A DNA stretch of 43,004 nucleotides, taken from positions 1-43,004 of the forward strand of contig NZ_JACUTS010000009.1 in NCBI RefSeq assembly GCF_014859695.1. Reading direction: 5' to 3'. Both the position numbers and the translations under genes were made by a program. The notes beneath the pieces were generated by a model that saw only the letters and a list, made by a program, of their open reading frames with translations, was not told the DNA's origin and did not search any database. Within the stretch, counting starts at the first letter, position 1. Every line of letters begins with the position of its first letter. Positions 1 to 43,004 of this stretch are shown piece after piece. The DNA comes from Sulfurimonas sp. (lineage in GTDB: Bacteria > Campylobacterota > Campylobacteria > Campylobacterales > Sulfurimonadaceae).

Positions 1-82
1 ACGCTGTACCGCGCTTAACAGTGCCGTTTTTCTTAACTTTAAAACGCTTGACAGCGCCTTTAACCGATTTCATCTTTGGCAT
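1..82 (-). CDS. rpmI: 50S ribosomal protein L35, 5' part only
   Basis: The first 27 residues of ribosomal protein L35 are encoded on the minus strand; the rest lies outside the window. The translation begins MPKMKSVKGAVKRFKVKKNG, the typical basic L35 N-terminus. The ATG is at 80-82 and is preceded by an AAGGAG ribosome binding site about 6 bases upstream (near 90-96). L35 is a small protein of the large ribosomal subunit, normally encoded in infC-rpmI-rplT, so rplT is expected just beyond the left edge. A 268-bp inverted-repeat element starts only about 20 bases upstream of the start codon. Confidence 0.93.
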   Translation of the reverse strand, partial: MPKMKSVKGAVKRFKVKKNGTVKRGTA

Positions 83-103
83 CGAAACTCCTTTGTAAAT
101 TAA

Positions 104-371
104 AGGGCACCTCTAAAAATCCTATAAAATCTCAAAGCCTAAAAAAGGAGTGAGATTGTGCAAAACTTTTTTTGAGTCATAGCCGTAGCTATGGCGATAA
201 AAAATTTTGTGCAAGATTGCTCCTTTTTTAGGCTCCCAAAGGGCAATAGAGCAAACACGCTACTGCTTCGTTGAAATCACTTGAAGCTACTAGTAGCTCC
301 TGCGTAATTTCGCCTCACATTAGCATATTTGCTCTATTGTTGAGAACTTATAGGGTTTTTAGAGGTGCCCT
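104..371. repeat. 268-bp nested inverted-repeat (MITE-like) element
   Basis: Terminal inverted repeats of 24 bases lie at 104-127 and 348-371 and match at 23 of 24 positions. Inside are two further stem-loops. The first has perfect 15-bp arms at 136-150 and 220-234, with an inner palindrome CATAGCcgtaGCTATG. The second has perfect 12-bp arms at 244-255 and 328-339, with the 12-bp palindrome GCTACTAGTAGC at 286-297. The whole element could fold as a three-way junction. No transposase-like reading frame and no obvious target duplication were seen. It fills the gap between rpmI and the small gene at 421. Confidence 0.75.
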
Positions 372-420
372 GAAGCCGCAATTATACCCAAATTTTTTTA
401 ATTTTTGCTATACTCACGCC

Positions 421-648
421 ATGAAATCTATACAACATATACAAAACGCACTTAATGATTTAGATAAAGAGGTAGAGGCAATTCTTGTAGATATGAGCTT
501 GCCTATGAACGAGAAAGACAATCGTATGCTTCCGCTTTTGCAGCAAAAAAGGGTTCTTGCTCAGGCACTTGAGGATTTAACTTACTTGAAAAATAACCCG
601 CCAAAACCAAATCAGGCATGTGGAATTTCCAAACATAGAAAAGATTGA
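421..648 (+). CDS. Small conserved-looking hypothetical protein, 75 aa
   Basis: I do not recognise this protein. The ATG at 421 gives a 75-residue, mostly helical, charged product beginning MKSIQHIQNALNDLDKEVEA and ending in a basic tail (SKHRKD). The same frame stays open upstream to 271, but that extension runs through the right half of the inverted-repeat element and its terminal repeat, so it is unlikely to be translated. No strong Shine-Dalgarno is visible before 421. There are no cysteine clusters, signal peptide or membrane segment. It lies between the repeat element and a second dyad next to the SRP RNA gene. Confidence 0.55.
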   Translation: MKSIQHIQNALNDLDKEVEAILVDMSLPMNEKDNRMLPLLQQKRVLAQALEDLTYLKNNPPKPNQACGISKHRKD

Positions 649-666
649 TATTTTTTCAAAAATAAT

Positions 667-785
667 CGATAGATAATTTTATTCAAATTCGAGGCAAAAT
701 TTTGTTTAATTGAGGAGTTTACTTGTGGTAAATGACGAAATTCAACCAAATTTTAACGAAGAAGTTGGATAAAATTATCTATCGA
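667..785. repeat. 119-bp long imperfect palindrome next to ffs
   Basis: Perfect 17-bp arms lie at 667-683 (TCGATAGATAATTTTAT) and 769-785. The next roughly 30 bases on each side continue to pair imperfectly around CAAAATTTTG-like segments, giving one long hairpin. It starts exactly where the SRP RNA ends. The loop is too long and the arms too AT-rich for a standard intrinsic terminator, so a small mobile or palindromic repeat is the better description. A role in 3'-end formation of the SRP RNA is possible. Confidence 0.6.
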
Positions 786-884
786 GAGACTTCCCTCCAG
801 ATACCTGCGGCACATAACACTCCAAGGTGTGCTGCTGTATTCCTACCCTGACACAGTATCTCAAAGCACTATTGCACAGGTCTA
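786..884 (-). ncRNA. ffs: Signal recognition particle RNA, bacterial small (4.5S) type
   Basis: The minus strand carries the hallmark SRP domain IV hairpin: a CAGG-GTAGGAATACAGCAGC-type loop corresponding to the conserved GGTCCGGAAGGAAGCAGC region. It is flanked by pairing arms, for example GAGATAC with GTATCT, and AGAC with GTCT near the ends. The RNA binds Ffh and guides co-translational membrane targeting. The ends are estimated from pairing and may be off by several bases. A TATAAT box lies about 16 bases upstream of the estimated 5' end. Confidence 0.85.
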
Positions 885-899
885 AAGAGAAGCGACGCA

Positions 900-928
900 A
901 TTATAGCCAAAAAAGTTAAATGAAGCAA
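900..928 (-). promoter_or_regulatory. Sigma-70 promoter of ffs
   Basis: On the minus strand TTGCTT (923-928) is followed after 17 bases by a perfect TATAAT (900-905). The expected start is near 892, just ahead of the SRP RNA. The promoter begins just beyond the stop codon of the Hpt gene (933), so ffs is probably transcribed independently of it. Confidence 0.6.
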
Positions 929-932
929 AGCC

Positions 933-1271
933 TCAGAGAGAGATTGTGCCTACGGCATTTTTTATGGCATCAAAGTAGAGTTTATAATCAAACTCGCTGT
1001 TTTTTTGAGCAGCTTCTGACTCCATCTCCGTCGCCATCTCATAAATCTCATTAAGTTTTATATTTCCTGCACTCCCTTTTATAGCATGTGCATTTAATCT
1101 GATTTTGTCATAATCTTTACTCTTGATTGACTCTTCAAGAGCCTCTAAAATTGAATCCATCTCTTTTAAAAAACTCTCAATAATCATAGGAATATATCTG
1201 TTTTTTATCCCGATTGAGAGTGCTAGATTGTCGTAGTCCAAATCTGAATAATCAACATTTAAAGCAAGCAT
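933..1271 (-). CDS. Orphan histidine phosphotransfer (Hpt) domain protein
   Basis: A single Hpt domain of 112 residues. The phosphoacceptor motif HAIKGSAGNI puts the phosphorylated histidine at residue 62, within the helical bundle expected for Hpt proteins. Such proteins relay phosphate between hybrid kinase receivers and response regulators. There is no kinase or receiver domain in the gene or next to it. I chose the ATG at 1271, which has an AAGGA site 7 bases upstream; a TTG two codons earlier (1277) is less likely. The MITE-like element lies about 25 bases upstream of the ribosome binding site region and may have altered its promoter. Confidence 0.85.
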   Translation of the reverse strand: MLALNVDYSDLDYDNLALSIGIKNRYIPMIIESFLKEMDSILEALEESIKSKDYDKIRLNAHAIKGSAGNIKLNEIYEMATEMESEAAQKNSEFDYKLYFDAIKNAVGTISL

Positions 1272-1304
1272 AATCAAATCCTTTTGCTCTTTTATGTTAA
1301 AAGC

Positions 1305-1445
1305 TGACCTTACGCACTTTTGTAAAAAAGTTTGTAAAATACCTTATAATTCTCGAAAAAGATACTTTTTCGTAGCTTTAGGGGGTTGTAGGGACATCTG
1401 TCCCTGCCACTAGAACGGACGAGTTCGTTTTAGTGCGTAACATCA
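1305..1445 (+). mobile_element. MITE-like element, copy 1 (141 bp, 9-bp target duplication)
   Basis: The element has 13-base terminal inverted repeats, TGACCTTACGCAC at the left and the complement of TGATGTTACGCAC at the right (11 of 13 identical). It is flanked by a perfect 9-bp direct repeat GTTAAAAGC at 1296-1304 and 1446-1454, the signature of a transposition event. It contains three hairpins: CGAAAAAG/CTTTTTCG (1354-1372), GGGACA/TGTCCC (1391-1404) and CACTAGAACG/CGTTTTAGTG (1408-1435). It encodes no protein. A longer, inverted copy lies at 42662-42834. Insertion was between the divergent Hpt and nucleosidase-like genes. Confidence 0.85.
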
Positions 1446-1504
1446 GTTAAAAGCCTACAGTGATAATTCTACCGTAAAAAATTGCATTTTTGATACAATA
1501 CGCA

Positions 1505-2035
1505 ATGCTATATATTGTAACAGCTCTAAAATCGGAATCTCAGGCGTTTGTTGAGAAATATAGACTTACCAAAACAAACTATAGCGGATACACTGTTTTT
1601 GAAGGTAAAGAGCTTAGAGTTATTGTAAGCGGCGTGGGTGTGGAGTCTGTAAAAAAAGCCTCTTCTTTTCTTTTAGAAAATTTTGCCGTAAGTGACGATG
1701 ACACATTTATAAACGTAGGTATCTGCGGAGCAAATAGAGAGCACAACATAGGCACTCTTCTTGCCATAGGCTCAATTATCTACAGAGGCAAAAACTATAA
1801 AGTAAGCACAGAACCGCATACCATTACATGCGTTGATGAAGAGATTTCTCAAGATTTTTACATACTTGCGGATATGGAGTCGTTTGGCTTTTATGAAGCT
1901 CTAAAAGAGATGCAAAACTATCACATCTTTAAGGTTGTAAGTGATCATTTTGAACCGGAAAGTGTGACAAAAGATGCAACGAAAAAATTGATATTTAGCG
2001 CAATAGATGCAATGATGAGAGAGGTTAGAAGATGA
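1505..2035 (+). CDS. Nucleoside phosphorylase/nucleosidase superfamily protein
   Basis: The product of about 176 residues starts MLYIVTALKSESQAF, the usual opening of the PNP/MTA-SAH nucleosidase fold. It continues with VIVSGVGVESV and the phosphate/ribose-loop-like segment INVGICGAN. These enzymes cleave the glycosidic bond of purine nucleosides or 5'-methylthioadenosine/S-adenosylhomocysteine. At 176 residues it is shorter than MTA/SAH nucleosidases (about 230) and substrate residues are not clear, so the substrate is left open. A TTG at 1490 would add five residues; neither start has a good Shine-Dalgarno. It overlaps the following SDR gene by 4 bases (ATGA), so the two are translationally coupled. 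Confidence 0.7.
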   Translation: MLYIVTALKSESQAFVEKYRLTKTNYSGYTVFEGKELRVIVSGVGVESVKKASSFLLENFAVSDDDTFINVGICGANREHNIGTLLAIGSIIYRGKNYKVSTEPHTITCVDEEISQDFYILADMESFGFYEALKEMQNYHIFKVVSDHFEPESVTKDATKKLIFSAIDAMMREVRR

Positions 2036-2724
2036 GAAAAGTTGTAGTTACAGGGGCAAGTAGCGGCATAGGCAAAGAGATTGTTAGAAGATTGCTGCTT
2101 CTGGATTATGAAGTCATAGGTGTTAGCAGAAGCGTTAAAAAAGAGGATTTTGACTCTCAAAACTTTACTCCTCTTCAAGCGGACCTTACAAATGAGACAT
2201 CAACCCTTGCAGCTTGCAAAAAACTCTCAAGCGAAGATATCTACATGTTGATTAACTGTGCGGGATTTGGCAGGTTTGAACCGCATGAAGAGCTAAGTGC
2301 AAAGACTATTACAAGTATGGTTTTTTTAAATCTTACAGCGCCCATGCTTCTGACAAACGCCCTGCTGAGAGATTTGAAAAAAAATAGCGGCTATCTTATA
2401 AACATAAACTCCATAGAAGCGCTTAGAACAAGTAAGTTTGCAGGAGTTTACGGCGCTACTAAAGCGGGACTTAAAGCCTTTGGGGACTCTTTGTTTGAAG
2501 AGACAAGAAAGAGCGCTCTAAGTGTAACAAACATAAATCCGGACATGACGCAGAGCAATTTTTACAGTGAGCTAAGATTTGAAACAAGCCAGCATGAAGA
2601 TGAGAAGCTTCTGGCTTCAGATATTGCAGACGCAGTTGAGCATATTCTTAGCATGAGAAAAGGTGCCGTTGTAAGCGAATACACCGTTAGAAGCCTCAAT
2701 TTTGGGATAGTTAAAAAGAGATAA
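2032..2724 (+). CDS. Short-chain dehydrogenase/reductase (SDR) family protein
   Basis: A classical SDR of 230 residues. The N-terminal cofactor-binding motif is GASSGIGKE (residues 7-15), the region INCAGFGRF carries the NAG-like motif, the catalytic serine lies in NINSIEAL, and the YGATKAG segment supplies the Tyr-xxx-Lys pair. The family uses NAD(P)H to reduce or oxidise carbonyl/hydroxyl groups; the substrate cannot be told from sequence. It overlaps the upstream nucleosidase-like gene by 4 bases, implying one operon with it. Confidence 0.88.
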   Translation: MRKVVVTGASSGIGKEIVRRLLLLDYEVIGVSRSVKKEDFDSQNFTPLQADLTNETSTLAACKKLSSEDIYMLINCAGFGRFEPHEELSAKTITSMVFLNLTAPMLLTNALLRDLKKNSGYLININSIEALRTSKFAGVYGATKAGLKAFGDSLFEETRKSALSVTNINPDMTQSNFYSELRFETSQHEDEKLLASDIADAVEHILSMRKGAVVSEYTVRSLNFGIVKKR

Positions 2725-2756
2725 ATTAGATATAATAATGCAAAAAGGAGTGTGTG

Positions 2757-3302
2757 ATGGGTGCGATAAAACTAGAAGATATTCCACACTATACCTATGA
2801 TGACTACAAGCTCTGGGAGGGACAATGGGAGCTTATAAACGGTGTACCGTACGCCATGAGTCCAGCCCCGATGATAAAACATCAAAGCATTAGCAATAAA
2901 ATCGGTCGTTATTTGGATGAAGCATTTGAGGGATGCAAAGTTTGTCAAGCACTTTTGCCTATTGACTGGAAGATAAACGAAGACACGATAGTACAACCCG
3001 ACAACAGCGTTATATGTCATGAGCCTCAAAATGACGCATACATAACCAAAGCGCCGAAAATCATCTTTGAAGTGCTCTCAAAATCAACTGCTAGAAAAGA
3101 TACCGGTATCAAATTTGAGATTTATGAGAGAGAGGGTGTGGAGTACTACATCATCGTAAATCCTGATGATAAAGTCGCAAAAGTCTACCATCTCAAAGAG
3201 GGCAGATATATCAAACTCATGGACGCGAGCCATGAAAAAGTGGATTTTAGCATCAAAGAGTGCCATGAGAAAGTAGAGTTTGATTTTTCAAAAATCTGGT
3301 AA
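2757..3302 (+). CDS. Uma2-family (DUF820) restriction-endonuclease-fold protein
   Basis: A protein of 181 residues with the Uma2/DUF820 pattern: an N-terminal YDDYKLWEGQWELINGVPYAMSP segment, then PDNSVICHE, FEVLSKST and YYIIVNPDD. The Asp, Glu and Lys in these segments fit a PD-(D/E)xK nuclease core. The biological role of the family is not established, although many members occur near mobile DNA. The ATG at 2757 is preferred because AGGAG (2746-2750) lies 6 bases upstream; a GTG lies immediately before it. The gene ends next to the convergent flagellar block. Confidence 0.8.
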   Translation: MGAIKLEDIPHYTYDDYKLWEGQWELINGVPYAMSPAPMIKHQSISNKIGRYLDEAFEGCKVCQALLPIDWKINEDTIVQPDNSVICHEPQNDAYITKAPKIIFEVLSKSTARKDTGIKFEIYEREGVEYYIIVNPDDKVAKVYHLKEGRYIKLMDASHEKVDFSIKECHEKVEFDFSKIW

Positions 3303-3312
3303 GTTGTTGCGG

Positions 3313-3567
3313 TTATGACTTTATGTCAAGTTTTTTAGATGTCGGGATATCGGTAGAGCGCAGAAAATCAAGGTTTTTCTTTATCTGTTTCATGGAAGCT
3401 TTTGTTTGGTCTTTAAGATTGTTCATCAAAGAAGTTGCTTCTCTTAAAAGATAAATGGCTTCTTCAATCTCTTTTGGATTTTGAAGCTGTGGAATATCAT
3501 CCAAAAGTTTATCTAAAGCATTTGGATTCTTCTCAACAACAGCTATCTTAAGCCTATTCAGCCACAT
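3313..3567 (-). CDS. Small protein encoded downstream of fliS, possible FliT-like chaperone
   Basis: An 84-residue, helical, Lys/Leu-rich product beginning MWLNRLKIAVVEKNPNALDK. I do not recognise a named family. Its start overlaps the end of fliS by 14 bases, so it belongs to the fliD-fliS operon. In other bacteria the gene in this position is the small chaperone fliT, also short and helical. Position and size suggest a flagellar accessory role, but sequence similarity to FliT is not evident to me. It is the last gene of the leftward flagellar block. Confidence 0.6.
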   Translation of the reverse strand: MWLNRLKIAVVEKNPNALDKLLDDIPQLQNPKEIEEAIYLLREATSLMNNLKDQTKASMKQIKKNLDFLRSTDIPTSKKLDIKS

Positions 3568-3928
3568 TTGTGGTCTCTCTCCAAGCTTCTAGCAACCCCT
3601 TGAAGACATTGCTGACCTCATCAAGTTTTGACTCATCTTTTTGAATATTTGCCAAGTTTAAAAGTTGGATTTCATAGTTGTAAAGACCCTCTAAATAGTT
3701 CGCTACACGTCCACCTTTTATATCTAAAACGGAAATAAGCTCAGTTATCACAGCAACAGAGCGATTTATCCAGTAAACTCTCTTTTCTATGTTACCATCT
3801 TTCATAGCCTTCTTTGCCTGCGCGTTAAAACGAAGAACCCCTTCATAGAGCATCTCAATAAGCTTTGCCGGAGACTCTATCCCTACATTGTTTTGTGCAT
3901 AAATATTATGGGCTACATTACCATACAT
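3554..3928 (-). CDS. fliS: Flagellin export chaperone FliS
   Basis: FliS binds the C-terminal helix of flagellin in the cytoplasm and prevents premature polymerisation before export. The 124-residue product begins MYGNVAHNIYAQNNVG, matching the conserved FliS N-terminus with its Tyr-rich helix, and continues with SPAKLIEMLYEGVLRF. I chose the ATG at 3928 because it has an AAGGA site 7 bases upstream. The frame stays open 14 codons further (to 3970), but those residues (acidic, MDEEDDKN) do not fit the family. It lies downstream of fliD and overlaps the next small gene by 14 bases. Confidence 0.93.
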   Translation of the reverse strand: MYGNVAHNIYAQNNVGIESPAKLIEMLYEGVLRFNAQAKKAMKDGNIEKRVYWINRSVAVITELISVLDIKGGRVANYLEGLYNYEIQLLNLANIQKDESKLDEVSNVFKGLLEAWRETTNVAE

Positions 3929-4016
3929 TTCAAATCCTTTTTTACTATTTTTGTCGTCCTCTTCATCCATGAAACATCGACATTTAAGAGACTTTGTTTA
4001 ATCTTTTTAAGAAAAA

Positions 4017-5405
4017 TCAGTTACTATAGTTATTTGAAGTATTTGCCATCTCAGTAAACATAGAAGAAGCATTGTTGAACTTTGCTATCATCGCGTCATA
4101 TGCTGCATACTGTTTTGCCAAAATCTCATACTTTGCATCAAGTCTCTCTGTCGCTGATGTTTTTCTATCTTCTAAGGAATCTATTGTATCGTTGACATAA
4201 TTTTTATACTGGTCAAGTGTTCCGTTATACTTTGTATAAACACTGGTTGTTGTTGACATCTCATTAAATATACCCAAGACTTCAGTTGTTGTTCCATCCG
4301 TATTAGTATATGTACCACCGGAAAAAAATGCTTCTACATTAGTTGGGTCTTCATCCATTTTGGCATTTAAAATATCTTTGTCTACACTCATCTTTCCATC
4401 TCTATCTACGTCAAAACCAAAATCAGACATAAATCCGACTCCGCCACCAACAGTTGAAAACATACTTTCCAACTCTCTTTTCATGCTTTTAATCGTGCTC
4501 TCGTTAGAAAAAATACCTCTCTCATCACTCTCAATACTAGATTTTGTCATTTTATCTAACTCGGTTATAGCCGCATTGTACTTCTCTACAAAACTATCTA
4601 TTTTTGTCATAATACCTTCGCGGTCTTGCGCAACACTAACTGCAGAAGAACCAACCTCTTTTAGTGTAATATCAAGACCCACAATCAAGTCTGTTATATT
4701 GTTACTTGAGCGAGTTATCGCTTGTCCATTAAAAGTAAAATTTGCATCAACTCCGGCTTGAACCGCAGCCAAATCAAAATCTGTTGTCAAGCGGCCGTCT
4801 TTAAGGTTTGCTCCAAGTCCATCAGCATTGTCTGTAATCGTAATATTCTGTGTTGTACCGGTATCCGCCGAGCTTACAAATAGACGAAATTCACCACTAC
4901 TTATCTGCACTATTGTGGCATCTACTTTATCGCCTGCGATGTCGTTGATTGAATTTTTTAAATCCGTAAGCGTAGTAGTCTCATCATAAGCTATCTGAAA
5001 ATCCTGACCATCAATATTGAGATTCATAACTCCCGCAGCGTTTGCGATTAACTCATCACTTGTTGCAAAAGCACCAGACTGCTCTATCTGCTTTGTTGCC
5101 AAGTTTACAACATCAAGCGTAAAGTCCTGAATATCACTGTTTGCAGCAGCCGTTACTGCTACAGACGTTCCCACAACTGAAGTGGTCCGCTCATCATATA
5201 AAAGAGGCGTCTTAAGAGCATCGATGCTGTCTATCAAGTTTGTCATATTTGCATCTAAGAGATCAAACGCGTCTATTTTATCCTTTTCATTAGCAAGTTT
5301 CAAATCTACCGGTCTGATGAACTGTGCCTCATCCGCCTTGCGTAACTGATCTAAAACATCCTGCGTTAAAATCCCCGATCCAACACCTAGTGAACTGATA
5401 CTCAT
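4017..5405 (-). CDS. fliD: Flagellar filament cap protein FliD
   Basis: FliD (HAP2) forms the cap at the filament tip that guides flagellin assembly. The 462-residue product starts MSISSLGVGSGILTQDVLDQL, the FliD N-terminal signature, and ends with a coiled-coil C-terminal helix. The ATG at 5405 is preferred over an adjacent ATG at 5408 because it gives a 6-base spacing to AAGGA, nearly the same as at fliC. It is transcribed leftward with fliS from a sigma-28-type promoter at 5463-5489. The length is in the usual range for the family (about 450-680). Confidence 0.95.
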   Translation of the reverse strand: MSISSLGVGSGILTQDVLDQLRKADEAQFIRPVDLKLANEKDKIDAFDLLDANMTNLIDSIDALKTPLLYDERTTSVVGTSVAVTAAANSDIQDFTLDVVNLATKQIEQSGAFATSDELIANAAGVMNLNIDGQDFQIAYDETTTLTDLKNSINDIAGDKVDATIVQISSGEFRLFVSSADTGTTQNITITDNADGLGANLKDGRLTTDFDLAAVQAGVDANFTFNGQAITRSSNNITDLIVGLDITLKEVGSSAVSVAQDREGIMTKIDSFVEKYNAAITELDKMTKSSIESDERGIFSNESTIKSMKRELESMFSTVGGGVGFMSDFGFDVDRDGKMSVDKDILNAKMDEDPTNVEAFFSGGTYTNTDGTTTEVLGIFNEMSTTTSVYTKYNGTLDQYKNYVNDTIDSLEDRKTSATERLDAKYEILAKQYAAYDAMIAKFNNASSMFTEMANTSNNYSN

Positions 5406-5462
5406 CATAAATCCTTTAATCGAAAATAGTTAGCATAAACTAGTTTGCCTTTATTGAATAGT

Positions 5463-5489
5463 AAATCGGCAATAAAGATATTTAGTTTA
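5463..5489 (-). promoter_or_regulatory. Sigma-28 (FliA) promoter of fliD operon
   Basis: On the minus strand TAAA (5486-5489) is followed after exactly 15 bases by GCCGATTT (5463-5470). The flagellar sigma-28 consensus is TAAA-N15-GCCGATAA, so 10 of the 12 consensus bases match. It lies about 60 bases upstream of the fliD start. The fliC promoter has the same spacing and a nearly identical -10 box. Confidence 0.85.
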
Positions 5490-5528
5490 ATTAGAAGAAG
5501 AAAAAGTTAGAAAATTTTAGAAGAAAAG

Positions 5529-5591
5529 CAAAGGGTGTAAAACCCTTTGCAGAAGAAGCAAAACCGCCCTTTGTCTAATATAAAAGGGCGG
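5529..5591 (-). terminator. Tandem hairpins between fliC and fliD; rho-independent terminator
   Basis: Reading leftward from fliC, the first hairpin has arms CCGCCCTTT/AAAGGGCGG (5564-5591), followed by a short TTTT. A second has arms CAAAGGG/CCCTTTG (5529-5550 region), followed by a T-rich stretch. Together they fit a fliC transcription terminator. They separate the abundant flagellin message from the fliD operon, which has its own promoter at 5463-5489. Confidence 0.75.
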
Positions 5592-5618
5592 AAGTGTTTT
5601 TTTAAAAAATGCTCTAAA

Positions 5619-6446
5619 CTACTGAAGTAGTCTTAAAACATTCTGCTGAACTGCGTTAGCCTGACTCATAGCATATGAACCAGATTGAGCCAAGATATTG
5701 TGTTTTGCAAATGTAGCAGACTCAGCCGCAAAGTCAACATCACGAATTTGAGACTCAGCCGCACTAACATTCACCTGTGTAACAGAGATGTTTCTAACGT
5801 TTGACTCTAGTTTATTTTGAGCCGCACCAAGCGTAGATCTAAGCGTATCAACAAGTACAATACCAGCATCAGCTGAAGCTATAGCAGTTTCTGCACCAGC
5901 TTGAGTAGTTACATTAAGAGCATTCACGCCCAGAGTTGTAGAATCAGCCTTAGTAATAGTTACTGATGTTGTTTCAGCAGTATATGCACCTGTATGAAAT
6001 GTAAACGTACCTGTAGTTCCACCTGTCGCATCAAGAAGATTTTGACCGTTAAATGAAGTTCTGCTAGCTATATCATCAAGTTGCTCTATTAAAGCAGTAA
6101 CTTCATCTTGGATATAAGCTCTTGTATCTGTAGTTTGAGTATCATTGGCTGCTTGAACAGAAAGAGTTCTAACTCTTTTTAGTATGTTCCCTGTCTCCTC
6201 CAAAGCACCATCCGCAGTCTGAATAAGACCGATACCGTCATTAGAGTTTCTAATCGCTTGACCAAGTCCACTTGATTGAGCAGAGAGTTGATTTGCAATT
6301 GCAAGACCCGCCGCATCATCAGCCGCTTTATTAATTCTTAAACCTGAAGAGAGAGCCGTTAAGCTTTTGTCAAGTCCAATATTGTTTTTTGTAGCATACA
6401 TGTGCGCATTCATCGCACCTACGTTTGTGTTAATTCTAAATCCCAT
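5619..6446 (-). CDS. fliC: Flagellin, filament structural protein
   Basis: The filament subunit, exported through the flagellar type III system. The conserved D0/D1 N-terminus is present (MGFRINTNVGAMNAH, then SSGLRINKAADDAAGLAIA), as is the C-terminus (MSQANAVQQNVLRLLQ). At 275 residues the variable surface domains between them are nearly absent, compared with about 500-575 residues in Helicobacter and Campylobacter. The segment at residues 89-101 reads LKRVRTLSVQAAN, close to the TLR5-recognised region of Salmonella FliC. AAGGA lies 7 bases upstream of the ATG, and a sigma-28 promoter lies at 6520-6546. Confidence 0.95.
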   Translation of the reverse strand: MGFRINTNVGAMNAHMYATKNNIGLDKSLTALSSGLRINKAADDAAGLAIANQLSAQSSGLGQAIRNSNDGIGLIQTADGALEETGNILKRVRTLSVQAANDTQTTDTRAYIQDEVTALIEQLDDIASRTSFNGQNLLDATGGTTGTFTFHTGAYTAETTSVTITKADSTTLGVNALNVTTQAGAETAIASADAGIVLVDTLRSTLGAAQNKLESNVRNISVTQVNVSAAESQIRDVDFAAESATFAKHNILAQSGSYAMSQANAVQQNVLRLLQ

Positions 6447-6519
6447 AATAAATCCTTTTCGGGTAGAGCCTCAGCTCTCGAGTTAATTTTTATCTCGGCT
6501 TCCTTGCCTTGATGTTAGT

Positions 6520-6546
6520 AAATCGACAGCAAAAAAAATAACTTTA
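6520..6546 (-). promoter_or_regulatory. Sigma-28 (FliA) promoter of fliC
   Basis: On the minus strand TAAA (6543-6546) is followed after 15 bases by GTCGATTT (6520-6527), against the consensus TAAA-N15-GCCGATAA. The leader of roughly 65-70 bases contains a small hairpin AGAGC-TGAG-GCTCT before the ribosome binding site. The spacing is identical to the fliD promoter, which supports both calls. Confidence 0.85.
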
Positions 6547-6574
6547 ATTTTTTTGGAGAAATTTTATGGGGAAG

Positions 6575-6850
6575 TTAAAAAGTTTGTCTATATTTTAAGA
6601 TACCTAAAATAACAATATGCTCATGTCCCACTAAATAGGCTATGGTATACCCTTTAAAAATCAAATCTCTAATGTTGTCATTATTGTAATGAGTTGATTT
6701 TCTACATTTATATGGCATAAGAGGTATATCTTTGATCTTTTTATACAGTTGACTATTAAAAGATAACGCCTCTTTCACGCTATCTTCACTTATATAGTCA
6801 AGTATTTCATCTAGCCTTGCGCTAAACGAATCTTTGAATATAATCTGCAT
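6575..6850 (-). CDS. RelE/ParE-family toxin of a toxin-antitoxin pair
   Basis: A 91-residue protein with the RelE/ParE fold pattern: an N-terminal strand and helix (MQIIFKDSFSARLDEILDYI), a central basic segment (PYKCRKSTHYNNDNIRDLIF), then the strand pair GYTIAYLV and IVILGILKYRQTF. Family members are either gyrase poisons (ParE) or ribosome-dependent mRNA nucleases (RelE); which applies here cannot be decided. It overlaps the upstream antitoxin gene by one base (TAATG). The pair sits between fliC and topA as a stand-alone cassette. Confidence 0.8.
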   Translation of the reverse strand: MQIIFKDSFSARLDEILDYISEDSVKEALSFNSQLYKKIKDIPLMPYKCRKSTHYNNDNIRDLIFKGYTIAYLVGHEHIVILGILKYRQTF

Positions 6851-7107
6851 TAAGAAACTCTATGTCTTTGAATAAGTCTTTTCTCTGTGTCTTCCCAAAA
6901 CTCATCACTCATAACGGTAAAATTTTTACTGCCATTTTGTAAATAGTCATTTAAAGTCGCATCAAGTATAGATTTTTCTCTTTCATACTTTTCATCAACC
7001 CCGTCTGTTATAACAATCTCAATATTTTTACCTTGGAACATCTCTTTTATGGAGTTTACAAAATTTATGTTGAGTTCGTTAGAGTTTAAACTAAACGCTG
7101 CTTGCAT
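6850..7107 (-). CDS. Antitoxin partner of the RelE/ParE toxin
   Basis: An 85-residue product beginning MQAAFSLNSNELNINFVNSI, the style of short antitoxins in which an N-terminal dimerisation/DNA-binding region precedes a toxin-binding tail. The family is not certain. I chose the ATG at 7107 because it has AAGGA 7 bases upstream; an extension to 7146 is open but lacks support. Antitoxin-first order with a one-base overlap is typical of TA operons, where the complex usually represses its own promoter. Confidence 0.72.
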   Translation of the reverse strand: MQAAFSLNSNELNINFVNSIKEMFQGKNIEIVITDGVDEKYEREKSILDATLNDYLQNGSKNFTVMSDEFWEDTEKRLIQRHRVS

Positions 7108-7281
7108 GTTGCATCCTTTTTTAGCAAAGATACAAAAGTGTAGCATATTTTATTTTAGAAGCGTGTAAACAGATGGTTTTAGTTTAACGGTAAGTTTTTA
7201 CTATTTATACTTTTTTTGCTACACTTCCAAACTTAAAAATCACTTCACTATATATAATGTATAGCGCAATAGGAAAACTAT

Positions 7282-9507
7282 TTGAACTTAATTATCGTCG
7301 AATCACCCGCTAAAGCCAAGACCATTAAAAACTTTCTCGGCAAAGATTATGAGGTCATCGCTTCAAAAGGTCATATACGGGACCTTCCGAAATCCCGTTT
7401 TGGAATCACTATAGATGAGGAGAACCATCTTGTTCCCGCTTATAGTGTCGCGAAAGAGAACGCCGCGATTGTAAAAGAGATAAACGCTTTGGCAAAAAAG
7501 AGTGACACGATATACATCGCGACCGATGAGGACCGCGAGGGTGAAGCTATTGGGTGGCATATTGCCCATGCTATTAAAAGAGACCCTGAAACACTCCCTA
7601 GAATAGTCTTTCATGAGATAACAAAAACCGCGATAAATAACGCCCTCTTAAACGCCCGCAAAATAGATATGGACATGGTAAACGCGCAGCAGGCACGCCG
7701 TATACTTGACCGTGTCGTGGGGTATAAACTCTCCCCTCTGCTTAGTTCAAAGATCCAAAAAGGACTCTCGGCAGGTCGTGTTCAATCCTCAACACTCAAG
7801 CTTGTAGTAGACCGTGAGAGAGAGATAAAAGCGTTTGTGCCTGAGGAGTTCTGGACAATAAATACGCTTTTTAAAAAAGATATTGAAGCGACACTTATAG
7901 CGCATAAACAAGCCAAACTCTCAAAGCTCTCTATAAAAAACAAAGAAGAAGCTGATGCTATCGTAGAGAGCGTAAAAGCCGACTCGTTTGTTATCTCAAA
8001 GATTGAGACAAAAGAGAGAAAAAGTGCGACTCCTCCGCCTTTTATGACTTCAACGCTACAACAGACCGCTTCAAGCAAACTAGGATTTACCCCTAAAAAA
8101 ACGATGATGGTAGCACAAGCACTCTATGAGGGTGTTAAAACTCCAAGCGGAACAAGCGGTGTTATTACCTACATGAGAACAGATTCACTAAACCTTGCAC
8201 AAGAGGCTGTAAGTGCTGTTCGCGGCGTAATTGAGAGCAGATTTGGAAAAAAATATCTTCCTGATGAACCTAAGGTCTATACAAAAAAGACAAAAGGAGC
8301 GCAAGAGGCTCACGAAGCAATCCGCCCAACCACGCTTGCGTTTACTCCCGAAGTCGCAGCATCGTTTCTAAAGCCTGATGAGATAAAACTCTACCGCCTG
8401 ATATATGAGCGCTTTATGGCATGCCAGATGAACGATGCACTTTTTGAGCAGCAGAGTATAATATTTAGCGGAAAAGAGAACGAGTATAGAGCAAGCGGAA
8501 GAAAGCTCCTCTTTGAGGGTTTTTACGCACTCACGGGAGCCGAAGACAAAGACAAGCTCCTACCTGCACTTAAAGAGGGAGAGGGTGCTGAGATACAAAA
8601 AGTAAAACAGGAGCAGCACTTTACAGAGCCACCTGCTCGCTACTCCGAAGCGGCGCTCATCAAAAAGCTTGAGAGCGAGGGAATCGGACGTCCTTCAACT
8701 TACGCTCCGACTATTGCGACTCTTAGCAACAGAACGTATGTGACTATCGAGAAAAAGCAGATTATCCCGACAGAGATAGCTTTTACGGTTACCGAAATAC
8801 TGGAAAAACACTTCCCAAACATTGTTGATGTCTCTTTTACGGCGAATATGGAAGAGAAACTGGATGAAGTCGCAGATGGGCAAAACGACTGGCAGAGACT
8901 GCTTAGTGATTTCTACTTTGAGTTTGACGAGAAGGTAAAGGAGGGCAAAGAGAAGATAGTTTCGCTCAAAATTGCAACGCCTCTTGGTCGCCCTTGTCCT
9001 AAATGCGGCGAAGAGCTGCTTCTTCGCTCCGGAAGATTTGGAGAGTTCATTGCATGCAGCGGCTTTCCAAAGTGTAAATATACAGAACAGGTTGAGGGTG
9101 AAGCAAAAGAGGGCGAAGAGAAATCAAACGTACAGACGAGCGACGAAATATGCGACAAATGCGGCAAAGAGATGGTTATTAAGAGCGGCAGAAACGGTCA
9201 GTTTTTAGCATGCAGCGGATATCCTGAGTGTAAAAACACAAAGAGCATAAACGTAGAGGAGAAAATAAGCGAGACTCCATGTCCTGATTGCGGCGGCAAA
9301 ATAAGCCTTAAAAACTCAAGACGCGGTCCGTTCTGGGGATGTGAAAACTACCCTAAATGTACTTTCATCTCCAAATTTGAACCCACAACCATCAAGTGTA
9401 AAGAAAAAGGGTGCGGTGGCGCTTTGGCGAGAAGAACATACAGAGGCAAAGAGGTTTACGAGTGTATAAAGTGTAAAACCAGAACGTCGGTTGAAGATAT
9501 AAAGTAG
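7282..9507 (+). CDS. topA: DNA topoisomerase I
   Basis: Type IA topoisomerase that relaxes negative supercoils by transient single-strand cleavage. The 741-residue product opens with the TOPRIM segment MNLIIVESPAKAKTI, carries the acidic metal motif DEDREGEAIGWH, and has the catalytic tyrosine in YMRTDS at residue 297. The C-terminal fifth contains three CxxC-n-C-type zinc ribbons (CPKCGEE, CDKCGKE, CPDCGGK) and a fourth, less regular one (CKEKGCGG...CIKC). The start codon is TTG, with AGGAA about 6 bases before it. It begins a rightward run that continues through the phosphodiesterase and bioB. Confidence 0.97.
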   Translation: MNLIIVESPAKAKTIKNFLGKDYEVIASKGHIRDLPKSRFGITIDEENHLVPAYSVAKENAAIVKEINALAKKSDTIYIATDEDREGEAIGWHIAHAIKRDPETLPRIVFHEITKTAINNALLNARKIDMDMVNAQQARRILDRVVGYKLSPLLSSKIQKGLSAGRVQSSTLKLVVDREREIKAFVPEEFWTINTLFKKDIEATLIAHKQAKLSKLSIKNKEEADAIVESVKADSFVISKIETKERKSATPPPFMTSTLQQTASSKLGFTPKKTMMVAQALYEGVKTPSGTSGVITYMRTDSLNLAQEAVSAVRGVIESRFGKKYLPDEPKVYTKKTKGAQEAHEAIRPTTLAFTPEVAASFLKPDEIKLYRLIYERFMACQMNDALFEQQSIIFSGKENEYRASGRKLLFEGFYALTGAEDKDKLLPALKEGEGAEIQKVKQEQHFTEPPARYSEAALIKKLESEGIGRPSTYAPTIATLSNRTYVTIEKKQIIPTEIAFTVTEILEKHFPNIVDVSFTANMEEKLDEVADGQNDWQRLLSDFYFEFDEKVKEGKEKIVSLKIATPLGRPCPKCGEELLLRSGRFGEFIACSGFPKCKYTEQVEGEAKEGEEKSNVQTSDEICDKCGKEMVIKSGRNGQFLACSGYPECKNTKSINVEEKISETPCPDCGGKISLKNSRRGPFWGCENYPKCTFISKFEPTTIKCKEKGCGGALARRTYRGKEVYECIKCKTRTSVEDIK

Positions 9508-9535
9508 ATTCCAAATCAAGTTTGGAATGACGAGG
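9508..9535 (+). repeat. Short palindromic repeat, possible fragment of a dispersed family
   Basis: Immediately after the topA stop, ATTCCAAA-tcaag-TTTGGAAT forms a perfect 8-bp stem, followed by GACGAGG. The layout (palindrome, TCAAG loop, then ATGACG) resembles a dispersed palindrome seen in many proteobacterial genomes, often GC-rich there. There is no T-run, so it is not a convincing terminator. It contains the upstream part of the phosphodiesterase ribosome binding site. Confidence 0.5.
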
Positions 9536-9541
9536 AAAATT

Positions 9542-10066
9542 ATGAAAATAGGTATCATCGCAGACACTCATACTAAGGTGAAAAAAGCCAAAAGAGCGAT
9601 TGATACCCTGATAGCTGACGGCGCTGAGTTTCTTCTGCATGCGGGCGATATAGTTGATGTCGAAGTTCTTCATCTCCTGCATGAGAGCGGCTTGAGATAT
9701 GAAGCGGTTTATGGAAACAATGACGCGCATCTGGCGCAGTTTCACAACCGGTTCAATCTCGTCCAAGAGCCATACTACTTCAAACTTGCAGATACAAAGT
9801 TTAAACTTATGCATCTCCCTTTTTATATGGCTCCCGATGCAGATGTTGTTATATTTGCACATACACATGAATTTTCACTGGAGTTTACAGGAAATACCCT
9901 CTTCTTAAATTCCGGGGAGGTTTGCGCCAGAAATAAGCCGCTCTCTGAGTGGGCAATGTTAGAGATACAAGAAAATGAGTTTGTGGTAACGAGATATACA
10001 AGAGCAAACAAGAGTGATGAGATAAAAAAAGAAGAGTTTAAATTTATAAGGCAAAACCGTGAATAA
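9542..10066 (+). CDS. Metallophosphoesterase, YfcE/MJ0936 type
   Basis: A phosphodiesterase of the calcineurin-like fold, 174 residues. Metal-ligand motifs are in order: DTH (Asp8, His10), GD (Asp36), GNND (residues 58-61) and AHTH near residue 110. YfcE/MJ0936-type enzymes hydrolyse phosphodiesters with two bound metal ions; the natural substrate is generally unknown. The ATG at 9542 is preferred, with GAGGA just upstream; an ATG five codons earlier is inside the palindromic repeat. It overlaps bioB by 8 bases. Confidence 0.88.
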   Translation: MKIGIIADTHTKVKKAKRAIDTLIADGAEFLLHAGDIVDVEVLHLLHESGLRYEAVYGNNDAHLAQFHNRFNLVQEPYYFKLADTKFKLMHLPFYMAPDADVVIFAHTHEFSLEFTGNTLFLNSGEVCARNKPLSEWAMLEIQENEFVVTRYTRANKSDEIKKEEFKFIRQNRE

Positions 10067-10904
10067 AGAGATATTTTTATGCGCAATATGCAACATAAAC
10101 AGCGGTACATGCAATGAAGATTGTAAGTTTTGCTCCCAAAGCGTGCGTTACAAAGCGGACATAGAGCGCTACAAGCAAAAAGATATGGAGCTTATTTTAC
10201 AAGAGGCAAAAACAGCTCATGCAAACGGTGCTTTGGGCTTTTGTCTTGTAACTGCCGATAAAGGGCTTAATGAAAAAGCGCTCTCTTTTGTCTGCTCTAT
10301 CGCGGAGATTTTAACAAAAGAGGTGCCGCAACTTAGATTAATTGCATGCAACGGCACGGCAACTCTTGAGCAGCTCCTAACACTAAAAAAAGCGGGCATA
10401 AAAGCCTACAACCACAATCTTGAGACCTCAAAAGAGTTCTACCCAAAAATCTGCACAACCCACCCTTGGGATGAGAGATATGAGACTTGCCAAAATGTAA
10501 ACAGAGCTGGTTTAGTGCTAATAAGCGGAGGAATTTTCGGGCTTGGAGAGACGCATGAAGATAGAGTCTCAATGCTTGAGTCTATAAACTCTCTAAATCC
10601 CACATCTGTTCCTATAAACTTCTACCACCATAATGAGGCGTTGGAGCTTAAACCAAATCCGCTAAGTATGGATGAAGCGCTCTCTTTGGTAGAACTCACA
10701 CGGGAGATGCTTCCAAATGCCGAGCGGATTATGGTCGCCGGAGGCAGGGAGCTTATGTTTGGCGAGAGACAAAACGAGATTTTTTCGCATGGAGCAAACT
10801 CCATAGTCATAGGAAACTACCTTACAACCAGCGGACGTGAGATGAGCAAAGATTTACAAATGCTCAAATCATTGGGTCTAAACATAGCAAAAGCGGTACA
10901 ATAA
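10059..10904 (+). CDS. bioB: Biotin synthase, short epsilonproteobacterial form
   Basis: Radical SAM enzyme that inserts sulfur into dethiobiotin. The radical-SAM cluster motif is CNEDCKFC (Cys18, Cys22, Cys25). The 281-residue length and start (MNKEIFLCAICNINSGTC) match the short form known from Helicobacter. Of the three cysteines that hold the sulfur-donating auxiliary cluster in E. coli (97, 128, 188), the first two correspond to Cys62 and Cys97 here, but the third position is Ile155 (AGLVLISGG where E. coli has AGIKVCSGG). Start is GTG at 10059, inside the end of the phosphodiesterase gene. No other biotin genes are in the window. Confidence 0.93.
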   Translation: MNKEIFLCAICNINSGTCNEDCKFCSQSVRYKADIERYKQKDMELILQEAKTAHANGALGFCLVTADKGLNEKALSFVCSIAEILTKEVPQLRLIACNGTATLEQLLTLKKAGIKAYNHNLETSKEFYPKICTTHPWDERYETCQNVNRAGLVLISGGIFGLGETHEDRVSMLESINSLNPTSVPINFYHHNEALELKPNPLSMDEALSLVELTREMLPNAERIMVAGGRELMFGERQNEIFSHGANSIVIGNYLTTSGREMSKDLQMLKSLGLNIAKAVQ

Positions 10905-10908
10905 AACC

Positions 10909-12060
10909 ATGCATGAAAATGTCTTACTTGTAGTAACCATCTCTCTTATCATTATATTTTCGCCGTTTTTTGCAAAGCTTTTAAAGCTTCCGACCACTCC
11001 GATTGAGATTATATTTGGAGCTATTTTTGCCTATGTCGGCTTTTTGCATGAGGAGCACCTTTTTGCAATAGTTGCCGAACTTGGATTTTTGTACCTGATG
11101 TTTATCGCCGGAACAGAAATCAATCTAAAAAACACTCTAAAAACACCAAAATCGTTGATGAAAAAAATCGTCATCTATCTTGTAATCCTGTACGCATCTT
11201 CCATCGCTCTTTCTCTATATCTTGATCTTGGAAAAATATTTATGGTGCTTATGCCGCTCATCTCCGTGGGGCTCATTGCGACGCTCTCCAAAGAGTACGG
11301 AAAAACTCCGTGGCTCTCGCTCTCGATGACGGCAGGGGCTATAGGCGAGATAGTAAGCATAGGTTTTTTAACTCTCACATCAGCGGCACTCCAGTCGGGT
11401 CTAGGAGTGGGGCTTGTTAAGACAATATTTGCACTTGCACTCTTTTTACTCTTTATGTTTTTACTCTTTCGCGCCATGGAGCTTCTATTTTGGTGGTTTC
11501 CGCAGGTCTCCACATCTCTTATGCCGCATGATGACAACAAAGAGCAGGATATTAGACTCTCTATGGGCATATTCTTCCTTCTTGTCGGCGCGATGCTCTA
11601 TTTGGATTTAGAGCTTGCCTTTGGTGCTTTTTTGGCGGGAATGTTTATTCCCACTTTCTTTGAACATAAACATGAACTACCCGAAAAACTCGCCTCCTTC
11701 GGCTTTGGATTTTTGGTGCCTATATTTTTCATCCACATAGGAAGCTCGTTTAACCTAGAGATGCTCTTTATGGAGGGACTTATAACAAAAGCGCTCTTCA
11801 TCACGCTTGCCATGACGCTTATGAGACTAGTGGCTTCTTTAGTATTTATCAAGAATCTCGGTTTTGTAGATGCCATACTTATGGGGCTATCCCACTCTAT
11901 GCCGCTGACACTTCTTATCGCTATGGCGACCCTTGCCTATAACGCAAACAGTATTGACGAACTTCACTACTACGCACTCATTTTAGCTTCACTTTTCCAG
12001 GCAATCGCTATAATGATTGTTATTAAGCTAGTAAACAACTATAAAATAAAAAAGGTGTAG
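10909..12060 (+). CDS. CPA2-family cation/proton antiporter
   Basis: A 383-residue polytopic inner-membrane protein with about 10-12 hydrophobic segments, beginning LLVVTISLIIIFSPFFAKLL. It includes the family-type segment TPIEIIFGAIFAYVG and the conserved FGAFLAGMFIP region of Na+/H+ and K+/H+ exchangers of the KefB/GerN kind. It lacks the cytosolic TrkA-N/RCK domain of full-length Kef proteins. It follows bioB by 4 bases and is probably cotranscribed with it. The ion carried cannot be assigned. Confidence 0.85.
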   Translation: MHENVLLVVTISLIIIFSPFFAKLLKLPTTPIEIIFGAIFAYVGFLHEEHLFAIVAELGFLYLMFIAGTEINLKNTLKTPKSLMKKIVIYLVILYASSIALSLYLDLGKIFMVLMPLISVGLIATLSKEYGKTPWLSLSMTAGAIGEIVSIGFLTLTSAALQSGLGVGLVKTIFALALFLLFMFLLFRAMELLFWWFPQVSTSLMPHDDNKEQDIRLSMGIFFLLVGAMLYLDLELAFGAFLAGMFIPTFFEHKHELPEKLASFGFGFLVPIFFIHIGSSFNLEMLFMEGLITKALFITLAMTLMRLVASLVFIKNLGFVDAILMGLSHSMPLTLLIAMATLAYNANSIDELHYYALILASLFQAIAIMIVIKLVNNYKIKKV

Positions 12061-12105
12061 AGTCTGCTTGAGAATTTTGCCAACCCGACAGAAAGGGGAT
12101 AGCCT

Positions 12106-12516
12106 ATGAAGGCTCTGCTAGCATTTTTACTTACCGTCTTAATAGCCTCTGCGCAAAGCTACAAAGAGTTTGCCAAAGATATGGGGTATGAGACAAACTA
12201 CAATACGGCACTCAAAAAAGCAAAAGATGAGAACAAAGGGCTTATGGTAGTTATAATCACGAACAACTGCCCTTGGTGCATAAGGTTTGAGAAAACGACA
12301 CTCTCGGACAAAACTATAGATGAACTTATAAAGGGAAAGTATATCCCTCTAATTATAAACAAAAAAGAGGGAGAATTTCCGCCCTACCTCAACACTCCCA
12401 TAGTGCCTACAACCTATATTATAGACCCAAAAGATGAGAAGTCAGACTATGAGAGAATTGGTTTTATGGGTAAGGCAGAGTTTTTAGAGCTCTTTGAAGA
12501 GCTAGAGTTAGAGTAA
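12106..12516 (+). CDS. Periplasmic thioredoxin-like protein with CPWC motif
   Basis: A 136-residue protein with an N-terminal signal peptide (MKALLAFLLTVLIASAQS) and a thioredoxin-like fold. The redox motif CPWC is at residues 55-58 and the cis-proline loop is at TPIVPTTYII. Similar proteins (thioredoxin_7 or DUF255-like) act as periplasmic thiol reductants or chaperones; the partner is unknown. The AAAGGGGA site is 8-10 bases before the ATG. It is the last gene of the rightward topA-bioB run. Confidence 0.8.
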   Translation: MKALLAFLLTVLIASAQSYKEFAKDMGYETNYNTALKKAKDENKGLMVVIITNNCPWCIRFEKTTLSDKTIDELIKGKYIPLIINKKEGEFPPYLNTPIVPTTYIIDPKDEKSDYERIGFMGKAEFLELFEELELE

Positions 12517-12520
12517 CTCT
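12504..12520. terminator. Dyad at convergent gene ends
   Basis: AGAGTTA-gag-TAACTCT is a perfect 7-bp palindrome overlapping the stop codon of the thioredoxin-like gene, just before the stop of the convergent reductase gene. It is a possible weak bidirectional terminator; no clear T-run follows on either strand. Confidence 0.35.
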
Positions 12521-13489
12521 CTACCCCTCTTGCCCCTGTATATGACATGCAATCGCATATCCGTGGTTCAGCCCAAGAGCTATGCTTCCGCCGCTCTCTT
12601 GCGTGATATCCCCCGCTACAAAAAGTCCTTTGACATTTGTCTCATAATTCTCGTCATGAACAGGTTTGCCATCCTCCTCTTTTATGCCCGAACTTGCCAA
12701 AAATGCGCTCGGGGTCGTGCCTCCGATGGCATAAACGACTCTATCAAAAACACGGAACTCAATTGTGTCAAAGTTAACTTTTACTCTCTCGTCATCACTC
12801 TCTAGTGAGACGATATCAACGCCCAAAATCGGCTCTATTTCTTTATGCATAATAGCATTTGATATATCTCTTTGATTGGTCGGATTAGCGCGTCTAAAAG
12901 TCTCTCTTCTGTAGCAGATGGTGACCTCATTTTTCGCGCTCAAATCAACAGCATACTCAATTGCGCTGTCTCCGCCGCCTACAACTAAAATATTCTCGTC
13001 GCCAATGCACCCATCGAGCGTGAACCCTACCCTCTTTTTAATCTCTAGCGGTATCTTATAGTCAGGTTTATTCGGTTTTCCCATTCTCCCTATCGTTACG
13101 ACAACATACTTTGCCATAATACTGCCGCCCGCCATAAAAACCTCAAAATATGACTCTCCAACATTCGTTTCTCTTTTCTCTATCTTTTGCACCTCTGTGT
13201 GCGTTTTAAGCTCTACCGAGTGATTTGCCAAGATCTCGTCAAAAAAGTCCAAAGTGCTCTCTTTTGTTCCATCCACAAAGTAGATTCTGCCGTCAAGCTC
13301 AACTTTTTGACCTTTCCAATCCTTATCTACTCTTTTATTATCTTTGTAATATTTGCGTATAGTTGAGTTGTGATTCTCATCCTTTTCAAGCAAAATGATA
13401 TCTCTGATACCCTGCAGATAACTCTCAACAGCCGTTGCAATTCCTGCCGGACCGGCACCTATGATAGCTAGGTTATAGATATGACTCAT
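12521..13489 (-). CDS. FAD/NAD(P)-dependent oxidoreductase, thioredoxin-reductase-like without CxxC
   Basis: A two-dinucleotide-fold flavoprotein of 322 residues. The FAD motif GAGPAGIATA is at residues 11-20, the NAD(P) motif VVGGGDSAIEYAVDL near residue 170, and the C-terminal FAD segment GLFVAGDIT near 290. It lacks the redox CxxC of thioredoxin reductase, so it resembles ferredoxin/flavodoxin-NADP reductases or YpdA-type enzymes. The electron acceptor is unknown. AAGGA lies 7 bases before the ATG. The gene is divergent from the methyltransferase-asnB pair across an 85-base promoter region. Confidence 0.85.
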   Translation of the reverse strand: MSHIYNLAIIGAGPAGIATAVESYLQGIRDIILLEKDENHNSTIRKYYKDNKRVDKDWKGQKVELDGRIYFVDGTKESTLDFFDEILANHSVELKTHTEVQKIEKRETNVGESYFEVFMAGGSIMAKYVVVTIGRMGKPNKPDYKIPLEIKKRVGFTLDGCIGDENILVVGGGDSAIEYAVDLSAKNEVTICYRRETFRRANPTNQRDISNAIMHKEIEPILGVDIVSLESDDERVKVNFDTIEFRVFDRVVYAIGGTTPSAFLASSGIKEEDGKPVHDENYETNVKGLFVAGDITQESGGSIALGLNHGYAIACHIQGQEG

Positions 13490-13574
13490 AATAAATCCTT
13501 TGAAACAATTAGACCTATTTTATACTATAATTTGCAAATGAAATCAAAAAATATTAACATTAAACTCTATAATC

Positions 13575-14165
13575 ATGCCTCGCGTTGATAGCCAAAAATT
13601 CTACTCCTCAGCCATAGACAAATACGGCATAAGCGCAAAAGGTGTGAACTGGCACTCAAAAGAGTCTCAAAAACTGCGCTTTGATATTCTTTTGGAGATG
13701 CTCCCAGGTGATTTAAGCCCCTACAGCATTGCGGATGCAGGCTGCGGATTTGGCGATCTCTATCTCTATATGCAAAAGAAAAAAAGAGCTCCAAGGGAGT
13801 ACATCGGCATAGACTCACTTCCTGACATGTACTCCATTGCAAGCGAGAGGACAGGGTGTGAGATACTCATAGCAGACATCTGCAAAGAGATACTCCCTCC
13901 TGCTGATTTTTACGTCTGTAGCGGCGCTATGAATGTTTTAGAGGAGTTTGAGACGCACCTTTTTGTGCAAAACTGCTTTAACGCTTCTAAAGTCGGATTT
14001 CTCTTTAACGTGCTTCATGGAGAGAAAAATAGCGAAACATACAACTACCTTACGACCCCGCAGATAGAGCAGATGGCGGCGCATTTGGGCGTTAAAAAGG
14101 TCATGCTGAGAGATGATTACATGCAAGACGATATAACCGTCGCTTTTTTGAAAGATAATATCTAG
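13575..14165 (+). CDS. Class I SAM-dependent methyltransferase
   Basis: A 196-residue Rossmann-type methyltransferase with the SAM-binding motif I IADAGCGFGDLYLY near residues 52-65 and an acidic residue at the end of the second strand (YIGIDSLPDM). The substrate is unknown. Its stop codon shares one base with the GTG start of asnB, indicating translational coupling. The linkage does not by itself identify the substrate. Confidence 0.82.
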   Translation: MPRVDSQKFYSSAIDKYGISAKGVNWHSKESQKLRFDILLEMLPGDLSPYSIADAGCGFGDLYLYMQKKKRAPREYIGIDSLPDMYSIASERTGCEILIADICKEILPPADFYVCSGAMNVLEEFETHLFVQNCFNASKVGFLFNVLHGEKNSETYNYLTTPQIEQMAAHLGVKKVMLRDDYMQDDITVAFLKDNI

Positions 14166-15970
14166 TGTGTGGCGTCTTTGGGATTTTAGGAGAGTATGAT
14201 GCGAGCGTTGCAAGAGCTGCTCTTGGCAAACTTACCCACAGAGGACCGGACTTTTGCGGTGTCGTAGAGAGAAAAAATCTCTTTTTTGCGCATCAGCGTC
14301 TCGGCATAATCGACACTCACTCACGCTCAAACCAGCCGCTCTTCTTTGAGAAGATACTGCTCTCATTTAACGGAGAGATCTACAACTTCAAAGAACTTAG
14401 AGATGAGCTGAAAAATGAGTTTGATTTTAAATCGCAGAGTGAGGGCGAGGTTATCATTGCGGCATATCTAAAGTGGGGAGTGCAATTTGTAACTCATCTG
14501 CGAGGCATGTTTGTAATCGCACTTTTAGACGATGAGACGCTTTACCTTTTTCGCGATAGACTGGGCAAAAAACCGCTCTTTTACCTCCATAACAAATCTT
14601 TTATATTTGCTTCTGAGATAAAAGCGCTTCTGCCCTTTTTACAAAAAGTTGAGATGGATGAGGATGCGCTTCTTAGCTACCTCTCCTTTTTGGCTCCCAC
14701 TCCTCCCTTTACATTTTTTAAAAATATCAAAAAGCTAGCCGCGGGAGAGTATCTTACTTTTAAAGATGGCAAAGTTGAACTCAAACGCTACTTTGACCTG
14801 CTTGATACCAAACCAAACCTCATCACAGACAGAGATGAAGCCGTGTTCACGCTAGAAAATATTCTGCAAGAGTCCATAAACATGAGACTAAGTGTGGATG
14901 TTCCCATGGCATCGCTTCTCTCAGGCGGAATCGACAGTGCTCTAATAAACGCCTTTGCTCTAAAAAACGGCGTAAAACTGCAGACCTATACGCTGGGCTA
15001 CAAAGATTTTGCAAAATATGATGAGAGGCAAAATGCAAAGGAGAGTGCGGAGTTTTTAGGAGTCTCAAACCAAGAAGTCGAGATTTCGCAAAACGACTTT
15101 ATCGATGCGCTTGATAAAACTCTTGATGCGCTCGATGAGCCGCTAAATGACCCTGCCGCAGTTCCTCTTTATCTCCTTTTTGAGCGCATTAAACAGGACG
15201 GTTTCAAAGTTGTTTTAAGCGGAGAGGGAAGCGATGAACTCTTTTTGGGGTATAGACAATATTTTGAATTTTTAGATGTGCAGTCATTAACAAAACTCAA
15301 AAACAAAAACTGGCTAAGCAACTATTTTCACTCCAACTTCTCGATGAACAGAGAGTGGGAGAGATACAAAAGAGTGTTTGATAACACGCTGCTGTTTCGC
15401 ACCACGGGCGAGAGTTTTAGTGATTTGCAAAAAAATATGCTTATGAGAAGAAATGTCAGAGATAATGAGTCGCTCAAATATATAAAGAGCTACCGTGACA
15501 GATTTGAGAGTTCACAACATCATGATGAGAGCATCTGGTATAGCTACATTGATTTGAATCTTTTTCAAGCCGAACATTTTTTGAGTAAACTTGACCGCAT
15601 CAGCATGGCGCACTCCATAGAATCGCGTACCCCTTTTTTAGACCATAAGTTTGCATCCGCTCTCTTCTCGATTGACCCAAAGCTCCGTTACGAGGATGGC
15701 ATCACCAAATCGCTTCTCAAATCAATCGCAAAGCCATATCTGGGCGAAAAAATTATCTCTCGCAGAAAAAAAGGATTTTCTAACCCCTATATGGAGTATT
15801 TACTAGAGAGCAAAAAGATAGAGCTTATCAGAGAGGTAAACGACAAAAGCGGGATTTTTAAAAAAGATGCAATTGAGGAGTATATTCAAAAGGCTTCAAG
15901 AGGCGCTTTTAAGCAGCATGTTTGGGGGCTTTATATTTTAAGTGTCTGGATAAAAAAGTATCTGTTATAG
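14165..15970 (+). CDS. asnB: Asparagine synthase, glutamine-hydrolysing
   Basis: Converts aspartate, ATP and glutamine to asparagine. The 601-residue product has the N-terminal glutaminase domain with the catalytic Cys2 (start MCGVFGILGEYD), the THRGPD motif, and a synthetase domain with the PP-loop LLSGGIDSAL near residue 257. The GTG start at 14165 is fixed by the need for Cys at position 2. Length is within the usual 550-650 range. A tungsten- or cell-surface-linked paralogue cannot be excluded, but the domain order is the standard one. Confidence 0.93.
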   Translation: MCGVFGILGEYDASVARAALGKLTHRGPDFCGVVERKNLFFAHQRLGIIDTHSRSNQPLFFEKILLSFNGEIYNFKELRDELKNEFDFKSQSEGEVIIAAYLKWGVQFVTHLRGMFVIALLDDETLYLFRDRLGKKPLFYLHNKSFIFASEIKALLPFLQKVEMDEDALLSYLSFLAPTPPFTFFKNIKKLAAGEYLTFKDGKVELKRYFDLLDTKPNLITDRDEAVFTLENILQESINMRLSVDVPMASLLSGGIDSALINAFALKNGVKLQTYTLGYKDFAKYDERQNAKESAEFLGVSNQEVEISQNDFIDALDKTLDALDEPLNDPAAVPLYLLFERIKQDGFKVVLSGEGSDELFLGYRQYFEFLDVQSLTKLKNKNWLSNYFHSNFSMNREWERYKRVFDNTLLFRTTGESFSDLQKNMLMRRNVRDNESLKYIKSYRDRFESSQHHDESIWYSYIDLNLFQAEHFLSKLDRISMAHSIESRTPFLDHKFASALFSIDPKLRYEDGITKSLLKSIAKPYLGEKIISRRKKGFSNPYMEYLLESKKIELIREVNDKSGIFKKDAIEEYIQKASRGAFKQHVWGLYILSVWIKKYLL

Positions 15971-15971
15971 C

Positions 15972-16628
15972 TTAGTTTTCTTTTTTAAGAGCGCTAAGCG
16001 GCAAAAACATGGAAATCTCAGGGTCGTAGTACTCTATCTCTCCACTCTCAATATCATAAACCCAGCCGTGAATTGCAATTTCATCGCTGTCGATTCTCTT
16101 TTTAACGGAGGGGTATGTCAAAAGATTTTCAAGCTGAGAGATAACAGAGAGTTTTTCCGTCAGACGTAGAAGCTCTGTTTTATCTGCGTTGAGCCCAAGC
16201 GCCAAAATAGCCTGTGATTTTGCACTCTCTCCAAGAGTGAGCCATGTTTTTGTATGGACAAGCTCGGGATCATCGCTGCAGCTCTTAGTGTGCAAGACCT
16301 CTATTGCACCGCACTTTGTATGACCGCAGACTATAATATTTTTTACTTTTAGCACACTCACGGCGTACTCAATAGCCGATGCAGTTGAGTGAAAATTCTC
16401 ATCCGGTTTATAGGGTGCGACAAAATTGCCTATGTTTCTCACAACAAAAAGATCACCCGGTGCGCTGTTTGTCATCAAGTCTGGCACGACTCTTGAGTCA
16501 GAACACCCTATATAGAGCGCTTTTGGCGTCTGTCCCTTTGTAGCAAGCTCCAGAAACTCCTTCTCATGAGCCTTGAAATAACTTTTACGAAATAGCTCGT
16601 TACCCTGAATAATATTGTCGTGAGTCAT
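15972..16628 (-). CDS. Beta-class carbonic anhydrase
   Basis: Interconverts CO2 and bicarbonate. The zinc ligands and active-site residues are clear: CSDSR (Cys42, Asp44, Arg46) and CGHTKCG (His103, Cys106). The protein is 218 residues with no signal peptide, so it is cytoplasmic. In autotrophic Campylobacterota such enzymes supply CO2 or bicarbonate to the reductive TCA cycle; that role here is an inference. The gene is convergent with asnB, with only one base between the stop codons. Confidence 0.93.
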   Translation of the reverse strand: MTHDNIIQGNELFRKSYFKAHEKEFLELATKGQTPKALYIGCSDSRVVPDLMTNSAPGDLFVVRNIGNFVAPYKPDENFHSTASAIEYAVSVLKVKNIIVCGHTKCGAIEVLHTKSCSDDPELVHTKTWLTLGESAKSQAILALGLNADKTELLRLTEKLSVISQLENLLTYPSVKKRIDSDEIAIHGWVYDIESGEIEYYDPEISMFLPLSALKKEN

Positions 16629-16719
16629 TACAAAACCTTTTCTCTTTAAGACAAAATTATATCTAAAGATAGAAAATTGAGATTTTGCCTTGAAGCATAT
16701 TCAAATATTTGCATAAATA

Positions 16720-17613
16720 TTACTTTTGTATGATTTTTCTCGCTGTTAAAAAGAGATAATCTTTCCCCGTTACCACTGCTCTGTACTTTTTTTGCTGGAG
16801 ATACTTTTTGCAGAAGTGTATATCTTTTAGAACCAAACTAAGTTCGCTAAATGAGTAATTGGGGGCTTTTGCGCCGTAGATCATCTCTCCATCTATCCAT
16901 CTGCAGTTTGGAAAACCAAGCAGCATTGCGCCGCCCTCTGCCAAGTAGTTTTGGTATATGGACATAAACGCGGCGTTAAACTCTATGTTTGAACTCTGTA
17001 ATGTACCGATGGAGATAATGAGGTCAAATTTCCCTAGCTCCAACTCCTCAAGTCTGTTTATATCGTGGCAGAAAAACTCGACATTTTCATATTGCGAAAA
17101 CTCTTTTTTTGCAAACTCAATTGCCGAAGCGGAGTAATCAATGCCGACAAACTCAACAGTGCTAAACTCTTCGCACGTAAGCATCTCTTGTATCACTCTA
17201 AACTCGTTACCGCGGTTTACTCCGAGGTTTAAAACTCTCTTTTTACTCTTAACATCTATAAATTCCAATGCTTTTTTATAGTGGTACAAAAAACTGAACT
17301 GCTTTGTTTTGTCAATCGCAAAAAAGTCGCTCTCTACGCCATACTTTTCTCTGCCGTTGTTTTTATCGTTATGAAAAGAGCTTTTTACATGTAGCTTTTG
17401 AAATCTTAAAAGGGTTGTGGTTTCATCTTTTTGTATCGGGGTAAGAATCCTCATAAAATAGAGCTGTGCCAAATCGACAAAAGCCTTGTAGCTAATACTC
17501 TCTATATCAGCCTCTAAAACCTCCGCTTCAACTATCTCAGCGCCCTCTATATCCAGAGCTTCAAAGCACTCCAGTATCTCGTTTGAGCTTTTCCTCCGCC
17601 AGTCTAGAATCAT
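16720..17613 (-). CDS. Class I SAM-dependent methyltransferase downstream of upp
   Basis: A 297-residue protein. The N-terminal 100 residues are acidic and of unknown function. A methyltransferase fold follows, with motif I RVLNLGVNRGNEF near 125-137, VGIDYSASAIEFAKK near 155-170, and FDLIISIGTLQ. The glycine pattern of motif I (LGVNRGNE) is slightly unusual. The ATG follows the upp stop directly (TAGATG), so the two are coupled. Substrate unknown. Confidence 0.75.
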   Translation of the reverse strand: MILDWRRKSSNEILECFEALDIEGAEIVEAEVLEADIESISYKAFVDLAQLYFMRILTPIQKDETTTLLRFQKLHVKSSFHNDKNNGREKYGVESDFFAIDKTKQFSFLYHYKKALEFIDVKSKKRVLNLGVNRGNEFRVIQEMLTCEEFSTVEFVGIDYSASAIEFAKKEFSQYENVEFFCHDINRLEELELGKFDLIISIGTLQSSNIEFNAAFMSIYQNYLAEGGAMLLGFPNCRWIDGEMIYGAKAPNYSFSELSLVLKDIHFCKKYLQQKKYRAVVTGKDYLFLTARKIIQK

Positions 17614-18240
17614 CTACTGTTTGAGTGTGTTGTAAGAGCGGTCACCCGCATCCCCAAGCCCAGGGATGATGAACTTGTCACTGTTTAAGCGCTCATCTAT
17701 CTGCGCGATGTAGATATCTACTTCAGGATACGCCTTGCTTACTTTCTCTAAACCCTCAGGCGAGCCTATGATATTTAGCGTGATTATCTTTAGCGGCTCT
17801 CTGCCTTTGATAAGCTCTAGCGCATCCATCATGGATCCTCCCGTAGCTACCATTGGGTCAACCAAGATAACGGTTTTTCCCTTGCAATCAGGCAGTCTGT
17901 CATAATAAAGAACGCTTTTGTGCGTAGTCTCATCCCTCTTCATTGCCAAAAACCCTGCAGAGACCCCCGGCAGAAGGTCCACGGCACTATCAAGCATCGG
18001 CATACCCGCACGCAAAACCGTTGCAACGACTATGTTGTCCTCATCTATAACGTTGTAGCTCTCTTTTGCGCGCCATGTCGTTATGCTCTTTTGAGTAAAA
18101 ACAGGCTCTTTTAGCGCCTCATACATCAACTGCTTAGTAAGCTCTCCGACAGTATGTCTAAAGCGAAGTGCATCGCTGCTCTGGTCTCTTAGATGCATAA
18201 TTAACGTTTTTGTAACGGGGTTTGACAATTCATAAACCAT
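17614..18240 (-). CDS. upp: Uracil phosphoribosyltransferase
   Basis: Pyrimidine salvage enzyme making UMP from uracil and PRPP. The 208-residue product has the conserved opening LSNPVTKTLIMHLRDQ, the PRPP-binding loop VILVDPMVATGGSMMDAL and the C-terminal uracil-binding motif IPGLGDAGDR. Length equals the family norm. It is transcribed leftward, followed immediately by the methyltransferase gene. Confidence 0.96.
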   Translation of the reverse strand: MVYELSNPVTKTLIMHLRDQSSDALRFRHTVGELTKQLMYEALKEPVFTQKSITTWRAKESYNVIDEDNIVVATVLRAGMPMLDSAVDLLPGVSAGFLAMKRDETTHKSVLYYDRLPDCKGKTVILVDPMVATGGSMMDALELIKGREPLKIITLNIIGSPEGLEKVSKAYPEVDIYIAQIDERLNSDKFIIPGLGDAGDRSYNTLKQ

Positions 18241-18299
18241 TTTGCGCCCTTGATATAAGCTTTTAGACTTATTTTACTAGATTGTACTATTGCAAATAT

Positions 18300-19622
18300 T
18301 CAATAACTCTTAATCTCACAGATGGTTTTATTAAGCGCCGCAAGAAGATAATCAATATCGCTTATCTCTTGAGAAAAATGGATACTTATGCGGAGCCATC
18401 CCGGTTTCTCCTCTATGGCATGTTCATCCTCCAACCCCAAAAGGTCATGCCCGTAAGGTCCTGCGCAAGAGCAGCCTGCACGGGTCTGCAGACCATTTTT
18501 GCTCGACATGTTTGAGCATAGACTATATGGGTCTACTCCCTCTATATTAAAAGAGACTATCCCTATATTCTCCTCATCTATATTCCCATAAATAGTACAT
18601 CCAGGAATTTTCAACAAGCCCTCTATTAGATGTTTTAGGAGCCTATTTTTCTCCTTTTTTATCCATGTAAACCCAATCTCATTGCGAAGCTGATAAGCAA
18701 GTGCCGCGCGTATCAGCTGCAAGATGGGAGATGTCCCCGCATCCTCTCTAGACTCCTTTTCATCAATAAACTTATGAGAAGTGCGGTCAACATACTCAAC
18801 TGTCCCTCCGCCCGCAAAAGATGGAGATATGCTCTCATCGATAAGAGATTTTCTTATAGCCAAAAGTCCGCATGAACCGGGTCCTCCTATAAGTTTATGC
18901 GGAGATAGAAACATTACGTCATAAAAAGAGGAGGGTACATTCATATATGGAGATGATGCGGCACCGTCAAAGCAGACTATTGCACCATATTTGCGAAGGA
19001 GCAGAGATATCTTTTCATAAGGTGTGATAATGCCCGTTACGTTTGAAGCTATACAAAATGCCCCTATTTTTTCTCTATCTCTGTTTTTTTTTAAAACATC
19101 CTCAAGCTCTTCTAAATCAACCACCCCTTTGTCGTTAATTCCTATACGGACAATGTCGCACAACGCTTCGCGATAGCTTACCTCGTTTGAGTGGTGCTCA
19201 TAGGGTCCGACTATTACCAACGGGCGTGATTCGCTGCAACTTTCAATCTTGAATCTTTTGCGTGTTGCAGGCGGGATATATATCCCTAAAATCTCCTGAA
19301 ACCTCTTAATAGCTGCTGTTGCCCCGCAACCAGAAGGTAAAATTGCAAAATCCGGCTCAAGTTTTAGAGAGCTCTTTAGATGTCTGCGCGCTTCTCTGTA
19401 CAAAAGATCCGTTTTTGCAGCCATAGATGCCTCTTTTGAGTGCGTATTTGCGTAAGTCCTTAGCACATCCGCCATACGAGACTCTATAGCTTTATATGCC
19501 AACCCCGAAGCCGTATAATCAAAATAGTATTTTTTATGAACGCCTATAATATTCTTCTTTATCTCCTCTTTTTGCTTTTTTTCATTGCTTAAGAGAAGCG
19601 GTCTGAATATATCTTTACTCAT
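18300..19622 (-). CDS. Class V aminotransferase, cysteine desulfurase-like
   Basis: A PLP enzyme of 440 residues with the SufS/CsdA-like fold. The PLP lysine is K243 in SPHKLIGGPGSCG, the PLP-stacking histidine region is YEHHSNEVSY and the aspartate to the pyridine ring is D219 (CFDGAASSPYM). The C-terminal active loop reads RAGCSCAGPYGH (Cys384, Cys386), where SufS-type enzymes have a single catalytic Cys after two His residues (RxGHHCAxP). It is the last gene of the sulfate-assimilation operon and overlaps the sulfite reductase gene by 8 bases. A role in mobilising sulfur from cysteine is likely but unproven. Confidence 0.82.
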   Translation of the reverse strand: MSKDIFRPLLLSNEKKQKEEIKKNIIGVHKKYYFDYTASGLAYKAIESRMADVLRTYANTHSKEASMAAKTDLLYREARRHLKSSLKLEPDFAILPSGCGATAAIKRFQEILGIYIPPATRKRFKIESCSESRPLVIVGPYEHHSNEVSYREALCDIVRIGINDKGVVDLEELEDVLKKNRDREKIGAFCIASNVTGIITPYEKISLLLRKYGAIVCFDGAASSPYMNVPSSFYDVMFLSPHKLIGGPGSCGLLAIRKSLIDESISPSFAGGGTVEYVDRTSHKFIDEKESREDAGTSPILQLIRAALAYQLRNEIGFTWIKKEKNRLLKHLIEGLLKIPGCTIYGNIDEENIGIVSFNIEGVDPYSLCSNMSSKNGLQTRAGCSCAGPYGHDLLGLEDEHAIEEKPGWLRISIHFSQEISDIDYLLAALNKTICEIKSY

Positions 19623-21174
19623 AAATTATTCCGTAAGCATAATCATAAAAATTTTTATAGTGGCTCCCCTGATAACTCTCGATTATGCTCTCAACAACCA
19701 TAAATGTATCATCTGCCGCAAATTTTATCCCCGTTTTTCTCCCAAAACTACTCTTATCTCCCTCTAAATTTCCCCCCAAGATAAGCTCAAATCCTGAGAC
19801 ACTCTCGCCGTCCCTCTTCACTTTGCAACCTAAAAGCCCAATATCAACTATATGCGGATGAGCGCATGAATTTGGACATCCGTTGACGCTAAAAGAGAGT
19901 CTCTCTTCAAAATGCGGAAATTTTCTCTCTAGATGTTCAACCAGTTTTACAGAGAGATCCTTTGTCTCAGAGACGGCGTATTTACAAAAATTTATCCCCG
20001 TGCAAGAGAGCGTTTTTGCTTTAAAAGGTGACGGCTTTGCATCTATTCCAATCTCGTGAAGCTCTTCTACAACAGAGACGGCATTTTCGCTCGGCAGATC
20101 TGTAATGACAAAATTCTGCGCCGTTGTCGCTCTGATGGCAGTAATATCATATTTTTTAGCTATCTTTATAAGCCCACTCAATCCCTCGACTCCGATTTTT
20201 CCGCCATTTATGGCACAGCCGATATAGCTTCTGCCCACATTTATGCTCTTGTGTATGCCGAAATGTTCTCTATTTACATAAGGAGTATATTTTTGCAAAT
20301 CATCCAGTTGAAGTCTGAAATCTACTTTTGAGTGCAATATCTCTATAAATTGTTCAACCCCCAGAGAGTCCAGCAGATGCCCCAATCTTGCCTTGTTTCT
20401 GTTCTCTCTGTTTCCGTACTCTCTGTATATCTCCGTAACCGCTTTGGCAACCGCTAACACCTGATACGGCTCTATATAGCCTATATGAGAAGCTATTCGT
20501 TTATTTGACGCCAAGCCTCCGCCCGCGCTTACATCAAATAGCACTCTGCCATCTTCGTCTTTTTTTGCATTGAAACTCAGATCCTGTATCTCATGAGACG
20601 AACAATGCTTAGGGCAACCGCTAATCCCAACCTTATATTTTCGCGGCAAGTTCGATATCTCTCTGTTTGCGTCAAAGTAGTCGTTAACCTCTTTTGTTAT
20701 CATTTCTACATCGTAAATGCGCTCTTGGTCTACATCGCTTACCGGGCATGTAACTACATTTCTGGCAACGTCTCCCGCCGCAAAAACAGTAGTTAGCCCA
20801 GCCTCGCCTAAACGCGTAAAAATTGCAGGCAGATTCTCTACTTTGATAAAGTGAAACTGCAGATCCTGTCTTGTCGTAAAGTCCGCCGTGCCCCTAGCGT
20901 ATCTTTTTGAGACCTCTAGAGCCGCCTCAAGCTGATTTAAATCCATCCTGCCGCCCTCTAGCTTAACCCTTAACATAAAGTAGAGCGTATTATCATTTTC
21001 ATCTTGAAGATTTGTGTTTTGTGTATATAGCCCGTACCATTTAAATCTCTCTATATCTTCTGGGTCAATATCTTCACCACTCTTTGCATAGCGGTAAATA
21101 TCTTCCAAAACATCCAAACCGTCTTTTTCTCTTTTTATCCGCTCTACTCTTTGTGCTTTTGTTTCTCTTGACAT
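19615..21174 (-). CDS. Assimilatory sulfite (or nitrite) reductase, siroheme type
   Basis: A siroheme [4Fe-4S] hemoprotein of 519 residues, the nitrite/sulfite reductase family. The cluster/siroheme ligands are CTGINFC (Cys391, Cys397) and CPNSC (Cys433, Cys437). Substrate-binding basic residues lie in FTTRQDLQFHF near residue 99. The length and absence of a flavoprotein partner fit the ferredoxin-dependent form. Context (cysHDN just upstream) strongly favours sulfite as substrate. It starts 9 bases after cysN with AGGAA before the ATG. Confidence 0.9.
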   Translation of the reverse strand: MSRETKAQRVERIKREKDGLDVLEDIYRYAKSGEDIDPEDIERFKWYGLYTQNTNLQDENDNTLYFMLRVKLEGGRMDLNQLEAALEVSKRYARGTADFTTRQDLQFHFIKVENLPAIFTRLGEAGLTTVFAAGDVARNVVTCPVSDVDQERIYDVEMITKEVNDYFDANREISNLPRKYKVGISGCPKHCSSHEIQDLSFNAKKDEDGRVLFDVSAGGGLASNKRIASHIGYIEPYQVLAVAKAVTEIYREYGNRENRNKARLGHLLDSLGVEQFIEILHSKVDFRLQLDDLQKYTPYVNREHFGIHKSINVGRSYIGCAINGGKIGVEGLSGLIKIAKKYDITAIRATTAQNFVITDLPSENAVSVVEELHEIGIDAKPSPFKAKTLSCTGINFCKYAVSETKDLSVKLVEHLERKFPHFEERLSFSVNGCPNSCAHPHIVDIGLLGCKVKRDGESVSGFELILGGNLEGDKSSFGRKTGIKFAADDTFMVVESIIESYQGSHYKNFYDYAYGIIYE

Positions 21175-21183
21175 ACTGTTTTC

Positions 21184-22596
21184 CTAAAATATCTCTCTGC
21201 TTTGCCAATGTGGAAAATGTTTCCGTACAAGCGCATTCAGCTCTATCTCAAACTCTCCATACTCGTGAGCTTTTGTTTTTAAATCGGTTTGCGATTTTTG
21301 AGTAATCATCCCCGCTCCGACCGTGTTGTTTGTAACTCTGTCTATGATTATAAAGCTTCCCATAGCCTTGTTTTTGATGTAGGGGTCATACGCCAAATGG
21401 CTCTCAAGAGAGAGTTTTGCATGCCCTATCTCATTTAGGTTTAGCAGATTTGCACTCTGATGCTCCTGCGTATTTACATCCGTTTTATAGTAGAAACTCT
21501 CAATACTTCCCAAAACCAGCGATGAAGCTCTTTTTATAAAGTACTGCTTATGTTTAAGCAGCGGCTCTTCGCTCATCCATACTATATTTACATCAAAGGC
21601 ATCAGCACTGTCGGGCTGTTCATCACTCTTTACGATAATATCTCCGCGGCTGATGTCTATCTCATCTTCAAGAGTCAGCGTAACGGCTTGTTGCGCATAG
21701 GCATACTCCAAATTGCCATCATAAGTCACAATCTCTTTGACCGTTGAACACTTCCCTGATGGTAAAACGGTTATGCTCTCTCCTGCCTTTATAACACCCG
21801 AAGAGATTGTCCCGCAGTATCCCCTAAAGTCCAAATTAGGTCTGTTTACATACTGTACCGGAAGTCTAAAGTGAACCAAATCCCTATCACTCTCAATCTC
21901 TATATTCTCCAGACAATGCAGAAGCGTCTCGCCTTTGTACCATGGAGTTTTTTGGCTTGTATCTACCACATTGTCCCCGTTTAGTGCAGATAACGGAATA
22001 AGCGTAATATCTTGGCTAAGCCCTATATCTTTTGCAAACGCCAGATAATCTCTTGAAATATCTTCAAAAATGCTTTGGTTAAAACCGACTAGATCCATCT
22101 TGTTAATAGCAACTACTACATGCTTGATTCCAAGCAGTTTTGCTATAAAAGAGTGTCTCTTTGTCTGTGTCTGAATTCCATGCCTTGCATCGATAAGGAT
22201 TATTGCCAAATCCGCCGTACTCGCACCTGTTGCCATATTTCTCGTGTACTGCTCATGCCCCGGTGTGTCTGCGATGATAAATTTTCTCTTGTCTGTCGTA
22301 AAGTATCTGTAGGCAACATCGATTGTAATCCCCTGCTCCCTCTCACTCTGCAGACCGTCAACCAGAAGTGACAAATCAAACTCGCCCTCTGTCGTACCGC
22401 TTTTTTTGCTATCTTTTTTTATGGCTGCAAGCTGATCCTCAAAAATCATCTTTGAGTCGTGCAAAAGCCTCCCGATAAGCGTACTTTTGCCATCATCCAC
22501 GCTTCCGCATGTAATGAACCTGAGCAGTTGCTTATTCTCATGCTCTTTTAAATAACTCTCGATATCCGTTGCTATTTTTTTCTCTAATATTGACAT
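21184..22596 (-). CDS. cysN: Sulfate adenylyltransferase, large (GTPase) subunit
   Basis: With CysD it forms ATP sulfurylase, making adenylylsulfate (APS) with GTP hydrolysis. The 470-residue product has the P-loop GSVDDGKST (residues 31-39), DTPGHEQY and NKMD motifs of EF-Tu-like GTPases. The ATG at 22596 follows the cysD stop after one base; a longer frame to 22659 overlaps cysD and adds unrelated residues. No APS kinase (CysC) domain is fused. Confidence 0.96.
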
Positions 22597-22597
22597 C

Positions 22598-23509
22598 TTA
22601 AAAATACCCCTCCATTTTTTTCTTCTCCATCGAACCTGCCGAGTCATTATCAATAACACGACCTTGTCTCTCGCTCGTTTTTGTCAGAAGCATCTCTTGT
22701 ATAATCTCCGGCAATGTTGTCGCGCTCGACTCAACCGCACCCGTTAGAGGGTAACAGCCAAGAGTTCTAAAGCGCACCATCTCCTCTTTTAACTCTTCGC
22801 CCTCTTCAATAGGCATTCTCTCATCATCAACCATTATCTTGATCCCATCTTTTTCTACAATGGGTCTTTTTTTAGCAAAATAGAGCGGAACTATAGGAAT
22901 CTGCTCTAAGTAAATATATTGCCAAATATCGAGCTCCGTCCAGTTACTAAGCGGAAAAACTCTTATGGATTCGCCTTTGTGGACCCTTGCGTTATAGATA
23001 TTCCATAGCTCCGGTCTCTGGTTTTTCGGATCCCAGCGATGGTTTTTATCTCTAAAAGAGTAGATTCTCTCTTTTGCTCTGGATTTCTCCTCATCTCTCC
23101 TTGCCCCGCCGAACACCGCGTCAAACTTATATTTGTTTAGTGCCTGCTTCAGCCCCTGCGTCTTCATTATGTCGGTGTACACTGCCGAGCCGTGGACAAA
23201 CGGATTGATATCTCTCTCTACTCCCTCGGGATTGGTATAAACAAGGAGCTCAAATGCCTCCTCTTTTGCTCTTTTGTCTCTAAACTCAATCATCTCTTTA
23301 AACTTCCACCCGGTATCTACATGCAGAAGCGGAAATGGCAATTTTGCGGGAAAAAAAGCCTTGAGTGCAAGATGGAGCATCACGGCGGAATCTTTACCGA
23401 CTGAGTACATCATCACGGGGTTGTCAAACTCTGCGACCACCTCTCTTAGTATATGGATCGATTCGGCTTCTAGCTGTTTTAAATGCGTCAATCTCTTTGT
23501 ATCTATCAA
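22598..23509 (-). CDS. cysD: Sulfate adenylyltransferase, small subunit
   Basis: The catalytic ATP-pyrophosphatase subunit of CysDN. The PP-loop is SVGKDS (residues 36-41), and the protein contains [17 protein letters not shown] and [16 protein letters not shown] placed the start at a TTG at 23509 because it has AAGGAG upstream and overlaps the cysH stop by 4 bases (TTGA); this yields 303 residues, the family norm. A GTG nine codons earlier lies within cysH. Confidence 0.95.
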
Positions 23510-24216
23510 TTTGTCTCCTTTATGTGCAATCCGCACTCTTTATGTTCGGGGTTTTCCCACCACCACCTGCCGCTTCGTATATCTGCGCCCACATCTGTGG
23601 CTCTTGTACAAGGCTCACACCCGATACTTGGGTATCCTTCATCATGCAAGGCATTATATGGCACACCGTTTTCTCTTATGTAACTCCAGACATCACTCTC
23701 TTTCCACAAAATAAGCGGATTTAGTTTGATTACGCCGTTGCTCTCATCCCACTCCAACATCTGCATCTCTTCGCGCGTCTGGCTCTGCTCGGCTCTAAGA
23801 CCCGTAATCCAAACTTCAACCCCGTTTAAAGCTCTTTTAAGAGGTGCTATCTTTCTCACATAGCAGCACTCTTTTCTATTCTCTAGGGAGTCGTAAAATC
23901 CGTTGGCACCCTGCTTATAGTAGAGCTTTTCTATATCTCTGCTCTCTGGAAAATAGGCCCTTATTTTTGTTTTATATTTTAAATTTGTTCTATCCATTAC
24001 ATCATAAGTCTGTTGCGGCAATCTTCCCGTGTCGAGCGTGAATATCCGGGCATCTGAGTCTATCTTTAAAATCATGTCACTCAAAACCTGATCTTCTGCT
24101 CCAAAACTTGATGACAGAGCTATTTTGCCTCTATAGACTTTTAAAAAATGCTCTAAAGAGCTTTTTGCATCCAGATGTTTAAACTCTGCGTTTAGTTTCT
24201 CTATCTTCTCTCTCAT
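23506..24216 (-). CDS. cysH: Adenylylsulfate (APS) reductase, assimilatory
   Basis: Reduces APS to sulfite with thioredoxin. The [4Fe-4S] ligands that mark APS-specific enzymes are present: Cys117-Cys118 (ECCYVRK) and CEPC (Cys200, Cys203). The catalytic cysteine is in KECGLH (Cys228). The PP-loop-like [10 protein letters not shown] is near residue 37. Absence of a CysC in the operon fits direct use of APS rather than PAPS. The length of 236 is normal. Confidence 0.96.
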
Positions 24217-24228
24217 AGTATCCTCTTT

Positions 24229-24459
24229 CTATATATGAAAATCATTTGCTGTCTCTTTATGTCTGCCTATTTTTATCTTGTTCCACGCTCTCTCGTGATA
24301 GTAGTACAAAATCATCTTCGTCACAACCTCTATGGAACCAATGGATGCCGCCATAACCAAGCTACCGGTTATAATATATGATATAACCATGGTATCGATT
24401 GTCCCAACTGTTCTCCACGAGATGGTTTTAATAACCGACCTATACGCTTTTTCCTGCAT
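24229..24459 (-). CDS. DUF2061 small membrane protein
   Basis: A 76-residue protein with the DUF2061 pattern: VIKTISWRTVGTIDTMVISYIITGS, then SIEVVTKMILYYYHERAWNKI. One or two hydrophobic segments are visible. The function is unknown. It sits between the first DUF4395 gene and cysH in the sulfate-assimilation operon. The ATG at 24459 is preferred, with GGGAG 5 bases upstream; a GTG five codons earlier is possible. Confidence 0.85.
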   Translation of the reverse strand: MQEKAYRSVIKTISWRTVGTIDTMVISYIITGSLVMAASIGSIEVVTKMILYYYHERAWNKIKIGRHKETANDFHI

Positions 24460-24504
24460 CTTTGCTCCCTGCACTAGTGCCAGAAACTATATCGTTCACA
24501 TAAC

Positions 24505-24951
24505 TCATAGTGACTCCAGCTCAATATTTCTGCTCTTTAGCAGTTCATAAAACTTACATGCAAAGCAGACACCATTTGTCGCTTCTGCAATTTTCCACAC
24601 GCTCAAAAATCCAACCAGCAGATAAGCCGCTGTTATCTCATTTAAAAGCTCTGCGCCAAGGGCCGCAAAGAGAAGTGTCAAACCGACATGCGAAGCAAAC
24701 TCTTTTGCATTCTCATCCGCATATTGCTTATTCGCTCCTGTAATCTTGACTAAAAAAGTAGAGATTGAATATATAGGGCTCATGTGCGGTGCCATATATA
24801 TTCTCATTAAAAAGTCATAAACCAAAACATATAAAATAGCTACATTTGCGCTAAAGAGATAAGTACACATCAGCATAACCAAGAGTCCGGCATGCATGCG
24901 AGCCTGACTCTTGCAAAAAAGATTTTTTATTTCATGTTTACTCTGTGACAT
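24505..24951 (-). CDS. DUF4395 membrane protein A, first gene of the sulfate operon
   Basis: A 148-residue polytopic protein related to the DUF4395 protein at 25598. Shared landmarks are YDFLMR (residues 45-50), SP near 59, AKEFASHVG (82-90) and the C-terminal CxxC with LLK: VCFACKFYELLK (Cys129, Cys132). It has about four membrane segments. Function unknown; position at the head of the cys operon suggests a role with sulfur compounds or thiols. AGGAGA is upstream of the ATG, and the promoter is at 24985-25013. Confidence 0.82.
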   Translation of the reverse strand: MSQSKHEIKNLFCKSQARMHAGLLVMLMCTYLFSANVAILYVLVYDFLMRIYMAPHMSPIYSISTFLVKITGANKQYADENAKEFASHVGLTLLFAALGAELLNEITAAYLLVGFLSVWKIAEATNGVCFACKFYELLKSRNIELESL

Positions 24952-24984
24952 CTTACTTTCTCCTATTTCTAATTATTTGACGAA

Positions 24985-25013
24985 AGTATAATCAGTTTTA
25001 AAAGTAATGTCAA
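24985..25013 (-). promoter_or_regulatory. Sigma-70 promoter of the sulfate-assimilation operon
   Basis: On the minus strand a perfect TTGACA (25008-25013) is followed after exactly 17 bases by TATACT (24985-24990). It lies about 35 bases upstream of the first DUF4395 gene. Such a near-consensus promoter would be strong without help, consistent with control mainly by repression. Confidence 0.85.
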
Positions 25014-25034
25014 GTGATTTTGTTGTGTTATACT

Positions 25035-25049
25035 ATACTAATTTAGTAT
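25035..25049. promoter_or_regulatory. Candidate operator: perfect 15-bp palindrome
   Basis: ATACTAA-T-TTAGTAT is a perfect dyad with 7-bp arms, midway between the two divergent promoters and about 22 bases upstream of the cys-operon -35 box. A second dyad, CCCTA-AATA-TAGGG, lies at 25065-25078. Rrf2-family regulators bind such AT-rich dyads, and an Rrf2 gene starts at 25182. Binding is an inference. Confidence 0.5.
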
Positions 25050-25123
25050 GTATTATAGAGATAGCCCTAAATATAGGGATAAAAACTAAATAAAAAATTT
25101 ATGTTTATATACGAGTAAATTAC

Positions 25124-25152
25124 TTTACATTGTTTAAAAAAAAGTGTATACT
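25124..25152 (+). promoter_or_regulatory. Sigma-70 promoter of the Rrf2-DUF4395 pair
   Basis: TTTACA (25124-25129), 17-base spacer, TATACT (25147-25152). The expected start is near 25159, leaving a short leader before the ribosome binding site GGAG at about 25173 and the ATG at 25182. Confidence 0.75.
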
Positions 25153-25181
25153 TCCGCTGATATAAAAGATATGGAGTAACA

Positions 25182-25586
25182 ATGCCGTTAATATCAACAA
25201 AAGGGAGTTACGGTCTTGCCGCTATTTGCGAACTAAGCAAGCATGAAGGCAACTCCGTCATGCAGATAAAAGAGATAGCTGCTAACGCCGATATTCCACA
25301 AAATTATCTTGAACAGCTTCTTGGAAAACTTAGGCGTGCAGGAATCGTAGAGAGCATAAGGGGCGCAAAGGGCGGCTATAAACTCGCACGCGATCCAAAA
25401 GAGATAAAAGTTTTGGATATTCTAATCGCTCTTGAGGATGACCTGAAAATTGTTGATGCAAAAATCAATCATCCTCTATTGAATATGTTTTTTGAAGAGT
25501 CTAGAGAGAGCATAAAAGATATTTTTGATATTAGCATTATGGAGCTCTCAAGCTATCAAAACAAATTTTTAAACTACACCATATAA
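25182..25586 (+). CDS. Rrf2-family transcriptional regulator
   Basis: A 134-residue winged-helix regulator: STKGSYGLAAICELSKH, the recognition-region segment IPQNYLEQLLGKLRRAGIVES and the wing IRGAKGGYKLARDP are diagnostic. It has only one cysteine (Cys16) and lacks the three-cysteine Fe-S cluster site of IscR and NsrR, so it resembles the cysteine-metabolism regulator CymR more than the cluster-sensing members. Divergence from the sulfate-assimilation operon makes that operon the likely target. Confidence 0.9.
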   Translation: MPLISTKGSYGLAAICELSKHEGNSVMQIKEIAANADIPQNYLEQLLGKLRRAGIVESIRGAKGGYKLARDPKEIKVLDILIALEDDLKIVDAKINHPLLNMFFEESRESIKDIFDISIMELSSYQNKFLNYTI

Positions 25587-25597
25587 GGGGAAAATGG

Positions 25598-26035
25598 ATG
25601 GGATCTTGTCCTGTAATATTTAAAAAAGTCGACCAAAACGTAATCAGAGTGATGGCAGGTTTGGTCTCTGCAATAGCGGTTATATTTATAGTATCTCCGC
25701 AGCTCTGGCTTTTAACACTTCTGCTATATGATTTTTTGGTGCGCTCTTTGGACTATAAAAAAGCAAGCCCTCTTTTTCATATTGCAAAAATAATCGCAAA
25801 GATGCTAAGACTTAAAAAAATTGAGATTGATGCGGGACCAAAAGAGTTTGCTCTTAAAATAGGGGTTGTATTTGTACTAATCTCTTTTATAATGTTTATT
25901 CTGGGAGAATCGATGGCTGCGGTTTTGGTCATTGCCCTGCTTCTGGTCTGCGCATTTTTAGAGCTTACATTTAACTACTGCATAGGGTGCCAGATGTATA
26001 AACTTTTAAAGAAATTGACAAAACTTTTTTTTTAA
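25598..26035 (+). CDS. DUF4395 membrane protein B
   Basis: A 145-residue protein with about four membrane segments and the canonical DUF4395 pattern: GSCPVIFKKVDQN at the N-terminus (Cys4), YDFLVR, the DAGPKEFALKIG segment (residues 78-89) and the C-terminal NYCIGCQMYKLLK (Cys128, Cys131). It is a paralogue of the protein at 24505 and lies 11 bases after the Rrf2 gene, so probably in the same transcript. The function of the family is not established. Confidence 0.88.
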   Translation: MGSCPVIFKKVDQNVIRVMAGLVSAIAVIFIVSPQLWLLTLLLYDFLVRSLDYKKASPLFHIAKIIAKMLRLKKIEIDAGPKEFALKIGVVFVLISFIMFILGESMAAVLVIALLLVCAFLELTFNYCIGCQMYKLLKKLTKLFF

Positions 26036-26036
26036 A

Positions 26037-26056
26037 CCTCTCTCTTTTAAGAGAGG
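26037..26056. terminator. Hairpin between convergent genes
   Basis: CCTCTCT-cttttA-AGAGAGG gives a 7-bp stem just after the DUF4395 B stop, overlapping the stop of the convergent membrane protein gene. A run of T precedes it on the plus strand but no strong T-run follows; it is a plausible but weak bidirectional terminator. Confidence 0.45.
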
Positions 26057-26502
26057 ATGTGTCTTAACTGCATCGCATACCAAAGAACTATAAGATTTAA
26101 GAAAAATATCATCATCGAGCTTGCACGCGATACGATCTTTTGAACCATTGTACGCTCATTTTTGTGCGTCTTTAGAGCTATTCTCATATGAACAATGGTA
26201 AAGAGAGTTATCGCGCCCACATAAAATAGTTTGTTGCTCATCATATACCCCAGCTTAGATTCGTCAATATCAAGCGTCAATACATCGATCAGATTAAAGT
26301 TGAAAAAGAGAAATGTCCCTGTACTAAGCAGCACGACAAGCCAAAAAGTCTCAAAATAGCCATAAAGAGGTCCCAGATATTCGTATGTCTGCTCCTGAGC
26401 CTCTTTCCCCTTTAGCAGTATGCCGAGTGCAAACAGCAAAAGTGATCCCCCGATCCAAGCAGTCGCCCCCAATATGTGAATATAAAGCACTACATCTACC
26501 AT
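26047..26502 (-). CDS. CopD/HemJ-like membrane protein
   Basis: A 151-residue protein with four hydrophobic segments beginning VVLYIHILGATAWIGGSLLLFALG. The HxxxxxxWIGG pattern in the first segment and the conserved second-half histidine (IVHMRIALK) recall CopD and related heme- or copper-linked membrane proteins. It is not long enough for full CopD. Function not assignable beyond the fold. It is convergent with the DUF4395 gene. Confidence 0.65.
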   Translation of the reverse strand: MVDVVLYIHILGATAWIGGSLLLFALGILLKGKEAQEQTYEYLGPLYGYFETFWLVVLLSTGTFLFFNFNLIDVLTLDIDESKLGYMMSNKLFYVGAITLFTIVHMRIALKTHKNERTMVQKIVSRASSMMIFFLNLIVLWYAMQLRHILS

Positions 26503-26570
26503 AAAACATCCCTTACTAAATTTTTAATTTTTAGATTATAGTGTAAAATGCCAACAAAAAAGAGGTCAAA

Positions 26571-26924
26571 ATGCAAGAAATAAAAATATGGCACAATCCA
26601 AAATGTTCAAAGTCACGCGAGGCGATGGAGATATTAAAAGAGAAAAAATGTGATGCCGAGGTTGTGAAGTACTTAGAAGAGTCTCCAGATAAAGCTAAGA
26701 TTAAGAGTATATTAAAGATGCTTGACATTGCACCAAGAGAGTTAATGAGAACGAAAGAGGATATATACAAAGAGTTAAATTTAAAAGATGAGACAGATGA
26801 CGAGGCTCTAATAGAAGCGATGGCAAAACATCCAAAACTAATAGAGCGCCCGATTATCATAAAGGGCAAGAGAGCGATTATAGGAAGACCGTCAGAGAGG
26901 ATCGCGGAGTTTTTAGACTCTTAA
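26571..26924 (+). CDS. arsC: ArsC/Spx-family arsenate reductase
   Basis: A 117-residue thioredoxin-fold protein. The active-site motif is NPKCSKSR with the catalytic Cys12, and the C-terminal part has RPIIIKGKRAIIGRP, the arsenate-binding region of glutaredoxin-dependent ArsC. There is no CxxC, as in Spx, so arsenate reductase activity is more likely. No other arsenic genes are adjacent, so its physiological role is uncertain. It is convergent with, and overlaps by 4 bases, the following gene. Confidence 0.85.
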   Translation: MQEIKIWHNPKCSKSREAMEILKEKKCDAEVVKYLEESPDKAKIKSILKMLDIAPRELMRTKEDIYKELNLKDETDDEALIEAMAKHPKLIERPIIIKGKRAIIGRPSERIAEFLDS

Positions 26925-27463
26925 GATTTTTTCTTATCTTTTGCAACTAGGTTGCACTCTTTTGTCGAGTATGGGCAGGTTTTAACTATGCTCATCTCAA
27001 ACTGCTCCTCATCTATGCCGCCCAGCTTTCTATCATAATGGCGCATTGCGGCACGAAACGCTGTAAGCACCATATTAGCACTGTCTTGATGCTCGGTTGA
27101 TATATGCTCAACCTGCTCGCCCTCTGGCTTGCTGGTGTCTACTTTTGGAGCAGGAATGGCTGCGTAGCTCTCTTGAAGATCTTTTTCCAGGTTTGCTGTC
27201 GTCTCAAGCGCGCTCTCAATACTATCGCCCTTTATCATCTCCGTAAATATCGAACCCAGCGTAGTAGTGTCTTGATTTCCGTTTGTGCCGAACTTTACGT
27301 CAAGAATTGACTCTTCATCTCTTTTAATATAGATAATGACATAACTCTTCGTTGCATGGTCAATCCCAACACCTACGCAATCAGCATCTTCAATCTTCCC
27401 GTAGTTTTCAGGTTGCATAAGGTGCTTGCCTATCTCTGCCTGCAGCTCTTTATCTTCAGCCAT
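26921..27463 (-). CDS. IscU/NifU-like scaffold homologue lacking the usual cysteines
   Basis: A 180-residue protein. Its first half follows the IscU/NifU N-domain (EIGKHLMQPENYGKIEDADC, NQDTTTLGSIFTEMIKGDS, then NMVLTAFRAAMRHY). The cluster ligands do not line up: the GCG motif of IscU is GNQ-like here (FGTNGNQDT) and the third cysteine position is EHQDS. The only cysteines are Cys29 and a C-terminal pair Cys163/Cys170 (CPYSTKEC). It contains a roughly 40-residue insertion. It may be a divergent scaffold or a regulator. AGGAG is upstream of the ATG. Confidence 0.7.
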   Translation of the reverse strand: MAEDKELQAEIGKHLMQPENYGKIEDADCVGVGIDHATKSYVIIYIKRDEESILDVKFGTNGNQDTTTLGSIFTEMIKGDSIESALETTANLEKDLQESYAAIPAPKVDTSKPEGEQVEHISTEHQDSANMVLTAFRAAMRHYDRKLGGIDEEQFEMSIVKTCPYSTKECNLVAKDKKKS

Positions 27464-27523
27464 TTTTGACTCCTACTATTAAATCTCATATAATTTGAAC
27501 AAAGTCCAAATTATATTCACTCA

Positions 27524-27994
27524 CTAAAGCTTTGCCTTGCGGCAAGAAGGAGTCATTTTGACTCCTATCTTCTCTATGCACACTCCATTATCTTTTATAA
27601 ATTTTGAGATAATTTCAGAGTGGTTGTGTTCATAAGATTTTAGATATACAATACGGCTGATTCCGCTTGCTATGATGTTTTTACTGCACTCACTGCATGG
27701 TTCAAGCGTAACATAGATAGTCGCATCTTCTATGCAGATGCCCTTTCTTGCAGCCCAGATGATGGCGTTCATCTCCGCATGTATCTCGTAAGTCTTTGAC
27801 CACTCGTGATGCTCAGAGGTGTACTCTCCCTCCCAGTGATCACGGCAGTTTACATACCCGGCAGGAGTTCCGTTGTAGCCCGTGCTTAGTATTCTTCCAT
27901 CTTTGACGATTACCGCGCCAACTTGCTTGGAGACGCACTTTGAAGCAGTTGCAAGCTCCTGTGCTATATTTATAAAATTTACATCACTCAACAT
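27524..27994 (-). CDS. Deoxycytidylate (dCMP) deaminase
   Basis: A zinc-dependent deaminase making dUMP for thymidylate synthesis, 156 residues. Zinc ligands and the proton shuttle are in HAEMNAI and PCSECSK. An additional N-terminal pattern, GYNGTPAGYVNCRDH, is characteristic of dCMP deaminases (ComEB-like) rather than cytidine or tRNA deaminases. It follows the SurA-like gene by 3 bases. Confidence 0.9.
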   Translation of the reverse strand: MLSDVNFINIAQELATASKCVSKQVGAVIVKDGRILSTGYNGTPAGYVNCRDHWEGEYTSEHHEWSKTYEIHAEMNAIIWAARKGICIEDATIYVTLEPCSECSKNIIASGISRIVYLKSYEHNHSEIISKFIKDNGVCIEKIGVKMTPSCRKAKL

Positions 27995-27997
27995 CTG

Positions 27998-28831
27998 CTA
28001 AAGCTCTCTAATGATTTTTATATCCGCGCTATTTCTAAGTCTCGCAAAATAATCACTCAGCACCTGCTCTCTTTTTTGAGATGCAATCATGTTTGCTATC
28101 TGATTTTTAACACTCTCGAACTCTACACTGCTTGGAGCCTTTACCTCTTTTAAGTAAAAACTTACATAAGAGCCGTTTGGCTCGGAGACGACCGGAGTAA
28201 AGGTGTTGCTCTTAGTATTCTCTAGAAGCCTTGCTAGCTCCGGAGAGATTCTCTCATACTCCAAAAGCTGCTCATCCGCCTTTATCTCATCAGAGTAAAA
28301 CATAGGAATGGTTATCTTTTTTTCAAGTGCATTTTTATTTTTTGAGCTGTATATCGTCACATCAAAAGCGCTTGGGCGTAAAAACTCCTCTTTGTGCAGC
28401 TCATAATACTCCCTTAGCTCATCATCACTCGGCGTGTCAATGGAAGAGTAAGCAATTGCAGAGTAGAGTTTTTGCGAGAGAATCTTCTCTTTTGTTCTCT
28501 CTTTAAACTCCGAAGATGTGAGTCCATTTGAGTTTCTAACGGCTTCGTAAAGCTCATCTATGCTCATCTTGTTTGCGGAGGCGGTTTTTTTAATATCGTC
28601 ATAAACCTCAGAGCTGCTCACGCTTATTTTTCTCTCAGAAATCTCTGCCTCTTCTAGTTTTTTTCTTATAAGATTATTTGTCGCGGTATCAGCATCAACT
28701 CTTGATATCCGCATCTCCTCTTTCACGTCATAGAGAGTAATCGGCTCCCCTTTTACGACAACGCTCACGCCGTTAATCAGCTCTGCGCTTAACATCACAC
28801 TAAAAAAAAGAGATAAAAATATCTTATACAT
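27998..28831 (-). CDS. SurA/Peb4-like periplasmic chaperone (peptidyl-prolyl isomerase family)
   Basis: A 277-residue exported protein with signal peptide MYKIFLSLFFSVMLSAE. It has a SurA-type N-terminal region (NGVSVVVKGEPITLYDVKEEM...) and a segment that would be a parvulin domain (RPSAFDVTIYSSKNKN onward). The usual parvulin HIL motif is not evident, so isomerase activity is doubtful. Proteins of this size, such as Campylobacter Peb4 or Cj1289, are outer-membrane-protein chaperones. It is divergent from gltX, with an 88-base gap that contains a small GGGTA/TACCC dyad. Confidence 0.82.
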   Translation of the reverse strand: MYKIFLSLFFSVMLSAELINGVSVVVKGEPITLYDVKEEMRISRVDADTATNNLIRKKLEEAEISERKISVSSSEVYDDIKKTASANKMSIDELYEAVRNSNGLTSSEFKERTKEKILSQKLYSAIAYSSIDTPSDDELREYYELHKEEFLRPSAFDVTIYSSKNKNALEKKITIPMFYSDEIKADEQLLEYERISPELARLLENTKSNTFTPVVSEPNGSYVSFYLKEVKAPSSVEFESVKNQIANMIASQKREQVLSDYFARLRNSADIKIIREL

Positions 28832-28919
28832 ATATCATCCTATAAATTAAAAGGGGTATTTTACCCGCTTTTAACAAATGATAGCCTAAAATTCCATAAC
28901 TATTTACCAAAGGCTTTTT

Positions 28920-30308
28920 ATGGTTGTTACTCGTTTTGCTCCAAGTCCTACGGGCTATTTACATATCGGCGGTTTAAGAACGGCTCTTTTTTCCTATCTT
29001 TGGGCGAGAAGACATAACGGGAAGTTTCTTCTTCGCATTGAAGATACCGATAAAGCAAGAAATTCACAGGAAGCGGCAGAGGCGATTGTAAATGCGTTTC
29101 ATTGGCTTGGCTTGGAGCATGATGGCGAGATACTCTACCAATCTCAAAGAGATGAGATATACGCAAAATATATCAATCAGCTTTTAGAGGAGGGCAAAGC
29201 CTACAGATGCTACATGTCAAAAGATGAGCTCTCAGAGCTTAGAGAGACGCAGAGCGCAAACAAAGAACGCACAAAGTATGACGGCAAATATCGTGATTTT
29301 AAAGGTATTCCTCCCGAGGGAGTTGCGCCTGCAATCCGCATAAAAGCACCTCTTAACGGGGAGATTGTGGTTCGTGACGGCGTTAAGGGCGACATTGTTT
29401 TTAGAGCCGAAGATATTTTAGATGATTTTGTAATTGCAAGAGCCGACGGCTCGCCGACATACAACTTTGTCGTGGCGGTTGATGACCATCTTATGGGAGT
29501 TACCGAGGTTATCCGTGGAGACGACCATCTCTCAAACACGCCGAAACAGATTCTTATCTATGAAGCACTCGGATTTGACATGCCGAATTTTCACCATGTT
29601 CCGATGATTCACAATTCAGAGGGGAAAAAACTCTCCAAACGTGACGGCGCGACAGACGTTATGGTGTACAAAGAGATGGGATATACCCCAGAAGCACTTT
29701 TGAACTTTTTAGTACGTCTTGGATGGAGTCATGGGGATCAAGAGATTTTTTCTATGGATGAGATGAGAGAGCTTTTTGACCCTAAAAACATCAACAAGTC
29801 GGCATCTATCTACAACACCGAAAAACTTGACTGGCTAAACTCCCACTATATCAAAAACACTCCAAACAGCGATCTTGCAAAGCTTCTTGAGCAGTATGGT
29901 CTGCTGCTTGCCTCCCATGACAAAAAAGAGATCTTGCTAGATGCCATAAAAGAGCGCGCAAAGACTCTCAAAGAGATGGCATCCCTTGTGTATGAGATTA
30001 TTAGTACTCCGACTTATTATGAGCAAACAGCCGTAGAAAAAGCGCTAAAGGGCAATGCGCTGGAGATTTTAAATGTTTTTGGCGCAAAAGTATCTGCCGC
30101 AAAAGAGCTTCATCTTCCAAGCGACTATCACCATCTTATGCAAGAGGTCGTTGATGAGATGGGGATAGGCTTTGGAAAAATCGGTCAGCCTTTGCGCGTG
30201 GCACTTTTGGGCAAAATGAGCGGTCCGGGACTTGATAGCGTTATGGCGATAATCGGCAGAGACGAGACGATGCTGCGTATCGCAAACGCTATTGCCAAGC
30301 ACTCATAA
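28920..30308 (+). CDS. gltX: Glutamyl-tRNA synthetase
   Basis: Charges tRNA-Glu, and in Campylobacterota possibly tRNA-Gln for later amidation. The class I signatures are HIGG (residues 15-18; HIGH equivalent) and KLSKR (residues 237-241; KMSKS equivalent). The 462-residue length is normal. Many Campylobacterota carry two gltX genes with different tRNA preferences; from this window I cannot say which this is. Confidence 0.96.
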   Translation: MVVTRFAPSPTGYLHIGGLRTALFSYLWARRHNGKFLLRIEDTDKARNSQEAAEAIVNAFHWLGLEHDGEILYQSQRDEIYAKYINQLLEEGKAYRCYMSKDELSELRETQSANKERTKYDGKYRDFKGIPPEGVAPAIRIKAPLNGEIVVRDGVKGDIVFRAEDILDDFVIARADGSPTYNFVVAVDDHLMGVTEVIRGDDHLSNTPKQILIYEALGFDMPNFHHVPMIHNSEGKKLSKRDGATDVMVYKEMGYTPEALLNFLVRLGWSHGDQEIFSMDEMRELFDPKNINKSASIYNTEKLDWLNSHYIKNTPNSDLAKLLEQYGLLLASHDKKEILLDAIKERAKTLKEMASLVYEIISTPTYYEQTAVEKALKGNALEILNVFGAKVSAAKELHLPSDYHHLMQEVVDEMGIGFGKIGQPLRVALLGKMSGPGLDSVMAIIGRDETMLRIANAIAKHS

Positions 30309-30311
30309 AAA

Positions 30312-30851
30312 ATGAAAAGAGTTTTAATCCTTCACGGCTGGGGCGGGAGCGATTTCCCGCACTGGCAGAGTTGGCTGGCATCTGAGATTGCAAAAGATTA
30401 CGGTTGTGTCAGTTTTTTAAACTTTAGCAATGTTGACTTTCCAAACAAAAATGAGTGGTTAGTTGAGTTAACCAAAGAACTGGACGATTTTAAACCAGAT
30501 ATCGTAGTTTGTCACTCACTGGCAAATACACTCTGGTTTCATCTCTGCAATGAGTGCAAAATAGAGGAGATAGAAAACCTTTTTCTTGTTGCTCCTCCAA
30601 GTTTGGAGTGCGACATAGAGGAGCTTGAGAGCTTTTTTCCATGCAGTGTTCCTAAAAAACTTTATGCAAAAAAGCAGATGCTTATTACCTCGACGAACGA
30701 CCCTTACATGTCGCAAGATGAAGCTATAGAACTTCAAAAGACACTCGGTATAGAGATGAAAGTTTTAGAAAATTCGGGGCATATAAATAGAGACAGCGGT
30801 TACGGCGAATGGCGCTGGATGCTAGAAGAGATAAAAAATATCTCACATTAA
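30312..30851 (+). CDS. RBBP9/YdeN-family serine hydrolase
   Basis: A 179-residue alpha/beta hydrolase with the family opening RVLILHGWGGSDFPHWQSWL. The nucleophile serine lies in VVCHSLANTL (a variant GxSxG), the acid is probably in STNDPYM and the histidine in NSGHINRDSG. The substrate is unknown. It begins 3 bases after gltX and so may be cotranscribed. Confidence 0.85.
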   Translation: MKRVLILHGWGGSDFPHWQSWLASEIAKDYGCVSFLNFSNVDFPNKNEWLVELTKELDDFKPDIVVCHSLANTLWFHLCNECKIEEIENLFLVAPPSLECDIEELESFFPCSVPKKLYAKKQMLITSTNDPYMSQDEAIELQKTLGIEMKVLENSGHINRDSGYGEWRWMLEEIKNISH

Positions 30852-30852
30852 T

Positions 30853-30978
30853 GGAATTACTTCCTATGGCGTTATAAATTAACACTAACAACAACATTCT
30901 GCCTCGAATGAGGCAAGCTTCAGTGCCATAGCGGCTAGCGTAGCCAAAGGAATTACTTCCTTTGGCGTTATAAATTAA
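30853..30978. repeat. Pair of 30-bp direct repeats with hairpins
   Basis: A 30-base sequence ending GGCGTTATAAATTAA occurs at 30853-30882 and again at 30949-30978, with one mismatch. The second copy sits in a strong palindrome GCCAAAGGAA-ttac-TTCCTTTGGC (30943-30966). Between the copies are another hairpin, GCCTC-GAAT-GAGGC (30901-30914), and segments related to the first. The patch fills the gap between the hydrolase gene and the ABC-F gene. Confidence 0.75.
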
Positions 30979-30993
30979 ATAAAAAAGAGAAGC

Positions 30994-32835
30994 ATGATAC
31001 AACTTATAAACATTTCAAAAAGTTTTGGCAAACAGGAGCTTTTTAGCAACCTCAGCTTTAAGCTCAACCCGGGCAACAAAATGGGTCTGGTCGGACGCAA
31101 CGGAAGCGGAAAATCTACACTTTTTAAACTTATTTTAGGTGAAGACACTCCAGACACAGGGGAAGTAATCATCCCAAGAGGGTATAAAATAGGCGCGCTT
31201 AAGCAGTATCTAGAATTTAGCGAAAGCACTCTTAGAGAAGAGGCTGCTCTAGCGCTTGAAGAGGATATGAAGTATGATATCTACCGAGTAGAGAAGATTT
31301 TATTTGGTTTGGGTTTTACGCAAGAAGATTTAGAAAAAGACCCTCTCTCCTTCTCCGGCGGTTTTCAGATCCGTATCAACCTTGCAAAGCTTCTAGTAAC
31401 CGAACCAAATCTGCTGCTTCTGGATGAGCCGACAAACTACCTCGACATCCTCTCTCTTAGATGGCTGAAAAATTTTCTAAAAGCTTTTGAGGGCGAAGTT
31501 ATTTTAATCACTCACGACAGAGGTTTTATGGACGCCGTCACTACGCATACAATGGGGATTGTACGCAGAAATCTAAGGGTTATTGCCGGAGATACGCACA
31601 AATACTACGAGCAACTCCAAGCCAATGATGAGCTGCATGAGAAACAAAAGATAGCACAAGATAAAAAAGTGAAAGAGCTTGAGAATTTTATTGCCAAAAA
31701 CAAGGCTCGTGCCTCAACCGCCGCTCTTGCGCAGTCAAAGGTAAAACAGCTTGAGAAGATGGATCTGCTTGAAGATTTAGGTTACGACTCATCTTTGGAA
31801 TTTGATTTTAACTACAAAGATACGCCCGCAAAGGTTCTTCTTGATGTTAAAAACCTAAGTTTCGGATATACGCTTGAGAACATTCTTTTTAAAAATATCT
31901 CTTTCGTGCTTGAGAAGGGCGAGCGTCTTGGGATTATCGGAAAAAACGGTAAAGGTAAATCAACCCTCCTAAATACAATTGCAGGGGAGTTAAAGCCGCT
32001 TAGCGGTGAGGTTCATATGCACACAAGCACAGCATTTGCGCACTTCGGGCAGACAAATATCGCAAGACTGCATCCAAACAGTAGCGTCTTGGACGAGATT
32101 CACTCCGCCAACACGAAACTCTCCGCGCAAAATATTCGCTCTATTGCGGGTTCTATGATGTTTAGCGGAGATAGTGCAGATAAAAAAGTCTCTCTTCTCT
32201 CAGGCGGCGAAAAAAGCCGTGTCATGCTAGGACAAATTTTAGCTCGTGATGTAAACCTCCTCTTTTTGGATGAGCCTACAAACCACCTAGACATGGACTC
32301 CATAGAAGCACTGACGGTAGCAATCCAAAACTTCAAAGGCTCCGTAATCGTCGTAACCCACTCCGAAGAGTTGTTACGCCGTACATGTGACAGGCTTATC
32401 ATATTTACAAAAAACGGTGCAGAGTATTTTGACGGAGGGTATGACCTGTTCTTAGAAAAAATGGGCTGGGAAGAGGAAGAGAATGAAGAGAAGGGCAAAC
32501 AAAAGCCCAAAACAAACTTTAAAAACAGCAAAAAAGCAAAAGCCGACCTAATCAGAGACAAAAATAAACTAATCTCGCCGATGAGAAAAAAGATTGACAA
32601 ACTTGAAGCCTCTATCATAAAGAGCGAAGAGACTTTAGCTTCTCATCAAAAAAAGCTTCTTGATGCTTCAAGCAAAGGAGATAGTTTTAAAATCATAGAG
32701 TTTTCAAAACTTGTCTCTTTGGAGCAAAAAGAGGTTGAGAAGATGTTTGAACTCTTAGAGATTTTACAAAATGAATTTGATGAGATTACAAACGACTATG
32801 ATAAAAAAATAGCAGAAGTTGAGCAATTGCAATAG
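30994..32835 (+). CDS. ABC-F family ATPase, ribosome-associated type
   Basis: Two ABC domains in one 613-residue chain without membrane segments. Walker A motifs are GRNGSGKST (near residue 35) and GKNGKGKST (near 320), signatures are LSFSGGFQIR and LLSGGEKSR, and Walker B motifs LLLLDEPTNYLD and LLFLDEPTNHLD. The inter-domain helical linker is Lys/Ala-rich and the C-terminus is a long charged coiled coil. This is the Uup/EttA-like class acting on ribosomes; the exact subfamily is not clear. The ATG follows GAGAAG. Confidence 0.92.
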   Translation: MIQLINISKSFGKQELFSNLSFKLNPGNKMGLVGRNGSGKSTLFKLILGEDTPDTGEVIIPRGYKIGALKQYLEFSESTLREEAALALEEDMKYDIYRVEKILFGLGFTQEDLEKDPLSFSGGFQIRINLAKLLVTEPNLLLLDEPTNYLDILSLRWLKNFLKAFEGEVILITHDRGFMDAVTTHTMGIVRRNLRVIAGDTHKYYEQLQANDELHEKQKIAQDKKVKELENFIAKNKARASTAALAQSKVKQLEKMDLLEDLGYDSSLEFDFNYKDTPAKVLLDVKNLSFGYTLENILFKNISFVLEKGERLGIIGKNGKGKSTLLNTIAGELKPLSGEVHMHTSTAFAHFGQTNIARLHPNSSVLDEIHSANTKLSAQNIRSIAGSMMFSGDSADKKVSLLSGGEKSRVMLGQILARDVNLLFLDEPTNHLDMDSIEALTVAIQNFKGSVIVVTHSEELLRRTCDRLIIFTKNGAEYFDGGYDLFLEKMGWEEEENEEKGKQKPKTNFKNSKKAKADLIRDKNKLISPMRKKIDKLEASIIKSEETLASHQKKLLDASSKGDSFKIIEFSKLVSLEQKEVEKMFELLEILQNEFDEITNDYDKKIAEVEQLQ

Positions 32836-32893
32836 AAAGTTTTTTGATTTATGCAAACATATAAGATATATTTTAAACAAAAAGGTTAATGGC

Positions 32894-34819
32894 TTGACAA
32901 ACTGCAATCATTCCTCAATGCCATTAAGGAATGGTTTTGTCTATAACAGAGCAACGGTTTTTCTTGTAGTTCTCTTTTCGGTTCTTGTTGGTGTAGCTAT
33001 CTGGTTTACTGCTCAAAACTTTTACCAATCTCTTGCTTCTCACAGGTTTGAAGACACTGTACACGAGAACATAGATATGATTGAACAGCGTATGCAAAAG
33101 TATGAAAATGTCCTCCAAAGCGGAATAGGCTTTTTCCATGGAAGCGGACATGTAAAACGCGAAGAGTGGCATGACTTCATAAAAGCTATCGATATTAAGG
33201 AGAACTACCCAGGCATTCAAGGCATCGGTTTTTCAAAGATGATTAACCCCTCAGAGGTAGCGCAAATAGAAGAGAGTATGAGAAATAACGGATTTGAATC
33301 ATTCTCCATTAAACCCGCAGGAGAGCGTAAGATATACAGCTCTATCTTATATCTTGAGCCGATGGACAAAAGAAACATGGCAGCAATCGGTTATGATATG
33401 TTTTCAGAACCGGTGCGCAGAGCTGCAATGCAAAGAGCAATAGAGAGCGCAGAGGCTTCTATCTCTGGAAAAGTCACTCTTATGCAAGAGATTGACGAAG
33501 ATGTGCAGCTCGGTATTTTAATGTATCTGCCGCTATATGAAAAAGGCGTAAATATCCAGAGCGTTGAAGAGCGACGCAAAGCTATAATAGGATTTGTTTA
33601 CAGCCCTTTTCGTATGAACGACCTTATGGAAAAAATCGTTTTAAAATCATCAATTTTAAACTTTGAAATATATGACGGTGAGGATATCTCCGAAGAACAT
33701 CTGCTCTATAGGTCATTCAAACCAAACTCATACAGATCAAAATTCAATACCGAAAAAATCGTTGAGCTAAATAATGCAACATGGCACATACGCTTCTCAA
33801 GCACAAAGGAGTTTGACAACTCTGCAGATGTAATCTATCCTCTCTTGATGACAACTGCTGGATTAATAATCCAATTTTCGCTGCTTTTTATTATCTTAAT
33901 GCTCTTTAAAAGCAGATATATGCTCAAAATCCAAGCCCAAGAGCTGACAAAGCTCTACCAAGCGGTTGAGCAGAGTCCAAGCAGCATCATAATTACAAAT
34001 CTTGACGGAAAAATAGAGTATATAAACAGAGCTTTTACAGAAATTACAGGCTATACAAAGGATGAGGCTATCGGAAAAAATCCCAGCTTTTTACAATCCG
34101 GCAAAACAGGTGCCGATGCATATAACGATATGTGGAAGACTATAAAACTTGGGAAAACATGGCACGGGGAGTTTGTAAACAAAAACAAAAACGGCATAGA
34201 GTACATTGAGGGGGTAAAGGCGGCACCTATTTTTAAAGCCGATGGAACAATCTCTCACTATATGGCAATAAAAGAGGATATTACCGATAGAAAACGCTCT
34301 GAAAAGCGTATCCACTTTCTTGCTAACTTTGACTCGCTTACCGGGCTTCCAAACAGATATCAGCTTGAGGAGCGTCTCAACTACGCCTTAAGGATGGCAA
34401 AACGTAACAGCGAGAAGTTGAGCATTCTCTTTTTGGATCTTGATCTTTTCAAAGAGGTAAATGATACACTCGGACATGATGCCGGCGATGCTCTGCTAGT
34501 TGAACTTGCAAAAAGGTTTAATGCTGTTTTACGCGAAGTAGACACAGTTTCACGCGTTGGCGGCGATGAGTTTATATTTCTGCTGCCAAATACGCCCCCT
34601 TCCGGCGCTTCACATATAGCCGAAAAACTTCTTAAAGTAAGCGATACACCGTGTGAATTCAACAGAAGTGAAATGCATGTAACAGCCTCAATAGGCATTG
34701 CAATCTATCCTAAGGACGGGCTTGACCGGCAGACGCTATTTAAAAAAGCAGATACGGCGATGTATAAGGCAAAAGAGAACGGAAGAAACAAATACTGCTT
34801 CTTTAACAAAGAGAATTGA
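32894..34819 (+). CDS. CHASE-PAS-GGDEF membrane diguanylate cyclase
   Basis: Makes the second messenger c-di-GMP. In order there is a first membrane helix (ATVFLVVLFSVLVGVAIWF), a periplasmic CHASE-like sensor of about 270 residues, a second helix (IYPLLMTTAGLIIQFSLLFI), a PAS/PAC domain (AVEQSPSSIIITNLDGKIEY ... EDITDRKR) and a GGDEF domain. The active-site GGDEF is intact at residues 556-560, with an RxxD (REVD) product-inhibition site five residues before. The start is uncertain. A TTG at 32894 has AAAGG upstream; an ATG at 32918 or a longer form overlapping the ABC-F gene are alternatives. Confidence 0.9.
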   Translation: MTNCNHSSMPLRNGFVYNRATVFLVVLFSVLVGVAIWFTAQNFYQSLASHRFEDTVHENIDMIEQRMQKYENVLQSGIGFFHGSGHVKREEWHDFIKAIDIKENYPGIQGIGFSKMINPSEVAQIEESMRNNGFESFSIKPAGERKIYSSILYLEPMDKRNMAAIGYDMFSEPVRRAAMQRAIESAEASISGKVTLMQEIDEDVQLGILMYLPLYEKGVNIQSVEERRKAIIGFVYSPFRMNDLMEKIVLKSSILNFEIYDGEDISEEHLLYRSFKPNSYRSKFNTEKIVELNNATWHIRFSSTKEFDNSADVIYPLLMTTAGLIIQFSLLFIILMLFKSRYMLKIQAQELTKLYQAVEQSPSSIIITNLDGKIEYINRAFTEITGYTKDEAIGKNPSFLQSGKTGADAYNDMWKTIKLGKTWHGEFVNKNKNGIEYIEGVKAAPIFKADGTISHYMAIKEDITDRKRSEKRIHFLANFDSLTGLPNRYQLEERLNYALRMAKRNSEKLSILFLDLDLFKEVNDTLGHDAGDALLVELAKRFNAVLREVDTVSRVGGDEFIFLLPNTPPSGASHIAEKLLKVSDTPCEFNRSEMHVTASIGIAIYPKDGLDRQTLFKKADTAMYKAKENGRNKYCFFNKEN

Positions 34820-34839
34820 ATTAAATCTCAATTCTCTTT
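34808..34839. terminator. Bidirectional terminator between convergent GGDEF and PAS genes
   Basis: AAAGAGAATTGA (34808-34819) and its perfect complement TCAATTCTCTTT (34828-34839) form a 12-bp stem with an 8-base loop. The stem overlaps the stop of the diguanylate cyclase gene and the end of the convergent PAS gene. The A- and T-rich ends of the arms supply the tract expected on each strand. Confidence 0.75.
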
Positions 34840-35582
34840 ATAAACTCTTTAATACTCTCTTTCTCTTTTTGGGTTATCAGAGTAAAAAAGCACCCTTTTG
34901 TATAGACTTTATCCATCATCTTTTGCGCATTTGTCAAGTTATCAACAAGGTAAATAAGCAAAAAAGAGTCTTCTCCCCAGCGAATCAGCATATCGTCCTG
35001 TCGTATAATGCTCTTAAAGTGCTTCACCAGCTCAGGCAGCTCAGAAGCCTCTTTTGCTTCACTCTTTATAAGTATGGCGCTGATTATTTTCTTATTGAAG
35101 GTAGCTGCATCTTGATAACTTTGCGCAATCTGCAAAAAGTAGTTTTTAGCGTAAGCGCCGCTTTGCTTGTCAATACTTGCATTATTTTCGATCATAATAC
35201 GTTTAATGAGCGTCTGAGTAATATCCTCAAAAACTGCAATCACATACTCCTCTATATTCTGCACCTTTACTAAAAAAGCATGAGGCTCATATGTGGCTGT
35301 CATCATGCTGACAATCCTATCCATCTCAGGAAGCTCTGAAATAGCATCAACCCAACTGCTCCCTTTTGCAACTTTTTCCCCATGGAAATAGGATGGGTGC
35401 GGAACAAAATTATTTACAAACGGACCGAACTCCTCTTTGTAATCATCTAAAGATGAAACTGCAAAAAACTTTTTAAATGCTTTGTTTATAAGAACCGGAG
35501 TGCTCTCCTGAAAAACTACTATCAAATCTTTTTGCGAATCAATAATACTCTGAATAATCGCTAAACCTATCTCTTCTCTCAT
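34821..35582 (-). CDS. PAS protein with degenerate GGDEF domain
   Basis: A 253-residue soluble protein. Residues 10-125 look like a PAS/PAC sensor ending in VFEDITQTLIKR. Residues 136-253 follow a GGDEF fold (DKQSGAYAKNYFLQIAQ in place of DxLTGLxNRxxF), but the signature is WGEDS (202-206), so cyclase activity is not expected. It may bind c-di-GMP or act as an adaptor. It is convergent with an intact GGDEF gene and follows the YgjP-like gene on the same strand. Confidence 0.8.
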   Translation of the reverse strand: MREEIGLAIIQSIIDSQKDLIVVFQESTPVLINKAFKKFFAVSSLDDYKEEFGPFVNNFVPHPSYFHGEKVAKGSSWVDAISELPEMDRIVSMMTATYEPHAFLVKVQNIEEYVIAVFEDITQTLIKRIMIENNASIDKQSGAYAKNYFLQIAQSYQDAATFNKKIISAILIKSEAKEASELPELVKHFKSIIRQDDMLIRWGEDSFLLIYLVDNLTNAQKMMDKVYTKGCFFTLITQKEKESIKEFIKRIEI

Positions 35583-35617
35583 GTGTTGCTCACCTCTGTT
35601 TTTAAATTTTTATCTTT

Positions 35618-36130
35618 TTAATTCCACTCATCTATCTTGCCAAACAGTTCCACCTGCGTAAGATAGAGCCTTACATCAAACTCCACTTGATGGTAAGATG
35701 GCTGCATGTACTCACACAAAGAGTAAAACGCCCTGTTATGCTCTTTGGCTTTAAAGTGTGCAAGCTCATGCACGACTATCATCTGTAAAAATTCCAAAGG
35801 AACACTCTTAAAGATGGAAGATATACGAATCTCATTCTTGCTCTTTAGTTTTGCACCTTGAACTCTTGAGACAAAGTGGTGCGTGCCAAGAGCATTGTGA
35901 ATAACATTTATCTTGGCGTCATAAATAACCTTACTTAGTGTCGGCGCATTTTTGATGTTGGCATTTTTAAGCTCGTTAACATAGGCAAAAAGTGCCTTGT
36001 CAGTTTTAATTGCGTGCGCACTTGGATACTTTTTTTTAAGGTGCTGCTCTAACTTCTCTTGCTTTATAAGCTCCAACACCTGCTTTTTTGTCGTCTGTGG
36101 GTAGTGGTTTATATATTTTAAAGAATCCAA
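35618..36130 (-). CDS. YgjP-like (DUF45) metallopeptidase
   Basis: A 170-residue protein with the zinc-peptidase motif VVHELAHFKAKEHN (HELAH) and the downstream segment NRAFYSLCEYMQP. It is the YgjP/WLM type. The substrate is unknown. The likely start is a TTG at 36130, overlapping the dbpA end by 13 bases, since no ATG occurs near the N-terminus. Confidence 0.82.
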   Translation of the reverse strand: MDSLKYINHYPQTTKKQVLELIKQEKLEQHLKKKYPSAHAIKTDKALFAYVNELKNANIKNAPTLSKVIYDAKINVIHNALGTHHFVSRVQGAKLKSKNEIRISSIFKSVPLEFLQMIVVHELAHFKAKEHNRAFYSLCEYMQPSYHQVEFDVRLYLTQVELFGKIDEWN

Positions 36131-37488
36131 ACCGAAAATTTCTTCCCTTTGATTTTTCCATTTTTAAGCTTCTCGTGTGCTTCATCTACCTTGAGAGCTT
36201 CTATGGCAACATAACTCTGTCTATCGTAGATATCTATCTTTCCTATAGAAACACCGCTAAGTCCCGCTTCACCCGTAAGCGCACCGAGAATATCTCCCGC
36301 GCGTACTTTATCTTTTTTGCCGCCCTCGATGACAAGCGTTATGTTCTGCGGCTTCATCTCAAAGCCGTTTACTGCTTTTAAAGTGTCGGCAGATTCAAAA
36401 AGACGGCTCTCCTTTCTATACTCATCCGCCTTGTCCGATTCATAAGCACTAAAAAGGGTAAAAGCCAGCCCCTCTTCTCCAGCGCGAGCCGTTCTGCCTA
36501 TGCGGTGCGTGTATATCTCTTCGCTATGGGGCAAGTCGTAATTCACAACCATTGAGAGCTCTTTGATGTCAAGTCCGCGTGCCGCGACATCTGTTGCCAC
36601 TAACACCCTACAGCTTTTGTTAGCAAACTGCACTAATACGTCATTTCTCTCATACTGCTCCAAATCGCCGTGAATAGCCAGCGCGTCAATCCTGTTTTTC
36701 TGCAAAGTCTGGGCAATCTCCTGAACCTCCGCCTTTGTGTTAGCAAACACAATAACGTTATCGGGTTTGAAATTACTCAAAATATTTATAAGCACCTCTG
36801 TCTTCTGTGAGTTTTGCACCTCGTAAAATCGCTCCGTAATCTTGTTGGCAACTTCCGTAGAGGTAGTCTTTATATTTATGGCATCATTTTGGATTAATGC
36901 GCTGATATCCATAATCTCATCAGTATATGTAGCAGAGAAGAGAAGTGTCTGGCTCGATTTTGAAACAAACTCTAAAACCTCGTTTATCTCCTCGCTAAAA
37001 CCCATATCGAGCATTCTGTCCGCTTCATCCAAAACCAACATATCAACATCTTCAAGAGAGAGTGTCTCTTTTTTGAGATGCTTTAAAATGCGCCCCGGAG
37101 TTCCAACGATGATGTGTGCGCCGTGACGAAGCGAGCCCAGCTGTGGACCAAAAGCAGTGCCGCCGCAAAGCGTCAGAATCTTTATATTGTGAGCGAATCT
37201 CGCAAGCATTCTAAGCTCACGTGCCACCTGATCTGCAAGCTCACGTGTCGGACAGAGCACCAGAGACTGGACTCTAAACTTTTTGACTTGAAGTTTGTGA
37301 AGCAGCCCGATACCAAAAGCGGCAGTCTTACCGCTTCCCGTCTTTGCCTGGGCGATTACGTCTCTGCCCTCAAGTATATAAGGCAGGCTCTGCTCCTGAA
37401 TCGGCGTCATCTCCTTATAGCCTATCTCACCAAGGTTATGAAGCATCTCTTTGCTAAGAGGAAGGTTTGAGAAATCTTTTTTATCCAT
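36118..37488 (-). CDS. dbpA: ATP-dependent RNA helicase DbpA
   Basis: DEAD-box helicase acting in 23S rRNA/large-subunit maturation. The 456-residue product has motif I AKTGSGKTAA, Ia PTRELA, II LDEADRML, III SAT, V TDVAARGLDI and VI HRIGRTARAG. The C-terminal domain (VTLVIEGGKKDKVRAGDILGALTGE...) is the DbpA-specific RNA-binding domain that recognises 23S rRNA hairpin 92. A start four codons upstream at 37500 overlaps the EAL-HDOD gene and cannot be excluded. Confidence 0.93.
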   Translation of the reverse strand: MDKKDFSNLPLSKEMLHNLGEIGYKEMTPIQEQSLPYILEGRDVIAQAKTGSGKTAAFGIGLLHKLQVKKFRVQSLVLCPTRELADQVARELRMLARFAHNIKILTLCGGTAFGPQLGSLRHGAHIIVGTPGRILKHLKKETLSLEDVDMLVLDEADRMLDMGFSEEINEVLEFVSKSSQTLLFSATYTDEIMDISALIQNDAINIKTTSTEVANKITERFYEVQNSQKTEVLINILSNFKPDNVIVFANTKAEVQEIAQTLQKNRIDALAIHGDLEQYERNDVLVQFANKSCRVLVATDVAARGLDIKELSMVVNYDLPHSEEIYTHRIGRTARAGEEGLAFTLFSAYESDKADEYRKESRLFESADTLKAVNGFEMKPQNITLVIEGGKKDKVRAGDILGALTGEAGLSGVSIGKIDIYDRQSYVAIEALKVDEAHEKLKNGKIKGKKFSVWIL

Positions 37489-37492
37489 CTCT

Positions 37493-38746
37493 CTACCCAT
37501 CTATCGAGGAGAGTGCGACTTCAAAAACCGCAACCTCTTTCATCGATTCTATTGTTATTTTTCCTATTGTGCCACTCTCAAGAGAGTGTTGCTTTTCAAA
37601 TTCAATCATAGCTTTTTGGTTAAACTCCTCTATGTCTCTAACTAATGCATATATCTCGCCCAAAATACCGCTATCGCTTAACAGCGCATTTCGTACAACA
37701 TCATACACGTTCATCTCATCTAAAATCTTCTCAATTTTCTCTTCAAAAAGAACATCGATTAAAGAGAGTACTCCCACAAAATATGCCTGATCTAACATAC
37801 TTTTACCGGCATCTGGCACCGCCTCTTTGAGGATTCTCTCCATTAAGACGGTGCGGTTTTTTACCATCAACATAAGCGGAGATGTCTTTGGGTTTGGAAT
37901 ATTTGCCATTGAATAAATCAACATCATCAGCCACTTTGAGAGAGGTTCTCTTCCTACCAATGTCAAAATATGGTGAATTGATGAGATCTTGTTTTTAAAG
38001 TGAAATGCGCCTGAATTTATATACTTTAGGAGCAAAACAGTTATTGAGCTGTTTTTTTTGAACTCACTCACAATAACTTCAAAATCTGCATTGTTTGCAA
38101 GAAGAGAGTAGAGTTTTAAAATATTAAGTCTTGAGGGCTTGCACTGATCCTCTTCAAACATCTTTGCTTTTGAGAAGTAGTAGCCTTGAAAAAAGAGGCA
38201 ACCCAGACTCTTTGCAAACTCATATCTAAGCTTGTCGGATACATTTCTCGCAACAACGCTCACACCCCTTTCTTTTACTCTGGCAACCATCTCTTTGCTA
38301 TCTTCATTCACTAAAACGGTTCTGTTAAAGTCTATTTTGACAAATGAGACCTCATCTATTATCTTTGAGTATTTGCTCATTGACGCGGCGTTAGGCGCAA
38401 AGTCGTCAATCGCTAAAATATACCCTTTTTCATTCAAATCGCAAACTTTTTTTATAACCTCTTCCCTTAGCTCTATATCTGCGCTTAATGAGAAAATAAA
38501 GAACTCATGTGGAAGCGTATAGATTTTATTGCCAAGCAACAGGCTTTCATCTACTTTTATAAATGCTCTGCGCTTTCCTAAAACCGACTGGGTACCGATT
38601 TTGACTAAAGTATCAACAAGTGAACTCTCAAATATAAAACCACTCTCCGCATCCTGCGATTTTTGCGGAGTATAGAGCACTTCATAAAAATCAACCTTCG
38701 CCTCTCGACTAAGAATCGGCTGGTGTGCGAAGTATAAGTTTTGCAT
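37493..38746 (-). CDS. EAL-HDOD signalling protein
   Basis: A 417-residue protein with an N-terminal EAL-like domain and a C-terminal HDOD domain (LLLKYINSGAFHFKNKISSIHHILTLVG and later helices). The EAL active-site motifs are degenerate (YEVLY at the start; AIDDFAPN retained), so phosphodiesterase activity is doubtful and c-di-GMP binding or protein scaffolding is more likely. It heads a leftward group with dbpA, the YgjP-like gene and the PAS protein, and is divergent from rmuC. Confidence 0.87.
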   Translation of the reverse strand: MQNLYFAHQPILSREAKVDFYEVLYTPQKSQDAESGFIFESSLVDTLVKIGTQSVLGKRRAFIKVDESLLLGNKIYTLPHEFFIFSLSADIELREEVIKKVCDLNEKGYILAIDDFAPNAASMSKYSKIIDEVSFVKIDFNRTVLVNEDSKEMVARVKERGVSVVARNVSDKLRYEFAKSLGCLFFQGYYFSKAKMFEEDQCKPSRLNILKLYSLLANNADFEVIVSEFKKNSSITVLLLKYINSGAFHFKNKISSIHHILTLVGREPLSKWLMMLIYSMANIPNPKTSPLMLMVKNRTVLMERILKEAVPDAGKSMLDQAYFVGVLSLIDVLFEEKIEKILDEMNVYDVVRNALLSDSGILGEIYALVRDIEEFNQKAMIEFEKQHSLESGTIGKITIESMKEVAVFEVALSSIDG

Positions 38747-38825
38747 ACAAAATCCTCACTTTTTACAAAAGTAGATTATATTATCTTTTTGCTACAATAC
38801 CCTAATAATTAGGAGAATATGCATA

Positions 38826-40049
38826 ATGTTTGAAGCCCTTTATGTAGCAGTAGGAGTACTCTTTGGCGCGCTTGGCGTCTGGATTGCTATTGTTAGCAGT
38901 TTAAAAAACAGCCTTCTTAAAGAGAGTGAAAAATCGGCGATTCTGCTAAACAAAAATGCTGTCTTAGAGGAGCGTATTGATGGCATAAATGAGAAAAACA
39001 GAGAGAAGTTTGAACTGCTAGAGCAAAGCAGAGAGCAGATGAGACTGGAGTTTAAAGAACTTGCTCAAAAAATTCTAGAAAACAACTCACAAAAATTCTC
39101 TTTGCAAAATCAAGAAAATATCTCCAAGATGATAGACCCCATGAGAGAGCAGTTCAGAGAGTTTAAAAAGCAGATTGATGATGTCTACATCAAAGAGGCA
39201 AAAGACCGCTCCATGCTTCAAGCCGAGATAAGAAGCATCAAAGAGATAAACCATCAGATGAGCAAAGATGCCAAAAACCTCACAAAAGCACTCAAAGGCG
39301 AGAGCAAAAAACAGGGAGTTTGGGGCGAGATGGTCCTAGAGAGCGTGCTTGAACACTCCGGTCTAAGGCTTGGAAAAGAGTATGAGAGAGAGGTCGCTTT
39401 AGCACATGAGAGCGACGGCAGCCGTTACCGCCCCGATGTCGTGGTGCATCTTCCTGATAGCAGGGATATAATCATAGATGCCAAAACCTCTCTGGTTGCC
39501 TACGAACGCTATTCGTCGGCTGAGGATGAGGAGCAAAAAGAGCAATTTGTTATGGCGCATGTGCTTTCCATGAAAAAGCATATCAAAGAGCTGAGCGAGA
39601 AGGATTACACAAATCTAAAGGGCATAAAAACACTCGATTTTATCTTTATGTTCGTGCCTATTGAGAGTGCGCTGCTTATGGCGATGGAGTATGACGGCTC
39701 GCTATTTGACCATGCTTTTAAAAGAAATGTTATCTTAGTAGGTCCTACGACGCTTATGGTCTCCCTGCGCGCAGTAGAGAACAGCTGGAAATATGAGAGA
39801 CAGCAGAGAAATGCACAAGAGATAGCAAAACGTGCGGGGCTTCTTTTTGACAAATTTGCTGGGTTTATTGAGAGTGTCGAGAAACTCGGAAATCAGATAA
39901 CTACCGTTCAAAAAACCTACGATGAGACCTTTGCAAAACTCCACTCAGGAAGCGGGAGCATAACAAGCCAGTTTCAGAAGCTTCAAAAACTCGGAGCGGC
40001 AAATAGCAAAAATCTGCCCGAACATATAGCTGGCAAGATTGAAGATTAA
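38826..40049 (+). CDS. rmuC: DNA recombination protein RmuC
   Basis: A 407-residue protein with an N-terminal membrane helix (EALYVAVGVLFGALGVWIAIV), a long coiled coil (residues 30-150) and the RmuC nuclease-fold domain (GVWGEMVLESVLEHSGL ... YRPDVVVHLPDSRDIIIDAKTS). RmuC limits DNA inversion between short repeats in E. coli. AGGAG lies about 10 bases before the ATG, overlapping the palindrome CTAATAATTAG. Confidence 0.93.
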   Translation: MFEALYVAVGVLFGALGVWIAIVSSLKNSLLKESEKSAILLNKNAVLEERIDGINEKNREKFELLEQSREQMRLEFKELAQKILENNSQKFSLQNQENISKMIDPMREQFREFKKQIDDVYIKEAKDRSMLQAEIRSIKEINHQMSKDAKNLTKALKGESKKQGVWGEMVLESVLEHSGLRLGKEYEREVALAHESDGSRYRPDVVVHLPDSRDIIIDAKTSLVAYERYSSAEDEEQKEQFVMAHVLSMKKHIKELSEKDYTNLKGIKTLDFIFMFVPIESALLMAMEYDGSLFDHAFKRNVILVGPTTLMVSLRAVENSWKYERQQRNAQEIAKRAGLLFDKFAGFIESVEKLGNQITTVQKTYDETFAKLHSGSGSITSQFQKLQKLGAANSKNLPEHIAGKIED

Positions 40050-40088
40050 AAGTTATAATTCACTTTAAAAATGAAAAAGGAGAAGAAT

Positions 40089-40319
40089 ATGAAAGAAGAG
40101 GAAATTTTAGGCGATACTGTTGAATTTTTGGATGAGGAGCTCAAAAAAGCCCTTGGGTCAATTCAAGATATCGCTGCAAAAGTGTATGAGGGGAAGCTTG
40201 ACGCATATGAAGGATTTTTAGAGACTGAGAAATACAACGAAAGGGTTGTAGAACTTGGAAACAAGCTCAAAGAAAAAGGCGTAGATGTGACGCAAGTTGC
40301 CGAGTATAAAGAATTTTAA
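40089..40319 (+). CDS. Small acidic helical hypothetical protein, 76 aa
   Basis: I do not recognise this protein. It begins MKEEEILGDTVEFLDEELKK and is rich in Glu and Lys with no membrane segment. The ATG at 40089 has AAGGAG 6 bases upstream and is preferred over an ATG at 40071 in the same frame. It follows rmuC by 39 bases, so may be cotranscribed, and ends overlapping the convergent flhB-like gene by 4 bases. Confidence 0.65.
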   Translation: MKEEEILGDTVEFLDEELKKALGSIQDIAAKVYEGKLDAYEGFLETEKYNERVVELGNKLKEKGVDVTQVAEYKEF

Positions 40320-40567
40320 CTCTTTTTACTCACTCTGTATATAAAACTGAATACCTCTGCAACAGCTCTATAAAGAGCTTCTGGAACCTCTTTGTCAAGC
40401 TCCACTTTTGAGAGCAGCTCGATGAGATCCTCATCTTTTTTGATGGGGAGATTGTGAAGTTCGGCTATTTTTATAATATTTTCGGCACTCTTTCCTTGCC
40501 CCTTGGCAAATACGCGCGGCGCTTTCTCTTTTGTTGCGTCGTACCTTAGAGCGGCTGCTTTTTTCAT
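40316..40567 (-). CDS. FlhB C-terminal-domain homologue (FlhX type)
   Basis: An 83-residue protein matching the part of FlhB/EscU that follows the self-cleavage site: AAALRYDATKEKAPRVFAKG, ENIIKIAELHNLPI and ALYRAVAEVFSFIYRV. The membrane domain and the NPTH cleavage motif are missing, so it is a stand-alone mimic of the cleaved cytoplasmic tail. The Helicobacter homologue (HP1575, FlhX) can substitute for the FlhB tail. Its ATG overlaps the end of the FliK-like gene (ATGA). Confidence 0.87.
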   Translation of the reverse strand: MKKAAALRYDATKEKAPRVFAKGQGKSAENIIKIAELHNLPIKKDEDLIELLSKVELDKEVPEALYRAVAEVFSFIYRVSKKS

Positions 40568-42138
40568 ATTTTTACCTCAAACCCCATGTCAATTTCTCGC
40601 GGCGCTGTCTCGTATGGTGAGCTTTTTTTTGGGGTATCAAAAATACGTATCTCTCTTGGCGTAATTTGTGATTCAATCAAAGCAGAACGCAAAGAAGCGA
40701 TACTCTCTTTTACAATCTCTTTAAACTCAGAATTATCCGAATAGATGTGAATATTTATCTGATTCTCCTCATAAAGTGCAAGTTTAAGTTTGAGCTCTCC
40801 ATACTCTTTTAGCTTCAGATCAATATCGCAGTAAAATACGCTGTTTTTATCTTTTTTAATGTTAATATTTCCCTCTTCAAGGCTATCCCATGAGAAGGGA
40901 AGATAGAGTGACGATGAGTTTGAGAGGTGGGAGAGCAGTTGAAAGTAGTCTATCTGCAGCAGCAGTTTATCTACATGCTTTAAAATCTCTGTTTGATTTG
41001 GATGCGGTGATTTTGCTATCTCCTCGCCCGCTTTTAGCAAAACCGACTTTAAATCTTGTGACAAAATCTCTTTAATATTATTCTCGGTTGCCAATGTTTG
41101 GGGTGTTGTAAGTTGAGTCAGTTTTGAAACAAGAGCTGCGCTCTCTTTTGAAAAAAGAGGGTCAACCTTTTCAGCCGCACCTTTTAAAACATCAACCACG
41201 GTGCGGATTTCCTGAGGTATTTTTTTCTCCAGCAAAGTATCGAGTGCAGCTTTTGGCGTCATATTTTCAGCCGTAACCACCTTTAGCGACTCTACAATCT
41301 TTATAAGCGCATCAAAGAGACCCTTGACCTCTGGCTTTGTGCTTTGCGTCATCTGCGCATTTAGCTGCTGCAGAGCTTCTTGCAACAAAATAGGTTTGAA
41401 ATTGTCTGCACTAAGCATCTTTTGAGAGACCAAATGCTCTACTTTTGAGAGCTGTTTCTCAAAGCCTTTGGTTGTTATGATGTCTGCACTCTTTAACTGC
41501 TCTGAGAGTTTTGAAACAATATTCTCTACCCCTTTTGCCAACTGCACTAAGGCGCTCTTACTATCTTTTGGGGTCTGTAAAAGGGCGCTGTTTGTCGCCT
41601 CTTTTAGCGTCGGTGAGGCAAGCAGCTCTTTTATGTTTTGAGCAAGCAGTTTCGCACCTGACATCTCGCTTTTTAGCATATTTTTTTCAAGTGATACCAA
41701 TATATTTTTGAGCTCTACTTGAGGGTTTTGCACATTTTTGAGTCTGGATTCTAAAAAAACACCCGAATTTTCAAGCTTCTGTTTTAAAACAGGCTCGCTA
41801 AGCTCTTTGATATCTAGGAGAAACTTTTTAAGAGTTGTCTCAATCGGCAGAGAATTTTTTTCACTCTTCAGCGTACCAAGAAGCTCTTTTACCGTGCTTG
41901 TAATATTGCCTAAATCTTTTAGCGTGGGATTGTTCTTTGCGAGATTTAAGAGAGTCTTGTCGGAGTCTGAACTTACGCCGCTCTCTTTGAGCAGAGAGTT
42001 CATAACGGATTTCAAATCCTTATCTTTTAAGATTGTCTCCATCTCTTTTGGTGTTGCACCTTTTAGAAGAGTCGCTAACGCTCTGTTAGTGTTTGGAAGA
42101 ATGATGCTGAGCTCTTTATTTAGCGATGTGTTGATCAT
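40564..42138 (-). CDS. FliK-like flagellar hook-length control protein
   Basis: A 524-residue protein. The N-terminal 400 residues are low-complexity, helical, Lys/Leu/Ser-rich with repeated SLLKESG/ILKDKD-type helices. The C-terminal domain (LKLKLALYEENQINIHIYSDNSE ... IESQITPREIRIFD) fits the FliK substrate-specificity-switch fold. FliK acts with the FlhB tail, and the FlhB-tail homologue is the next gene with a 4-base overlap. I see no strong ribosome binding site before the ATG. The family call rests mainly on the C-terminus and context. Confidence 0.68.
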   Translation of the reverse strand: MINTSLNKELSIILPNTNRALATLLKGATPKEMETILKDKDLKSVMNSLLKESGVSSDSDKTLLNLAKNNPTLKDLGNITSTVKELLGTLKSEKNSLPIETTLKKFLLDIKELSEPVLKQKLENSGVFLESRLKNVQNPQVELKNILVSLEKNMLKSEMSGAKLLAQNIKELLASPTLKEATNSALLQTPKDSKSALVQLAKGVENIVSKLSEQLKSADIITTKGFEKQLSKVEHLVSQKMLSADNFKPILLQEALQQLNAQMTQSTKPEVKGLFDALIKIVESLKVVTAENMTPKAALDTLLEKKIPQEIRTVVDVLKGAAEKVDPLFSKESAALVSKLTQLTTPQTLATENNIKEILSQDLKSVLLKAGEEIAKSPHPNQTEILKHVDKLLLQIDYFQLLSHLSNSSSLYLPFSWDSLEEGNINIKKDKNSVFYCDIDLKLKEYGELKLKLALYEENQINIHIYSDNSEFKEIVKESIASLRSALIESQITPREIRIFDTPKKSSPYETAPREIDMGFEVKI

Positions 42139-42242
42139 GGCTAAAGTATATCATTTATCGAGTAAAAACAAAAAGCTTGATACTCTTCCCTCATAAAACA
42201 CTTCTTTGTTATGCGGAAGATATGAAAAATCTCTTGTATTCG

Positions 42243-42434
42243 TTAGTATATCTTCTTTACTCTACCGACTTCTCGACTCATTAGACGAACTTTAATCCCA
42301 TGAGGATGTAAAGGCGATTTTGTCAAAATATCGCGGACTATTCCATCGGTAAGTTTTCCACTCGCCTGATCCTCTTTGAGGACTATTGCTACGCTCATTC
42401 CGCTTCTTATATCTGCTCTTTTTATTTGGTTCAT
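42243..42434 (-). CDS. YwbE-family protein (DUF2196)
   Basis: A 63-residue protein with the YwbE pattern: RADIRSGMSVAIVLKEDQASGKLT, then DILTKSPLHPHGIKVRL and VGRVKKIY. The function is unknown; the fold is expected to be a small beta barrel. AAGGA precedes the ATG. It is an isolated short gene between the FliK-like gene and the tRNA. Confidence 0.88.
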   Translation of the reverse strand: MNQIKRADIRSGMSVAIVLKEDQASGKLTDGIVRDILTKSPLHPHGIKVRLMSREVGRVKKIY

Positions 42435-42510
42435 CTATTTATCCTTGCATTAAATCTTCAGAAATTTCGATTTTTAAAGTGTAACATCTCTTGTTATTTT
42501 TTTGAAAAAT

Positions 42511-42586
42511 TGGTCTCCCCACGAGGAATCGAACCTCGAGCTATCCCTTAGGAGGGGACTGCTTTATCCAATTAAGCGATGAGGAG
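42511..42586 (-). tRNA. tRNA-Arg (anticodon CCT)
   Basis: A 76-base cloverleaf on the minus strand: acceptor CTCCTCA with TGGGGAG, D stem GCTT/AAGC, anticodon stem GTCCC/GGGAT with loop CTCCTAA (anticodon CCT, reading AGG), T stem CGAGG/CCTCG with TTCGATT, discriminator A and an encoded CCA end. All stems pair, with two GU wobbles. About 75 bases upstream of its 5' end begins the second MITE copy. Confidence 0.95.
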
Positions 42587-42661
42587 GGATAAGAAAGAGT
42601 GAAATTTTAGCATTAAAAACTCTCAATAGGTAAATGCGATGCGTTTTTTATACTATATAAC

Positions 42662-42834
42662 TGATGTTACGCACTAAAACGAACTCGTCCGTTCTAGTGG
42701 CAGGGACAAATATCCCTACAACCCCCTTATAATGGAGTATGCCATTGGTTAGCATACCTAAAAGCTACGAAAAGGGTACTTTTCGAGAAAATTAGAGGTA
42801 TTTACGAACTTTTTTACAAAAGTGCGTAAGGTCA
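42662..42834 (-). mobile_element. MITE-like element, copy 2 (173 bp, inverted relative to copy 1)
   Basis: The same element as 1305-1445 in opposite orientation, with the 13-base ends TGATGTTACGCAC and GTGCGTAAGGTCA. The terminal 35 or so bases at each end are nearly identical to copy 1. It carries about 32 extra bases including an additional hairpin GTATGC/GCATAC (42737-42757) that copy 1 lacks. A clean 9-bp target duplication is not visible (CTATATAAC against GATACTAAT), so it is likely older. It sits between the tRNA and the gene at 42881. Confidence 0.85.
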
Positions 42835-42880
42835 GATACTAATTCAAGTATAATTCCAAAAAACAACCAAAGGCTTCTTT

Positions 42881-43004
42881 ATGGCAAAATACCCTTCACT
42901 CCTAGAACAGTTTCGCTCTTTTTGTTTTCAAAACAAGCCACAGGATTTAGAGCGCTCAATAGAGTACTTCTCGGTATTTGGCGGGATGAGCTGGGGCGTT
43001 GAGA
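42881..43004 (+). CDS. Unrecognised protein, 5' end only
   Basis: Forty-one codons are visible, beginning MAKYPSLLEQFRSFCFQNKP and continuing through DLERSIEYFSVFGGMSWGVE; the gene runs off the right edge. I cannot assign a family. A TATAAT at 42849-42854 could be its -10 box, which would put the -35 region inside the end of the MITE. No strong Shine-Dalgarno is visible. Confidence 0.6.
   Translation, partial: MAKYPSLLEQFRSFCFQNKPQDLERSIEYFSVFGGMSWGVE

Follow-up and report, generated by a model that had tools for sequence, protein, structure and literature searches.

MITEs mobilised by insertion sequences (ISs) are short, lack a transposase gene, bear terminal inverted repeats, are flanked by target duplications, sit in AT-rich intergenic sites and fold stably, as set out in the sections of PMC10969869 drawn on here. 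Correia elements and ERIC are MITEs that lie within transcripts, where RNase III can cleave them or they can affect RNase E sites (in part from the same sections of PMC10969869). The CIR repeats of Caulobacter and Brucella consist of two long inverted repeats, with two arms and a linker, in a structure that is conserved across species and carries a GANTC motif at a loop (PMC2229807, in extract). REPs, at 20-40 bp, are dispersed palindromic units partly tied to Y1 transposases (PMC3116915 and PMC3733652, in extract).

Here we describe an element upstream of rpmI in the window, by which we mean the whole 43,004-nt stretch of Sulfurimonas DNA that was analysed. It shares each of the MITE traits listed above, is likened to the CIR repeats by description alone, and is dispersed and palindromic as the REPs are. 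Its features, with those of its surroundings, are as follows (T1 denotes an end type and L080 one of its carriers, both treated below).

1-82, minus strand: rpmI (bL35), start codon at 82-80, truncated by the contig edge
101-104: left target-site duplication as read here, TAAA; TGAA at the empty sites, one change
105-370: whole element, 266 bp, from the empty sites in three genomes and the boundaries of other copies
105-135, plus strand: left terminal inverted repeat, tip GGGCACCTCTAAAAATC, matching that of the T1 IS5-family element L080 at 16/17 bases
131-344, minus strand: conserved core, CTCA(A/G)...TGAG, about 214 nt, alignable between copies
136-234, plus strand: hairpin B, which folds better on this strand
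235-243: mini-hairpin CCC-AAA-GGG, its three pairs kept in 98.6% of cells of the alignment
244-339, minus strand: hairpin A, with the AGGC/AACGNAG internal-loop motif, which folds better on this strand
340-370, minus strand: right terminal inverted repeat, tip on this strand GGGCACCTCTAAAAACCC
371-374: right target-site duplication as read here, TGAA
381-386, minus strand: TATAAT, a likely rpmI -10 box lying 10 nt beyond the element, found by eye and also in the element-free relatives L321-L323
791-888, minus strand: bacterial small SRP RNA (ffs), Rfam, 60.5 bits

Results

Insertion upstream of rpmI

The region upstream of rpmI is uninterrupted in three relatives (loci L321, L322 and L323, in genomes G032, G021 and G005). 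The empty site reads GTAAAT-TGAA-GCGCAATTATACCC in L321, and TGAA likewise in the other two, whereas the window copy has TAAA to the left and TGAA to the right of 105-370. These flanks are a 4-bp target duplication in which one base later changed. The earlier note had delimited a 268-bp unit at 104-371; the repeat is real, but the mobile unit is 105-370, with the target duplication at 101-104 and 371-374. The search for empty sites covered 60 relatives, 36 of which gave a match, resolving into 20 loci, one being the window itself and one having no rpmI match. No 268-bp insert separates rpmI from the neighbouring ORF in any of the 18 comparable relatives, many of them too diverged for the target to be read, and the largest gap there is about 121 nt (L329).

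The 27 readable residues of rpmI match rpmI_bact (TIGR00001) with 28.4 bits, under the cut-off of 51.2, as would be expected of a fragment. The element lies 22 nt from its start codon, in agreement with the roughly 20 bases given before. The proposed link to an infC-rpmI-rplT region is a different matter, as its infC part finds no support: beyond the element lies a divergent ORF of 75 aa (421-648), with no NCBIfam match at E 1. A consensus promoter scan of the region does not list the TATAAT at 381-386. With rpmI starting at 82 and a likely minus-strand -10 box at 386-381, most of the rpmI leader would consist of the element, which may affect rpmI. A plus-strand frame that begins within the element runs on into the 75-aa ORF (271-648; 125 aa with a TTG start), probably by chance.

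Architecture of the element

A repeat finder returned three nested or adjacent inverted repeats: 104-135/340-371 (32 nt, 91% complementary, the first 24 matching 23/24 by eye), 136-171/199-234 (36 nt, 81%, outer 15/15) and 244-265/318-339 (22 nt, 86%, outer 12/12). Each long hairpin has a central palindrome, CATAGCCGTAGCTATG in one and the imperfect GAAGCTACTAGTAGCTCC in the other. The terminal repeats, stems and palindromes that the earlier note had described are thus all present in the sequence. Its three-way junction holds for the two long stems and the terminal repeats, but the mini-hairpin CCC-AAA-GGG between the long stems (235-243) makes four helices at the junction, not three. The consensus has a closing stem, made of the terminal repeats plus CTCAG/CTGAG, that meets hairpin A, the mini-hairpin and hairpin B at a junction where hardly a base is left unpaired. 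As RNA, the plus strand of 80-400 folds with z = -11.1 (0/100 shuffles as good) and the minus strand of 105-370 with z = -13.8 (0/200); a single strand of the element folded as DNA gives z = -11.6.

The element has terminal inverted repeats and, by ORF scan, neither an ORF of at least 60 aa wholly inside 105-370 nor the IS5-family DDE transposase gene that would make it an IS5-family IS. It is a non-autonomous transposable element of the MITE type, and it looks like a satellite of IS5-family ISs rather than an IS. An intrinsic terminator, a GC-rich hairpin followed by a U run, was considered and rejected, the sole terminator-like site in 1-800 being at 11-24.

A separate 120-bp hairpin elsewhere in the window (666-785), just past the SRP RNA gene on its 3' side, carries the AGGC/AACGAAGAAG internal-loop motif of hairpin A. 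Of the 135 genomes of the genus, 27 have DNA matches to 649-792, as many as six in a single genome; these adjoin the same neighbouring ORF in G021, G005, G125 and G126.

Copies within the genome, genus and order

The element's own genome (G000; 2.37 Mb, 186 contigs) has six further places with copies or fragments. Element ends occur on five contigs (the edge of C7, C15, C104, C163 and C165), and full-length cores were recovered with the covariance model R1 at C104, C165, C15, C157, C163 and C126; the C165 copy is 99% identical to that of the window and terminates at the contig end. Across the genus, 83 of the 135 genomes have an R1 match to the core at E 1e-3; as 17 candidates were scored in each genome, copy numbers are lower bounds. 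The phylum search, with five candidates per genome, gave matches in 56 of 397 sampled genomes (E 1e-5), spread over 22 of 68 genera, all within the window's own order. An exact 21-base motif of hairpin A retrieved 104 stretches from a database of genome contigs; the 80 listed of these all bear Campylobacterota names, mostly Sulfurimonas, with Sulfuricurvum, Nitratifractor, Arcobacter and Helicobacteraceae also among them, names that point to Campylobacterales as the order. Plasmid and phage sequences gave no element match at E 1e-5.

Ends, target duplications and IS5-type carriers

The profile gave 446 hits. Those spanning the core numbered 136, with 75 of them distinct; 67 were kept once copies with less than 60 bp of flank or with repeated flanks had been dropped, and all but one of them (66/67) have recognisable ends on both sides. 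The one core is found with several end types: T1, GGGCACCTCTAAAAACC; T2, AGACTTCTT(G/T)CATAACC and variants, with which the T3 form AGACCTC was counted; and T4, TTGAACCCTCTGAACAA. Other ends, for which no carrier was matched, flank the cores of C126, L177, L181 and L185. Perfect 4-bp duplications border 17 of the 39 T1-ended copies (permutation mean 5.8), and perfect 3-bp duplications 13 of the 23 T2-ended copies (permutation mean 4.7), with p = 2e-4 in both cases, the floor of 5000 permutations; the length of the target duplication tracks end type for T1 (4 bp) and T2 (3 bp). In the register used, the four T4-ended copies showed no target duplication.

The same ends are found in other genomes of the genus on IS5-family elements of 1254-1300 bp (T1), 896-907 bp (T2) and 1213-1232 bp (T4). 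Perfect 4-bp repeats flank three of the five T1 insertion sequences inspected (L290, L294 and L297, not L293 or L079), and perfect 3-bp repeats flank both of the T2 ones inspected. The T1 transposase scores as IS5_4 (L079, L080), and the carriers of T4 and T2 were found with the same model, the former above and the latter below its cut-off; in the T2 carrier L303 the transposase is in two overlapping reading frames. One core is carried by at least three end types that match different IS5-type elements. The carriers are rare. Eight of the 135 genomes have the L080 transposase at E 1e-40, G000 not among them, and 29 have IS5_4 at 1e-10, 11 of them over the cut-off, with no match found in G000. 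IS5_4 shows no association with the core, occurring in 16 of the 83 core-bearing genomes and in 13 of the other 52 (p = 0.52).

A tree of 66 cores requires four changes of end type, and when T1 is set against all other ends the starred branches likewise demand four. The count is not firm, since two rows with discordant labels, L184 and L164, are on long branches; two T1 rows group with T2 cores. The core has likely changed end type more than once.

Two other sources of the hairpins or of their mobility were considered and rejected. Inheritance from IS5 elements finds no hairpins by eye in L079 and L080, and a scan with the A-type hairpin only gave none in 102,178 bases of IS5 loci. Mobilisation by Y1 (RAYT) transposases finds Y1 in 40 of 83 genomes with the core and 22 of 52 without (p = 0.60), and no A-type hairpin in 30 fetched Y1 loci. 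Y1 matches occur in 62 of the 135 genomes; those of G000 (C91:1992-2318 and C160:21975-22307) lie in open frames of 274 and 261 aa, and longer frames are found elsewhere.

Two further observations concern ends of these kinds. Genomes G031 and G046 have several T1-like ends no more than about 100 bases from contig starts, a placement that an abundant, unassembled repeat bearing such ends would produce; neither has a core match or a close T1 transposase. In the window itself, 1304-1446 is probably another MITE, with inverted ends CTGACCTTACGCACT / AGTGCGTAACATCAG over a 143-bp span, and its end sequence also flanks the core copy L177 outside the genus.

Conserved pairing of the core

RNAalifold predicted 69 pairs in 25 cores, 42 of them with double changes. 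The larger alignment, A2, has 73 cores, 13 from outside the genus, and was assembled from the 66 cores with ends less two outside 205-222 nt, giving 64, then minus L288 and L149 and plus 11 cores; of 19 extra loci it omits L165 (the same place as L147), L169, L174, L177, L181 and L185, and a deleted copy, L031, had been excluded before the alignment A1. A 57-pair structure is formed in 95.0% of its cells. Double changes occur at 47 of the 57 pairs, against 36.9 (sd 1.6) in shuffles, none of 500 being as high, and in 896 cells against 240.7 shuffled, counts that are not independent events because the 73 rows are related. The covariation score is 0.597 against 0.169 shuffled and at most 0.162 for slid structures, in which 28-34 pairs have double changes; for all of these statistics the structure was predicted from the same alignment. 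Besides the pairs, the non-complementary motifs AGGC/AACG and TTGCAC/GCACAA persist while the surrounding stems change, and the aligned core is 212-216 nt long in 66 of 75 distinct copies. We lean, with modest confidence, towards the view that selection keeps the pairing of the core.

The earlier note had suggested a non-autonomous mobile or structured element, and this is borne out by the copies, empty sites, target duplications, matching IS5 ends and conserved pairing. The repeat is not single-copy, since further copies occur in its own genome and in others of the genus; the site at rpmI is empty in three relatives; and both strands fold beyond shuffles with pairing that is conserved among related copies.

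Opposite strand preferences of the two hairpins

When each hairpin is folded by itself, the minus strand gives the more stable hairpin A in 67 of 73 copies (by subgroup 21/21, 31/35, 4/4 and 11/13), and the plus strand the more stable hairpin B in all 73. DNA energy parameters give the same polarity (A 70/73, B 71/73), so that polarity does not separate RNA from single-stranded DNA. Wobble counts on the minus strand, with pairs found from both strands, are 49 G-T against 14 A-C for A and 19 against 53 for B; with pairs from the minus strand alone B reverses (91 G-T against 61 A-C), and its wobble count, shifting with the choice of pairs, is less firm than its energies. The modelled energies fit a single-stranded form, as a symmetric cruciform would not be expected to give such polarity.

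In C126 of the element's own genome, and in L177 and L185, the second hairpin carries by eye an inverted A-type motif, which suggests that the element originated as an inverted pair of one hairpin type. REPINs, too, are inverted pairs. These three copies are absent from A2 and so lie outside the pairing counts.

Genomic context of the copies

Among 59 placed copies, 30 lie between tandem, 27 between divergent and two between convergent genes, a distribution that follows intergenic space; in tandem contexts the element has the same orientation in 11 cases and the opposite in 19. A crude ORF call, used both for the copies and for the baseline, whose loci were picked by a hairpin A motif, puts many copies near start codons. 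A preference for upstream regions was rejected, as 57 of the 59 copies face at least one gene start where intergenic space alone predicts about 54. The TATAAT just outside the window copy led us to consider insertion at transcription starts; in 129 flanks, TATAAT-like boxes that have at most one mismatch and end no more than 10 bp away total 48 inward and 31 outward, an enrichment too weak for a claim of promoter targeting. This context gives no sign of a transcript-linked role.

Discussion

Our best explanation as a whole, which we hold with modest confidence, is an IS5-mobilised element whose core, on at least three kinds of end, is under selection for pairing and provides a leading RNA hairpin. 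IS5-family DDE transposases would recognise the terminal repeats and move the element in trans, a proposal that is well supported by the matching ends and the target duplications; the window copy would have landed between the promoter and the ribosome-binding site of rpmI. The core, consisting of hairpin A, the CCC/GGG mini-hairpin, hairpin B and the CTCAG/CTGAG-type stem, would have become joined to at least three IS5-type ends. As an inverted pair, the element would present on each strand its better hairpin first from the 5' side, and read-through transcription from either flank would yield a well-formed leading RNA hairpin that a cellular factor or RNA polymerase might recognise, allowing insertion to be tolerated in either orientation. 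We favour action of the core as RNA in read-through transcripts because a well-formed first hairpin on each strand, as the folding models give, is what would be expected if such transcripts were selected. It is conceivable, if doubtful, that the core predates its present ends and is a transferable device, carried through the order by at least three transposition systems, or by more if the unmatched ends are counted. On this reading its opposite-strand hairpins would supply each insertion, whichever way round it lies, with one kind of leading RNA signal (antitermination or insulation, for example), making insertions between promoter and gene tolerable.

The main rival to the RNA reading is that the core works as single-stranded DNA, with A on one strand and B on the other bound by protein during replication or transposition, perhaps aiding strand separation or targeting, and with pairing kept for the sake of mobility. 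The polarity under DNA energies, the strong fold of the strand as DNA and a copy context without a link to transcription would all suit it; yet IS5 elements with the same ends manage without such hairpins, by eye in L079 and L080 and by the A-type scan, and neither genome co-occurrence nor the 30 loci tie the core to Y1, which leaves us thinking it unlikely. Still less likely is that this is an ordinary MITE, only the ends of which matter, with arms kept complementary by gene conversion or template switching between them. A typical MITE is AT-rich, lies between genes and forms a stem-loop (PMC10969869, in its relevant sections), but repair of the arms would tend to erase internal mismatches and provides no reason for opposite polarity, and the persistent motifs and nearly constant core length speak against it. 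We consider it very improbable that IS ends have spread a regulatory RNA that benefits the host, akin to a riboswitch-like leader. The window copy is placed where the rpmI leader would form, and many copies are near start codons as crudely called, but an Rfam search of the element found no family at gathering score, its six weak matches being microRNA and snoRNA models far below their cut-offs that we take as chance hairpins; the context, moreover, follows intergenic space, and none of the 18 comparable relatives has the insert at rpmI.

The core persists through changes of its ends, with its length and pairing held across many genera, and the matched IS5 elements that were read have no such hairpins. 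Were the core functional, a gene-less parasite could persist independently of any one transposase, and its many natural variants would serve for testing a structured insert in a 5' leader. The family is in any case a new repeat for annotating genomes of this group. No description of it was among the open literature matches listed, a scope lying outside subscription journals and ISfinder, and an earlier description or database entry may exist.

How, then, does the element sit beside the systems already described? REPs are partly tied to Y1 transposases in the extracts of PMC3116915 and PMC3733652, whereas here the ends are of IS5 type, target duplications are present and Y1 (RAYT) shows no association across the 135 genomes (p = 0.60). 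The sections of PMC10969869 that treat Correia elements and ERIC mention no multi-helix junction or exchange of ends, unlike what we describe. For the core itself, the HK022 put RNA, a nascent RNA structure that alters polymerase behaviour (PMC9378689, in extract), offers an analogy for the way in which it may act. What is ordinary in the element is its MITE-type insertion; what is unusual is the exchange of ends and the two-strand core, for compared with the IS-mobilised MITEs of PMC10969869, as far as its sections drawn on here go, one core is found on at least three sets of ends and in many genera, as a covarying four-helix structure with its hairpins on opposite strands.
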